In this document: piece after piece, positions 1 through 46,129 of the stretch | Layout of the letters: every line of letters begins with the position of its first letter | How positions within the stretch are numbered: position 1 is the first letter of the stretch | From: Desulfurobacterium indicum | GTDB lineage: Bacteria; Aquificota; Aquificia; Desulfurobacteriales; Desulfurobacteriaceae | Direction of reading: 5' to 3' | Length of the DNA: 46,129 nt | NCBI RefSeq assembly: GCF_001968985.1 | Contig: NZ_MOEN01000011.1 | Location: 1 to 46,129 of the forward strand | Position numbers and translations under genes: made by a program | The notes under the pieces: generated by a model | What the model was told of the DNA's origin: nothing | The model's database searches: none | The model's input: only the letters and a program-made list of their open reading frames with translations

Positions 1-378
1 TATTTCCTCTAAGGTTACCTGCGATATTTTGCTTATGGTTGAGGGTGAGTATTTAAGTTCAAACACGCTTTCAAGAGCCTGGGCTACTGCTCTTGCACTC
101 ATACCAGAGGCAAACATCCCAAGTATTAAGTCTTCAAGATTGATATCTCTTCTTCTATAAGGTTCTATCAACTTTGTTCTGAATTTTCCCTCTCTATCTC
201 TTGGAATTCTCAGATTTTCAAGCTTACCGATAACAGTATCTAAGTTTCTAACGTAAAAGCCGTTCTTTGTTCCTCCATGTTCTTTAAGAAACACTTCTCT
301 TTCAGCCGTCATGATTGACTCTAAGGTTTGCTTTACCACTTCCTTAACTAGGTCTGGTAAAATCTTCTGTAGTTCCAT
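1..378 (-). CDS. IS256-family (Mutator) transposase, N-terminal part
   Basis: The first 126 codons of a transposase that continues beyond the left edge. The reading frame is open throughout and starts at an ATG (378-376) preceded by an AGGAGG ribosome binding site. The translation begins MELQKILPDLVKEVVKQ and contains the IS256/Mutator block (GGTKNGFYVRNL, LRIPRDREGKF, then EDLILGMFASGMSARAVA and a YSPSTISKIS helix), which is the N-terminal DNA-binding region of the family. The DDE catalytic triad lies outside the window, so activity cannot be judged. The start is 80-90 bp from a terminal-repeat-like sequence, as expected for the 5' end of such an element. Family assignment is firm; completeness is unknown. 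Confidence 0.9.
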   Translation of the reverse strand, partial: MELQKILPDLVKEVVKQTLESIMTAEREVFLKEHGGTKNGFYVRNLDTVIGKLENLRIPRDREGKFRTKLIEPYRRRDINLEDLILGMFASGMSARAVAQALESVFELKYSPSTISKISQVTLEEI

Positions 379-440
379 TTTTGCCTCCTGGGGTTGGTAT
401 TTGTGGGGTGTTCCCCAGGAGGTTATCCCATTTCTCAAGC

Positions 441-466
441 TTACACAAAATATCGTACACTACCGA
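441..466. repeat. Putative terminal inverted repeat of the IS element
   Basis: Plus-strand sequence TTACACAAAATATCGTACAC followed by TACC. On the minus strand it reads outward-in as a GTGTACGATATTTTGTGTAA block, the kind of terminus used by IS256-type elements. Only one copy is in the window, so the inverted partner is not confirmed. Confidence 0.5.
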
Positions 467-594
467 ATAGTTTGAAGAATTCCAATTATTTCATCGTAAT
501 TTTGGTTTTCAAATAGTCTTTTTAAACTTTCTGTTGAAGAAGCACTTCCTGTAAGGGTAAGCAATAATAGGTATGTTGCTATTATTTTCTTCAT
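460..594 (-). pseudogene. 5' remnant of a small secreted/envelope protein gene cut by the IS element
   Basis: Forty-four codons from an ATG at 594-592 to a TAG at 462-460 that lies at the edge of the IS element. The peptide starts MKKIIATYLLLLTLTGSASS, a clear Sec signal peptide, followed by a helical stretch (ESLKRLFENQNYDEIIGIL) like the first helix pair of a TPR-type periplasmic protein. The stop codon and the last residue or two appear to come from the junction with the IS. The intact gene would have continued leftward beyond the insertion. The function of the parent gene cannot be told from so short a piece. Confidence 0.7.
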
Positions 595-665
595 TAGATT
601 CCCCAAGATGCTTTAATTAAAATGTAGCATAAGATAATCAGAATATCAAGTTGGTTTAATTAAAT

Positions 666-2114
666 TTAGAACTCAAAACCGTAATCTTCGTCTCCCTCAT
701 CAAAGGTGAAATCTGGTGGGGGTGAAGGTTGTGATTCTTCCATTATGATGGGAGGTTCTTCTTCGGCAGATTCTTCTTCATTTTTAATTAATTCTGTTTC
801 TTTCAGGTTTTCAAATCTTGTGAGGTCTTTTATAAAGGAAAGTGTTATCGTTCCTGTGGGGCCGTTTCTTTGTTTTGCTATTATGATTTCTGCTATGCCT
901 CTTTCTTCCGGCGGGGGATCTTTTTTGTAAACTTCGGGCCTGTGAATGAACATTACGACATCCGCGTCCTGCTCTATGGATCCACTTTCCCTCAGATCTG
1001 CAAGTTGCGGTCTTTTGTCTGAACGATGTTCAACCTGACGAGAAAGCTGAGATAGGGCTATCACAGGAATATTTAGCTCTTTTGCCAGTCCTTTAAGGGA
1101 ACGGGAAATTTCGGATACTTCCTGCTGTCTGTTTTCCGTTTTTCTTATTCCCCTCATAAGCTGGAGGTAGTCAATAATTATAAGGTCAAGCCCTTTTTCA
1201 CTTTTAAGTCTCCTTGCTTTGGCGCGCATTTCCAGAACAGATATGCCTGGTGTATCGTCAATATAGATTGGTGCTTCTTTTACCGTATCGGCTGCTTCTA
1301 TAAGTCTGTCAAGCTCTTGAGAAGAAAGGAATCCAGATCGAATTTTATGTAGAGGAACACCGGAAGCCTGTGCCAATAGCCTTGTTATTAATTGTTCTTT
1401 TGACATCTCAAGAGAGAAAATGGCTACGCTTTTGCCTCTCTCTATGGCAACGTTGTAGGCTATGGAAAGTGCAAAAGCAGTTTTACCCATGGAAGGTCTT
1501 GCGGCTATGATTATAAGGTCTGAATCTTGAAGTCCTGACGTTTTTGTGTCAAGGTCGGAAAAGCCTGTGGGAATACCTGTTACCATTTCCCTTTTTACCG
1601 CCAGCTTTTCTATCTCTTCTATTACCGACTGTATAATTTCAGAAACAGGTATTAAGCTGTTTGTTATTCTCTCTTCTGATAGGGCAAAAACCTTTTTCTC
1701 TATGTTATCTATGAGAATGTCCGGGTCTGGAGTCTCTTCTATCTTTTTAGGTATCTCTTCCGTGATTTCAAGGATTTTTCTTAGAAGTGCTTTGTCTTTT
1801 ACTATTTTGCAGGCAGATTCAAACTTTTCATAGTTATCTAGAGCAAACTCTATCATGTAGGAGAGGTATTCTTCGCCGCCCACTTTCTCAAGAAGGCCTC
1901 TTTTTTCCAGTTCATCTTTGTAAGATATCTCGTTAAGTTGCTTTTCCGTATAACCTTCACCTAAAAGTATTTTGATAAATTTGAAAAACTCTTTATGCTC
2001 TTTTTTGAAGAAATCTTCAGGATTAAGAAGTTCTACCGCTCTAAATACAAAGGACGGCTGAATAATCACCGTTCCAAGAACTTTAAGTTCTGCCTCTATG
2101 TCAAAGGGTTTCAT
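666..2114 (-). CDS. dnaB: Replicative DNA helicase DnaB
   Basis: Hexameric helicase that unwinds DNA at the replication fork. At 482 aa it has the normal length. The N-terminal DnaB_N helical domain (about residues 1-105) starts MKPFDIEAELKVLGTVIIQP. A linker helix follows, then the RecA-like C-terminal domain with Walker A ARPSMGKTAFA (about residue 205), the FSLEMSKEQL motif, Walker B LIIIDYLQL and the QLSRQVE and LRESGSIEQDAD motifs. The last 40 residues form an acidic, proline-rich tail (SAEEEPPIIMEESQPSPPP), typical of the variable DnaB C-terminus. No intein is present. It lies 20 nt after trpE on the same strand, so the two are probably co-transcribed although unrelated in function. Confidence 0.97.
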   Translation of the reverse strand: MKPFDIEAELKVLGTVIIQPSFVFRAVELLNPEDFFKKEHKEFFKFIKILLGEGYTEKQLNEISYKDELEKRGLLEKVGGEEYLSYMIEFALDNYEKFESACKIVKDKALLRKILEITEEIPKKIEETPDPDILIDNIEKKVFALSEERITNSLIPVSEIIQSVIEEIEKLAVKREMVTGIPTGFSDLDTKTSGLQDSDLIIIAARPSMGKTAFALSIAYNVAIERGKSVAIFSLEMSKEQLITRLLAQASGVPLHKIRSGFLSSQELDRLIEAADTVKEAPIYIDDTPGISVLEMRAKARRLKSEKGLDLIIIDYLQLMRGIRKTENRQQEVSEISRSLKGLAKELNIPVIALSQLSRQVEHRSDKRPQLADLRESGSIEQDADVVMFIHRPEVYKKDPPPEERGIAEIIIAKQRNGPTGTITLSFIKDLTRFENLKETELIKNEEESAEEEPPIIMEESQPSPPPDFTFDEGDEDYGFEF

Positions 2115-2134
2115 GGAATACCTCTTTTAAAATT

Positions 2135-3631
2135 TCAGTTGTGAAATTTAAGTCCTTTTTCGGCAAACTCAACGGCTTTAAAAATAGCTTTTGCCTTATT
2201 GAGTGTTTCTTTTACTTCAAGTTCAGGTTTGGAATCGGCAACTATGCCGGCGCCTGCTTGAACGTAAACTTTATCTTTCCTGACGACAGCTGTTCTTATG
2301 GCTATTGCAGTATCCATATTTCCATCGAAAGAGAAATATCCTACCGCACCTGCATAAACGCCTCTTTTGGAAGGTTCCATCTCTTCTATAATTTCCATTG
2401 CACGAACCTTTGGGGCGCCTGATACTGTTCCTGCCGGAAAGCACGCTTTCAAAACGTCAAACGCATCAAAGCCTTTTTTAAGCTTTCCTACAACATTTGA
2501 AACAATGTGCATAACGTGGGAGTATCTCTCTATGATCATAAGGTCTGTTACTTTTACCGTTCCATTTTTGGCTACTCTACCTACGTCGTTCCTTGCAAGG
2601 TCAACAAGCATTATGTGTTCTGCTTTTTCTTTTTCATCTGAAAGTAGTTCTCTTTCCATTGCAAGGTCTTCTTCTTCGGTTTTTCCTCTTCTTCTCGTTC
2701 CAGCGATGGGTCTTGTTTCGATCTTTCCGTCGGTTAGTCTTATCAGTACTTCAGGAGATGCACCGACAATCTGAAAGTCATTGTAATCAAGTAGATACAT
2801 GTAAGGTGATGGATTGATAAATCTCAACGCCCTGTAAAGTGTAACGGCGTCACTTTTAAATGGTTTTTCAAAACGTCTTGACAGAACAACCTGAATAATA
2901 TCTCCTGCTTTTATGTATTCTTTTGCCTTTTTAACAGCTCCTGCAAATTCGCCGTCTGAAAAGTTTACCTTCCAGTTTCGGGTTACTTTTGCTCCTGTGG
3001 CTTCCCTATCTGCCGGAATACTTTCTGTCAGCTGTTTTTCTATTTCATTGATGGATGCTATGGTTTCTTCATAGATTTCTTCTATCGGAGAGTAGTCCCT
3101 TTCTATTATGTAACCTATTATTTTCATTGTTTTTGAAACGTTATCAAAAATTATTAAATTTCTTGGTATTGAAAAGACCATATCGTATAACATGGAATCT
3201 TCTTTATTCTTTTTCGAAAAGGAGGTTACTCTCGGCTCAAAAAATTTTACGGTATCGTAACCTAAATATCCAAAAAATCCGCCCCACATTCTGGGCAAAT
3301 TCTTGTCTCTGAAAGGCTTATATCTTTTGAACTCTTCCCTGAGAATTTCCAGGGGATCTGTTTTTATTTCTTTTACCTCTATTCTACCGTTGCGGTTTAT
3401 TTCTACGAATCTTTCTTTGCTTTTAACAGTAACCAGATTCCCGATACCTATTATTGAATATCTTCCCCACTTTTCGCCGCCCTCGACACTTTCTAACAGT
3501 ATGTTCGCTCCTATTGGTTTAAGTTTTACAAATGCCGAAAGAGGCGTTTCAAAATCTGCCACTATTTCTCTATATATTGGTATAAGGTTGAATCCTTTTG
3601 AGACCAAGCTTTTTACATCTTCCAGTTTCAT
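2135..3631 (-). CDS. trpE: Anthranilate synthase component I
   Basis: Converts chorismate to anthranilate in the first committed step of tryptophan synthesis, using ammonia delivered by the TrpG glutaminase. At 498 aa it is full length. The N-terminal domain carries the tryptophan feedback site region (ILLESVEGGEKWGRYS). The chorismate-binding domain is complete, with AGDIIQVVLSRRFE, GASPEVLIRL, RPIAGTRRRG, LVDLARNDVGRVA, FPAGTVSGAPKVRAME and a C-terminal QAGAGIVADSKPE. Neither trpG nor trpD is adjacent, and trpA lies about 27 kb away in this window, so the trp genes are dispersed. No leader peptide or attenuator was recognised upstream. Confidence 0.97.
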   Translation of the reverse strand: MKLEDVKSLVSKGFNLIPIYREIVADFETPLSAFVKLKPIGANILLESVEGGEKWGRYSIIGIGNLVTVKSKERFVEINRNGRIEVKEIKTDPLEILREEFKRYKPFRDKNLPRMWGGFFGYLGYDTVKFFEPRVTSFSKKNKEDSMLYDMVFSIPRNLIIFDNVSKTMKIIGYIIERDYSPIEEIYEETIASINEIEKQLTESIPADREATGAKVTRNWKVNFSDGEFAGAVKKAKEYIKAGDIIQVVLSRRFEKPFKSDAVTLYRALRFINPSPYMYLLDYNDFQIVGASPEVLIRLTDGKIETRPIAGTRRRGKTEEEDLAMERELLSDEKEKAEHIMLVDLARNDVGRVAKNGTVKVTDLMIIERYSHVMHIVSNVVGKLKKGFDAFDVLKACFPAGTVSGAPKVRAMEIIEEMEPSKRGVYAGAVGYFSFDGNMDTAIAIRTAVVRKDKVYVQAGAGIVADSKPELEVKETLNKAKAIFKAVEFAEKGLKFHN

Positions 3632-3662
3632 CTGCGTTCTCCATGGTTAGTTGTAAAATAGA

Positions 3663-3714
3663 ATTATACCTTTTGGTAATGTTAAATCGGGATTACACAT
3701 GGTTTATGTATAAT
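3663..3714. promoter_or_regulatory. Divergent promoter region between trpE and the TetR gene
   Basis: A TATAAT on the minus strand (3668-3663) faces trpE, and a TATAAT on the plus strand (3709-3714) faces the TetR gene. Neither has a convincing -35. The inverted repeat TACC-TTTT-GGTA (3667-3678) overlaps the trpE-side -10 and is a possible operator. This is sequence inspection only. Confidence 0.4.
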
Positions 3715-3759
3715 TAAACTCTGAAATTCTAAACTTTTATTCTTTCAGGGGTTGACGTA

Positions 3760-4323
3760 ATGAAAGATACCATTTTGAAGGCTGCAGATAAGATTTTTTC
3801 TACTTATGGTTATCATGAAGCCAAAGTTGCCATGATCGCCCACGAGGCGGGCGTTGCCGTAGGCACTATATACAGATTTTTCAGCGGCAAAGACGAGCTT
3901 TACAGAGAAGTCGTCAGGATGAAGCTGTTTGAGATGGAAAAAAGGATAGTCAGTGCTATTTCTGATAAACCGCCGCTTGATGCTTTGAGGGCTTATATTC
4001 ATGAGGCTTTTAAATTTTTTGAAGAAAATAAAGATTTCTTTAAATTTTTTTTACGTGATGTAGGAACTTTTTCCGTTGCAGATCTTGAAAAATTTGGTTT
4101 ATCTTTCTGGTATGATAATTTTATAAATAAACTTACTAAAATGATAGAAAAAGGGAAAAAGGAGGGTATTTTCAAAGATTTTGACAGTAAGATTGTTATG
4201 CTTTTTCTTTCCGGAGCCGTAAAAAATCTGGTTTATTCAGAGGCTAAGGGACGAATTAAGCAAAATATAAATTCTATAGAAGAGACTATCTTCAAAATTG
4301 TAACAGAAGGCATTAAAAGATAA
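3760..4323 (+). CDS. TetR/AcrR-family transcriptional regulator
   Basis: A 187-aa dimeric repressor of the usual TetR size. The N-terminal helix-turn-helix covers about residues 5-50 (ILKAADKIFSTYGYHEAKV, then IAHEAGVAVGTIYRFF, ending GKDELYREV), the classic TetR_N pattern. The remaining helical domain is the ligand-binding and dimerisation part and gives no clue to the ligand. It is divergent from trpE and followed after 73 nt by a small secreted peptide gene. It could regulate itself, that peptide or trpE. TetR genes commonly autoregulate, and a short inverted repeat lies in the shared upstream region. Confidence 0.88.
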   Translation: MKDTILKAADKIFSTYGYHEAKVAMIAHEAGVAVGTIYRFFSGKDELYREVVRMKLFEMEKRIVSAISDKPPLDALRAYIHEAFKFFEENKDFFKFFLRDVGTFSVADLEKFGLSFWYDNFINKLTKMIEKGKKEGIFKDFDSKIVMLFLSGAVKNLVYSEAKGRIKQNINSIEETIFKIVTEGIKR

Positions 4324-4396
4324 TTGTTGAAAGAAATTTGCAATCACTTTCTAATTTCTATAAATTAATATTAGACTAACTTTCAGGAGGAAAATT

Positions 4397-4654
4397 ATGA
4401 AAAAGTTTTTTGTTGCTACGGCTGTTATTCTTGCTGCTCTTACTCCGTTGGCTTTTGCCGGTAAAGGTTCAAAGGGCGGTTCTTCCAGGAATGGTGGTGG
4501 GAAGAGCATAATGATTCAGAATCATGGTGAAGAGCATCAAATAAGGCAGAGAACGAGAGCAGGAAACTGCACAGGTATGGATAATGCCACTATGAATGGA
4601 ACGATGAATGGGACAATGAATGGAACAATGAAGAGAATGAAATCCGGTCAGTAA
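4397..4654 (+). CDS. Small secreted Gly- and N-X-T-rich protein of unknown function
   Basis: An 85-aa product with a strong AGGAGG ribosome binding site and a textbook signal peptide (MKKFFVATAVILAALTPLAFA, predicted cleavage after AFA). The mature part of about 64 residues opens with a Gly/Ser/Lys stretch (GKGSKGGSSRNGGGKS) and ends in tandem MNGT units encoded by three 12-bp repeats (4592-4627). The C-terminal 25 residues hold five N-X-T triplets (NCT, NAT, then NGT three times) and one cysteine. It is followed at once by a strong terminator, so it is transcribed alone or with the TetR gene. No family is recognised. It may be an exported metal- or surface-binding peptide, but that is speculation. 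Confidence 0.75.
   Translation: MKKFFVATAVILAALTPLAFAGKGSKGGSSRNGGGKSIMIQNHGEEHQIRQRTRAGNCTGMDNATMNGTMNGTMNGTMKRMKSGQ
4592..4627 (+). repeat. Three tandem 12-bp in-frame repeats (MNGT)
   Basis: Units ATGAATGGAACG, ATGAATGGGACA and ATGAATGGAACA follow one another exactly and are followed by a fourth partial ATGAA. Each encodes Met-Asn-Gly-Thr, so unit gain or loss keeps the frame. Confidence 0.9.
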
Positions 4655-4678
4655 TCTTAATTTTAAGTTTTGCATGAG

Positions 4679-4707
4679 AAGGGGCGGAATTTCCGCCCCT
4701 TTTTTTA
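4679..4707 (+). terminator. Rho-independent terminator after the small secreted protein gene
   Basis: GGGGCGG (4681-4687), a five-base loop, CCGCCCC (4693-4699), then eight T residues. The A/T pairs at the base extend the stem. It is a canonical intrinsic terminator on the plus strand. Confidence 0.92.
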
Positions 4708-4760
4708 TTTTCCTTCTTCTATAGCATATAATACATCTAACACTTTACAGGGTGGTTGTC

Positions 4761-5348
4761 ATGATAAGCTCTACTAACATTAAAGTTAAAATTCAAAAGA
4801 TGTTAAAACCTCTTGCGGAAGCTTTTGATACTGTGGGAGTTACTCCGGACATTTTAACGCTTATGGGTTTTTCTCTTTCCCTGATCAGTGCGCTTTTGAT
4901 ATACAGGAGAATGTTTGCAATTGCCGGTTTTGTTTTTCTGTTTGCCGGCGCCTGCGATATGCTGGACGGTATACTGGCACGGGTAAAAGGAAGGGTTACA
5001 AAAGCAGGAGCTTTTATGGATTCTTTTTTTGATAGGTATGCTGACTTTTTTCCTCTTGCTGCGTTTGTTGTCCTTGCCGTTGAAGGAAAAGATACAACAA
5101 TGGCGGTTCTTGGACTTTTATCCATTATGGGTTCATTTGCTACAAGTTATGCCAAGGCAAGAGCTGAATCCCTTGGAGTAGAGTGTAAAGTTGGTTTGAT
5201 TGAAAGGCCTGAAAGATTTTTTATCATTCTTTTTGCCCTTTTTACAGGATTTGTTGATTCTATGCTACTTTTTTTAGCTCTTTTTTCAAACTTTACTGCT
5301 TTTCAAAGATTTTTCTATACTATTAAAATTCTCAAGAGAGAATCTTAA
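4761..5348 (+). CDS. CDP-alcohol phosphatidyltransferase family membrane enzyme
   Basis: Integral membrane enzyme that transfers a phosphatidyl group from CDP-diacylglycerol (or a CDP-alcohol) to an alcohol acceptor in phospholipid synthesis. The family signature D-x2-DG-x2-AR-x8-G-x3-D-x3-D is complete: with the ATG at 4761 as residue 1, the metal-binding aspartates are D66, D69, D87 and D91. Several hydrophobic segments are visible (LTLMGFSLSLISALLIY, FAIAGFVFLFAGA, FIILFALFTGFV). A GTG three codons upstream is also in frame, but the ATG has the better-placed ribosome binding site. The acceptor cannot be read from sequence. Aquificales are known to make inositol phospholipids, so a phosphatidylinositol-phosphate synthase is possible, and glycerol-3-phosphate is the other main candidate. 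Confidence 0.9.
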   Translation: MISSTNIKVKIQKMLKPLAEAFDTVGVTPDILTLMGFSLSLISALLIYRRMFAIAGFVFLFAGACDMLDGILARVKGRVTKAGAFMDSFFDRYADFFPLAAFVVLAVEGKDTTMAVLGLLSIMGSFATSYAKARAESLGVECKVGLIERPERFFIILFALFTGFVDSMLLFLALFSNFTAFQRFFYTIKILKRES

Positions 5349-5350
5349 AG

Positions 5351-6361
5351 TTGAAAAGGCGTTTTTTTTATTTCGTATGTCTGATTATTTTTCTGCTGCT
5401 ATTTGGCATGGTTTTTTCGTTTGAAACCTCAAGGAAAATGGATGTTTCTTTTTCTGTTAGAAAAGGTGAATCTACCTATGCTGTTATTGATAGATTAGCA
5501 AAAGAGCATGTAATAAAGGAACCGTTCATCTCAAAGATTTATGCAAGATTTAATAATGTAAAGGTAAAAGCCGGTAAATATATATTGAATGGTACGTATT
5601 CTGATGAAGATATTTTGAAAATTCTTTCCAGAGGGCAGGTTCACTATGTAAAGTTTGTTATTCCGGAAGGTTATGATCTTTTTGATGTTGCCGGTGTTCT
5701 TGATTCCCATTTTCCAAATTGCAATAAAGAGCGGTTTTTACGGCTTGCTTTCAATTCTACATTTGTCCGTTTTATGGGTATTAATTCAACATCACTAGAA
5801 GGTTTCCTTTTCCCGGATACATATCTTGTCGATAGAGAAGCTACATGCAGCGAGATTGTATCTGGAATGGTTTCCAATTTTAACAGGAAGGTTAACCCTC
5901 TTTTTAAAACTTATAACCCACCTGCTCTTGTTAAAAGGGCCCTTGGTTCTGTTTCTGTTAAGAAATTGCTTACGGTTGCTTCCATTGTGGAAAAAGAGAC
6001 ATCTCTGGAACCTGAAAGACCGATCATTGCAGGTATTATTTATAAAAGACTTATAAGGAAGATGCCTCTTCAGTGTGATCCTACTGTTATATATGCATAC
6101 AGGCTAAAAGGGATTTTTAAGAAAAGGTTGAATGGCAAAGATATAGAGAAAATAAAATCTCCGTTTAATACTTATTTAGTTAGAGGATTACCACCGACTC
6201 CTATATGCAATCCAGGGATAAAATCCATAAGAGCTGCTATGTATCCTGTAAATACTACATTTCTTTACTTTTTTGCCGTAAATGGTAAACATGTTTTTTC
6301 TAAAACTTACAAAGAACATTTGAGAAAGATGAGAAAGTATTACAATAGACATGTAAAATAG
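5351..6361 (+). CDS. mltG: Endolytic murein transglycosylase MltG
   Basis: Inner-membrane enzyme that cleaves nascent glycan strands and sets their length. The 336-aa protein has an N-terminal membrane anchor (RRFFYFVCLIIFLLLFGMVF), a LysM-like segment (FSVRKGESTYAVIDRLA) and the YceG catalytic domain with GFLFPDTYLV, SIVEKETSLEPERPIIAGI (the glutamate of VEKET is the expected catalytic acid), LQCDPTVIYA and SPFNTYLVRGLPPTPICNPG. The start is a TTG only two bases after the preceding stop, so it is probably translationally coupled to the phosphatidyltransferase gene. It belongs to a compact five-gene run ending with tlyA. Confidence 0.95.
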   Translation: MKRRFFYFVCLIIFLLLFGMVFSFETSRKMDVSFSVRKGESTYAVIDRLAKEHVIKEPFISKIYARFNNVKVKAGKYILNGTYSDEDILKILSRGQVHYVKFVIPEGYDLFDVAGVLDSHFPNCNKERFLRLAFNSTFVRFMGINSTSLEGFLFPDTYLVDREATCSEIVSGMVSNFNRKVNPLFKTYNPPALVKRALGSVSVKKLLTVASIVEKETSLEPERPIIAGIIYKRLIRKMPLQCDPTVIYAYRLKGIFKKRLNGKDIEKIKSPFNTYLVRGLPPTPICNPGIKSIRAAMYPVNTTFLYFFAVNGKHVFSKTYKEHLRKMRKYYNRHVK

Positions 6362-6374
6362 TCCCGGAGGAGAT

Positions 6375-7526
6375 GTGAAGAAGAGGAAGTATGTTATAAG
6401 TGATTCGGGAGAAAAATATCCATTTTCTCGAGGTGTTTTGGTTAAATCTCTCATGAAACTGGGACTTTCAATAGATGATTCTTATAAAGTTGCTGACAGA
6501 ATCGCCAGGACATTTAAAGATGAAATTACTCTTAAAGAACTTTCAAAGAGAGTGTACAAAGAGCTTAAAGAATCTTACGGTAAGGAGATAGCAAGGAAAT
6601 ATAAGAACTATCTTAAAAATAAAGAAATACTGGTTGAAGAAGACAACTGCAGAGCTTCTGTTCCTTTTTCAAAAGGGATTTTGGCAAACTCCATAAGAAG
6701 TGCTGGCTTAGATACTGCTGAAGCCTTTCAAATAGCTAAGAGTGTTGAGAAGGTTTTAAGACTTTCGGGAAAGCAGAGTGTAAAGCGAAAGGAAATAAGA
6801 TCTCTTGTCGAAAGAATTTTGACTGAAAGATACGGTAGGGATGTGGCAGCTCGGTATCTTGTATGGAGAAAATTAAAAAACCTTAAGAAACCAATAATTG
6901 TTTTGATATCTGGTGCTACCGGTGTGGGAAAATCAAAGCTTGCCGCCGAGCTTACGACAATTTTTGACATAAACAGAATGGTTTCTACCGATTCAGTCAG
7001 AGAAGTTATGCGGAAGATGATTTCAAAAGATCTTGTTCCTTCTATTCACGTTTCAAGTTATGAAGCTGGGAAAGTTATATATCGTTTTGGAGAGATGTCA
7101 AAAGAGGAAAAGATAGTTTACGGTTATCTTGATCAATCGGAAAAAGTTTTGACAGGTGTACAGGCAATTATAGACAGGGCGATAAAAGAGAATGTTAGTT
7201 TAATTGTTGAAGGTATTCACCTTATTCCCGGAGCTTTTAAAGAATCTCGTGAAATTGAAAAAGCTCATATTGTTCCCATTCTTCTCACAACTCTTGATGA
7301 GGATATCCATAAGAGCCGTTTCAAAACTAGAGAAAAGGTTTCTCAAAGAACCAGTAAAAAATATTTGAAAAACTTCAAATCCATAAGGCTTATTCAGAAT
7401 TACCTCTATAAACTTGCGAAAGAAGAAGGAATCCCTATAATAGATAACATAGACTTTGATCAAGCAAGGCAAAAAGCCATAGAGGTTATAACAGACAGAT
7501 TACTTAGAGAGGTAGAGATATCATGA
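6375..7526 (+). CDS. 2-phosphoglycerate kinase-like protein with ATP-cone domains
   Basis: A 383-aa protein starting at GTG (6375) behind a GGAGG site. Residues 1-90 and about 95-160 look like ATP-cone-type modules (KYVISDSGEKYPFSRGVLVKS; VPFSKGILANSIRSAGLD). The C-terminal half is a P-loop kinase with Walker A ISGATGVGKSKLA, then STDSVREVMR, IHVSSYEAGK and VEGIHLIPGAF. This architecture matches archaeal 2-phosphoglycerate kinase, which makes 2,3-bisphosphoglycerate for cyclic 2,3-diphosphoglycerate in hyperthermophilic methanogens. The reaction here is inferred from similarity recalled, not tested. It lies between mltG and crcB, with a 4-nt overlap (ATGA) into crcB. No cyclic-2,3-DPG synthetase is in the window. 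Confidence 0.75.
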   Translation: MKKRKYVISDSGEKYPFSRGVLVKSLMKLGLSIDDSYKVADRIARTFKDEITLKELSKRVYKELKESYGKEIARKYKNYLKNKEILVEEDNCRASVPFSKGILANSIRSAGLDTAEAFQIAKSVEKVLRLSGKQSVKRKEIRSLVERILTERYGRDVAARYLVWRKLKNLKKPIIVLISGATGVGKSKLAAELTTIFDINRMVSTDSVREVMRKMISKDLVPSIHVSSYEAGKVIYRFGEMSKEEKIVYGYLDQSEKVLTGVQAIIDRAIKENVSLIVEGIHLIPGAFKESREIEKAHIVPILLTTLDEDIHKSRFKTREKVSQRTSKKYLKNFKSIRLIQNYLYKLAKEEGIPIIDNIDFDQARQKAIEVITDRLLREVEIS

Positions 7527-7900
7527 TATTTCTCTATGTTGGAATTGGAGGTTTCCTGGGAGCTATTTCAAGATTCCTGATTGCAGGTTTTGTTCAAAAG
7601 CTTACCGGTAGCACATTTCCTTTTGGTACTCTTACCGTTAATGTTCTTGGAAGCTTCATTATCGGTATTCTTGCCATGCTCTTTAAAGACATAATTGCTC
7701 CTGAGTGGAAAGGATTCTTTATCACTGGCTTTTTAGGAGCTTTAACTACATTTTCATCATTTAGTTATGAAACAGTTGCACTTATTCAAGATGGTATGCT
7801 TCTTCAAGGGATAATGAACATCGTTTTCAATGTATCTTTGTGTCTTACAGCAACAGTTACGGGTATGTATCTCTATACAAGATTCCTGAGAGTGGTATGA
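7523..7900 (+). CDS. crcB: Fluoride ion channel CrcB (Fluc)
   Basis: A 125-aa four-helix membrane protein that exports fluoride as a dual-topology dimer. Diagnostic motifs are present: GGFLGAISRF near the N-terminus, FGTLTVNVLGSFIIG in helix 2 and GFLGALTTFSSFSYE in helix 3, with the phenylalanine box that lines the pore. The start codon overlaps the previous stop (ATGA), and its own stop overlaps the tlyA start in the same way, so translation is coupled on both sides. No fluoride riboswitch could precede it, because it sits inside the transcript. Confidence 0.95.
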   Translation: MIFLYVGIGGFLGAISRFLIAGFVQKLTGSTFPFGTLTVNVLGSFIIGILAMLFKDIIAPEWKGFFITGFLGALTTFSSFSYETVALIQDGMLLQGIMNIVFNVSLCLTATVTGMYLYTRFLRVV

Positions 7901-8688
7901 AAAAAGAGAGATTGGATAAGATCCTTGTCAATAGGAATCTTGTTAAAAGTAGAGAAAGGGCACGTGCCCTTATAATGGCTGGGAAAGTTTTGGTTAATGG
8001 TAGCATTGTTGATAAAGCAGGAACAAAGATTCCTGTTGATGCGAAGGTTGAACTGAAGGGAGAAGATATTCCTTACGTTTCGCGAGGCGGATTAAAGTTA
8101 GAAACTGCATTGAAGGCCTTTAACATAAATCCTGGAAATTGGATTTGTCTTGATGTTGGTGCTTCAACAGGAGGTTTTACAGATTGTCTTCTAAAGCACG
8201 GTGCGAGAAAGATTTATGCTGTTGATGTTGGCAGGGGGCAACTTGACTGGAAGTTGAGAAACGATGATAGAGTTATTTCCATAGAACAGTTTAATGCGCG
8301 TTATTTGACAGAGAAGGAAGTTCCTGAAAAGGTTGATCTGATAGTTATAGATGTGTCTTTTATATCCTTAACAAAAATATTACCTGTTGTTAAGAAATTT
8401 TTGAAGGATGGAGGCAGAATAATTGCTCTGATAAAACCGCAGTTTGAACTTTCAAAAAAGGAGGTAGATAAAGGTAAAGGGGTTATCCGATCACCTGAGC
8501 TTCACAGAAAAGCCATAGATAAGATTGCTGCTTTTGCGAAAAAAGAAGGGCTTTATCCTGTTGATATTGTTCTGTCTGAGCCAAGGGGTCCCAAGGGAAA
8601 TAAAGAATTTCTGATTTTGTTGACAAAAGATTTGAAAGATGAGCTTTTGACCGGTGACAGGATTGAAAAGGAAATATTAAAGAGTTGA
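7897..8688 (+). CDS. tlyA: TlyA-family rRNA 2'-O-methyltransferase
   Basis: Modifies ribosomal RNA ribose 2'-OH groups using S-adenosylmethionine; the family was formerly called hemolysin. The protein is 263 aa from the ATG at 7897, which forms an ATGA overlap with crcB. A longer frame from 7840 exists but lies inside crcB and has no support. The N-terminal S4 RNA-binding domain is seen in RLDKILVNRNLVKSRERARA, followed by the FtsJ-like Rossmann fold with the SAM motif LDVGASTGGFTDCLL, AVDVGRGQLDW and the late motif ALIKPQFE. It is the last gene of the run beginning at 4761 and is followed by a hairpin. Confidence 0.94.
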   Translation: MKKERLDKILVNRNLVKSRERARALIMAGKVLVNGSIVDKAGTKIPVDAKVELKGEDIPYVSRGGLKLETALKAFNINPGNWICLDVGASTGGFTDCLLKHGARKIYAVDVGRGQLDWKLRNDDRVISIEQFNARYLTEKEVPEKVDLIVIDVSFISLTKILPVVKKFLKDGGRIIALIKPQFELSKKEVDKGKGVIRSPELHRKAIDKIAAFAKKEGLYPVDIVLSEPRGPKGNKEFLILLTKDLKDELLTGDRIEKEILKS

Positions 8689-8732
8689 AATTTTATAAAA
8701 AAGTCACAAATTAGGGGCAAAATTTAATCATT

Positions 8733-8773
8733 AAGAGGCGGGTTATATCAAAAGCAACTTCCGCTTCTTTATT
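8733..8773 (+). terminator. Possible intrinsic terminator after tlyA
   Basis: AAGAGGCGG (8733-8741) pairs with CCGCTTCTT (8761-8769), with one G-U wobble and a long 19-base loop, followed by TATTTT. The loop is long, so strength is uncertain. It lies directly in front of the rnr ribosome binding site. Confidence 0.5.
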
Positions 8774-8786
8774 TTCAGGAGGAGTG

Positions 8787-10904
8787 ATGGAAGAAAAAAT
8801 TTTTGAAGCTTTACATAAATTGAATAAGCCTCTTAAGGCAAGAGAGATAGCTAAATTTTTGGGTATACCGCCTGAGGAGCGGGAAGCTTTAAGAGAGAAA
8901 CTAAAAGAGATGGCCAGAAACGGAAAGCTTGTAAAACTCAAAGGTGCCAAATATGCCCTGCCGGAGAAGTTAAATCTTATTGTTGGAAAATTGTGTGCCT
9001 ATAAAGAAGGGTTTGGTTTTGTTGATCCGCTTGAAGGCGGTAAAGGAGTTTTTGTTGCCGGTAGAAACATGGCAGGTGCTATGAACGGGGATATAGTTGC
9101 CGTTCAGGTTACGAAAGAAGGTAAAGATGGAAAGAGAGAAGGGAAGATTGTTTCCATAATTGATAGGGCAGTTAAAAAGGTTGTTGGTAGAGTGGAAAAA
9201 TATAAAAAACACTGTTTCGTTGTGCCGGAAGACAGAAGAATTCGTTACGATGTAATTCTGACTTCGGAAGATTTTAAGAATGTTGAAGACGGGGATTATG
9301 TTGTTGCGGAGATAATCTCTTATCCTTCTGAAACAAGAGGGCCGGTAGGCAGGGTTGTGGAAAACCTTGGCAAAAGTGGTTCTAAACTGGACATAGAATT
9401 GATTATCAGGAAGTATGACCTTCCCGTAGAGTTTCCATCGGAAGTTCTTGAAGAGGCGGAAAAAGTACCTCAGGAAGTTTCCGAATCAGATTTAAAGGGA
9501 AGAGTTGATTTAAGAGAGCAGTTAACGTTTACGATAGATGGTGAAACGGCTAAAGATTTTGACGACGCGGTTGCAATAAAGAAGTTGCCTAACGGTAACT
9601 ATAAACTTTTTGTTCATATTGCTGATGTTTCCAACTATGTAAAACCGGGAAGTGCCCTTGATAAAGAAGCTTACAATAGAGGAACAAGTGTCTATTTTCC
9701 GGATAGATGTATTCCTATGCTTCCTGAAAGACTCTCCAACGGTATCTGTTCACTTAATCCTGACGTTGATAGGTTAACCTTTACCTGTGAGATGGAAATA
9801 AATAAGCACGGGATAGTTATTGACTATAAAATTTACGAAAGCGTTATTCACAGTAAGGCAAGACTTACCTATGACATAGCTCAAAGGATAATAGACGGTG
9901 ATGAAGAAGCTGTTAAGCAGTTTCCTCACGTTGTTGAATCTCTCAGGCACATGTATGAACTTGCTCAAATTCTTCACAGAAAGAGATATAAAAGAGGCAG
10001 TATAGATTTTGATCTTCCAGAACCGGTAGTTGTTCTTAATGCCGAAGGTGAGCCGGTAGATATATACAAGGCAGAAAGGCTCTGGTCTCACAGACTTATA
10101 GAAGAGTTTATGATAGTTGCTAATGAGACAGTCGCAGAGTTTATGTTCTGGGCAGATTATCCTTCTGTTTACAGGATTCACGAATCTCCCGACAGGGAAA
10201 AACTTGCGGAGTTTCTTAACTTTGTTAAGTCTTTAGGTATAAAAGTTCCAAACATTAAAAATGATATTCAGCCAAAACTTTTGCAGAAAATACTGGAGCA
10301 GGTTACCGGAAAGCCGGAAGAGAAGCTTGTTAACTATCTAATGTTGAGGACTATGGCGAGGGCAAAGTATTCTCCTGACAACATAGGACATTTCGGTCTG
10401 GCTTCTACCTGTTACACTCACTTTACATCTCCGATAAGACGTTACGCCGATCTTCAACTTCACCGCTTAATAAAAATGGCATTAAAAGGTAAATTTAACA
10501 GTGAAAACATACCTTTCTGGGAGGAAGAACTTGAAAAAATATGTAAACATATTACTGAAAGATCTATTAATGCTGATGAGGCAGAAAGAGATGTTATTCA
10601 GCTTAAGCAGCTTCAGTATGCTGCCGGCAGAATAGGAGAAGTTTTTGAAGCAATAGTTACAGGTGTTTCCGAACAGGGCCTTTTTGTGGAAACTGTTGAT
10701 GAGCTGATTCCAGGTTTTGTTCACGTTTCTGCTCTTAAAAATGATTACTACATCTGCATCCCTAAACAGTATTGTTTGCTTGGAGAGAGGACAAAAACAC
10801 TTTTCAGGATAGGTGATAGAGTTCTCGTGAGACTTGTGGCTGTAGATGTTGAAAATAGGAAAGCAGAGTTTGAAGTTGTTAAAAAGCTTCAACTGTCTCG
10901 CTGA
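8787..10904 (+). CDS. rnr: Ribonuclease R, 3'-5' exoribonuclease
   Basis: Processive exonuclease that degrades structured RNA. The product is about 705 aa, with the usual order of an N-terminal winged-helix segment (LNKPLKAREIAKFLGIP), cold-shock domains (KEGFGFVDPLEGGKGVFV), the catalytic RNB domain with the metal-binding cluster TIDGETAKDFDDAVAI and HIADVSNYV, and a C-terminal S1 domain (GVSEQGLFVETVDELIPGFV). HFTSPIRRYADLQLHRL is the RNB C-terminal signature. A GTG at 8784 is also in frame, but the ATG at 8787 is better spaced from AGGAGG. It is followed by rpsT after 68 nt. Confidence 0.96.
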   Translation: MEEKIFEALHKLNKPLKAREIAKFLGIPPEEREALREKLKEMARNGKLVKLKGAKYALPEKLNLIVGKLCAYKEGFGFVDPLEGGKGVFVAGRNMAGAMNGDIVAVQVTKEGKDGKREGKIVSIIDRAVKKVVGRVEKYKKHCFVVPEDRRIRYDVILTSEDFKNVEDGDYVVAEIISYPSETRGPVGRVVENLGKSGSKLDIELIIRKYDLPVEFPSEVLEEAEKVPQEVSESDLKGRVDLREQLTFTIDGETAKDFDDAVAIKKLPNGNYKLFVHIADVSNYVKPGSALDKEAYNRGTSVYFPDRCIPMLPERLSNGICSLNPDVDRLTFTCEMEINKHGIVIDYKIYESVIHSKARLTYDIAQRIIDGDEEAVKQFPHVVESLRHMYELAQILHRKRYKRGSIDFDLPEPVVVLNAEGEPVDIYKAERLWSHRLIEEFMIVANETVAEFMFWADYPSVYRIHESPDREKLAEFLNFVKSLGIKVPNIKNDIQPKLLQKILEQVTGKPEEKLVNYLMLRTMARAKYSPDNIGHFGLASTCYTHFTSPIRRYADLQLHRLIKMALKGKFNSENIPFWEEELEKICKHITERSINADEAERDVIQLKQLQYAAGRIGEVFEAIVTGVSEQGLFVETVDELIPGFVHVSALKNDYYICIPKQYCLLGERTKTLFRIGDRVLVRLVAVDVENRKAEFEVVKKLQLSR

Positions 10905-10972
10905 GCTTGAAAAGTTCTCTCTTTTGCTATAAACTTTGACACTGCAAAATAGAAAGAAAGGAGGTGTTTTTA

Positions 10973-11254
10973 ATGCCGAATATAAAATCTGCTAAGAAGC
11001 GTCTTCGTCAGAACATCAAAAGACGCGAAAGAAATAGAATATATGTGAGAAGACTCAAGACAGAATCAAAGAAGGTTCTTAAAGCTGTTGAAGAAAAGAA
11101 TCTTGAGCTTGCTAAAGAGCAACTCAGGATTGCTATGAAGTATATTGAGAGGGCAGCTGCCAGAGGCGTTATTCATAAAAACGAAGCTTCAAGAAGAATG
11201 TCAAGAATTTCTAAAGCTGTTGCAGAACTTGAAAAAGAGCTTGCACAGGGCTAA
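10973..11254 (+). CDS. rpsT: 30S ribosomal protein S20
   Basis: A 93-aa basic, helical protein that binds 16S rRNA near the base of the body of the 30S subunit. The N-terminus MPNIKSAKKRLRQ is diagnostic, and RIYVRRLKTESKKVLKA and KGVIHKNEASRRMSRI-like blocks follow. The true start is the ATG at 10973, seven bases behind AGGAGGTG; a longer in-frame start at 10964 would swallow the ribosome binding site. Its stop codon lies in the loop of a hairpin that probably ends transcription between this gene and the convergent outer-membrane gene. Confidence 0.97.
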   Translation: MPNIKSAKKRLRQNIKRRERNRIYVRRLKTESKKVLKAVEEKNLELAKEQLRIAMKYIERAAARGVIHKNEASRRMSRISKAVAELEKELAQG

Positions 11255-11265
11255 TCTGCCCTGTG
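11244..11265. terminator. Hairpin between convergent rpsT and the SPOR-barrel gene
   Basis: CACAGGGC (11244-11251), loop TAATCT, GCCCTGTG (11258-11265). The plus-strand tail is only TTTCG and the minus-strand tail is CAAGCTCTTTTTC, so it may act weakly in both directions. The rpsT stop codon is within the loop. Confidence 0.55.
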
Positions 11266-11271
11266 TTTCGC

Positions 11272-14154
11272 TTACCATCTCGCATTTACCGTAGCGCCGG
11301 TAGAAACGCTATCATCTGAAGGTGTGTATCTTAAATAACTATTTGCGGTGAAGTATTCACTGACCTGCCAGAAAACGTTCCCCGAATAAGATTCTTTCCC
11401 GTTACTTGAAGCCATACTTACACTGTATCTAATATCTCCTCCTCTTGGCACTATTGAAAGGCTTATATTTGTGGTGGAGCTATTTTTATCATTTTCTCTT
11501 GAAATGTAGCCTTCGGAGATGGTTAATCTAAGAATCTCAGACGGTGTCCAGGTAGAAGATACAGAATATATATCGGTTGTGGTTGATGATACGTTGTGCT
11601 GAATGGAACTTGAAACCAGAAGACTTGGGAAGAGCTTTGCATTAATGTTGAGCTTTGTGTTGTAACTTGTAGCGCTTGTATTGGTTTCCTCGTTTGTAGT
11701 TTTAACAATATCGTTTGAAAGTCCGGCGTTTAATCCTGTAAAGATTCTTGCATTTAGCCCGGTGCTTATTATAAAAGAAGTAGATGTTTTGTCATAATTG
11801 ATAAAGTTTTCTATGTAACCGGTTCCCGCTCTAAGTGAAAGTGTGTTTAAAGGTTTTGCTTTTATATCGATGTTAGCTCTTTGGGAGCTTCTTGTGTCCT
11901 GATCTTTTATAAAGTAATCTGTCCTTCCTGCACCCGCTCCTATCTGGATATACCTGTAACGCCACATTCCGGAAAGGTTGTGAGAAAATTTACTGCTTAT
12001 TTCTTCTCCGTCTCTACCTGTTCTTTCATACTGGAATGAGTATCCAAGATTTAGTGGAAGTTTGATTCTGATGCCAACTCTGGTTGTATCTCCGTGGGTG
12101 GAAGAATCATTTATCACTGTTGTGGCATTTGCTACTTTTTCATACGCTTCTACTTCTGTTACATAACCGATGTTGGTAGCTCCTGTAGATGTTAGAACAA
12201 GTTTTATGTAGTTGTCCTCTATTCTCTGAGGAAGAACGAAGTTTAAGGTTTCTGTCTGATTGTCATAGGTGAAAGGAACATTTGTTGCGACTATATTCCA
12301 TACATTTCCATCGCTACTTGTATATAGATCCCATTGAAGCGTTGATATATCCGTTGTGGTTAGATTCCCGCCTATATAGAGAGTGATTAAATCAACCGGT
12401 TGGTAATCTGTATTGATTGCTATATTTTCATACGGTGTTTGTAAGTTGATTCCGGCGCTGGTGTTATAATCTCCATCTGTTAGAAGGGCGTTTGGCGTTA
12501 AAGTTCCTATAGAAGGAGACGTGTCTATGCCGCTTAGCCCGGTTACCGGATAGACTTTCTTATAGTAGTAGCCGTTAACGCTTTTCAGAGAATAGCGGTT
12601 GTCAGAGTAGTATATACTTTCTATTGCAGACAGATAAATTTTTCCGTTAAAGAAGGCTTTTCTGACAGATATGTTCGCATTGTGGTTAGTTGTTTCTGAG
12701 AAAACATCTCTTACATGATCCTCTGTTTTTGAGTGGGTATAGGAATAACCTAATGTGAGGTTTCTTTTATATGTGTAGCCTGTTGAAAATCTTCTACTGT
12801 ATGTATCTGAATTTATATCATCAGAGGATACGGAATTTTTTGATACAGCCGCGCTAATGTATGGATATTTGGGATTCCATGCTGAAGAAAATATCAGTTC
12901 GTAGTTTTTGTTTTTTCCGTTATATCCCGAAGATGTTTTTGTATTAATAAGGCTTATTGACGATGATAGATTGAAAAGGTCATTAGTTAGTCTGGTATTT
13001 AGTGCCGGCCTGAATGTTGATTGCCAGGTATCTACGTCTGTGTGATATTTAGAATATCCTACTGATATCAAATATTTTATGCCGTCCGTTACCTCTCCGG
13101 GTGTGTTAAAGTTGTAGTTTTCGTTAAAGAAAGAGCTTCTGTCGCCGTCTTTATATACCGTGTTATATTGCCATTGAGCATAAAGATTTACTGTTCTGTC
13201 AATGAGAGGGAGGAGACTCGAAAATTCAATCTCTCCTGCTTTGTAAGGTTCTTTTTTAGGAACCACAACTTCTCCGGATGTTTTTGTCCTTATTGCTTTT
13301 GTTTTATTCCCTTTTATAAGTTTTTCCGAGCTCAGGACGATTTTTTTCAGCTTTTTCTGAATTTTAAATTCGGAAAGAGTTTTGTTTTCTGGTGATTGGA
13401 CTATAGGTGTTTGAATTTCCTTTAACTTTATCTTTTTAACTTTTTCTTTTACTGTTGGCGGAACGGCCTGTATTATAACTTCTGCTTTTTTCCCTGGAAC
13501 AATAGGAGCTTTTATTATAGGAATGGATGAAGGGACAAGTTCTTTTGGTTTTTTCTCTAATTTTTCCTGCTGTTTTTCCAATCCCAGTTTGGTAGGTGAT
13601 GTTGGAACTATAACTGTTTTAATCGGTAAAAATGTCAGTTTTTTTTGTAATTTCTTCGCCTCTTTTCTGGTTCTGGCCAAAAAAACTCTTACCGTGTAGT
13701 ATCCAGAATCTGTTTTATATATAAAAGCTTCTTTTTTTATTTCAGGAGGTAATCTTTTGTACAGACGCTCAGCAGCATCTCTTTTTGTTGCAGTTATTAA
13801 TTGGATTGAATAAAGAAAGATATCAGGAGTTTTAACCACTTTTACAGGCAGATTTAGGGCCTTTAGTATAGGTTTGTATACGGTTAAAATGGATGGAGAT
13901 GTTGCCAAAAATATGCGAACACTGTATTTATTTCCTATTTGGTATAAGTAGGCACTTTTCCTTAGATTTTCGGGTAAATTAAGAATAAATTCAAAAGCTT
14001 TGTTTTTATTTGTAAATGTTCCAACTTCGTAAGAGTAAAGATATCCTTTTACTTTGATGTTCTTATAGTTTACAGAAGGCTCGGCGTAAACGGACGTTCC
14101 TATTCCCAGCCCAATCAAAATAGCTGCAAATATAGCCTTTCCCGTTCTCTTCAT
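11272..14154 (-). CDS. Large outer-membrane beta-barrel protein with N-terminal SPOR-like repeats
   Basis: A 960-aa protein with a signal peptide (MKRTGKAIFAAILIGLGIGTSVYAE). Residues of about 35-175 hold two tandem SPOR-like modules (YSYEVGTFTNKNKAFEFI...YSVRIFLA; YSIQLITATKRDAAERLY...YTVRVFLARTRKEAKKLQ). A Lys/Pro-rich linker of about 130 residues follows, then from about residue 310 a long run of alternating amphipathic strands ending in TGATVNARW, the terminal aromatic typical of outer-membrane barrels. Around residues 540-675 a discoidin-like insert can be seen (NALLTDGDYNTSAGI, LQWDLYTSSDGNVW, YIKLVLTSTGATNIGYVTEVEAYE). It has its own strong promoter. The function is unknown. SPOR modules usually bind denuded glycan strands, so it may tie the outer membrane to peptidoglycan; that is inference. 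Confidence 0.8.
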   Translation of the reverse strand: MKRTGKAIFAAILIGLGIGTSVYAEPSVNYKNIKVKGYLYSYEVGTFTNKNKAFEFILNLPENLRKSAYLYQIGNKYSVRIFLATSPSILTVYKPILKALNLPVKVVKTPDIFLYSIQLITATKRDAAERLYKRLPPEIKKEAFIYKTDSGYYTVRVFLARTRKEAKKLQKKLTFLPIKTVIVPTSPTKLGLEKQQEKLEKKPKELVPSSIPIIKAPIVPGKKAEVIIQAVPPTVKEKVKKIKLKEIQTPIVQSPENKTLSEFKIQKKLKKIVLSSEKLIKGNKTKAIRTKTSGEVVVPKKEPYKAGEIEFSSLLPLIDRTVNLYAQWQYNTVYKDGDRSSFFNENYNFNTPGEVTDGIKYLISVGYSKYHTDVDTWQSTFRPALNTRLTNDLFNLSSSISLINTKTSSGYNGKNKNYELIFSSAWNPKYPYISAAVSKNSVSSDDINSDTYSRRFSTGYTYKRNLTLGYSYTHSKTEDHVRDVFSETTNHNANISVRKAFFNGKIYLSAIESIYYSDNRYSLKSVNGYYYKKVYPVTGLSGIDTSPSIGTLTPNALLTDGDYNTSAGINLQTPYENIAINTDYQPVDLITLYIGGNLTTTDISTLQWDLYTSSDGNVWNIVATNVPFTYDNQTETLNFVLPQRIEDNYIKLVLTSTGATNIGYVTEVEAYEKVANATTVINDSSTHGDTTRVGIRIKLPLNLGYSFQYERTGRDGEEISSKFSHNLSGMWRYRYIQIGAGAGRTDYFIKDQDTRSSQRANIDIKAKPLNTLSLRAGTGYIENFINYDKTSTSFIISTGLNARIFTGLNAGLSNDIVKTTNEETNTSATSYNTKLNINAKLFPSLLVSSSIQHNVSSTTTDIYSVSSTWTPSEILRLTISEGYISRENDKNSSTTNISLSIVPRGGDIRYSVSMASSNGKESYSGNVFWQVSEYFTANSYLRYTPSDDSVSTGATVNARW

Positions 14155-14188
14155 TTTTTCAACCTTTACCGGTTAGAATCGTAAAGAT

Positions 14189-14217
14189 TTTATACCTTAC
14201 TGGTAAGTTTTTGTCAA
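14189..14217 (-). promoter_or_regulatory. Strong sigma-70-type promoter for the SPOR-barrel gene
   Basis: On the minus strand a consensus TTGACA (14217-14212), a 17-bp spacer and TATAAA (14194-14189). It faces the 11272-14154 gene with a leader of about 30 nt. The spacer contains the perfect 12-bp palindrome CTTACTGGTAAG (14196-14207). Confidence 0.8.
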
Positions 14218-14308
14218 CATATAAAGAAATTTATTGAAGTATAGAGAACTGGGTCTTTTTTTTGTTAAAATTATAGCTATTATTTAGCATTGGATATTAG
14301 GAGGAATT

Positions 14309-15361
14309 GTGAAAAAACTTACGGCGGTATTTTTTATAGTTATTTTTCTCTTTATTTCAGCATCAGCTTCAACTCTTGATGATGTTATAAAAGCTTTGAA
14401 AAAAGGTGAGGTAGAAAAAGCCTATTATCTTCAGAAAAATCTGTCTCAAGAGGAAAAAAAACTTTTAGAAATTCTCCTCCTGCTTCATCAGGATAAGTTA
14501 ACCGATGCAGAATTGCTCTCTGGAAATTATATTCCCTGCAATGTGCTATATCTACCAGATGGAATAGATGCTTTGGTTGTTAATAAAGTAATAGAAAAGT
14601 TGTATGTTATAAAAGAAAAATCTGGGGTGCCCGTAATAGTTGCAGAATTTGACTGTGTTACCGGTAAAAAGCCAGGAGATAAGTTAAAAGAGGGAGATCA
14701 AAGGACACCGGAAGGTATCTATATTCCTCTTTACTGGAGAGGACATCTTCCTAAAATTTACGGTCCGGGAGCTTTTGTCTTAAATTATCCCAATTTGATA
14801 GATAGAAAAATTCTCCGTAGAGGGGGACACGGTATATGGATTCACGGTATGGATACACCGTCACGGCCACCCCACAGCACCAACGGTTGTATAGTGCTTG
14901 AAAACAAGGATTTGAAGAGGCTCAGGAAATTTATTACCCCAAAAGAAACACCTGTAATAATTGTTGATGAACTTTGTAAGGAGCCTTTTAAAAATTTTGT
15001 TTCCGAAAGAAATTCACTTGTAGATTTTGTTTATAAATGGAAAGCGGCGTGGGAAAATTCTCCTGAGGATTTACAAACGTATTTTTCTTTCTATTCCAAG
15101 AATTTTGTCACAGACAAATACAGCTTTAATGAATGGAAAAAGTATAAGAAAAGGGTTACAGCTGGCAAAAAATGGATTAAAATAAAGATATCGAACCTGG
15201 CGATTACAAGAGATGGTAGATTGTTAAGCTTCGGAAGATTATATTTAATATCGTTTGATATGAAATATCGTTCAAACAATTATAACTGGCAGGGGCATAA
15301 ACTACTTTATGTGACTAAAGAAGGTGAAAAATGGAAAATATTGGGAGAAGAGAGCTTCTAA
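14309..15361 (+). CDS. YkuD-family L,D-peptidase/transpeptidase, Csd6/Pgp2-like
   Basis: A periplasmic peptidoglycan enzyme of 350 aa, starting at GTG behind an AGGAGG site. It has a signal peptide ([20 protein letters not shown]), a short helical region (about residues 25-80), a YkuD catalytic domain (about 85-215) and an NTF2-like C-terminal domain (about 230-350, [22 protein letters not shown]). The active-site signature is intact: [20 protein letters not shown], with the catalytic His and Cys. The same order of domains occurs in Helicobacter Csd6 and Campylobacter Pgp2, L,D-carboxypeptidases that set helical cell shape. The next gene is a Csd4/Pgp1-like partner overlapping by 31 nt, which supports that reading over a cross-linking transpeptidase. 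Confidence 0.88.
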
Positions 15362-16434
15362 AAGACTATTTTATTAAAATGCTTGGGTTTTCTTTAGCTT
15401 CATTACCAGCTGTATCCTGGGCATCTACCGGAAAAAAAAGAAACAGACTTCACTTTTCTTTTCCTGATAAACCTATGGAGTTTTCTTACAGGTATGGTAA
15501 GACAAAAGGTGGAAGGATTATTGTAATAGGTGGAATTCACGGAAACGAACCGGGTGCCTATAAAGCTGCTGATATGCTTATGGATGTCGAAGTTGAAAAA
15601 GGTGAATTGATAATTTTACCCCGTAGTAATTTCACTTCTATTCTGGCTTTTAAGAGAGGTTACAACGGGGATATGAACAGGAAGTTTGCTTTTATTTCAA
15701 ATAGAGATCCTGATTATCCGTATGTTCAAAGAATAAAAAGTGTTATTGAGAAGTATAAACCTGATGTTGTTCTTTCTCTTCATGACGGTTTTGGGTTTCA
15801 TTCAGTTAACAAAAACGCGTGGGGCCAATGTATTGTTATAGATGAGAAGGTATATAAAAGATTTAATCTTTATTCTGTAGCTTCTGCTGTGTCTTCTTAT
15901 GTTAATAAGTTTATAAACAGAAGAGAGTGGAAAATTCCAGTTTATTCGACAAGAACTTTCAGTCCTGATACAAAACATAAGGAGCAGCGGAAATCTCTTA
16001 CCTATTTTTGTTTGTCAAAGTGTGACACTCCTGCGTTTTGTCTGGAAGTTTCCAAACAGCTTCCTTCTTTAAAAGAGAAAGTTAGGTTTCATCTTTTGAT
16101 GCTAAGTAAGTTTTTTGATATATACGGTGTTAGGATAAAACCTTCTTTCAGCGACCTTTATACGGCGTTTTTGAAAGAAAACAGAAGCAAACAAAGTGTC
16201 AGTGCTGTTCTTAATATAAATGGCAGGAGTGTTATCGTTTCCAATTCCAGAACTTTTAAACTTCCTGTTGGTTCGGAAATTTCTTTTGTTTCTTTCAACG
16301 GAAGCAGAGGTATGTTTGGTGTTCCCAGAGGGGTAAATTTAAACTGGAAAACCTTCTATGTGAAAGGTGGTCTTTCTGTTGATATAAAGGACGATTTTCA
16401 AAAATTATTTAGTCTGCATTTTCTATTGGCTTAG
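15331..16434 (+). CDS. M14/M99-type metallocarboxypeptidase, Csd4/Pgp1-like, with Tat-type signal
   Basis: A 367-aa protein. The N-terminus reads [20 protein letters not shown] followed by AVSWAS, a twin-arginine-type signal, and tatA and tatC are present elsewhere in the window. The zinc carboxypeptidase core shows [11 protein letters not shown] (metal-binding His and Glu), [15 protein letters not shown] and [10 protein letters not shown] (third ligand region). A C-terminal beta domain follows. Helicobacter Csd4 and Campylobacter Pgp1 trim peptidoglycan tripeptides to dipeptides, and the location directly after a Csd6/Pgp2-like gene supports the same role here. It overlaps the previous gene by 31 nt with its own AAGGTG site, and its 3' end overlaps the convergent gene by 26 nt. 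The substrate is inferred. Confidence 0.8.
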
Positions 16435-17443
16435 CTACTTTTTTTCTGTATTCTTCCGCTTTTTTGAGATAATTTTCAGCAGCTTCCGGGCGGGCATTTT
16501 TTCTCAGTATTTCGGCGAGTTTTTCACAGGCTGTTGCTGCTTCTGAGTATATACCTAATTGGGCAAGGACCTCTATGTATATTTTCCATACCAGTATATC
16601 TTCTGGATGTTTAAGAAGATACTTGGGAGTTTCTCTAAGTATAAAGTTGAAATCCTGGTCTTGTAATTTCATTAAAATTAAAGAACGGAAATCACCTACT
16701 TTTTTGTAGTGATATTCCAGGATTTTCTTTGAAGTTCTAAGGGGAATACATTTTAGTGCGTTAATGTATACATTTTGAAATTTATCGGTGATACAGCATA
16801 ATGTCTCTTCTACATTGAATTTTCTAACTAACACTACTGCAGTAATAGCTGCAACTGTTCCAGATATTGCCATTATTATCCAGAGCAAGTACCTTCTGAG
16901 TGTTGGATTATTCAGGTTTATGGTTTTTGTGGTTATAGTATTTTGGGGGACCTTTCTACCTGCTTTTTGCGGTTTTTTGATTGTCATGCTCTTTTCACTT
17001 TCTGAAGTGTTCTTTTCTGTGGAAGGAGTTGTTTTTTGTTTGAGCGGTTTCTCTTGCTTTGTTTGTTTTATTTCCGCTTTCTTAATTTCAGATGGAAAAT
17101 GCCCTTTTTTTATTGTCCTTTCAGGGCTGTAGTAGTTTAATGTTATGTAAGCACTTGGAGATATTTTTTTGATTTCTGGATGATTTTTCAAATAATTTCT
17201 GGCTTCTTGTTTTGTTTTAAACAGACCCACTCTTACTTTATATCTTGTTTTTACTTTATCTATTCTGGAATATTCAAGATTTCGGATTTTATTAAAAATA
17301 CGTTCTGCTTCCTTCTTGCTTTTTGTGTTGGTTAGCTGTATTGTATATACGGGTGTCTCTTTTGCAAAAGCCTTATTTAAAAAATTAACGGACAAAATTA
17401 TTGAAAAAGTAACTATTAAAAAGACTTTTAAGTTTTTTTTCAT
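16409..17443 (-). CDS. SPOR-like, single-pass membrane protein with TPR-type C-terminus
   Basis: A 344-aa protein from the ATG at 17443, which has AGAGAGGT seven bases upstream; a longer frame to 17491 has no such site. It has a signal/anchor ([18 protein letters not shown]), then a SPOR-like module at about residues 32-105 ([19 protein letters not shown]...[18 protein letters not shown]). A Lys/Thr-rich linker leads to a transmembrane helix near 184-206 ([18 protein letters not shown]), followed by a helical TPR-like tail ([39 protein letters not shown]). The SPOR module would face the periplasm and the tail the cytoplasm. It resembles the SPOR modules of the barrel protein at 11272-14154. 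The function is unrecognised; a link between peptidoglycan state and a cytoplasmic partner is plausible. Confidence 0.7.
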
Positions 17444-17651
17444 CAAAATACCTCTCTGTAGGACCCAATTATTTAGCAAAATTTTTAACATCGATTAATT
17501 ATATATAAAGTTTTCTCTTCTTTCCACCACTCATTCGTGGATTTCTTTTTCATAAAAACTTATACTCAAATAATAGAGGTTGCTTTTGTTCTGATTTCTG
17601 ATGTAATATTTTTTAGTAAAGATTGTCTGTTTTTTACAAGGAGAGGAAAAA

Positions 17652-18422
17652 ATGCCGAAGATATCAATTGATGAAACCTTTGTTAAGCTTTTAAATCAAT
17701 ACGGTTTAACGTCTTACGAGGCTAAGGCTTATTATGCATTGTTAATTCTTGGAGAAGCAACGGCTACAAATGTTGCTAAGTGGGCAGGTATTCCTCAACA
17801 GAGGGTATATGATGCTCTTTCAGCGCTGGAAAGGAAAGGTTTTATCCATATAAAACATACAAATCCCAAAAAGTTTTTGCCTTTTAGTCCAAGAAAAGCC
17901 CTTGAAAATAGGATTACGCAGTTGAAACTTGAGTTTGAACTAAAAGAACAGGAGTTAAAAAAGCTTATTCCCGTTATAGAAGGGAAAGTTCCTGAAGTCA
18001 GAGATAAAAGTTATACCGGTTCTCAGGTGATGATACTTGAAGGAAACGAAGCTATCGTTTCGAAGGTAATAGAGATGCTTTCCTCTGCAGAAAAGATTGT
18101 TAAAATAAGCGGCATTAAACCTTTATACGTGTTGGGATGCAAAGGTAGTTTAGAGAAGTATGTAAGACAGGGTGTAAAATTATTTGCAATGGGAAGGTTT
18201 GATAAAGAGTGTGTAGATGAAATTAAGAAATTAAAAGGAGAGTTTAAAGAGGCGGATGTATCTTTCAGATATCAGCTTATTGTTGATGATAAAAAACTTT
18301 TGATGGTTTATGTTGACAATGATAACATGCCTTACGGTTTTTATACGGAAAATTCTCTTCTCATAGAACCTTATATTTTTTACTTTGATAAAGCCTGGGA
18401 AAGTAATGGTGAAAACTGTTAA
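17652..18422 (+). CDS. TrmB-family transcriptional regulator
   Basis: A 256-aa regulator. The N-terminal winged helix-turn-helix is typical of TrmB (LNQYGLTSYEAKAYYALL, ATNVAKWAGIPQQRVYDALSALERKGF). A coiled-coil linker (LKLEFELKEQELKKLIPV) and a C-terminal effector domain of the PLD-like TrmB type follow (ILEGNEAIVSKVIEML). The family is common in archaea, where members sense sugars, and less common in bacteria, consistent with exchange with archaea in hot habitats. Its stop codon overlaps the stop of the convergent epimerase gene. The target is unknown; no neighbouring sugar transporter is visible. Confidence 0.88.
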   Translation: MPKISIDETFVKLLNQYGLTSYEAKAYYALLILGEATATNVAKWAGIPQQRVYDALSALERKGFIHIKHTNPKKFLPFSPRKALENRITQLKLEFELKEQELKKLIPVIEGKVPEVRDKSYTGSQVMILEGNEAIVSKVIEMLSSAEKIVKISGIKPLYVLGCKGSLEKYVRQGVKLFAMGRFDKECVDEIKKLKGEFKEADVSFRYQLIVDDKKLLMVYVDNDNMPYGFYTENSLLIEPYIFYFDKAWESNGENC

Positions 18423-19390
18423 ACTTTAACCTCTTTAAGCCATTTGGCGTTCTCTTTGTGCCATTTTACAGTTCTTCTTATCCCTTCTTCCAGAGAAATT
18501 TTTGGTTGCCACTTTAAGAGTTTTTTTGCTTTTTCTATGTTTGCCCATGTAGCTTTCATGTCTGCCTTGTGAAATTCTTTATAAACCTTTTTGGCTGTTT
18601 TTCCGGTAAATTTTTCTATCAACTCTATCATATAATTTAGTTTGTAAGGTTTATTGCCACCTAAATTGATTATTTCATAACCTGTTTCTGTTTCTAAAGC
18701 TTTTATTGTTCCTTCTGCTATATCATCTACATAAGTGAAATCCCTTTTCTGGGTTCCGTCGCCGAATATTGTTATAGGTGTGTCCTCCTCTATCCACTTT
18801 ATAAATCTGAATACACTCATATCAGGTCTTCCTGCCGGTCCGTAAACGGTAAAGTATCTTAATACTGTAACATCTATTCCGTATAGATGATGATATGTGT
18901 ATGCCATGGCTTCCGCGCCTTTTTTGCTTGCTGCGTAAGGAGATATGGGGGTATTGACCGGCAAATCCTCTATGAATGGCATCTTCTGTCCTGCGTAGAG
19001 GGAAGAAGTTGATGCTAAGACAAACTTTTTCACATTATATTTTTGCATAAGTTCAAGTAGATTCGTTGTTCCCAGAGTGTTTGTTGTTACGTATACGAAC
19101 GGATCAACCAGGCTATACCTTACGCCGGCTCTTGCCGCCAGGTTTATTACTCCATCAAAGGAGTGATCTTTAAAGATTATTTCCAGAGCTTCCAGATTTT
19201 CTATGTCTGTTTTGTAAAACTTGAAGTTTGGATATTCTTTAAGTAGGTTTAGTCTGTATTCTTTTACTCTGACATCATAGTAGTCGTTCATGTTATCAAC
19301 GCCGACTACGTCATATCCTTTCTCTAAAAGAAGTTGTGCCGTTTTAAATCCTATGAATCCTGCTGTACCGGTTAAAAGAACTTTATTCAT
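18419..19390 (-). CDS. NAD-dependent nucleotide-sugar epimerase, UDP-glucuronate 4-epimerase-like
   Basis: A 323-aa extended short-chain dehydrogenase that epimerises a nucleotide sugar for surface polysaccharide. The ATG at 19390 gives the expected N-terminus MNKVLLTGTAGFIGFKTA with the NAD-binding GxxGxxG; the longer frame to 19447 runs through the promoter region. Other motifs are LAARAGVRYSLVDP, STSSLYAG, the catalytic YAASKKGAE (Tyr and Lys), LRYFTVYGPAGRPDM and GDGTQKRDFTYVDD. The RAGVRYS and GPAGRPDM blocks favour the UDP-glucuronate 4-epimerase (CapI/WbpP-like) branch over GalE. No other polysaccharide genes are adjacent. It is divergent from acs. Confidence 0.88.
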   Translation of the reverse strand: MNKVLLTGTAGFIGFKTAQLLLEKGYDVVGVDNMNDYYDVRVKEYRLNLLKEYPNFKFYKTDIENLEALEIIFKDHSFDGVINLAARAGVRYSLVDPFVYVTTNTLGTTNLLELMQKYNVKKFVLASTSSLYAGQKMPFIEDLPVNTPISPYAASKKGAEAMAYTYHHLYGIDVTVLRYFTVYGPAGRPDMSVFRFIKWIEEDTPITIFGDGTQKRDFTYVDDIAEGTIKALETETGYEIINLGGNKPYKLNYMIELIEKFTGKTAKKVYKEFHKADMKATWANIEKAKKLLKWQPKISLEEGIRRTVKWHKENAKWLKEVKV

Positions 19391-19465
19391 TGCAGACTCC
19401 CTTATATAAGCTAAATATTGTAAAATTAATGTAAATCCATAAATCACATTTTACGGGAGGTAAGT

Positions 19466-21361
19466 ATGAGTGAAGAGAAGCTTCAAAATTTGTTGCATGT
19501 ATCAACGGTAATCAATCCTCCAGAATCGTTTGTAAAAAATGCAAACGTTAAAAGCTACGAGGAAGAGTATAAGAAATTTCTTGACAATCCTGAAGTTTTT
19601 TGGGCGGAAGTTGCAGAAGAACTTTTCTGGTATCGCAAGTGGGATAAGGTTTTGGAGTGGGAACTTCCATACGCTAAGTGGTTTGTTAACGCTCAGACAA
19701 ACATAACAGTAAATGCTCTTGACAGACACGTTAAGAATGGAAAGAAAAATAAAGTAGCATTTTTCTGGGAAGACGAATTCGGCAATGAAAAGGTTGTAAC
19801 TTATGGAAGTCTTTACACGCTTGTTAATAAACTTGCCAATGCCCTTAAAAGGGCTGGTATAAAAAAGGGAGATAGAGTTGTAATTTATATGCCTCTTGTT
19901 ATTGAACAGGTTGCAGCTATGCTTGCATGTGCAAGAATAGGTGCTGTCCATTCTGTTGTTTATGCCGGTTTTAGCGTTCCTGCTTTGAGACACAGGATAG
20001 AAGATGCAGAAGCAAAAATGGTAATTACAGCTGATGTTACGATTAGAAGAGGAAGGGCGATTCCTCTAAAACAGATAGTTGACGAGGCTATTAGAGACCT
20101 CGAAACAGTTGAAAAGGTAGTTGTTCTAAGGAGATTAAAGCCCAGGGTTGATCTTATAGGTGAGAAAGAGATTGACTTTTATAAGTTTATAGAAAACGAG
20201 CCTTCCTACTGTGAGCCTGAAGTTATGGATTCAGAAGATCCTCTGTTTATGCTCTACACTTCCGGTTCCACAGGAAAGCCCAAAGGTGTCATACATACAA
20301 CCGGTGGTTATATGGTCGGGACTTACTACTCTATGAAGACAGTTTTTGATCTTAAAGATGACGATATTTTCTGGTGTACTGCTGATCCTGGCTGGATTAC
20401 AGGGCACAGCTACATCGTTTACGGACCGCTTGTTGCAGGTGCAACTCAGGTTATAGCAGAAGGTGCTCCAAACTATCCAGACTTTGGAAGATGGTGGAAG
20501 TTAATTGAAAAGTATGGTGTAACTATCTTTTACACGGCGCCTACCGCAATAAGAATGTTTATGAGGGCAGGAGAAGAATGGCCCAATAAGTATGACCTTT
20601 CTTCTCTCAGGCTTTTAGGTTCTGTTGGTGAACCGATAAATCCTGAAGCGTGGCTCTGGTATTATAAGATAATAGGTAAGGAGAAGTGTCCAATTGTTGA
20701 TACCTGGTGGCAGACTGAAACTGGTGCAGTCATGATAACGACCATAGACGGTCTTCCTATGAAGCCTGGTAAAGCCGGTAAACCTGTGCCAGGTGTGATT
20801 GCCGATGTTGTTGATAAAGAAGGAAATCCGGTAGAGGCAGATAAAGGCGGTTTCCTTGTCGTTAAATATCCATGGCCTTCCATGATGAGAAGGATTCATA
20901 AGAATCCTGAAAAGTATGAAAGTTACTGGAAGACTATTCCGAACTGCTATTTTGCAGGAGACGTTGCGACAAAAGACGCAGACGGTTACATAATGATTTT
21001 AGGTAGAGCCGATGATGTTATTAACGTTTCAGGACACAGAATCGGGACGATGGAAGTAGAGTCAGCCCTTGTTTCTCACCCAGCTGTTGCTGAAGCAGCT
21101 GTTATCGGTAAACCTGACCCTGTAAAAGGAGAGGCGATAAAGGCATTTATCATCCTTAAATCCGGTCATGAACCATCTGACAAATTGATAGAGGATCTTA
21201 AATATCATGTTCGTATGGAACTTGGTGCCCTTGCCGTGCCTTCAGAAATAGAGTTTGTTGATAAGCTTCCAAAAACAAGAAGTGGTAAGATAATGAGAAG
21301 AGTTCTTAAGGCTAAAGAGCTTGGAATGGATCCGGGAGACCTTTCTACACTTGAAGATTAA
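19466..21361 (+). CDS. acs: Acetyl-CoA synthetase (AMP-forming)
   Basis: Activates acetate to acetyl-CoA through acetyl-adenylate. The protein is 631 aa, slightly short of the usual 650 or so. Family blocks are complete: YTSGSTGKPKGVIHT (phosphate-binding loop), ADPGWITGHSYIVYGPL, WWQTETGA, GRADDVINVSGHRIGT and the C-terminal TRSGKIMRR with the lysine that is acetylated in regulated homologues. The start has a GGGAGG site at the right spacing. In an autotroph using the reductive TCA cycle it would salvage acetate. Regulation is not visible in the sequence apart from that lysine. Confidence 0.96.
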   Translation: MSEEKLQNLLHVSTVINPPESFVKNANVKSYEEEYKKFLDNPEVFWAEVAEELFWYRKWDKVLEWELPYAKWFVNAQTNITVNALDRHVKNGKKNKVAFFWEDEFGNEKVVTYGSLYTLVNKLANALKRAGIKKGDRVVIYMPLVIEQVAAMLACARIGAVHSVVYAGFSVPALRHRIEDAEAKMVITADVTIRRGRAIPLKQIVDEAIRDLETVEKVVVLRRLKPRVDLIGEKEIDFYKFIENEPSYCEPEVMDSEDPLFMLYTSGSTGKPKGVIHTTGGYMVGTYYSMKTVFDLKDDDIFWCTADPGWITGHSYIVYGPLVAGATQVIAEGAPNYPDFGRWWKLIEKYGVTIFYTAPTAIRMFMRAGEEWPNKYDLSSLRLLGSVGEPINPEAWLWYYKIIGKEKCPIVDTWWQTETGAVMITTIDGLPMKPGKAGKPVPGVIADVVDKEGNPVEADKGGFLVVKYPWPSMMRRIHKNPEKYESYWKTIPNCYFAGDVATKDADGYIMILGRADDVINVSGHRIGTMEVESALVSHPAVAEAAVIGKPDPVKGEAIKAFIILKSGHEPSDKLIEDLKYHVRMELGALAVPSEIEFVDKLPKTRSGKIMRRVLKAKELGMDPGDLSTLED

Positions 21362-21364
21362 TTT

Positions 21365-21389
21365 AGAGAGGGGGAATATTCCCCTCTCT
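21365..21389 (+). terminator. Hairpin after acs
   Basis: AGAGAGGGG (21365-21373) and CCCCTCTCT (21381-21389) form a perfect 9-bp stem with a GAATATT loop. The tail is GCTATAATT and not a T run, so it may work as an RNA 3' stabiliser or a weak terminator. Confidence 0.55.
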
Positions 21390-21397
21390 GCTATAAT
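21389..21397 (+). promoter_or_regulatory. Extended -10 promoter for smc
   Basis: TGCTATAAT is a perfect extended -10 element, 29 bp before the smc start codon and directly abutting the acs 3' hairpin. No good -35 is present, as allowed for extended -10 promoters. Confidence 0.5.
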
Positions 21398-21426
21398 TAC
21401 GGTTACAGGTTTTTCCCGGAGGAACA

Positions 21427-24400
21427 ATGCACATTAAGTCCTTAAATTTGAAGGGGTTTAAATCTTTTGCAGATGAGACAGAAGTCAGGTTTTCAAGAGG
21501 AATAAACTGTATAGTGGGTCCTAACGGTTGTGGGAAAAGCAACATAGTTGATGCTCTCAAGTGGGTTACAGGTGACACCTCCACAAAAGGAATGAGAGCC
21601 TCCAACATGAAGGATATGGTTTTTAAGGGGGCTGTCGGAAGAAGGGCTGCGAGAACTGCTGAGGTTTCAATAACTCTTTATAGAGATGAACTGCTTCCTA
21701 TAAAAGAGAATGAAGTTACCGTAACAAGAAGAATAAAATCGAACGGGGATTCTGAATTTCTGATAAACAACAGAAAGGTAAGGCTTAAAGACATTCAGGA
21801 TTTTTTTTCGTCCATAGGCCTTGGTCATAAAGATTATGCCTTTTTTGAGCAGGGACAGATAGACAGAATTTTAAAACTCAAACCTGAAGAAAGGCGAAGT
21901 TTGATTGACGATGCAGCAGGGATAGGGCCTTTTAAGGAAAAAAAGGAAGAAACGTTAAAGAAACTTGAAGATGCAGAAACCAATCTGGAAAATGTTAGAA
22001 AGGTTATAGATGAAGTTGGCAGAAACTTAAAAACTCTTAAAAATCAGGCGGAAAAGGCGAAGAAGTTTGGATCTTTGAAACAGAAAGAAAGAGAGCTTGA
22101 AAAGAAACTTTTAGGTTTTGAAATAAGAGAAATAAGGGTAAAAAAAGAGTTCATGGAAAAAGAACTTACCGTTTTAAGAGAAGATAGGGTTTCTCTTGAA
22201 AAAGAGCTATCCACTTTACAGGTGGGGCTTGAAAATTTAAGAAAAGAAGTAGAGACTGTCACTAAGGAGATAGAGGAAACCTCAAAAGAGCTTTATGAGC
22301 TTGAAAAGACAAAGAAAGAATCTTCTGTGAGAAGAGAGTTTTTGGGCAAAGAGATAGAGCGTATAGAGTCCGAGTTGAAAGAAATTGATGCTCAAGAGCT
22401 TATGAAAATAGAGAGACTTAAAAGAATAAAAGAAGAGATAGAAGATCTATCGTCAGAAAAGGAAAGATTAAAAGAGAAGGTTTCTTCTCTTGAAAAAGAA
22501 GTTGCTTTAAAAAGGGAAGAATTAAAGAGACTTGAGCTTAAAAGAAAGGAGCTTGAAGAAAAGATTTCGCAAACTCGCCGCTCAATTTCTGAAGCTGTTG
22601 CCAGATATTCAAAGCTTGAAATGGAGATGGTAAGGGAAGAGGAAAAGGTTAAGTCCTATTCCCGCCAGATAGAAAAACTTCCTCTTGAGATAGAAAATGC
22701 TGAAAAAGAGAAAAAATACTATCTTGAACAGAAAGAGAGATTAGAAGAAAAGCTTTATTCTGTTTTAAAAGAGATAGAAGCTTTAAAAGAGGAGAAGAAA
22801 AAGCTTTTACTTATAAAAGATGAGAAAGAGGAGAGGGTTTCTGAGATAAAGAGAACTATCCAGGAGAAAGAAAAAGAGATAGTTTCTGTCGCTTCAAAAA
22901 TAGAGAGTATGGAAAAGTTGCTTGAAACACTTGATTTTGGCAAACTTGAAAACAGTATAGTGGAGAGCGGTAAGCACGGAAAAGTAAAAGGTTACATAGG
23001 CCTTTTAATCAATCTTATAAAGGTTGATGAAGGTTGGGAAAGAGTAGTTGAGTCTTTTCTCTCAAATTTCGGGGCAGGTATTGTTGTTAAAACGTTTGAC
23101 GATGTTATATGGATAAAAGAAAGGATAAAAGGGAACGGTAGAGTTCTTTTATTTGCTGCAAATGTTGCACCTGTAAAAAGTAAATACATTGAAGATGCAA
23201 CACCTCTTATTACTCACGTAAAACCGATTGACACCAGGGTAAAAGATCTCGTCTCTGTTGTATTTTCAAATGTTTTTTTTACATCTTCCAATGCTGAAAA
23301 GCTGGCGAAAGAGCATCCCGACTGCGTGTTTATTGATAAAGAGCTTAATATTTATAGCGGTAAAGGTTCTTTTATAGGAAAGTTTAAAGCCCGTGGTATT
23401 CTGGAAATAGAAAAAGAGATTGAGAATCTTAAGCAGAAAAAGATAGAACTTGAGAGGGAGCTTGAAGAGATAAAAGGTAAGTTTCAGCCTGCGTGGAAAG
23501 AGCTTTCTCAGGTGGAAGAAGCTATATCAGAGATAAATATAAAGTCTGAGTCTCTGCGTGTTGAAAAGGTTGAGATTGAAGGGAAAATCAGAGAGACCGA
23601 GAATAAAATAAAGGCTCTTGTGTCAGATATTAAAGTCTTGCAAGAGCGGTTGAAAACAGCAAGGGAAGCAGTTGCTTCTTTTTCTAACAGAGATGAGCTT
23701 TACAGGAACAAGTTATCCGAACTGGCTTCCAAAAAGTTAGAGCTTGAAAAAGGACTTGTTGAAAAGGAGAGAAGCTTAAAAGAAGTTGAAAAAGAGATTG
23801 AGTCTGTAAAAGAGATACTTTCATCTCTTCAATCAGATCTTTCCCTGTACCGTGAAAAGTTCAGAAACCTTGAAGAAAAACTTGCAGGTAAGGAAAGAGC
23901 GGTAAAAGCTATTAAAGATGAGATAAAGGCTATTACCGAAAAAAGAGAAAAGCTGATTTCCGAGCTAGAAAAAGCAAGAAGAGGTATAGAAGAGGCTGAG
24001 AAGATTCTGTCAGGTATAGATGAGGCAATAGAAGACACCAAAAATGATCTTGAAGCCCTGGAGGGTAGAAGAAACGAGCTGACAGTTATCATAAAGCAAA
24101 AAGAAGAGGCTTTGAAGCAGAAAGAGAACGACTTGAAGGTGCTTCAGAAAAAGATAAAAGAGTATGAAATAGAAATAGCAAAACTAAATGTTAGAGAAGA
24201 GGAAATCATTCAGAAAATACTGGCGATAGAATCAACAGTTACTGAAGCAATAGAGGCTGCTGCCGACGTTGAGGATGAAGATGCGTTAAAGAGAGAATTA
24301 ATTGCCATTAAAGAAAAGATTTCAAGGATGGGAGCTGTGAATCTTCTTGCTATAGAAGAGTATGATAAAGTCAAGGAAAGATATGAGTTTATTCTGGAAC

Positions 24401-24936
24401 AGGAAAAAGATCTCGTAAAATCCATTAAAGACCTTAAAGACGCAATAGAAAAGATAGATGAAGAAATAAACAGAAGATTCTTTGCAACATTTAAAGCCGT
24501 TAACAAGGAATTCAGGAAGACTTTTAAAAGAGTGTTCGGCGGTGGTTCTGCAAGGCTCGTTTTAACATCTGAAGATCCCACAGAATCAGGAATAGAAATA
24601 GAGGCAAAACCTCCAGGCAAAAAACATTCAAACATTAACCTGCTTTCAGGTGGTGAGAGGACGCTGGTTGTTATTTCTTTGCTTTACGCCCTCTATTCAA
24701 TTCATCCAGCGCCGTTCCTTGTTCTTGATGAGATAGATGCTGCCCTTGATGAGATTAACATACTCAGATTTACAGAACTTCTGAAAACCATTTCTGAAAA
24801 GACGCAGGTCATAGTAATTACTCACAAAAAAGTTACAATGGAAGTTGCCGATATTCTTTATGGCGTTACGATGGAAGTTCCAGGGATTTCAAAGATTGTT
24901 GGTGTTTCTTTCGCCTCTGTTCCTGAAGCTGTGTAA
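21427..24936 (+). CDS. smc: Chromosome segregation protein SMC
   Basis: A 1169-aa structural-maintenance-of-chromosomes ATPase, full length. The N-terminal head has Walker A GPNGCGKSNIVDALKW and the Q-loop region FFEQGQIDRIL. Two very long Lys/Glu-rich coiled coils flank a hinge at about residues 520-670 (VKGYIGLLINLIKVDEGWE...GKGSFIGKFKARG). The C-terminal head has the ABC signature LLSGGERTLVVISL, Walker B FLVLDEIDAALDE and a terminal D/H loop (VIVITHKKVTME). It works with ScpA/ScpB kleisin, which are not in the window. It is transcribed after acs, probably from its own extended -10 promoter. Confidence 0.97.
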   Translation: MHIKSLNLKGFKSFADETEVRFSRGINCIVGPNGCGKSNIVDALKWVTGDTSTKGMRASNMKDMVFKGAVGRRAARTAEVSITLYRDELLPIKENEVTVTRRIKSNGDSEFLINNRKVRLKDIQDFFSSIGLGHKDYAFFEQGQIDRILKLKPEERRSLIDDAAGIGPFKEKKEETLKKLEDAETNLENVRKVIDEVGRNLKTLKNQAEKAKKFGSLKQKERELEKKLLGFEIREIRVKKEFMEKELTVLREDRVSLEKELSTLQVGLENLRKEVETVTKEIEETSKELYELEKTKKESSVRREFLGKEIERIESELKEIDAQELMKIERLKRIKEEIEDLSSEKERLKEKVSSLEKEVALKREELKRLELKRKELEEKISQTRRSISEAVARYSKLEMEMVREEEKVKSYSRQIEKLPLEIENAEKEKKYYLEQKERLEEKLYSVLKEIEALKEEKKKLLLIKDEKEERVSEIKRTIQEKEKEIVSVASKIESMEKLLETLDFGKLENSIVESGKHGKVKGYIGLLINLIKVDEGWERVVESFLSNFGAGIVVKTFDDVIWIKERIKGNGRVLLFAANVAPVKSKYIEDATPLITHVKPIDTRVKDLVSVVFSNVFFTSSNAEKLAKEHPDCVFIDKELNIYSGKGSFIGKFKARGILEIEKEIENLKQKKIELERELEEIKGKFQPAWKELSQVEEAISEINIKSESLRVEKVEIEGKIRETENKIKALVSDIKVLQERLKTAREAVASFSNRDELYRNKLSELASKKLELEKGLVEKERSLKEVEKEIESVKEILSSLQSDLSLYREKFRNLEEKLAGKERAVKAIKDEIKAITEKREKLISELEKARRGIEEAEKILSGIDEAIEDTKNDLEALEGRRNELTVIIKQKEEALKQKENDLKVLQKKIKEYEIEIAKLNVREEEIIQKILAIESTVTEAIEAAADVEDEDALKRELIAIKEKISRMGAVNLLAIEEYDKVKERYEFILEQEKDLVKSIKDLKDAIEKIDEEINRRFFATFKAVNKEFRKTFKRVFGGGSARLVLTSEDPTESGIEIEAKPPGKKHSNINLLSGGERTLVVISLLYALYSIHPAPFLVLDEIDAALDEINILRFTELLKTISEKTQVIVITHKKVTMEVADILYGVTMEVPGISKIVGVSFASVPEAV

Positions 24937-24955
24937 TTAACTTTTCTGTAAATAG

Positions 24956-24996
24956 AAAAAGCCCGGTGTGAGCCGTTTCTACCGCACCGGGCTTTA
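24956..24996. terminator. Bidirectional terminator hairpin between smc and the cold-shock gene
   Basis: GCCCGGTG (24961-24968), a 16-base loop, CACCGGGC (24985-24992), flanked by A5 on the left and TTT on the right. The better T run (TTTTTC) is on the minus strand, so it chiefly ends the csp transcript and may also end smc. Its minus-strand loop contains AGAAACGGC, complementary to the loop of the hairpin upstream of csp. Confidence 0.85.
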
Positions 24997-25012
24997 ATCT
25001 TTGTAAATTAAC

Positions 25013-25219
25013 TTAAGCTTTTTCTACGTTTATAGCTTTAAGTCCTTTATCACTTTCTGTGATGTCAAAAATAACTCTTTCGCCTTCTTCTATTGTTTTA
25101 AATCCTTCGCCATTAATTCCTGTGTAATGAACGAAAACATCATGTCCGTCATCTGTTGTGATGAAACCGTATCCTTTGCTTGAGTCAAACCACTTTACTG
25201 TTCCTGTAAATCTTTCCAT
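25013..25219 (-). CDS. Cold-shock domain protein (CspA family)
   Basis: A 68-aa single-domain RNA chaperone. It starts [20 protein letters not shown] and has both nucleic-acid motifs: RNP1 (KGYGFI) and RNP2 (VFVHY). Members of this family bind single-stranded RNA and, in E. coli, melt hairpins and act as antiterminators. The gene has an AGAGAGG site. It lies between two hairpins, one upstream in the leader with a terminator-like T tail and one downstream, whose loops are complementary. No promoter-like sequence is seen between the upstream hairpin and the start codon, so transcription has to come through that hairpin. Confidence 0.96.
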
Positions 25220-25250
25220 GTTAAAAAACCTCTCTAAGTTAGTGTTCTTG

Positions 25251-25297
25251 AAATGAAAAAGGGCCTTGAAAGCAGAAACGGCACACCTTCAAGGCCC
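25251..25297 (-). promoter_or_regulatory. Terminator-like leader hairpin upstream of the cold-shock gene
   Basis: A perfect 10-bp stem (25261-25270 with 25288-25297) and a 17-base loop that reads GGTGTGCCGTTTCTGCT on the minus strand, followed by TTTTTCATTT. It is formally an intrinsic terminator about 30 nt before the csp start codon. It could end the Wzz-like gene's transcript, but because the best csp promoter lies on the far side it would also act as an attenuator of csp. Confidence 0.7.
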
Positions 25298-25316
25298 GTC
25301 CTTTCACTTCATACGT

Positions 25317-25345
25317 TAAGTTATGAGATTATTTTCCTTTGTCAA
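25317..25345 (-). promoter_or_regulatory. Candidate promoter for the cold-shock gene
   Basis: Minus-strand consensus TTGACA (25345-25340) starts four bases after the stop codon of the Wzz-like gene. A weak -10 (AACTTA/TAACTT near 25317-25323) follows at 16-17 bp. The predicted leader is nearly 100 nt and includes the hairpin at 25261-25297. Confidence 0.45.
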
Positions 25346-25349
25346 CAGA

Positions 25350-26132
25350 TTATTGGCAGTATTTTAGAAAAATGATGAGAATGCCACTTAAAGAACCGAT
25401 GAAAGCACAGATTATTATGATTGTTTTTTTAGATGCAGAGAGAGGGCTTATTTCGGTATAAGTGTTGATAAGCTTAAAATTATCTATGTTTTTGAGCATA
25501 TATTCTAGAGATTCTATTTCTTTTTTAATTTCTACTAAACTAATATCTGGATCTGCTGGATTAAATCCGATGAAAAAATCTTTACTGTTTAACAGCTTTT
25601 CTTTCGTTTTGTTTGCAATTAGTGTTAATTTTGGAACTTGTTTTTTGAGAATTAAGAGATTTTTAAGTGCAATATTACGTTCCTTTTGCAGTTTATCTTT
25701 TATAAATTTTTGGTTTGCAAGGTAATTTACAAAAGCTTTTATAATTGTTGCAGTATCTTTCTGATATTTTGTTAATATTACCAATTTAATGAATCTTGGT
25801 TTGCTGTTTTTTGATAAGTTCTCAAGGCCTATATGCTTAATTCCTTTTATATAGTTCTTTTTTATTTTAAGTCTTGCTGATAGTTGTTTAAACTGTTTTT
25901 CTTGAGCTTCTCTGTTTAGCTCTTCTATTAAAGAGTTAGTTAGTGAATAGGGAATTAGAACTTTATTAACTGTATGTGGTGTAGAGAGTATAGCTGTAAT
26001 TTGGTATGTCGGTGTATAAAAGAATGAAATTAAAATTCCCGTGATAATACCTAAAAATGTGAATAAAAGAAATATAAATTTATGCTTGATTACACAACGG
26101 AATAAGTCTGTAAGCTTAAATTTTTTTGGCAT
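25350..26132 (-). CDS. Wzz/chain-length-determinant-like membrane protein
   Basis: A 260-aa polysaccharide co-polymerase-type protein. It has two transmembrane helices at the ends, FLLFTFLGIITGILISFFY (about residues 17-38) and TIIIICAFIGSLSGILIIFL (about 234-256). The loop between is a periplasmic domain with a coiled-coil region (ALKNLLILKKQVPKLTLIANK). YTPTYQITAILSTPH is the usual first strand of the Wzz domain, and the motif ISPLSASKK just before the second helix is typical (proline-rich segment). It lacks the cytoplasmic tyrosine kinase domain. Such proteins control the length of O-antigen or exopolysaccharide. No polymerase or flippase is adjacent, so its partners are elsewhere. Confidence 0.82.
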   Translation of the reverse strand: MPKKFKLTDLFRCVIKHKFIFLLFTFLGIITGILISFFYTPTYQITAILSTPHTVNKVLIPYSLTNSLIEELNREAQEKQFKQLSARLKIKKNYIKGIKHIGLENLSKNSKPRFIKLVILTKYQKDTATIIKAFVNYLANQKFIKDKLQKERNIALKNLLILKKQVPKLTLIANKTKEKLLNSKDFFIGFNPADPDISLVEIKKEIESLEYMLKNIDNFKLINTYTEISPLSASKKTIIIICAFIGSLSGILIIFLKYCQ

Positions 26133-26162
26133 TTGCGTCTCCGTTATATATAGATTAAGTGT

Positions 26163-26196
26163 AAAAAAAAAGGGGGGACCTAAGCCCCCCTTTTTT
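26163..26196. terminator. Bidirectional terminator downstream of the porin gene
   Basis: GGGGGG (26172-26177), loop ACCTAAG, CCCCCC (26185-26190). A run of A residues lies on the left and T6 on the right, so there is a T tail in both directions. It separates the porin gene from the Wzz-like gene on the minus strand. Confidence 0.9.
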
Positions 26197-26214
26197 CTGG
26201 TTTCGATGCAAAGA

Positions 26215-27240
26215 TTAGAATTTAAGTGTTAGTTTAAGCTCACCCTGATAATCAAGTTTTGCACTTGGGAGATAAAGTCCTGCTTGAATACACAAATTCT
26301 TATCATACTGATATTTAGCCTTGAGGTCAACTTCATGTTCGCTGCTGTAAACACCAGTATTGTCACCATCAAAGTTTACGTAAGCAGCGCTCAAAGTCAC
26401 TTTATCCATAGGCTTAACGCTTCCTTCTACAGTGAGAATTTTAGGATTTACAAAGTTTCCATTGTCGTAATCAAGGACTTCTGCATAATCATAGTCCGGG
26501 AAACCTGTAGCTGTAACGTAGTTAGCTACGAATCCGTCTTTGTAAACGTCATATCCAATTTTAGCTCCAAACATTCCAGCATCAAGAGATGCACCTACGC
26601 CGTAGAATTTTCCGTTGTTATCTGTTCCTTTTGTTTTAAGGTAAGCAGCTTCAGCTCTGAAGCCTACTTTTCCGAAATCTGTTGCAACAGCTGGAGCAAA
26701 TTTTGCATAAGCAAGATTTATGTCGTTAGCATCTTGGTAGAGATCAACAAGTTCGTATGCACCGTCAACGCCAAGTGCTTTAAGGTTACCCTCAAAAGCA
26801 CCTACTGCCCATGTTGTAGCGCTTCCTCTTTCTTCTGCTGTTCCTGCAAGTGCAAGTCCGTAATCTGTGTTGTATCCTGCGATTACAGCGTCAAGAGTAG
26901 CATCCATAATCTTGCTGTCGCCGAATACGATATCCTGGTAACCTACTTTTGCAAGAAGATTAGGCATGTTGAAAAGGTTGTTTACCTGGAAGTAACCTTC
27001 ATCAATTGTAAAGTTCATCTTATCATCGTCTGCGAGAAACCTTACATGAGCCGTAATGTCATCGTTTACTTTTGCATTAACCTGAACCTTTACTTCTACA
27101 GAATGGTTGTAGTCTGTCTGGTTGTCAGTTGTGATAGTTGTTTTAATTTGGCCACCTACGTTTACTTCTGTAGCTTGTGCAGGAATTGCAAATGCAGCTA
27201 CAAGTCCCATAAGAGTTACTGCTGTGAGTGCTTTTCTCAT
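26215..27240 (-). CDS. Outer-membrane porin-like beta-barrel protein
   Basis: A 341-aa protein from the ATG at 27240, which follows a GGGAGG site and begins a clear signal peptide (MRKALTAVTLMGLVAAFAIP, cleavage after AQA). The upstream in-frame extension to 27360 has no such site and crosses the promoter. The mature protein is a series of amphipathic strands (VNVGGQIKTTITTDNQ, HSVEVKVQVNAKV, ending LDYQGELKLTLKF with the terminal phenylalanine required for barrel assembly). It is acidic and Gly/Tyr rich. It has its own promoter and terminator, so it is probably monocistronic and abundant. The selectivity of the pore is unknown. Confidence 0.85.
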   Translation of the reverse strand: MRKALTAVTLMGLVAAFAIPAQATEVNVGGQIKTTITTDNQTDYNHSVEVKVQVNAKVNDDITAHVRFLADDDKMNFTIDEGYFQVNNLFNMPNLLAKVGYQDIVFGDSKIMDATLDAVIAGYNTDYGLALAGTAEERGSATTWAVGAFEGNLKALGVDGAYELVDLYQDANDINLAYAKFAPAVATDFGKVGFRAEAAYLKTKGTDNNGKFYGVGASLDAGMFGAKIGYDVYKDGFVANYVTATGFPDYDYAEVLDYDNGNFVNPKILTVEGSVKPMDKVTLSAAYVNFDGDNTGVYSSEHEVDLKAKYQYDKNLCIQAGLYLPSAKLDYQGELKLTLKF

Positions 27241-27284
27241 CCTTAAAAACCTCCCTTCTTTTTGAAGTTTATTGTCGGTATCAA

Positions 27285-27314
27285 AATTTACCATTTTAAC
27301 CTTTCCTGTGTCAA
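27285..27314 (-). promoter_or_regulatory. Promoter of the porin gene
   Basis: Minus-strand TTGACA (27314-27309), 18-bp spacer, TAAATT (27290-27285), giving a leader of roughly 35-40 nt before the ATG at 27240. Confidence 0.6.
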
Positions 27315-27360
27315 GAAGTAAATTATTAAAGATTCTTAACAATTTTAACATATTATCCAA

Positions 27361-27593
27361 TCAACATTTAGCCTTATTCTCTATGTACCTGATGCATGTT
27401 CTGGTACAGCAACTTTTATGCCAATATTGATCCACTATTTCCAGATCCTGATTGTGGTTATTTTTTGGTTGTATAGATATATTCCTTTTAATGTTTGTTG
27501 AAATATACTTTCTTTTAAAACTTTGCTTCTTTTTTGTTTTTGTGCAAATCTATTTTGCATGTCTGCATGTAGGAGAGAGCTTATGGAACGCAG
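27361..27593. other. Intergenic region between the divergent porin gene and rtcB
   Basis: AT- and T-rich DNA with no supported reading frame and no strong hairpin. It includes an AGGAGAG stretch near 27571 that is followed by a short frame ending at once (ATG at 27583, stop four codons later). No clear promoter for rtcB was found. Confidence 0.5.
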
Positions 27594-28736
27594 TTGATAG
27601 AAGGGAAGATTCCTATTTATGTCTATGGAAAGAATATTGTCCCTGAAGTTATGAAGCAGCTTAACATGATAAAAGATATACCGTTTTTTAAAAAACAAAT
27701 TGTGATAATGCCCGATTTTCACGCAGGTAAAGGTTGCGTAATAGGTTTTACAGGCTACTTTGATGAGGTTGTTATTCCAAATATTGTAGGTGTTGATATA
27801 GGTTGTGGAGTCTATACCTATCCACTCGGAAGGCTGGAAAGGGTTAACCTTCAAAAGTTAGATGCTTTTGTCAAAGGCAATATTCCTCTTGGGCTTGCCT
27901 GTAGAACAAAGAGTAACGCCAAAAAGATTCCGTTGCTAAAGGATGAAAAGAAGTTTTTGAAAGAGATGACGGTGATTTTAACGAAAAAGTATGGAATAGG
28001 TCTTAACGAGCCTTTGCTTCAGGTGGGAACGCTTGGAAGCGGGAACCATTTTATAGAACTAGGAATGGATGACAAAGGTAACTACTATCTGACAGTTCAT
28101 TCAGGTTCAAGGAATTTAGGTTTGAGAGTGTGTATTTATTTTCACAAAAAGGCTGTTGAATACACTCAAAAGATTATGCCGTACCTTCATAAGGACCTCT
28201 CTTTTCTTCCTTTAAACAAAGGTGGAAGAGATTACATAGAGGCGATGAGACTGGCTCAAGCGTACGCTGATATTAATAGGAAAGTTATGCTTAGATTGAT
28301 TGTTGAGAGTTTTTTCGGACAGGAATTTGATGAATCTAAAGTGATTAAAAGCGTTCACAACTATATAGATGTTGATAGAGACTATTGCGTTAGGAAAGGT
28401 GCTATCTCAGCCCATAAAGATGAGAAAGTTGTTATTCCATTTAATCTTGTTTACGGTCTTATTATAGGAAGAGGCAAAGGTGTTAAAAAGCTAAACTTTT
28501 CCGCCCCTCACGGTGCTGGCAGAAAAATGAGCCGTAGAAAAGCCAGAGAGAGCCTTTCTCTGAAAGATTTTAAAAATGTAGTTAAGAATGCCAGAATTTA
28601 TTCTTCAACAGTTTCTGCCAGAACGATAGATGAATCTCCCATGGCTTATAAGGATCCTGATGAAATCCTGGAATTTCTGCCTCAAACTGTTGAGATTGAA
28701 AGATTCGTCAGACCGATTTACAATGTAAAGGGATAA
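27594..28736 (+). CDS. rtcB: RNA ligase RtcB
   Basis: GTP-dependent RNA ligase/repair protein joining 2',3'-cyclic phosphate to 5'-OH ends. At 380 aa it belongs to the shorter bacterial branch. Catalytic features are all present: PDFHAGKGCVIG, VDIGCGVYTY (metal-binding Cys), GTLGSGNHFIELG, TVHSGSRNLG and SAPHGAGRKMSRRKA, whose histidine is guanylylated. The start is taken as TTG (27594), the first possible start after an in-frame TAG, giving MIEGKIPIYVYGKN; there is no good ribosome binding site, so the start is uncertain. No archease gene is adjacent. The substrate in bacteria is usually damaged tRNA or rRNA. Confidence 0.93.
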   Translation: MIEGKIPIYVYGKNIVPEVMKQLNMIKDIPFFKKQIVIMPDFHAGKGCVIGFTGYFDEVVIPNIVGVDIGCGVYTYPLGRLERVNLQKLDAFVKGNIPLGLACRTKSNAKKIPLLKDEKKFLKEMTVILTKKYGIGLNEPLLQVGTLGSGNHFIELGMDDKGNYYLTVHSGSRNLGLRVCIYFHKKAVEYTQKIMPYLHKDLSFLPLNKGGRDYIEAMRLAQAYADINRKVMLRLIVESFFGQEFDESKVIKSVHNYIDVDRDYCVRKGAISAHKDEKVVIPFNLVYGLIIGRGKGVKKLNFSAPHGAGRKMSRRKARESLSLKDFKNVVKNARIYSSTVSARTIDESPMAYKDPDEILEFLPQTVEIERFVRPIYNVKG

Positions 28737-28737
28737 T

Positions 28738-29121
28738 TCAGAAAAGCCAGTCCGGGATATATTCTGCTACAGCTTTTGTAAATTTAAATTCAGGAAACAG
28801 AGTTTGGAGTTCCTTCATCGTTCTTAGATTTAAAGTGACGATAAAGCCGTTTTCTATATGGCTGATAGAAAGGTATGGTTTTTCCGTAATAATGGAGAAA
28901 AGTTCCTCTTTTAAGGATTTGGAGACAAAAAAGGTAAACACGGCGTGTTCAACAACAGAAAGATGTCCCATACCCGTTACTTTTTTTATAAGTTTCTGGT
29001 TATCTTCCGGTGAGAATTTTGAGAGAAGTTCATCAACGGAAAGGCCAGAGTAGCATACCCTGGCCGCTGTAGATACCGTTTTTAGAATGTTTTGCGTTGA
29101 GGAGATAAGTTTTATCTCCAT
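28738..29121 (-). CDS. Short ThyX-like protein lacking the RHR motif
   Basis: A 127-aa protein related to flavin-dependent thymidylate synthase. It has the ThyX N-terminal region (TAARVCYSG, then VTGMGHLSVVEHAVFTFFV, matching the family GHxSxxEHxxFTF block). A C-terminal piece (LNLRTMKELQTLFPEFK, AVAEYIPDWL) resembles the substrate-binding end of ThyX. The middle, which in true ThyX (about 215-250 aa) contains the RHRxxS flavin/dUMP motif, is missing. There is no frameshift. It is therefore unlikely to be a functional thymidylate synthase by itself. The ATG overlaps the rpmE stop by one base, so the two are co-transcribed. Confidence 0.72.
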   Translation of the reverse strand: MEIKLISSTQNILKTVSTAARVCYSGLSVDELLSKFSPEDNQKLIKKVTGMGHLSVVEHAVFTFFVSKSLKEELFSIITEKPYLSISHIENGFIVTLNLRTMKELQTLFPEFKFTKAVAEYIPDWLF

Positions 29122-29327
29122 TAATATTTGTCTCCATACTTGGCTTTGAATTTCTCTGCTCTACCTGTAATGGATACCTTTCTTTGAGCACCTGTAAAGA
29201 AAGGATGACACTTGTTGCAAACTTCCACTTTAATTTCAGGAAACTTTGTTGATCTTGTTATCCATGTGTTTCCGCATGCACAGATAACTCTTGTTTCTTT
29301 GTATTCTGGATGGATTCCTTCTTTCAT
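29121..29327 (-). CDS. rpmE: 50S ribosomal protein L31 (zinc-binding type)
   Basis: A 68-aa ribosomal protein. The N-terminus [20 protein letters not shown] is diagnostic, followed by [16 protein letters not shown] and FKAKYGDKY. The CxC at the N-terminus and CNKC form the zinc site of the C+ type of L31. It has an AGGAGG site and a candidate promoter about 50 bp upstream. Translation is probably coupled to the short ThyX-like gene that follows. Confidence 0.97.
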
Positions 29328-29379
29328 TATGTGAACCTCCTGTATAATTGGTTTTCAGTTTTATGAATTGCAGTATGAA

Positions 29380-29408
29380 AGTTTATTTTAGAGGTCAGCA
29401 GGTGTCAA
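29380..29408 (-). promoter_or_regulatory. Candidate promoter for rpmE
   Basis: Minus-strand TTGACA (29408-29403), 17-bp spacer, TAAACT (29385-29380). The -35 abuts the GTG start codon of the divergent DedA gene. Confidence 0.5.
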
Positions 29409-30032
29409 GTGGATGTTGCTAATGTGGTCAATGAATCGTTGAAGTATCTTGAGGCTAACCCTCACATAGCCGGTCTGATAATAGGTCTATGGGCTTTTTT
29501 GGAAACAGCACTGTTGCTTGGGCTTATATTTCCGGCTGAGAAAGTGTTAATTTTCGGTAGCGTCCTTGTTGCCAAGGGTTATATCTCGCCTGTTAATTTT
29601 GTTCTGTCAGTTTCTATCGGGACAATAGCCGGATATACTGTGAGTTATTTTTTTGGATATTGGGCAGGAGAAAAAACGCTTAAAGAGGTTTTGAGAAAGT
29701 TTAAAGTCAGTTCTGAAAATTATGAAAAAGTCAGAGAGTTTGTCGTAAAAAAAGGTGAAGTGACGCTCCTTTTTGGAAGATTTATTGCTGTTTTTCGTTC
29801 AATTCTTCCTGTGGTAATGGGAGCGTTTAGGGTTCCGTTCTTTTCCTTTACTGTCTGGAACGTTTTAGGCGCTCTTTTATGGGCACTTTTTTACCTTATT
29901 GTTGGTGACTTGATAGATAAGATTTTATCCATTATTATTACCAATAAGCTTTTAGCTACTTTTTTGATTTTTATATCTTTTGTGGGATATTTCATCTGGA
30001 GACGTTATGGGAAGAATAGAGAAAGCGTTTGA
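29409..30032 (+). CDS. DedA-family inner-membrane protein
   Basis: A 207-aa polytopic protein. The DedA/SNARE-associated signature is clear: LGLIFPAEKVLIFGSVLVAKG in the first half, TIAGYTVSYFFGYWAGEK, and the LLFGRFIAVFRSILPVVMGA arginine/proline motif. Four or more hydrophobic segments are visible. DedA proteins are linked to undecaprenyl-phosphate or phospholipid translocation and membrane potential. The start is GTG (29409) behind an AGGTG. It overlaps trpA by 26 nt, so the two genes share a transcript though not an obvious pathway. Confidence 0.92.
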   Translation: MDVANVVNESLKYLEANPHIAGLIIGLWAFLETALLLGLIFPAEKVLIFGSVLVAKGYISPVNFVLSVSIGTIAGYTVSYFFGYWAGEKTLKEVLRKFKVSSENYEKVREFVVKKGEVTLLFGRFIAVFRSILPVVMGAFRVPFFSFTVWNVLGALLWALFYLIVGDLIDKILSIIITNKLLATFLIFISFVGYFIWRRYGKNRESV

Positions 30033-30768
30033 AGAGAAAAAACCTTTAATCATCTATGCTACTGCCTGTGATCCTGACTTTAATACCTCTCTCGAGTTTT
30101 TCAGGATTATTCTGAAGTATGCTGATATTGTTGAAGTTGGAATGCCTTTTTCTGATCCTCTTGCCGACGGACCTACGATTCAAAAGGCTCACGAAAGAGC
30201 TTTGAAATCCGGTGCAAATACAAGGAAAGTTCTGGAGCTTGTTTCTGTATTAAGAAAAGAGTTTCCTGATAAAGGGATATTATTAATGGGGTATTACAAT
30301 CCGATATTTGTTTACGGGGAAGAGAAGTTTGTAGAAGATGCTTTTCATGCAGGATCCGATGGTTTTATTGTTCCTGATCTGCCACCGGAAGAGGGAAAAT
30401 CATTTTCGGATCTTGCAAAAAGTAAAGGTTTAAGCCCTATTTTTCTTGCTGCTCCGACGAGTACCGATGAAAGGTTGAAGTTAATTGCTGAAGTTACAGG
30501 TGATTTTATTTATTATGTTTCTCTTACAGGTACCACGGGAGCAAGGGAAGAGCTTGACTTTGACGCTATAAATGAGGATATTAGGAGAGTAAAAACGGTC
30601 ACCGGTAGGAAAGTTGTCGTGGGCTTTGGCATATCAAAGAAAAGGCATATAATTAACCTTTATGAAGCTGCTGACGGTTTTGTAGTGGGAAGTGCTGTTG
30701 TAAAAAATATAGAAGCGATGGATAAATTTGGACTTGAAGAGCTGTTGAAAGAGCTTAAAATGGTATAA
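30007..30768 (+). CDS. trpA: Tryptophan synthase alpha subunit
   Basis: Cleaves indole-3-glycerol phosphate to indole and glyceraldehyde-3-phosphate; indole is channelled to TrpB. The protein is 253 aa from the ATG at 30007; an in-frame ATG at 29980 lies inside the DedA gene and adds nine unneeded residues. The TIM barrel carries the catalytic glutamate and aspartate in VEVGMPFSDPLADGP, GYYNPIFVYG, DGFIVPDLPPEE, the mobile loop SLTGTTGARE and VVGFGISK. trpB is not adjacent, which fits the scattered trp genes of Aquificota. It overlaps the DedA gene upstream and is followed by tatA after 34 nt. Confidence 0.97.
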   Translation: MGRIEKAFEEKKPLIIYATACDPDFNTSLEFFRIILKYADIVEVGMPFSDPLADGPTIQKAHERALKSGANTRKVLELVSVLRKEFPDKGILLMGYYNPIFVYGEEKFVEDAFHAGSDGFIVPDLPPEEGKSFSDLAKSKGLSPIFLAAPTSTDERLKLIAEVTGDFIYYVSLTGTTGAREELDFDAINEDIRRVKTVTGRKVVVGFGISKKRHIINLYEAADGFVVGSAVVKNIEAMDKFGLEELLKELKMV

Positions 30769-30802
30769 AGGAAGCTTCAAATAACGGTTAACGGAGGAAA
30801 TA

Positions 30803-31039
30803 ATGTTTGGTGGAATTGGAACTAATGAACTTATACTTATTCTTATCATTACACTGCTTATCTTTGGTCCTTCAAAACTTCCAGACCTTGCTAAGTCAAT
30901 GGGAAAAGCTATAAATGAATTCAGAAAGGCATCTTCCGGCATTATAGATGAGGACGAGAAGAAAAAAGAAGAACCTAAGAAAGTTACAAGAGATGAAGAG
31001 CTGGAAAAGATAAAAGTCAAAGATTCAAAAGATGCATAA
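30803..31039 (+). CDS. tatA: Twin-arginine translocase subunit TatA
   Basis: A 78-aa pore-forming subunit of the Tat export system. It has a short N-terminal transmembrane helix (TNELILILIITLLIFGPSKL) with the glycine-proline hinge, an amphipathic helix (PDLAKSMGKAINEFRKA) and a charged, disordered tail. It sits directly before tatC. No tatB is present, as is common outside Proteobacteria. A likely Tat substrate in this window is the Csd4-like protein at 15331-16434. Confidence 0.95.
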   Translation: MFGGIGTNELILILIITLLIFGPSKLPDLAKSMGKAINEFRKASSGIIDEDEKKKEEPKKVTRDEELEKIKVKDSKDA

Positions 31040-31060
31040 TTAACGGTAAAAGGTGGTTTT

Positions 31061-31792
31061 ATGTCTGAGGAGAGGATTCGTCCGGAAGAGGCACCGGTAA
31101 CCTACCATCTGGAAGAGTTAAGAACCAGGCTTTTCAAATCGATTGTATCCATATTTATAGGTTTTTTTATCTGCTGGCCTTTCAGGAAAGACATCCTTCT
31201 CTTTCTTGAAAGACCGCTTCCTGACTATTTGAAAGGGAAGCTTGTTTTCTTCTCTCCTCCCGAGGCCTTCTTCACTGCCCTAAAAATCTGCTTTTTTGGC
31301 GGAATGATAATAGCTATGCCTTTTATTCTCTATCAGGTGTGGAAGTTTATAGAGCCGGCCCTTTATCCTCATGAAAAAAAGTTTGTCGTGCCGTTTCTGT
31401 TTTTCTCCTTTTTGTTTTTCTCAATAGGCGTTTGTTTTGCCTATTTTATAATGATACCTTTCGCTCTGAGATTCTTGCTCGGATTTATGGGTAACCTTTT
31501 GGTTCCTCAAATTGGAATTGGCAACTATATTTCTTTTGTTATTCAGCTTACTCTTGCGTTCGGGTTTGTTTTTCTGCTCCCTGTCGTTGTGGGTCTTCTT
31601 GCAAAATTGGGGGTTATAAATTATAAATTGCTTGAAAAGAACAGAAAGTTTGCTATACTTATAATATTCATAGTGGCGGCTATTCTAACACCTCCCGATG
31701 TGGTCTCTCAAATAATGATGGCTGTTCCTTTGCTGTTTCTCTATGAGTTAAGCATAATAGTTGCAAAGGTTTTAGGGAGTAAGGAAGGGTAA
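31061..31792 (+). CDS. tatC: Twin-arginine translocase subunit TatC
   Basis: A 243-aa six-helix membrane receptor for twin-arginine signal peptides. Conserved features include YHLEELRTRLFKSIVSIF near the N-terminus (the conserved Glu of the LxEL motif), FFSPPEAFFTALKICFFGG, a PHEKKFVVPF loop and AAILTPPDVVSQIMMAVPL, with the conserved PPD near the C-terminus. It has a ribosome binding site (AAAGGTGG) and follows tatA by 21 nt, so the two form one operon. Confidence 0.97.
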   Translation: MSEERIRPEEAPVTYHLEELRTRLFKSIVSIFIGFFICWPFRKDILLFLERPLPDYLKGKLVFFSPPEAFFTALKICFFGGMIIAMPFILYQVWKFIEPALYPHEKKFVVPFLFFSFLFFSIGVCFAYFIMIPFALRFLLGFMGNLLVPQIGIGNYISFVIQLTLAFGFVFLLPVVVGLLAKLGVINYKLLEKNRKFAILIIFIVAAILTPPDVVSQIMMAVPLLFLYELSIIVAKVLGSKEG

Positions 31793-31897
31793 TGTTCTTT
31801 AAGTGAATTTCAAAATAAACTTACTTAACGTTTCGGGAAAAGGCTGTTTGTGTATTCATTTTTAAAATCTTAAAACCTGAACGGAGGCAAAAGCATA

Positions 31898-33166
31898 ATG
31901 GCTCAGGAAACTGAGGTTCTCTCTCTTGAACAACTGCAAAACATGAGTATTTTTGATTTAAGGAAAATAGCAAAGTCTTTAGGTCTTGACGTAAAGTCTG
32001 TGAAAAAACAGGAGTTGATATTAAAGATACTTGAAGAAAGTGCAAAGAAAAGAGGCGCCATATACAGGGTTGGAGTTCTTGAAGTTTTACCGGACGGATT
32101 TGGATTTTTAAGATCTCCTGAGAATAACTACCTTCCTAACTCAACAGATATATATGTCTCTCCTTCACAAATAAGAAAATTCGGGCTCAGAACTGGTGAT
32201 ACTATTGCTGGGGAGGTTAGGCCTCCAAAAGAAGGTGAAAAATATTTTGCACTTTTGAAGGTTGATGCTGTAAATTGGGAACCTTTATCAAAGGCAAAAA
32301 CAAGGCCGAATTTTGATAACTTAACACCTTTACATCCTACTGAAAGGTTCAGGCTTGAAACAGTTCCTGGGGAGCTTTCTACAAGGGTTATAGATTTAAT
32401 AACACCAGTTGGTAAAGGGCAGAGAGGGCTTATTGTTGCTCCTCCGAGAGCAGGAAAAACGGTTCTTCTTCAAAAGCTTGCCAATGCTATAAAGACCAAT
32501 GATCCAGACACTTATTTGATTATCCTTCTCATAGATGAACGTCCTGAAGAAGTTACAGATATGAAAAGAAATACTCTTGCTGATGAAGTAATAAGCTCAA
32601 CCTTTGATGAGCCACCGGAGAGGCATGCTCAGGTTGCTGAGATCGTAATTGAAAAGGCGAAAAGATTGGTAGAACATAAAAAAGATGTTGTCATTCTCCT
32701 TGACAGTTTAACAAGACTTGCAAGAGCTTACAATACTTTAACACCACCGAGCGGAAAGATTCTTTCAGGTGGTATTGATGCTCATGCTTTTCATAAGCCG
32801 AAGAGGTTCTTCGGTGCTGCAAGAAACATAGAGGAGGGCGGAAGCCTCACAATAATTGCTACAGCTCTTATAGAGACAGGAAGCCGAATGGACGATGTTA
32901 TTTTTGAAGAGTTTAAGGGAACAGGTAATATGGAAATCGTCCTTGACAGACAACTTGTTGAAAGGAGAGTATTTCCTGCTATTAATATACAGAAGTCAGG
33001 AACAAGAAAAGAAGAGCTTCTCCTCTCTGATTGGGAGCTTAACAGGGTCTGGATTTTAAGAAGACTTCTTACATCTATGTCTCCTGTTGAGGCTATGGAG
33101 TTTTTGCTGGAGAAGTTGAGAAAGTATAAGACCAATGAGGATTTTCTGAAGGCGATGAACGCCTGA
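31898..33166 (+). CDS. rho: Transcription termination factor Rho
   Basis: A 422-aa hexameric RNA helicase. The N-terminal Rho_N helix bundle ([20 protein letters not shown]), the OB-fold RNA-binding domain ([20 protein letters not shown]) and the ATPase domain are all present: Walker [28 protein letters not shown], Walker [17 protein letters not shown] and the Q-loop/R-loop region. No insertion domain is present. About 105 nt of leader lies between tatC and the start codon without an obvious hairpin. gmhA follows after 10 nt. Confidence 0.98.
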
Positions 33167-33176
33167 TGAGGATATA

Positions 33177-33749
33177 ATGAAAGAGCTTATCTACTATTCA
33201 TTCCTTGAAAGTTCCGATTTGAAAAGAAACTTTATAGAAGAGAATAAAGAATACCTCTACGAGGTATTTTCTAAGATTTTGAATTGTATAAAAGATGGCA
33301 GGAAGATACTTATATGTGGTAACGGTGGAAGTGCAGCGGATGCTCAGCATATAGCTGCCGAGCTTGTGGGAAGATTTCTTCTTGACAGAAAAGCTCTGCC
33401 GGCAATTGCTCTTACAACCGATACATCTGTTTTAACCGCTGTTGGTAATGATTTCGGATTTGATGCCGTGTTTGAAAGGCAGGTTGAAGCTTTGGGTCTT
33501 AAAGGTGATGTTTTGATAGGTATAAGCACCAGCGGTAATTCGGAGAATATTGTCAGGGCGGTTTTAAAAGCTAAACAAAAAGACTTGCTGACGGTCGGTT
33601 TTCTGGGTAAAGACGGAGGTAAGCTAAAGGATCTGGTTGATTATCCGATAGTTGTTAAAACATTTTCTACACCTCGGATTCAAGAAGTTCATATAACAAT
33701 AGGGCATGTTTTATGTGATTTTATAGAAAAATCAATGTTCGGCGCTTAA
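33177..33749 (+). CDS. gmhA: Sedoheptulose-7-phosphate (phosphoheptose) isomerase
   Basis: Converts sedoheptulose 7-phosphate to glycero-manno-heptose 7-phosphate, the first step of ADP-heptose synthesis for the lipopolysaccharide inner core. The 190-aa SIS-domain protein has [21 protein letters not shown], the [11 protein letters not shown] phosphate site and the C-terminal [15 protein letters not shown] active-site helix. Its presence indicates a heptose-containing outer membrane. Other heptose genes are not adjacent. It lies only 10 nt after rho. Confidence 0.96.
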
Positions 33750-33790
33750 TCTTTCAGTCTGTTAGAGTTTATACTTTATTTAAAAAAGAG

Positions 33791-33799
33791 TGGTATAAT
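33791..33799 (+). promoter_or_regulatory. Extended -10 promoter for the ADTH synthase-type aldolase gene
   Basis: TGGTATAAT is a perfect extended -10 element, 35 bp before the start codon, in the 84-bp gap after gmhA. No convincing -35 is present. Confidence 0.55.
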
Positions 33800-33833
33800 T
33801 TCCCTTCAAACGATTTACTGTCTGGAGGAAAAA

Positions 33834-34631
33834 ATGAAGATAGGAAAAGCTATAAGACTTGAAAGGATAATAAACAGAGAAACGGGAAAAACCGTTATAA
33901 TTCCAATGGATCACGGTGTTTCAATGGGCCCAATTCCGGGAATTATTAACATAAGGGAATCAATAGATAAGGTTGCGAATGGTGGAGCCAATGCGATTAT
34001 CATTCATAAAGGTCTTGTTAGACACGGACACAGAAAAAGAGGTAAGGATGTCGGTCTGATTATTCATCTCTCTGCAAGTACTTCTCTTTCTCCGAAGCCT
34101 AACACTAAGGTTATAGTTTGTTCCGTAGAAGAGGCGATAAAGATAGGTGCTGATGGAGTTTCCGTTCATGTTAATCTGGGTGATATAAATGAAGATAAGA
34201 TGCTTGAGGATTTTGGAGCTATTGCAGAAAGCTGTCTTGAGTGGGGAATGCCTCTTATTGCTATGATGTATGCAAGAGGAGAGCATATAGAGAATCCTTT
34301 TGATCCAGATGTGGTTGCCCACTGTGCAAGGGTGGCTGCCGAGCTTGGTGCTGACATTGTCAAAGTAGCTTATACTGGAGATCCTGAAACGTTCAGAAAG
34401 GTAGTTAAGGGTTGCCCGATTCCTGTTGTTATAGCCGGTGGTCCGAAAATGGGTAATGATATGGAGATTCTTGAGATGGTGGAAGGTGCGATGAAGGCAG
34501 GTGGAGCAGGTGTTTCCATCGGAAGAAATGCATTCCAGCATGAGGATCCTGAAAAGATAGTTAGAGCAATTTCTCTGATTGTCCATGAAGGAAAGACTGC
34601 TAAAGAGGCAGCGAAAGTTCTTGAAGGTTAA
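33834..34631 (+). CDS. Class I aldolase of the ADTH synthase / archaeal FBP-aldolase family
   Basis: A 265-aa Schiff-base aldolase that closely resembles archaeal 2-amino-3,7-dideoxy-D-threo-hept-6-ulosonate (ADTH) synthase, which starts the alternative route to 3-dehydroquinate. Shared blocks are [58 protein letters not shown], the lysine of [10 protein letters not shown] (Schiff base), VVIAGGPK and [13 protein letters not shown]. Similarity is recalled from the Methanocaldococcus enzyme. The related fructose-bisphosphate aldolase function is the main alternative, and genes for dehydroquinate synthase II would decide it; none is in the window. It stands alone, with an extended -10 promoter and a terminator. 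Confidence 0.82.
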
Positions 34632-34634
34632 TCG

Positions 34635-34657
34635 AAGGCGCTTAAAGGCGCCTTTTT
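34635..34657. terminator. Intrinsic terminator between convergent genes
   Basis: AAGGCGC (34635-34641), loop TTAAAG, GCGCCTT (34648-34654), then a T run on the plus strand. It ends the ADTH-synthase-type gene and perhaps the long minus-strand block arriving from the right. Confidence 0.85.
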
Positions 34658-35171
34658 ATTTGTCTTTCAGGTATTCGTTTTTGTATTTTACATATCTTAG
34701 AGCATGTTCCTTCAATTCTTTGATCTCATCATCTGATAGTGTTCTTACAACTTTTGCCGGAAATCCCATTATAAGACTGTTCGGGGGAAACTTTTTCCTG
34801 GGCGGCACCAGTGTTCCAGCTGCTACTATAGAGTTTTCGTTTATAACGACGTTATCAAGGATTATAGCTCCTATTCCTATTAGGCAGTTGTCTTTTATTT
34901 CGCAACCGTGGAGCTTTACTGCGTGTCCGATTGTAACGTAGTTTCCGATTATTGTAGGGGCCGTTTTGTTTGTTACATGTATTACTGTTCCGTCCTGAAC
35001 CGATGTGCATTTGCCTATTCTGATGTAGTTTACGTCACCTCTTATGATCGTTCCATACCATATACTGCTATCGTCACCTACTTTTACGTCTCCTATGATT
35101 ACTGCATCTTCAGCTATAAAAACACGTTTTCCAATTTCCGGATTTAATCCTTTAAACGGTTTGATAATCAT
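34656..35171 (-). CDS. Gamma-carbonic-anhydrase-like hexapeptide-repeat protein
   Basis: A 171-aa left-handed beta-helix protein of the gamma-CA/YrdA/PaaY group. Start at the ATG at 35171 behind GGAGG; an upstream in-frame start at 35216 overlaps the preceding gene. Hexapeptide repeats run through EDAVIIGDVKVGDDSSIWYG, IRIGKCTSVQDGTVIHV and NYVTIGHAVKLHGCEIKDN. The histidines VIHV, IGHAV and LHGC match the three zinc ligands of the family, and the conserved Arg and Gln of IRGD and SVQDG are present. Many bacterial members have no proven carbonic anhydrase activity. It is the last gene of the minus-strand block. Confidence 0.88.
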   Translation of the reverse strand: MIIKPFKGLNPEIGKRVFIAEDAVIIGDVKVGDDSSIWYGTIIRGDVNYIRIGKCTSVQDGTVIHVTNKTAPTIIGNYVTIGHAVKLHGCEIKDNCLIGIGAIILDNVVINENSIVAAGTLVPPRKKFPPNSLIMGFPAKVVRTLSDDEIKELKEHALRYVKYKNEYLKDK

Positions 35172-35184
35172 CTTTGCCTCCGTG

Positions 35185-35355
35185 TTAATAGCCACTTCCT
35201 CTTGTAAATACGGCAAGTAGCCAGATAATAAAAGAAAATATTGCAGAAATGATTAAAAGCCACTTCATAAATACGGCAAACTTTCTGTAAAAGGCGATTT
35301 CTCTATCTTCTTTCTGTTTCTTTTCTTTGTAGTAATCTCTGTCGTAAATGCCCAT
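35185..35355 (-). CDS. Small single-pass membrane protein (56 aa) with MGIYDRDYY N-terminus
   Basis: Starts at the ATG at 35355, one base after the cysS stop, and ends at a TAA (35187-35185) that lies in the leader of the next gene. The peptide begins MGIYDRDYYKEKKQKED, a strongly charged segment, followed by one transmembrane helix (WLLIISAIFSFIIWLLAVF) and the tail TRGSGY. An N-terminal M-G-[IL]-x-DRDY-type motif is recalled from several bacterial membrane proteins, including some rhomboid-like ones, but here only the motif and one helix are present. Spacing argues that it is a translated member of the cysS transcript. The role is unknown. Confidence 0.72.
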   Translation of the reverse strand: MGIYDRDYYKEKKQKEDREIAFYRKFAVFMKWLLIISAIFSFIIWLLAVFTRGSGY

Positions 35356-35356
35356 T

Positions 35357-36778
35357 TTAATCCCCCTTTCGATAAACTGTTCCTCCGGGCAGGTCCTCTA
35401 AAACAATTCCCATCTCTTTCAGTTTATCTCTTATTTCGTCGGCAAGTATAAAGTTTTTCTCTTTCCTGAGTTTTTGCCGGATTTCGATGAGAAGCTTTAT
35501 CAGTTTATCTTCTAAGTCGTTTGACGTCTTCTCCTCTTCAAGTTTAAATCCAAGAGTTTTCATCATTTCTTTTGTGAAAGTCACCGCTTTAAGGAGAGAT
35601 TTCTTTTCTTCTCTGGAGATTTTCTGTTCTTTAACAGCTCTGTTTTTTAAGATGTTTGCTTCTTTTATCATTTCAAAAAGTGTACCTAATGCTTTTGCGG
35701 TGTTGAAGTCATCATCCATAGCTTCGTTGAATGCGTTTATGTATTTTTCAACATCAACAGGTGAGCCTTTTGAATCGTTTTGAGGGATATTTTCTATAAT
35801 TGTTTGGGTGTTGAGAAAGTTTTTAATCCTTTCAAAAGCGGCTTTTGCTTCCTTTAATCTTTCAAATGAAAAGTCTATGGGGCTGCGGTAATGTGTTGAT
35901 ATGAGAAAAAACCTTAAAACATCGGGAGAGAATTTTTCCAGAATTTCTTTTATTGTGAAGAAGTTTCCGAGAGATTTGCTCATTTTTTCACTGTTTACCA
36001 TTACGAAACCGTTATGCATCCAGTATCTTACAAAAGTTTTACCGGTGTAGCTTTCGGACTGGGCAATTTCGTTTTCGTGATGAGGAAATATCAGGTCCAG
36101 ACCTCCACCGTGAATGTCCATCGTTTCTCCGAGATATTTCATTGACATCGCAGAACATTCTATATGCCAGCCCGGTCTTCCCTTACCCCACGGTGAATTC
36201 CAGGCAGGTTCTCCCTCTTTTGACTTTTTCCAGAGTGCAAAGTCTAAAGGGTTTCGTTTTTTTTCTCCCGGTTCAATTCTTGCTCCTGCCATTAGTTCGT
36301 CAATTTTTCTCTTTGACAGTTTTCCGTACTCTGGAAATGTTTCAACCGCGAAGTAAACATCACCCCCTGATTCGTAGGCGTGTCCTTTTTCTATAAGACT
36401 TTTCACCATCTCTATGATTTCTGGAATGTGCTCTGTAACTCTTGGCTCTACGGTCGGCTCTTTTACGTTTAAGGCTTTCATATCTTCTTCAAAAGATTTT
36501 ATATATTTTTCTGCTATCTCTTTCCAGGTTATGCCTCTTTCTTTTGCTCTTTTTATTATCTTGTCGTCAACATCTGTGTAGTTTCTAACAAAAATAACTT
36601 CGTAACCTCTATACTCGAACCATCTCCTTATGACGTCAAAAACCACGGCACTTCTTGCATGTCCTATGTGTGCGTCGTCGTAAACTGTGGGACCGCACAC
36701 ATACATCTTTACCTTTCTTTTTTCAATAGGGATAAATACTTTCTTTTTTTCCGTAAGCGTGTTGTAAACCTTTATCAT
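35357..36778 (-). CDS. cysS: Cysteinyl-tRNA synthetase
   Basis: Class I synthetase of 473 aa that charges tRNA-Cys. The start of the catalytic domain is MYVCGPTVYDDAHIGHARS, with the HIGH motif and the first zinc-binding Cys; other zinc ligands are in GWHIECSAM and FPHHENEIAQSE. The KMSKS loop is SEKMSKSLGNF. The C-terminal helical DALR and anticodon domains are complete (LIEIRQKLRKEKNFILADEI). It follows prfB by 10 nt, and the 56-aa membrane protein gene follows it by one base. Confidence 0.98.
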   Translation of the reverse strand: MIKVYNTLTEKKKVFIPIEKRKVKMYVCGPTVYDDAHIGHARSAVVFDVIRRWFEYRGYEVIFVRNYTDVDDKIIKRAKERGITWKEIAEKYIKSFEEDMKALNVKEPTVEPRVTEHIPEIIEMVKSLIEKGHAYESGGDVYFAVETFPEYGKLSKRKIDELMAGARIEPGEKKRNPLDFALWKKSKEGEPAWNSPWGKGRPGWHIECSAMSMKYLGETMDIHGGGLDLIFPHHENEIAQSESYTGKTFVRYWMHNGFVMVNSEKMSKSLGNFFTIKEILEKFSPDVLRFFLISTHYRSPIDFSFERLKEAKAAFERIKNFLNTQTIIENIPQNDSKGSPVDVEKYINAFNEAMDDDFNTAKALGTLFEMIKEANILKNRAVKEQKISREEKKSLLKAVTFTKEMMKTLGFKLEEEKTSNDLEDKLIKLLIEIRQKLRKEKNFILADEIRDKLKEMGIVLEDLPGGTVYRKGD

Positions 36779-36788
36779 TGCTCTCCCC

Positions 36789-37908
36789 TTACTTTGCTGC
36801 TTCGGCTTTCTGTTTGAGATATCCCTCTATAAACATATCTATATCACCGTCCATTACGGTATTGATGTTTGAGGTTTCTATGCCTGTTCTGTGGTCTTTT
36901 ACCATTTGATAGGGCTGAAAGACATAAGAACGAATTTGGTTGCCCCAGGATATTTCTTTGTGTTCTCCTTTCGCCTGAGCCAGTTTTTCTTCTCTCTTTC
37001 TCATTTCAAGTTCAAATAGCCTTGCTTTCAGGATTTTCATTGCTCTCATTCTGTTTTGTATCTGTGAACGTTCACTTTGACAGGTTACAACGATGCCCGT
37101 TGGAAGATGGGTTATCCTGACAGCAGAATCTGTTTTGTTGACGTGCTGTCCGCCTGCTCCAGAAGCCCTGTAAGTGTCTATTCTTAGATCTTCGTCTCTT
37201 ATTTCTACCTCTATATCGTCTTCAATTTCTGGAACGACTATAACGCCGCAGAACGATGTGTGCCTTCTGGCATTGGAGTCAAACGGAGATATTCTTACAA
37301 GTCTGTGTGTTCCGTGTTCTGCTTTCAAAAGGCCGTATGCGTAAGGTCCTTTTATTGCAATGGTTGCACTTTTTATACCGGCTTCTTCATTTTCTTGGAG
37401 GTCTATAATTTCTGTTTCAAATCCCTTTTTCTCTGCCCAGCGCAGGTACATTCTCATAAGCATACCTGCCCAGTCACAACTTTCTGTTCCTCCAGCTCCT
37501 GCATGAATTGTAATGATTGCGTTGTTTTTGTCCATTTCGCCGGAGAGGAGTGTTTTCACTTCAAGATTGTTCAGTTTTTTCTTGAGTTTTTTTATTGTTT
37601 CTTCAGCTTCTTCAAGAAGACTTTCATCGTTTTCCTCTTCTGCCATTTCAAAAAGAACTTCGACATCCTCTATGTCTGTTTCTAAGTTTTGCCACATTTT
37701 TATTTCGGATTCTATACGGTTCCTTTCCTGGGAGATCTTTTGTGCTCTTTCTCTGTCGTTCCAGAAGCCGGGAGCAGACATCTCTTCTTCAAGTTTTTTA
37801 AGCTTCTTTTCTTCCCTGACTAAGTCAAAAATACCCCCGAAGTTCATTGTATTTATCCTTAACTTTTCCATATTCCTCTTTTAATTCTTGAAGCTTTTCA
37901 ATAAGCAT
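36789..37908 (-). CDS. prfB: Peptide chain release factor 2, expressed by programmed +1 frameshift
   Basis: RF2 terminates translation at UGA and UAA. The gene is in two frames: 27 codons from the ATG at 37908 (MLIEKLQELKEEYGKVKDKY, then NELRGYF) up to an in-frame TGA at 37827-37825, then a +1 shift into a 345-codon frame that begins DLVREEKKLKKLEEEMSAPG. The joined product is 372 aa, the normal RF2 length, with the tripeptide anticodon SPF (RISPFDSNARRHTSF) and the catalytic GGQ (ASGAGGQHVN). The codon before TGA is TTT and not the usual CTT. It lies between the HD-GYP sensor gene and cysS on the minus strand. Confidence 0.96.
37825..37840 (-). promoter_or_regulatory. prfB +1 recoding site
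   Basis: Minus strand: CGG GGG TAT TTT TGA C. A Shine-Dalgarno-like GGGGG lies immediately upstream of the slip codon TTT, followed by TGA and C, the classic autoregulatory RF2 layout in which scarcity of RF2 at UGA favours slippage. Canonical sites use CTT TGA C; TTT TGA C still allows re-pairing in the +1 frame. Confidence 0.92.
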
Positions 37909-37963
37909 GATACCTCCTGCCTTTGATGTTTTCACAGTTAAATTAATATTTGAGCCCGATTTT

Positions 37964-39208
37964 TCAAGTTCTGTCAGGGTAGCCTTTTGTTTCTATCTTT
38001 GTTAGTGTTTTTGTTAAAAGCTCTATGTTTTCGGTGTCCTTTTCGTTTATTGTGTGAATGCTTAGTATTACACCGAGCTCTTCTTCCAGCTTTCTCATTT
38101 TCTCCTGTATTTCTGTGTTTTTAATCTTTTTGTCTATAAAGACAACAAAGTTATCTCCTGAATATCTTATTATGGCAATTGGATTAAAAGTCCTTTCAAG
38201 CATTTCTTTAAGTTTTTTAAGGATCTCATCGCCGTAATCCCAACCTTTTTCAAGGTTTAATTCTCTCAGTTTTAAGATGTCCACTGTTATGACTTTGAAA
38301 GGTGTATTTTTCTCTTTTAGATTGTTAAACAGGAAAAACAAGTAGTTTCTGTTAAATGCGTCTGTGAGTGAGTCTCTGAAGAAGTAATCAAGCCTTCGTT
38401 TTTCAAGTTCAGAGAGACTTTTAAAGTCTTGACTTTTAGTGATAGGGGGTGTTTCGCTTTTAAAGATGGGTATTGCTGCATGAACTACATCTGAATCATA
38501 TTTTTCGCCGGCGAGACTTATTAGCTCTTTTATAGCCTTTTCTTTAGGCATTCCCTTTCTGTATATTCTATCACTTGTCATAGCATCAAAGGAGTCAGCC
38601 ACAGCTATTATCCTTGCGGGGAGAGGTATTTCTTTACCTTTTAAGCCGTCAGGGTATCCTGATCCGTCGATTCTTTCATGGTGGTATTTAATGCTGTCAA
38701 CAATAGGTTTAAGAGGTTTGATGTCTTTTAGGAGTTCATAGCTTAAAACCGGATGAAGTTTAATGATTTCAAATTCTTTTTTTGTAAGCTTTCCGGGTTT
38801 TAAGAGTATGCTGTCAGGAATTCCTATTTTTCCAATATCATGTAGCAGTGCTGCCATATAGATTTTTTCGATCTGCTGTTCGTTTAGTCCCATATTTTTC
38901 GCAATTTCTTTGGAATAGAAAGCAACTCTTTCTGAATGTCCTCTTGTATATGAATCACGGATTTCAATACCTCTTACCATTGATTTGATAGTTGACTCAA
39001 GCAGTTCTTTTTCTTCTTTTATCTTTTCTTCAAGAGATTCTATAAGTTCTTTTAGTTCTGCGGCAACGGCGATTGATTTCGCAATATTTTTTAGATAAAT
39101 TTTTTCGTCTTCTGTTAAAGGTTGGTTAACTTTTCTGAAGAATATGACATAACCGTTGTTTTTAGAAAAGGTAGAAAGAGGAAATCCAACCAGATATTTT
39201 ATTCCGAG
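37964..39208 (-). CDS. HD-GYP c-di-GMP phosphodiesterase plus degenerate GGDEF domain (3' part of a split sensor gene)
   Basis: The frame is open from 39253 to the stop at 37964. It continues the sensor at 39199-40137 in the -1 frame, giving 414 aa after the slip point. It begins inside a GAF-like domain (KYLVGFPLSTFSKNNGYVIF), then a coiled coil (ELKELIESLEEKIKEEKELL). The HD-GYP domain has DSYTRGHSERVAFYS, LLHDIGKIGIPD and YHHERIDGSGYPDGLKG, with all metal ligands. A C-terminal GGDEF-like fold follows, with SGDNF in place of GGDEF, so it is probably not a cyclase. The first ATG (38980) would yield a cytosolic HD-GYP/GGDEF protein of 338 aa without its sensor. HD-GYP enzymes hydrolyse c-di-GMP to pGpG or GMP. 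Confidence 0.85.
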   Translation of the reverse strand, partial: LGIKYLVGFPLSTFSKNNGYVIFFRKVNQPLTEDEKIYLKNIAKSIAVAAELKELIESLEEKIKEEKELLESTIKSMVRGIEIRDSYTRGHSERVAFYSKEIAKNMGLNEQQIEKIYMAALLHDIGKIGIPDSILLKPGKLTKKEFEIIKLHPVLSYELLKDIKPLKPIVDSIKYHHERIDGSGYPDGLKGKEIPLPARIIAVADSFDAMTSDRIYRKGMPKEKAIKELISLAGEKYDSDVVHAAIPIFKSETPPITKSQDFKSLSELEKRRLDYFFRDSLTDAFNRNYLFFLFNNLKEKNTPFKVITVDILKLRELNLEKGWDYGDEILKKLKEMLERTFNPIAIIRYSGDNFVVFIDKKIKNTEIQEKMRKLEEELGVILSIHTINEKDTENIELLTKTLTKIETKGYPDRT

Positions 39209-40137
39209 TTTTTTTCGGAATCGCTTAAATAACTCAATTTGTCTTCTGTAAGTTCAATTTCTCTTTTCATTGTATTCATGTAACTCTCGATACCTTCGAG
39301 ATTATCAGGAAGTGTTTTTCGTGTTATTTTGTTATCTTTTGTGATTATTTTTGTTTCTATAAAGTTATCTTTAGGTAGTCCTATTATTACGCCGTCAATT
39401 TTATTTGTTTTTATTAACTTTCTCATCAGTTCGACAAATTCACCGTTAAAACCCTTTCCGGCAGTTAGCAGGTGTATGAACTGATACATCAGGTCTTCTT
39501 TTTGCATTTTGTCTTTGATGTTTTCGATCATTTCATTTATTTTTCTTCTGATTCCTCCGAATTCGTCGCTGCCTGATACAGGAAGTATGGAGAGTTTTCC
39601 TTTTGATATCTTTTCTATGTCTGTTTTTATCTGTCGCAGCGGTTTTAGATACAGGTCTCGTATTATTAGTAAAAGTGCTACTTGAAAGATGAATACCATT
39701 ACAAACTCGGTAAGACTTATTTTTGCTGCGAGAACCGATGTATCGTTTTCTATCTTTTCGCTATTTAGTTCTACAGCTACTGGAACTACTCCGTCTGGAA
39801 ATATAAATTTCTTATAAACAATTATTTTTCCATCGCGTTCTATAGTTTCACTTTCTTTATTTGGAACCTTAAACGGGAGTTTACCTATATATATATTCTT
39901 TACACAGGGTGTTTCTTTAAGTATTTCTGGTCTTAGGTCTTTTTTGCTTTTAATAATCACGGCTTTTGATTCTAAATCTGCTTTAGTAAGTTTGATTATT
40001 CGATTTTCCATAGAGTATCTGATACTTTTTTTTACGAGTATAAATGAAAAAAAGCTGATAGATATGGAGATGATTATGGATACTATGAGTAATGTCCAAT
40101 ATTTTGTTATTTCTATTTGTTTTTGGTATTCTTTCAT
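39199..40137 (-). CDS. Membrane sensor with HAMP and partial GAF domain (5' part of a split sensor gene)
   Basis: A 312-aa frame. It has TM helix 1 (WTLLIVSIIISISISFFSFI), a periplasmic domain of about 100 residues, TM helix 2 (FVMVFIFQVALLLIIRDLY), a HAMP domain (PLRQIKTDIEKISKGKLSIL, GSDEFGGIRRKINEM), then the first half of a GAF-type domain (NKIDGVIIGLPKDNF). It stops 9 nt after an A7 run. The missing half of the GAF domain and the output domains are encoded in the -1 frame immediately downstream, so the intended product is probably a single 724-aa protein. It lies 19 nt after a lipoprotein gene that may supply its ligand. Confidence 0.82.
   Translation of the reverse strand: MKEYQKQIEITKYWTLLIVSIIISISISFFSFILVKKSIRYSMENRIIKLTKADLESKAVIIKSKKDLRPEILKETPCVKNIYIGKLPFKVPNKESETIERDGKIIVYKKFIFPDGVVPVAVELNSEKIENDTSVLAAKISLTEFVMVFIFQVALLLIIRDLYLKPLRQIKTDIEKISKGKLSILPVSGSDEFGGIRRKINEMIENIKDKMQKEDLMYQFIHLLTAGKGFNGEFVELMRKLIKTNKIDGVIIGLPKDNFIETKIITKDNKITRKTLPDNLEGIESYMNTMKREIELTEDKLSYLSDSEKNSE
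39201..39221 (-). other. A-AAA-AAC slippery heptamer in a hairpin at the sensor/HD-GYP junction
   Basis: Minus strand: ATTCCGA-AAAAAAC-TCGGAAT. The two 7-base arms are perfectly complementary and the seven-A run spans the loop. In the sensor frame the codons read gaA AAA AAC, the X-XXY-YYZ pattern used for -1 frameshifting. A -1 slip here joins the sensor frame to the HD-GYP frame without loss. It could equally be a mutational or homopolymer read error. Confidence 0.85.
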
Positions 40138-40156
40138 AGGATCTGAGAACTCCGCT

Positions 40157-40867
40157 TCATATACAATTTAGGAAGTTTATGTCTTTTCGTTGTTTTATGT
40201 TGTATTTAACCATTATGTACTTAATTGCTGCAGGATCAAAAATGTATGTTGTTCCATCTTGCCATAAAAGCAGAATTTTTTTTAAGTTTTTAAGCTTTGC
40301 TGCGGGACTTCCTTTCCTTATACATAGCAAATATTTTACTTTTCCTATATTTTCTATTATTTTATAAGATTTTAGAGGTTCCTTAAAGTATATTCCATGT
40401 TTTTTTAACAGCTCCCGAAAAGAGTCTATGTAGACGGTGTTGTTATCAGCAAAGTATCTATATAAAGGGGTGTTGAGGGCATAGAATAGGTTTGGTGCTG
40501 GTGAATTTGTTTTTGTCATTTTGAATATTGCAGGAGATTTTTTCCCTACAGAGCAGATTTTTATCCAGCTGTTGTCTATCGCTTTTATAAAATCATAGGT
40601 TATATTGTCCACAATTATGACGTTATATTTGCTTAGGTTTAATAATTTTATAAATTCAGCACTATTCTTGCTGTAATTAAGGGTTATTATGCTGTTTTTT
40701 ATGTTTAACTTTCCGTAGGCTTTCTCTGCATAAAAAGGCAAAAGTATATACTTGTTTTCTGCAAGTATGTTAATCTCCGTGTATTCTTTGCATCCGGAGA
40801 ATAGCAGAAATGTAGCGGTTAATATAAGGAAACCCGCTATTACAGCAAGTCCTTTTTTTTCGCTCAT
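40157..40867 (-). CDS. Lipoprotein resembling a periplasmic solute-binding protein
   Basis: A 236-aa protein from the ATG at 40867, which is better spaced from AAAGGTG than the GTG two codons earlier. The N-terminus has a lipoprotein signal with lipobox (LTATFLLFSGC), so the mature protein is lipid-anchored at the Cys. The rest alternates short strands and helices, with INILAENKYILLPFYAEKA and YNVIIVDNITYDFIKAI, consistent with a compact NMT1/THI5-like binding fold, but the family match is not certain. It lies between the Fe-S protein and the two-TM sensor, with a gap of 19 nt to the sensor gene. A role as the ligand-binding partner of that sensor is inferred from position. Confidence 0.65.
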   Translation of the reverse strand: MSEKKGLAVIAGFLILTATFLLFSGCKEYTEINILAENKYILLPFYAEKAYGKLNIKNSIITLNYSKNSAEFIKLLNLSKYNVIIVDNITYDFIKAIDNSWIKICSVGKKSPAIFKMTKTNSPAPNLFYALNTPLYRYFADNNTVYIDSFRELLKKHGIYFKEPLKSYKIIENIGKVKYLLCIRKGSPAAKLKNLKKILLLWQDGTTYIFDPAAIKYIMVKYNIKQRKDINFLNCI

Positions 40868-40875
40868 AAACACCT

Positions 40876-42111
40876 TTACTCGGAAATTGTTTCAATGCAC
40901 CTTGCCAGGATATCAGCTGTGTGATTGCAAGGCATACTACTATTTACCTTTTCCAGCCCTTCAGCAATATTCATTATGCAGCCAGGACATTCTGTTATTA
41001 CAGTATCGGCACCAGTTGCGGTTATGTTTAGTGTTTTCTTTTCTTGTATTTTATCAGAAACTGCCGGGTGGAGCATTTTAAATGAGCCTCCCATTCCACA
41101 GCAGTTATCTGCTTCTTCCATTTCAATATATGTTATTCCATCGATAGATTCAAATAATTTTTGGGGGAGATCTTTAGAAATGTTTTGTCCTCTAACTATA
41201 TGACATGGATGGTGCCATGTCACTTTCATAGGCTTTTTAACTTTCCATTGTTTTATTGTTTCTATGTTTTGTTCTAAAATTTCCAGAAACTGTAATACTG
41301 GTTTGTTAAGTTCTTTGTAATTATGCTTTAAGTTATGGCAGCATGTTGCACATCCGGTTACAATACCGTCAGCTTCTATTTTGTTTAACACTTTTATATT
41401 TTTACTTTTCAGTTCTTCAAAACCTTTTCTATCTCCTGCGTGAAGTGAAGGAGCTCCGCAACAGACTACTTTAGATGGCACGAATACATCATAACCAAGG
41501 TTATTTAAAACTTTTATTATGTTTTTTGATGTGTCTATATAGGCTCTGCTGAACATGCATCCTGGAAAGTATATAAGTTTTCCTTGTCTTTCTGTCTTTG
41601 CAGGAAAGTTGCGGTCTTTGTAGTTAAATTTTCCTTCCTTTATTGCTGGAATTACCGCAGTTCCTTTTCCGGGAATCGGAAATTTGCTTACTGAGTTTTG
41701 AGGGCTTTTTGAAGGTTTAAAAAGCAAGTAGGATAGTCGGGAAAAACTCCCGGCGCTGTCAAACAGTTTTTCGTTTTTCAGGATTGTTGTTACCGCTTTC
41801 TCCTGAGGAAAAAGGCCAAATTTTTCTGTTGCGACCTCTCTTGCTTTAAGAATTATCTCTTCGTATGGAACGTCCATTGCGCATATTTCCTGGCATCTCA
41901 GACAGGTCGTGCATTTTTTAAAAAGGAGAGCCGCTTCTCTGTCTAACTTTCCGTATCCTTTCTGTATCATATCAATCAGAGAAATTTTCCCTCTTGATAC
42001 AGAAGGTTCCTCTCTTGTAGCATTGAATACGGGACATACGTTTCTGCATGAACCGCAACGGACACATCTATCAAGCCATTCCTGCTTTATCTGAAGGAAT
42101 TTTTTATCCAT
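40876..42111 (-). CDS. Fe-S oxidoreductase with two 4Fe-4S sites and two CCG domains (GlcF/HdrD-like)
   Basis: A 411-aa protein. Two N-terminal ferredoxin sites are seen, CVRCGSCRNVCPVF and CTTCLRCQEICAMDVP. Two cysteine-rich CCG domains follow, the first with FPGCMFSRAY, VVCCGAPSLHAG and GCATCCHN, the second with WHHPCHIVRG, NCCGMGGSF and ECPGCIMN. This is the layout of GlcF, LldE-like subunits and HdrD. It sits 15 nt after a PyrK-like flavoprotein gene and lacks the flavin dehydrogenase subunit (GlcD) or HdrE cytochrome, so the partner is probably the flavoprotein. The electron donor and acceptor are unknown; a heterodisulfide-like or lactate/glycolate-type reaction is possible. Confidence 0.82.
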   Translation of the reverse strand: MDKKFLQIKQEWLDRCVRCGSCRNVCPVFNATREEPSVSRGKISLIDMIQKGYGKLDREAALLFKKCTTCLRCQEICAMDVPYEEIILKAREVATEKFGLFPQEKAVTTILKNEKLFDSAGSFSRLSYLLFKPSKSPQNSVSKFPIPGKGTAVIPAIKEGKFNYKDRNFPAKTERQGKLIYFPGCMFSRAYIDTSKNIIKVLNNLGYDVFVPSKVVCCGAPSLHAGDRKGFEELKSKNIKVLNKIEADGIVTGCATCCHNLKHNYKELNKPVLQFLEILEQNIETIKQWKVKKPMKVTWHHPCHIVRGQNISKDLPQKLFESIDGITYIEMEEADNCCGMGGSFKMLHPAVSDKIQEKKTLNITATGADTVITECPGCIMNIAEGLEKVNSSMPCNHTADILARCIETISE

Positions 42112-42126
42112 AAAGCTCCTCTTTCC

Positions 42127-42867
42127 CTAAAGCTCTACAAAGTCGGCTTTGAATATCGGGCCATCAACACAGACTCTTTTGTATCCTTCTTTTGTTCTTA
42201 TAACACATCCAAGGCAACTACCTACACCGCACGCCATACGTGTATCAAGAGATAAAAAACAGTCAGCTTTAAGTTTGTCTGCCTTTCCCTTAACAGCTTT
42301 GAGCATTCCAGTAGGTCCGCATGCTATCCACCTGTGGTCTTTAAATTTTTCTAGAATGTCAGTAACCAGTCCTTTTTTCCCTTTTGAACCGTCTTCTGTC
42401 ATTGCTATGTAAGGTATCTGGTATTGTTCCAAAAAGGGCAATGCCGAAAGGTCGTTTTCTTTCCTGCCACCGTAGATGACAGTTACTTTTTTACCTTTTT
42501 GATGGAATCTTTTCGCCGCCAGAAAAATACCTCCTATACCTATTCCACCTGCTATGAACAGATATTTTTCGACATTTTCTTCTATGTAGTTACCTAAGGG
42601 GAGAATTACATCAACTTCGTCTTTAATTTCGCTTAAAAATTTTGTTCCTCTTCCGACGATCCGGTATATAAAACTTACAATGTCACTTTCCACGTCAAAT
42701 ATTCCAAGCGGTCTTCTTAGTAGTGGGTCGAGCTGGTTTTCTTTTCTAACCTGCACCATGGCAAATTGCCCTGGTTTAATCGCCTTAATCTCTTTTTCCG
42801 GGAGCGAAACAGATAATAGAAAATCTTTTTCGGATAACTGTCTGTTTTCTACTACTTTAACCTTCAT
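42127..42867 (-). CDS. PyrK-like FAD/2Fe-2S electron-transfer subunit
   Basis: A 246-aa ferredoxin-reductase-type protein from the ATG at 42867, which overlaps the rpoZ stop (TGATG). The FAD-binding barrel has RRPLGIFDV and the NAD-binding Rossmann domain has FIAGGIGIGGIFLAA and ACGPTGMLKAV. The C-terminal 2Fe-2S loop is MACGVGSCLGCVIRT followed by KRVCVDG. It looks like the PyrK subunit of NAD-linked dihydroorotate dehydrogenase, but pyrD is not nearby; the next gene is a two-CCG Fe-S protein. It may be an electron-transfer module for that protein. The annotation pyrK is therefore withheld. Confidence 0.85.
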   Translation of the reverse strand: MKVKVVENRQLSEKDFLLSVSLPEKEIKAIKPGQFAMVQVRKENQLDPLLRRPLGIFDVESDIVSFIYRIVGRGTKFLSEIKDEVDVILPLGNYIEENVEKYLFIAGGIGIGGIFLAAKRFHQKGKKVTVIYGGRKENDLSALPFLEQYQIPYIAMTEDGSKGKKGLVTDILEKFKDHRWIACGPTGMLKAVKGKADKLKADCFLSLDTRMACGVGSCLGCVIRTKEGYKRVCVDGPIFKADFVEL

Positions 42868-43073
42868 CACTCTTCCTTAGGGCAGATTTTTCCTTCGGCT
42901 ATTTCAAGAAGAGCGATTACGGTTTTTTTATGCTTTTCTCCCTTAATATCGACTCCGAACGTGTAAGAATCCTGTTCGTAAAGGAAACGGGCTCTTTTCG
43001 CAGCTACATGAACAGTTTCGTAGTAATTTCCAACTTTTTCTACAACCTTTTCAAGTGGAATTCTCTTAGACAT
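42867..43073 (-). CDS. rpoZ: RNA polymerase omega subunit
   Basis: A 68-aa small subunit of RNA polymerase that assists assembly of beta-prime. Start MSKRIPLEKVVEKVGNYYET, followed by VHVAAKRARFLYEQD, the conserved omega region, and KKTVIALLEIAEGKI. It has a GGAGG site. Its stop overlaps the start of the flavoprotein gene, so it heads the long minus-strand run that reaches the terminator at 34635. Confidence 0.93.
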   Translation of the reverse strand: MSKRIPLEKVVEKVGNYYETVHVAAKRARFLYEQDSYTFGVDIKGEKHKKTVIALLEIAEGKICPKEE

Positions 43074-43219
43074 TTTAAGCCTCCATCAGCCGTTTTGCAG
43101 GATAGTAATTTATGGAAAAAGTAAAAATAATTCTACCCTATTTTCTCTGCTATATGATTTTATTCTCGACAGTAGTTATGGTAGAATATTATTCTAATAT
43201 TATATTTGAGAGGTTTGTC

Positions 43220-44296
43220 GTGAAATTTAATCCTTCTAAACCTTATACTGTTGGTCTTGAGCTTGAAGTTCAGCTGGTTGATTCGTTTACTTTCGAGCTG
43301 ACAGAAAAATCTTTTGTTCTGTTTGATAAGGCTTCTGAAAAATTATCTTCCGTTTTACATAAAGAGTTTCTTCAGTCTATGGTTGAAATTGTTTCTCCTC
43401 CGTGTAATTCTTCTAAAGAGGCAACGAATATTTTGAGAGAGGCTTATGAAGAGGTTAAAAAAATAGGTGAGGAAGAAGGATTTTATCCTCTCTTGCTCGG
43501 GACACATCCGTTTGCCGATCCGTGTGAGATAAGGATTACAAAGGATAAAAGGTATGAGAGATTACTAAAAGAATTCCAGATAGTTTTGAAGAACTTTTTA
43601 ATTTTTGGATTGCATATTCATGTAGGTGTAGAATCGGAAAGAGAACTATGGGAAGCTTTTAACATGACTCTTAAATATCTTCCCCTGTTTATAGCACTTT
43701 CTTCTTCATCGCCTTTTTATAAGGGAAGATTTACAGGACTTCACAGCTACAGGCTTAAAATTTTTGAACAGCTTCCAAGGGCTGGTGTTCCGGAGCAGTT
43801 TTTTTCAACGGAAGAGTTTGAGGGAATGTTTAACGTTTTGAAAAATTCGGGTTTCGTTGAGAGTTTAAAAGATATATGGTGGGATGTGAGACCAAGGCCT
43901 GACTATGGAACAATAGAGCTGAGAGTATGTGATTCTATCCCCGATTTTAACAGAATAGAGGCTATTGCTGACTTTTTTAGGTTGCTTGTTGCCTGGTCTA
44001 AAGATAAGAAGATGGGAAGGTTTTACCACCAGGTTGTGAAGCAAAACAGGTGGAATGCTGTAAGACACGGTCTTGAGGGTATGTTTATCGATGCTGATGG
44101 AGTTGAGAATATTAATAGCAGGATTCACGGACTTGTTGAAGAGTTTGATAGGGAAGGATTGATAGAAAGGCTTGGAATAAGAGTCGATAATCTGTACAAT
44201 GTCCTGAGCGGGTTTCCAATTTCTTACAGGATGGTGGAAGCTTATAAGAAAGGGGAATCTATTAGAAAGCTGGCAAAGTTTGGATTGGCTGAATGA
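43220..44296 (+). CDS. YbdK-type carboxylate-amine ligase (glutamate-cysteine ligase type 2 family)
   Basis: A 358-aa ATP-dependent ligase that joins a glutamate gamma-carboxyl to an amine. The family core is present: YTVGLELEVQLVD at the N-terminus (metal-binding glutamates), MVEIVSPPCNSSKEA, LLLGTHPFADP, FGLHIHVGVESE, SSSSPFYKG and TIELRVCDS. The start is the GTG at 43220 behind GAGAGG. An in-frame ATG at 43112 would add 36 hydrophobic residues and has only a weak site, so it is not preferred. It shares ATGA with the gamma-glutamyltransferase gene. The acceptor amine is unknown; cysteine would make this a gamma-glutamylcysteine synthase. Confidence 0.85.
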   Translation: MKFNPSKPYTVGLELEVQLVDSFTFELTEKSFVLFDKASEKLSSVLHKEFLQSMVEIVSPPCNSSKEATNILREAYEEVKKIGEEEGFYPLLLGTHPFADPCEIRITKDKRYERLLKEFQIVLKNFLIFGLHIHVGVESERELWEAFNMTLKYLPLFIALSSSSPFYKGRFTGLHSYRLKIFEQLPRAGVPEQFFSTEEFEGMFNVLKNSGFVESLKDIWWDVRPRPDYGTIELRVCDSIPDFNRIEAIADFFRLLVAWSKDKKMGRFYHQVVKQNRWNAVRHGLEGMFIDADGVENINSRIHGLVEEFDREGLIERLGIRVDNLYNVLSGFPISYRMVEAYKKGESIRKLAKFGLAE

Positions 44297-45795
44297 AAGG
44301 GATTATTGCAGCCGGTGATAGATTAACTGCCAAGGCAGGTGCTGGGGTTCTTAGAAAAGGCGGTAACGCTTTTGATGCGGTAGTTGCTGCTGTTTTTGCT
44401 TCTTATATGGCTGAACCTGCCCTTACAAGTCCTGCAGGTGGGGGATTTTTACTTGCATTTGAGCAGGGAAAGACCCCTGTTGTTTATGATTTTTTCGTTG
44501 ATGTTCCTCCTTATAGAGAGGAAGAACCTGACTTTTTTAAGATAACGGTCGATTTTGGAGATGCTCTTCAGGATTTTCACATAGGTTGTGGTGCCGTTGC
44601 CGTTCCCGGCAATGTTGCTGGTCTTTTAAGGGTTCACAAGGAAAAGGGAATACTTCCGCTTGAAGAGGTTTTGAAACCGGCAATTAAATATGCTACTGAA
44701 GGTGTGAATCTTTCTATTTTACAGGCTTCTTTTGTAAAGCTTCTTGCTCCGATTTTTACTGCTACTGAAGGTTCAAGAAGGATTTTTGCTCCTGATGGAA
44801 GGCTGATTGATGACAAAACAGTTTTTAAGAATCACCAGTATGGAGAATTTCTTAAATTACTGATAGATAAAGGACAATGGGTTTTTTATGAAGGTGAAGT
44901 AGCCGACAGGATAGAAGAACTTTCTGTAAGGTATCACGGGCATATAAGAAAGAAAGATCTTGAAAGGTACAAAGTTGTTGAAAGAAAGCCTTTAAGTTTC
45001 AAGTTTAAAGATCTTGATGTTTTGACAAATCCTCCGCCGTTTCCAGGTGGAATTCTTATAGCTTTTACATTAAAACTTCTTGAGAATGAAGAGTTAGTCT
45101 CTTTCGGGTCGAAAGAGCACCTGCTCAAGCTTGTTAAAGCTATGGAGGAGACTCAAGTTTTCAGAGAGCAATTTGTTGATGATGGAATTTCAGAAGATTT
45201 TTATGGGTTTCTGAAAGAGGAATTTTTGTCCGAATATAAAAAGAAAGTTAATCGGTTTGGGAACACAACACATGTAAGTGTTATAGATAAGGAAGGGAAT
45301 GCTGCTTCCATAACGACAACTAATGGAGAAGGTTCTGGTTACATTATTCCTGAAACGGGGATTATGTTGAACAACATGTTGGGTGAAGAAGATTTAAATC
45401 CGAAAGGTTTTTTTAAATGGCCTCCTTATATTCGTCTTCCATCAATGATGTCTCCTACAATTGTCGTTGAGAATGGAGAACCAAAACTTGTGCTTGGAAG
45501 CGCCGGAAGTAACAAGATAAGAAGCGCTATTGTCAATGTTATTTTAAACTGTGTTGTTTTTGGAATGGATATTAAAAGTGCTGTTGATTCTCCGCGAATT
45601 CATTATGAAAAAGGGACGGTTTTTATAGAACCGGGTTTTGAGGGGAAAGTTCTTGAGGAACTAAGAAAGATTTATAAAGATTTGGTTGAATTTTCGTCTT
45701 TAAATCTCTTTTTTGGCGGTGTCCAGGCTGTTAATTCCAGTTTTCAAGGTGCGGGGGATCCACGTAGAGGAGGATATTGTATTAAAGTTTTCTGA
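44293..45795 (+). CDS. Gamma-glutamyltransferase family protein, apparently cytoplasmic
   Basis: A 500-aa Ntn-hydrolase precursor. It normally self-cleaves before a threonine, here T325 in GNTTHVSVIDKEGNA. The large-subunit part has AGAGVLRKGGNAFDAVVAA and TSPAGGGFLLAF, and the small-subunit part has TTTNGEGSGYIIPETGIML, NNMLGEEDLNP and LGSAGSNKIRSA. It is short for the family and has no signal peptide, unlike the periplasmic E. coli enzyme, so it would act in the cytoplasm. It overlaps the YbdK-type ligase gene by 4 nt, which suggests that the two act on the same gamma-glutamyl compound. The substrate is not known. Confidence 0.88.
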   Translation: MKGIIAAGDRLTAKAGAGVLRKGGNAFDAVVAAVFASYMAEPALTSPAGGGFLLAFEQGKTPVVYDFFVDVPPYREEEPDFFKITVDFGDALQDFHIGCGAVAVPGNVAGLLRVHKEKGILPLEEVLKPAIKYATEGVNLSILQASFVKLLAPIFTATEGSRRIFAPDGRLIDDKTVFKNHQYGEFLKLLIDKGQWVFYEGEVADRIEELSVRYHGHIRKKDLERYKVVERKPLSFKFKDLDVLTNPPPFPGGILIAFTLKLLENEELVSFGSKEHLLKLVKAMEETQVFREQFVDDGISEDFYGFLKEEFLSEYKKKVNRFGNTTHVSVIDKEGNAASITTTNGEGSGYIIPETGIMLNNMLGEEDLNPKGFFKWPPYIRLPSMMSPTIVVENGEPKLVLGSAGSNKIRSAIVNVILNCVVFGMDIKSAVDSPRIHYEKGTVFIEPGFEGKVLEELRKIYKDLVEFSSLNLFFGGVQAVNSSFQGAGDPRRGGYCIKVF

Positions 45796-45848
45796 ATTAA
45801 TATTGTGTTAAGATTTAGATTTTGCATAATTTTTTAAATTTTCTTGCT

Positions 45849-45889
45849 GATTTGCTTGTTTTGATGTATATTTAATTTGTAGATTTGCT
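45849..45889. repeat. Two GATTTGCT direct repeats 33 bp apart
   Basis: GATTTGCT at 45849-45856 and at 45882-45889, exactly 33 bp apart (about three helical turns), in the 113-bp AT-rich gap upstream of the cytochrome gene. They are possible activator sites, but the region is T-rich and chance is a good alternative. Confidence 0.35.
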
Positions 45890-45908
45890 AATTATAAGGA
45901 GTTATAGA

Positions 45909-46129
45909 TTGGAAGTTGTTGGTTTAACAGCTTTCCTGGTGGTTCTTTCCGTTTATATATCATTTGCTGCCAATGTTCACATGTATCTTTTATCAGCCCA
46001 CGGCAATGGGACTTACGGTGTAAAAAGAAATTCAATGATTGGTTATTCACGGGGAAACTGCGACAACTGCCACGAAATGCACGCCAGCCAGAACGGTGCA
46101 GAGCCGGCACCTGTAAACGGCGCTCCCTC
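45909..46129 (+). CDS. c-type cytochrome (paired CXXCH type), N-terminal part
   Basis: Seventy-three codons run to the right edge from a TTG (45909) preceded by AAGGAG at good spacing. The signal peptide (LTAFLVVLSVYISFA) leads to an export-competent N-terminus, then a heme site CDNCH followed by EMHAS in the context SRGNCDNCHEMHASQNG. That C-x2-CHxMHAS arrangement is typical of doubled-CXXCH multiheme cytochromes in anaerobic respiration. The rest of the protein is outside the window, so the number of hemes and the partner reductase are unknown. Confidence 0.8.
   Translation, partial: MEVVGLTAFLVVLSVYISFAANVHMYLLSAHGNGTYGVKRNSMIGYSRGNCDNCHEMHASQNGAEPAPVNGAP

Follow-up and report, generated by a model that had tools for sequence, protein, structure and literature searches.

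In the ColE1 RNAI/RNAII kissing complex, two RNAs meet in trans through hairpins with complementary stems and short complementary loops. A contact between the two ends of a single mRNA is described for icaR of Staphylococcus aureus; in the passages cited here, the UCCCCUG motif base-pairs at the Shine-Dalgarno region and interferes with the start of translation, and this 5'-3' contact is termed a singular example in bacteria (PMC3868564). Passages on the cspA mRNA of S. aureus describe a long hairpin at its 5' end (PMC3386247). The Escherichia coli cspA thermosensor, another structured cold-shock mRNA, is represented in Rfam by the cspA thermoregulator family RF01766.

The locus described here lies in a window of 46,129 nt, the whole stretch of DNA that was analysed, from the 1.6 Mb genome of Desulfurobacterium indicum (contig NZ_MOEN01000011.1). 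Its family, the Desulfurobacteriaceae, consists of heat-loving vent bacteria. The gene csp1 (25013–25219, minus strand) encodes a 68-aa cold-shock (CSD) protein (Pfam CSD, E 6e-27), with a Wzz-like gene upstream and smc, convergent with csp1, on the other side. A putative −35 element, TTGACA (25340–25345, minus strand), lies 4 nt past the point where the Wzz-like gene stops, and reading the sequence with a spacer of 16 gives a putative −10 element, TAACTT, at 25318–25323 on the same strand. TTGACA was also present in the leaders of loci L010 and L012; the leader of L011 is cut by the contig end. The position of this promoter candidate right after the Wzz-like stop codon, as given in the preliminary description, was thus borne out, but the promoter scan of the window did not report the site at 25345–25340. 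A separate palindrome at 26172–26190 forms a strong hairpin that resembles a terminator and has T tracts on either strand; it lies between the 26215–27360 frame and the Wzz-like gene.

Two hairpins flank csp1 on the minus strand. The leader hairpin is GGGCCTTGAAGGTGTGCCGTTTCTGCTTTCAAGGCCCTTTTT (about 25256–25297); its core, together with the U-tract that the csp strand carries there, occupies 25255–25299, as judged from the match to the leader covariance model R1 and the stem-pair count; the window leader scored 60.2 bits with R1, a model of which the window sequence is itself part. When the L009 (window) and L012 leaders are folded to their MFE structures, the hairpin extends over 25250–25310 (minus strand), and the U-tract and CATTTC on its 3' side pair with the 5'-terminal GAAGTGAAAGG. 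The leader hairpin ends only about 40 nt short of the ATG, and a GAGAGG stretch lies shortly 5' of the ATG. The 3' hairpin AAAGCCCGGTGCGGTAGAAACGGCTCACACCGGGCTTTTTC (about 24955–24996, minus strand) resembles an intrinsic terminator and is located between the convergent csp1 and smc genes. The leader loop motif GCCGTTTCT (25274–25282, minus strand) and its complement in the 3' loop, AGAAACGGC (24972–24980, minus strand), form the 9-nt loop-loop match already noted, which can be read directly in the sequence. The proposed extension of this match through GGTGT/ACACC was not conserved: ACACC is missing in the other three of the four csp1 loci, and its copy in the window runs into the stem of the terminator.

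The minus strand of the window gave 148 hairpins and 237 hairpin pairs at most 500 nt apart, and the csp pair was the sole one with at least nine complementary loop bases. The plus strand (234 hairpins, 645 pairs) showed two such pairs, namely the csp pair read backwards and an unrelated, weak-stemmed, A/T-rich 10-nt match. The latter joins two weak hairpins at 40305–40322 and 40821–40831 (plus strand), whose loop complementarity is probably due to chance. A loop match within one window is suggestive, and if alone would be a mild curiosity and no proof; the case rests on conservation.

A search with csp1 detected 23 csp loci in 19 of the 24 genomes of the order. The preliminary description had made conservation of the loop match in relatives a point to be checked, and in all 23 loci the leader loop contained GCCGTTTC and the 3' loop GAAACGGC. 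The loci fall into two paralogues, csp1 (4 loci, all in the window's genus) and csp2 (19 loci), and the window's genus carries both, with four of the 19 csp2 loci. A DEAD-box helicase frame was present 88–180 nt past the csp2 stop codon in 19/19 loci, and after csp1 in 0/4. Many of the loci are closely related (21 distinct leader rows among 23) and do not represent independent events. Five genomes gave no csp match: three belong to the own family, with completeness of 62–89%, and two to another family, with completeness of 64% and 95%. In G018, an own-family genome, a contig breaks off precisely at a 3' hairpin of the csp2 type, so its csp gene is probably missing from the assembly. Model R2, built on the csp2 3' hairpins, gave matches in 20 of the 24 genomes of the order, corresponding to the 19 csp2 loci and G018, together with weak reverse readings in three; over these 24 genomes R2 did not report the csp1 terminators.

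Among the systems introduced above, icaR is the nearest working precedent, with a different target and geometry. Like icaR (PMC3868564), the csp loci have conserved complementary segments on both sides of the gene, here an 8-mer pair at every locus; unlike icaR, in which the 5' partner is the Shine-Dalgarno region, the match at csp is between two hairpin loops and is conserved family-wide. The csp leader loop starts 58–67 nt before the ATG in the 23 loci and does not cover the Shine-Dalgarno region. When Rfam was run over the window, no family reached its gathering score. RF01766 scored 41.4 bits against a gathering score of 78, its best alignment falling on the coding sequence, and in nine of ten other loci tested it scored 28.6–63.3 bits, also below 78, the top score coming from another family of the phylum. 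The csp loci are like the E. coli cspA thermosensor in being structured cold-shock mRNAs, but unlike it they score below gathering. As in ColE1 RNAI/RNAII, two hairpins bear short complementary loops; unlike there, the stems in csp2 show no relationship to each other, and the two hairpins lie on either side of a single gene. The long hairpin of S. aureus cspA resembles the leader hairpin of csp1 in its extended form, but the passages on that mRNA mention no 3' partner hairpin (PMC3386247), whereas Desulfurobacteriaceae csp has one. Among the open-licence PMC papers listed, no title or opening of an abstract concerned the Desulfurobacteriaceae csp element, which is weak evidence of absence.

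In the alignment of the 23 leaders (21 of them distinct), TGCCGTTTCT was invariant in every row. The leader stem of 14 pairs showed 98.3% of cells paired, and two-sided change was observed at 7 of the 14 pairs, compared with 4.3 on average in shuffled controls and 0–3 when the stem was slid. For the csp2 3' hairpin, aligned over 19 rows, 18 pairs are predicted, eight with two-sided change, around the 9-nt loop TGAAACGGC. The leader loop is UGCCGUUUC, and the 3' loop is UGAAACGGC, or UAGAAACGGC in csp1. The 9-nt loops of the leader and of the csp2 3' hairpin each consist of one 5' U and eight bases matching the partner loop; in the csp1 3' loop a ninth complementary base is added in 4/4 loci, giving at least nine matched bases.

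Around the identical loop 8-mer, the csp1 and csp2 3' hairpins showed a mean identity of 0.21 over 36 nt, which is the chance level, compared with 0.66 within csp2, 0.79 within csp1 and 0.65 between the csp1 and csp2 leader flanks. By combining these chance-level 3' flanks with the failure of R2 to report the csp1 terminators, it follows that one loop is borne by two dissimilar 3' hairpins. The complementarity of the loops looks selected, judging from this pattern in the sequences. Covariation between the two loops, which the preliminary description had proposed as a test, has no variation to draw on: 0/8 loop pairs vary over the 23 loci, against 7/14 changed leader stem pairs (Fisher p 0.022, a rough value for related sequences). 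The invariance of the loops therefore gives no compensatory proof of loop-loop pairing. Another complementarity, between GACGGAAAC in the csp2 leader and GTTTCCGTC, which belongs to the 5' arm of the 3' hairpin of csp2, was observed in 9/19 loci (L013–L018, L020, L022 and L023). It was not taken as a conserved feature; in L021 another stretch gives a match of 9 bases, and the other nine loci reach 4–6.

The distribution of the hairpins was followed outside the csp loci. AGAAACGGC occurs 34 times in the genome against 35 for the reversed-pattern control, so the word is not enriched; by word counts alone, GAAACGGC occurs 106 times against 86. The flanking-stem test covered 32 of the 34 AGAAACGGC places, those on contigs C39 and C40 being left out. 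Strong stems (11 pairs, 6–8 of them G-C) were found at three places, each of them next to a csp gene (two in the window, one at csp2), and the other 29 places had 1–10 stem pairs with at most four G-C pairs. A generic repeat or terminator loop was rejected on these grounds. The preliminary description had offered as its alternative an unrelated palindromic repeat; a many-copy repeat of this kind disagrees with the covariance-model searches, in which strong matches were found only at csp genes, the one exception being the csp2-type 3' hairpin at the contig end of G018.

R1 was run on 136 genomes of the phylum, with stricter filters above 40 genomes and E values up to 0.1. Matches were obtained in 52 genomes, 33 of them outside the own family, and those with at least 60 bits were exactly the 23 own-family csp leaders. 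The next-best matches were the same leader hairpins and two csp1 terminators, all read in reverse; outside the own family no match exceeded 32.5 bits, and elsewhere in own-family genomes R1 gave weak matches of at most 23 bits. The csp motif was absent in the fetched stretches of 11 outside-family R1 matches (L071–L081). An 18-base leader pattern searched in genome contigs returned 20 stretches. Nine were from Desulfurobacteriaceae and lay without exception at csp; the other 11 came from different groups, where three forward frames from −300 to +700 nt contained no csp motif. A CSD match was present in 87 phylum genomes outside the own family; in the 20 csp regions taken from other families, of which 18 gave a parsed csp frame, neither 8-mer was found. 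In viral contigs the 3' hairpin pattern gave one matching stretch. Among the genomes searched, the module is narrow and restricted to csp genes of Desulfurobacteriaceae. In six of the 20 regions from other families (L086, L088, L090, L091, L098 and L099), which come from another family, the csp leaders have a different hairpin in common, containing GGAGGGCGCC.

Folding of the stretch from leader to 3' hairpin in the 23 loci predicted that both loops are presented single-stranded in their hairpins. At 37 °C the mean unpaired probability was 0.90 for the leader loop and 0.82 for the 3' loop (lowest loci 0.74 and 0.73), and at 20 °C it fell to 0.80 and 0.78, respectively. The closing stem of the 3' hairpin had a probability of only 0.64–0.75 at 37 °C in L013, L016, L018 and L023. 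Nested models, which cannot show a kissing contact, gave 0.000–0.025 for pairing of one 8-mer to the other. The computed energy of the 8-mer duplex was −17.9 kcal/mol at 4 °C, −4.8 kcal/mol at 70 °C and −2.9 kcal/mol at 80 °C, and four example hairpins showed −9.1 to −15.4 kcal/mol at 70 °C and −5.8 to −11.8 kcal/mol at 80 °C. A temperature-graded tether is physically plausible and a reasonable proposal from these models, because the hairpins stay stable while the 8-bp loop duplex weakens with heat. At a high growth temperature, eight pairs bridging about 300 nt may be weak.

The preliminary description had suggested that attenuation in the leader is controlled through a kissing contact between the leader and the terminator that ends the transcript. 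This idea does not agree with the order of synthesis, because the 3' loop is made about 300 nt after the polymerase passes the leader. The 3' loop appears after the polymerase has cleared the leader, and therefore it cannot take part in a cis decision on leader termination. With cis attenuation fitting this order poorly, the readings left are a tether in the finished RNA or a terminated leader that acts in trans. The best reading, put forward tentatively at a probability of about 0.45, is a family-specific 5'-3' kissing-loop tether of the csp mRNA that is plausibly temperature-graded. From the gene order, both 8-mers would lie on one RNA. The leader loop and the 3' loop would pair in cis over at least eight bases and so tie both ends of the csp cistron; the contact would tighten on cooling, with both hairpins still folded, and the closed form might prolong the life of the csp mRNA or set the csp:helicase ratio at the 3' hairpin. 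A bolder version, which we consider rather improbable, is a family-wide kissing-loop thermosensor, in which cold would clasp the loops of the csp mRNA, the ring-like cistron would be spared from decay, the output of the operon's DEAD-box helicase would be altered and the paralogues would cross-talk via their identical loops.

The loops may instead be recognised by a protein, the simplest candidate being Csp itself on the pyrimidine-rich leader loop in an autoregulatory circuit, with the 3' loop as a decoy or shield. The absolute invariance of the loops exceeds what pairing alone needs, and since the loops never vary while stem pairs do, an extra constraint, from a protein or a third RNA, likely acts on them. 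UGCCGUUUCUG contains a YYR motif, and E. coli CspA is said to favour short RNAs with this motif (PMC9947658). Protein recognition alone leaves unexplained an exact 8-nt complement carried on the dissimilar csp1 and csp2 3' stems, and we regard it as rather unlikely. Ordinary parts, that is, a 5' stabilising hairpin and an intrinsic terminator whose loops came to resemble each other by duplication or as an inverted palindromic repeat, are another candidate explanation, and a long RNase III-processed 5' hairpin is described in the passages on S. aureus cspA mRNA (PMC3386247). For csp1, the complementarity possibly derives from an inverted copy, because two of the four terminators (G012 and G014) read backwards match the leader model (E 5e-11 and 1e-8); in both, the complementarity to the leader covers 14 nt. 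In csp2, however, leader and 3' hairpin share no complementary stretch longer than the 8-mer in 18/19 loci (L013 has a 9-nt A/T stretch), and the csp2 3' hairpins are therefore not inverted copies of the leader. The loops outlast the stems, and these genomes contain no further strong copies, which makes an origin from ordinary parts quite unlikely.

The leader hairpin might also be a terminator, with the freed leader RNA working as a trans-acting RNA whose target is the 3' hairpin of either csp or its paralogue, and altering helicase readthrough or RNA decay. Most leaders show a stem of up to 14 pairs followed by a U-tract, and the presence of the same loops in csp1 and csp2 of one genome would permit cross-talk; on the other hand, the U-tract is broken in L018 (GGCTATTT) and several loci have only four T. 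The csp2 leaders contain upstream GAAGGCAG, a near-copy of the 5' arm of the leader hairpin that complements its 3' side and is possibly an antiterminator, judging by the sequence. This element is invariant in 19/19 csp2 leaders (L013–L031), 25–143 nt 5' of the leader loop and shortly past the putative promoter. Its complementarity to the 3' arm reaches at least 8 bases in 17/19 loci, 7 in L031 and 4 uninterrupted bases in L018, so the element does not track the hairpin changes in L018 and L031; an 8-bp antiterminator would also be much weaker than the competing hairpin. The csp1 leaders are without such an attenuator-like feature, and instead their hairpin is extended towards the putative transcript start in the two folded loci. 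We consider a trans-acting leader unlikely.

If the kissing-loop tether is true, the csp loci would represent a compact natural system in which the loop-loop pairing itself is possibly the thermometer. The contact would be one conserved across a family of thermophiles, at the gene most tied to temperature, and the csp-helicase pair would be marked as possibly under shared RNA control.

Follow-up and report, generated by a model that had tools for sequence, protein, structure and literature searches.

A frame break at an A7 tract in a predicted c-di-GMP phosphodiesterase gene of Desulfurobacterium indicum is probably a homopolymer undercall

The −1 programmed frameshift sites known from bacteria, such as those of IS elements and dnaX, are built on a heptamer of the form X_XXY_YYZ that lies in the correct phase. 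The heptamer A_AAA_AAC is a proven frameshift site in one cluster of IS elements, and in E. coli it is a low-efficiency heptamer (A_AA.A_AA.C; PMC4066793). Slippage can also be transcriptional, and efficient slippage by RNA polymerase has been reported at runs of 9 bases (PMC5009743). In homopolymer phase-variable genes the frame depends on tract length; an example of phase variation in c-di-GMP phosphodiesterases, by DNA inversion, appears in PMC9286219. A further class is formed by singleton frameshifted genes and interrupted coding sequences, in which a one-base length change is found in one genome and the orthologues elsewhere are intact (PMC3711429, PMC1852416). In M. smegmatis, 28 of 73 such interrupted genes were sequencing errors (PMC1852416).

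We analysed a window of 46,129 nucleotides of the D. indicum genome in which a gene for a membrane-bound sensor is interrupted on the minus strand. Its 5' part (39199..40137) is an ORF of 312 aa, running from 40137 to 39199, that encodes an N-terminal membrane/sensor region, a HAMP domain (by Pfam) and, following the orthologue model, most of a GAF-like domain. It closes with ...GAT TCC GAA AAA AAC TCG GAA TAA, the out-of-frame TAA at 39199-39201 following 312 codons. The −1 frame runs on as ...CTC GGA ATA AAA... down to 37964, and this 3' part (37964..39214, 416 codons) encodes the end of the GAF-like domain, a coiled coil, an HD-GYP domain and a degenerate GGDEF domain. Codon alignment with the orthologues places the crossover at an A7 tract (T7 on the plus strand) at 39209..39215, read gaA AAA AAC; fusing the two parts at this point yields a protein of 724 residues (308 + 416), exactly as long as that of the sister species. 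The preliminary description of this locus had reported both the break at the A7 run and a canonical −1 heptamer in the right phase, and both are present in the recorded sequence. It had also described the run as the loop of a perfect 7-bp inverted repeat. The repeat is real (39201..39221, minus strand, arms 39201-39207 and 39215-39221), and its 7-nt loop is made of most of the homopolymer, the last T of the run sitting in an arm.

Since the break falls just 5' of the final two strands of the GAF-like domain, the 312-aa product would, in the modelled layout, be a membrane stub lacking an output domain. The first ATG, GTG or TTG of the −1 frame is the ATG at 38980, at the start of the HD-GYP domain, and no ribosome-binding site was evident there by eye.

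The HAMP, HD-GYP and GGDEF domains all score above their Pfam cut-offs (in the 3' part, HD_5 at 2.2e-45 and GGDEF at 6.6e-10). The GAF domain of the proposed HAMP-GAF-HD-GYP-GGDEF layout fails in Pfam, staying below the cut-off in each of the three orthologues that were scanned (the highest score is 17.9 bits, for GAF_3, where 27 are required); what supports it is the GAF-like predicted fold of residues 232-335, inside which the break falls. The HD and HHExxDGxGYP motifs are intact in the 3' part, and their key residues are invariant in 13 orthologues. The GG[DE]EF signature of an active diguanylate cyclase is replaced by SGDNF, invariantly so in all 13 orthologues aligned, so that a regulatory or non-catalytic role is probable for the GGDEF domain. 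Phosphodiesterase activity, of the HD-GYP type, is the only one predicted for the enzyme. Among HD-GYP phosphodiesterases with an N-terminal GAF domain, PDB 4mcw, which we take to be PmGH of Persephonella marina, is the best match both in fold (E 3e-17) and in sequence (8.5e-39). The two have in common the GAF-like domain, the coiled coil and the HD-GYP core with its HD and HHExxDGxGYP motifs; the sensor described here differs in being membrane-anchored, with a HAMP domain, and in carrying the degenerate GGDEF domain (SGDNF) at its C-terminus.

In the sister species, which belongs to the same genus, the gene is a single ORF of 724 aa and lies beside prfB and cysS, as it does here; identity to the sister protein is 76% in the first part and 88% in the second. 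Uninterrupted frames of about 705-730 aa are found across the family, in the sister, in another member of the genus and in further members including other genera. The sister junction reads GAAAGGCAGCTC, with the codons GAA AGG CAG CTC, and other relatives have, for example, GAG CAA AAA CTC or GAG AAA AAA CTT. Junction codons were compared for seven relatives: none of them has an A-run of at least 7 at the homologous position (the longest is 6), and none has this heptamer there. Thus, on these alignments, the relatives inspected lack both the heptamer and the tract. The preliminary description had suggested looking at the junction in sister species, and had held that uninterrupted relatives without an A run would refute its interpretation; such relatives are what the comparison returned. 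A search of genome contigs returned only distant HD-GYP proteins. An A8 at the tract would restore the frame shared by all orthologues in the codon alignment, and the junction would then read E-K-K-L-G-I-K-Y, identical to that of one orthologue (L027).

To place this break among others in the genome, we searched the ORFs of the sister's 1.44-Mb main contig against 846 kb of the ~1.6 Mb D. indicum genome. This census covered 702 orthologous genes and ~229,000 aligned residues, and yielded four candidate breaks. Two of these, on contigs C5 and C4, are false: the sister ORFs had been extended too far at their 5' ends, into the end of an upstream gene or into a tRNA-like stretch. The other two are true frame breaks, one in the sensor gene and one in a DsrE-family gene, and both have 7 A/T where 8 keep the frame. 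A reciprocal search found no true frame break in the sister. The DsrE-family gene (106 aa; locus L042, on contig C4 of the D. indicum assembly, about 12159-12170, minus strand) has T7 where T8 keeps the frame, reading GTG AAG ATT TTT TTC TTG G where the sister protein has VKVFFLGE. Runs of at least 7 make up ~0.6% of the coding bases compared, and both breaks would fall in such runs by chance with a probability of only ~3e-5. From these counts, homopolymer length is therefore the cause of both breaks, acting through sequencing or through replication slippage. The same sample holds ~90 other A8/T8 runs in intact, conserved coding regions, without a frame break.

The sensor gene shows no sign of decay. 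We relied on dN and on lineage-specific changes, as synonymous distances are saturated between the species and dN/dS is unusable. For the first part, dN to the outgroup is 0.356 in D. indicum and 0.362 in the sister; for the second it is 0.177 and 0.196, respectively. Lineage-specific residue changes number 14 in D. indicum against 15 in the sister (first part) and 8 against 17 (second part). By these measures the gene is undecayed, with neither half evolving faster than in the sister, so that the break is either absent from the organism or very young.

These observations suggest that the organism probably carries an A8 tract that was recorded as A7 through a read or assembly error, and that the true gene is one ORF of 724 codons. 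It would then be an ordinary gene for a membrane-bound c-di-GMP phosphodiesterase of HAMP, GAF-like, HD-GYP and degenerate GGDEF domains, recorded one A short of A8; undercalling of the A8 in reads or assembly would produce the apparent frame break, and no slippage would be needed. An undercall or a recent indel is indicated by the continuous frames of the relatives, a tract that is a single base short, a second, similar defect in this genome, and the lack of accelerated change: the break occurs in one genome only, one added base restores the frame, and the same assembly holds the similar break in the DsrE-family gene. In this the locus resembles the singleton frameshifted genes and interrupted coding sequences described above, from which it differs in nothing notable, the slippery heptamer following here from the composition of the tract. 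A point against an undercall is that it would hit only ~2% of A8/T8 runs, ~90 others being intact. As to whether the missing base reflects a read or assembly error or a real, very recent deletion, we infer that an error is most likely.

The reading that departs furthest from an undercall is programmed −1 ribosomal frameshifting at A_AAA_AAC, or slippage of RNA polymerase on the A7, that would yield products of 312 and 724 aa; we regard it as the least probable of those weighed here. The motif is correctly phased and of a type proven in IS elements, and the slipped product would read E-K-N-L-G-I-K-Y, which occurs naturally in another orthologue (L028). However, GAA AAA AAA C minus one A gives GAA AAA AAC, which is A_AAA_AAC by construction: loss of a base from A8-C automatically yields a canonical-looking slippery heptamer. 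On this reasoning the heptamer and the frame break are one event, the heptamer being a by-product. Moreover, the 846 kb sample contains a further 16 genes, intact and conserved, with this A7-C tract in an identical phase. The coding regions of this sample show a mild depletion of in-phase A_AAA_AAC (92 occurrences against 124.5 +/- 9.6 in synonymous shuffles), a figure that says little because AAAAAAA is depleted against such shuffles in all three phases (for example 172 against 309 in phase 0). The inverted repeat has a fold of −7.6 kcal/mol; such repeats occur about 1.1-1.2 times per kb in D. indicum, and 2 of the 560 seven-base A/T runs in the sample sit in one. The hairpin is, from its position, not a candidate stimulator: it encloses the heptamer instead of starting 3' of it, and thus could not form while a ribosome decodes the motif, under which it would melt. 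As stimulators we considered an SD-like element 6-17 nt upstream or a structure starting 4-10 nt downstream. The 30 nt upstream contain no SD-like element (GAGG, GGAG, AGGA or GGNGG), the RNA downstream has no more structure than shuffled sequences (z = +0.89 and +1.06), and a scan of the region around the junction with Rfam returned chance-level matches alone. In contrast to the sites of IS elements and dnaX, this one is thus unconserved in every relative inspected, has neither an upstream SD-like element nor a stem 3' of it, and places the heptamer in a hairpin loop. The heptamer is also one of low efficiency in E. coli, and for polymerase slippage A7 falls short of the 9 bases at which efficiency was reported. 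A frame break at a slippery motif that is not conserved is not evidence of recoding.

A real one-base deletion from A8, very recent and confined to the sequenced isolate (for example in laboratory culture), is a possible though less likely origin of the break. The gene would then be broken; that the 312-aa membrane stub is made, with the HD-GYP part absent or weakly made from the internal ATG at 38980, has the same tentative standing. Slippage at homopolymers is common among spontaneous mutations, signalling genes that are not essential can disappear in culture, and the DsrE-family gene is broken in a similar way. Yet that second loss, in a short conserved gene, is explained at least equally well by a systematic read error, and without acceleration in the lineage the deletion would have to be very young. 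We consider it doubtful that the tract toggles within the population, with A8 as the on state and A7 as the off state. The frame is indeed set by the length of the tract, for which 8 bases are inferred in the on state, and the inversion-based example cited at the outset gives a precedent among c-di-GMP phosphodiesterases. But, in contrast to homopolymer phase-variable genes, the tract is missing in relatives, the sister and the others inspected having no A-run of at least 7 here, so that there is no conserved switch; and the many 8-base runs within intact, conserved genes of D. indicum indicate that such a run is not special. It seems quite improbable, too, that a new, species-specific A7/A8 tract has made the full-length phosphodiesterase dependent on ribosomal, transcriptional or replicative slippage, with a membrane stub as the product otherwise. 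Of the three readings offered in the preliminary description, a mutation or read error is therefore the one that gains support, whereas programmed −1 frameshifting and phase variation do not. An undercalled A8 remains our preferred explanation, and both the sensor gene and the DsrE-family gene need a base-level check before they are annotated as truncated.

The genuine programmed frameshift beside the sensor gene is, judging by its motif, the RF2 +1 site of prfB, which is separate from the sensor break. The prfB ORF0 (MLIEKLQELKEEYGKVKDKYNELRGYF*; 37825..37908, minus strand) has 27 codons and a TGA, and ends in GGGGG TAT TTT TGA C, the canonical form of this site. It starts at 37908, some 55 bp beyond the stop codon of the sensor gene, and the site is likewise present in the sister (L017). 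The ORF downstream of ORF0 is prfB by TIGR00020 (552 bits). In the mechanical ORF list prfB begins at 37871 instead of at the start of ORF0.

Just upstream of the sensor gene lies an ORF of 238 aa (40157-40873, minus strand) that adjoins the sensor in the sister as well (L017). It has no match in Pfam or NCBIfam. Judged by eye, it resembles a substrate-binding-type protein, either secreted or a lipoprotein, and it is perhaps a partner of the sensor.
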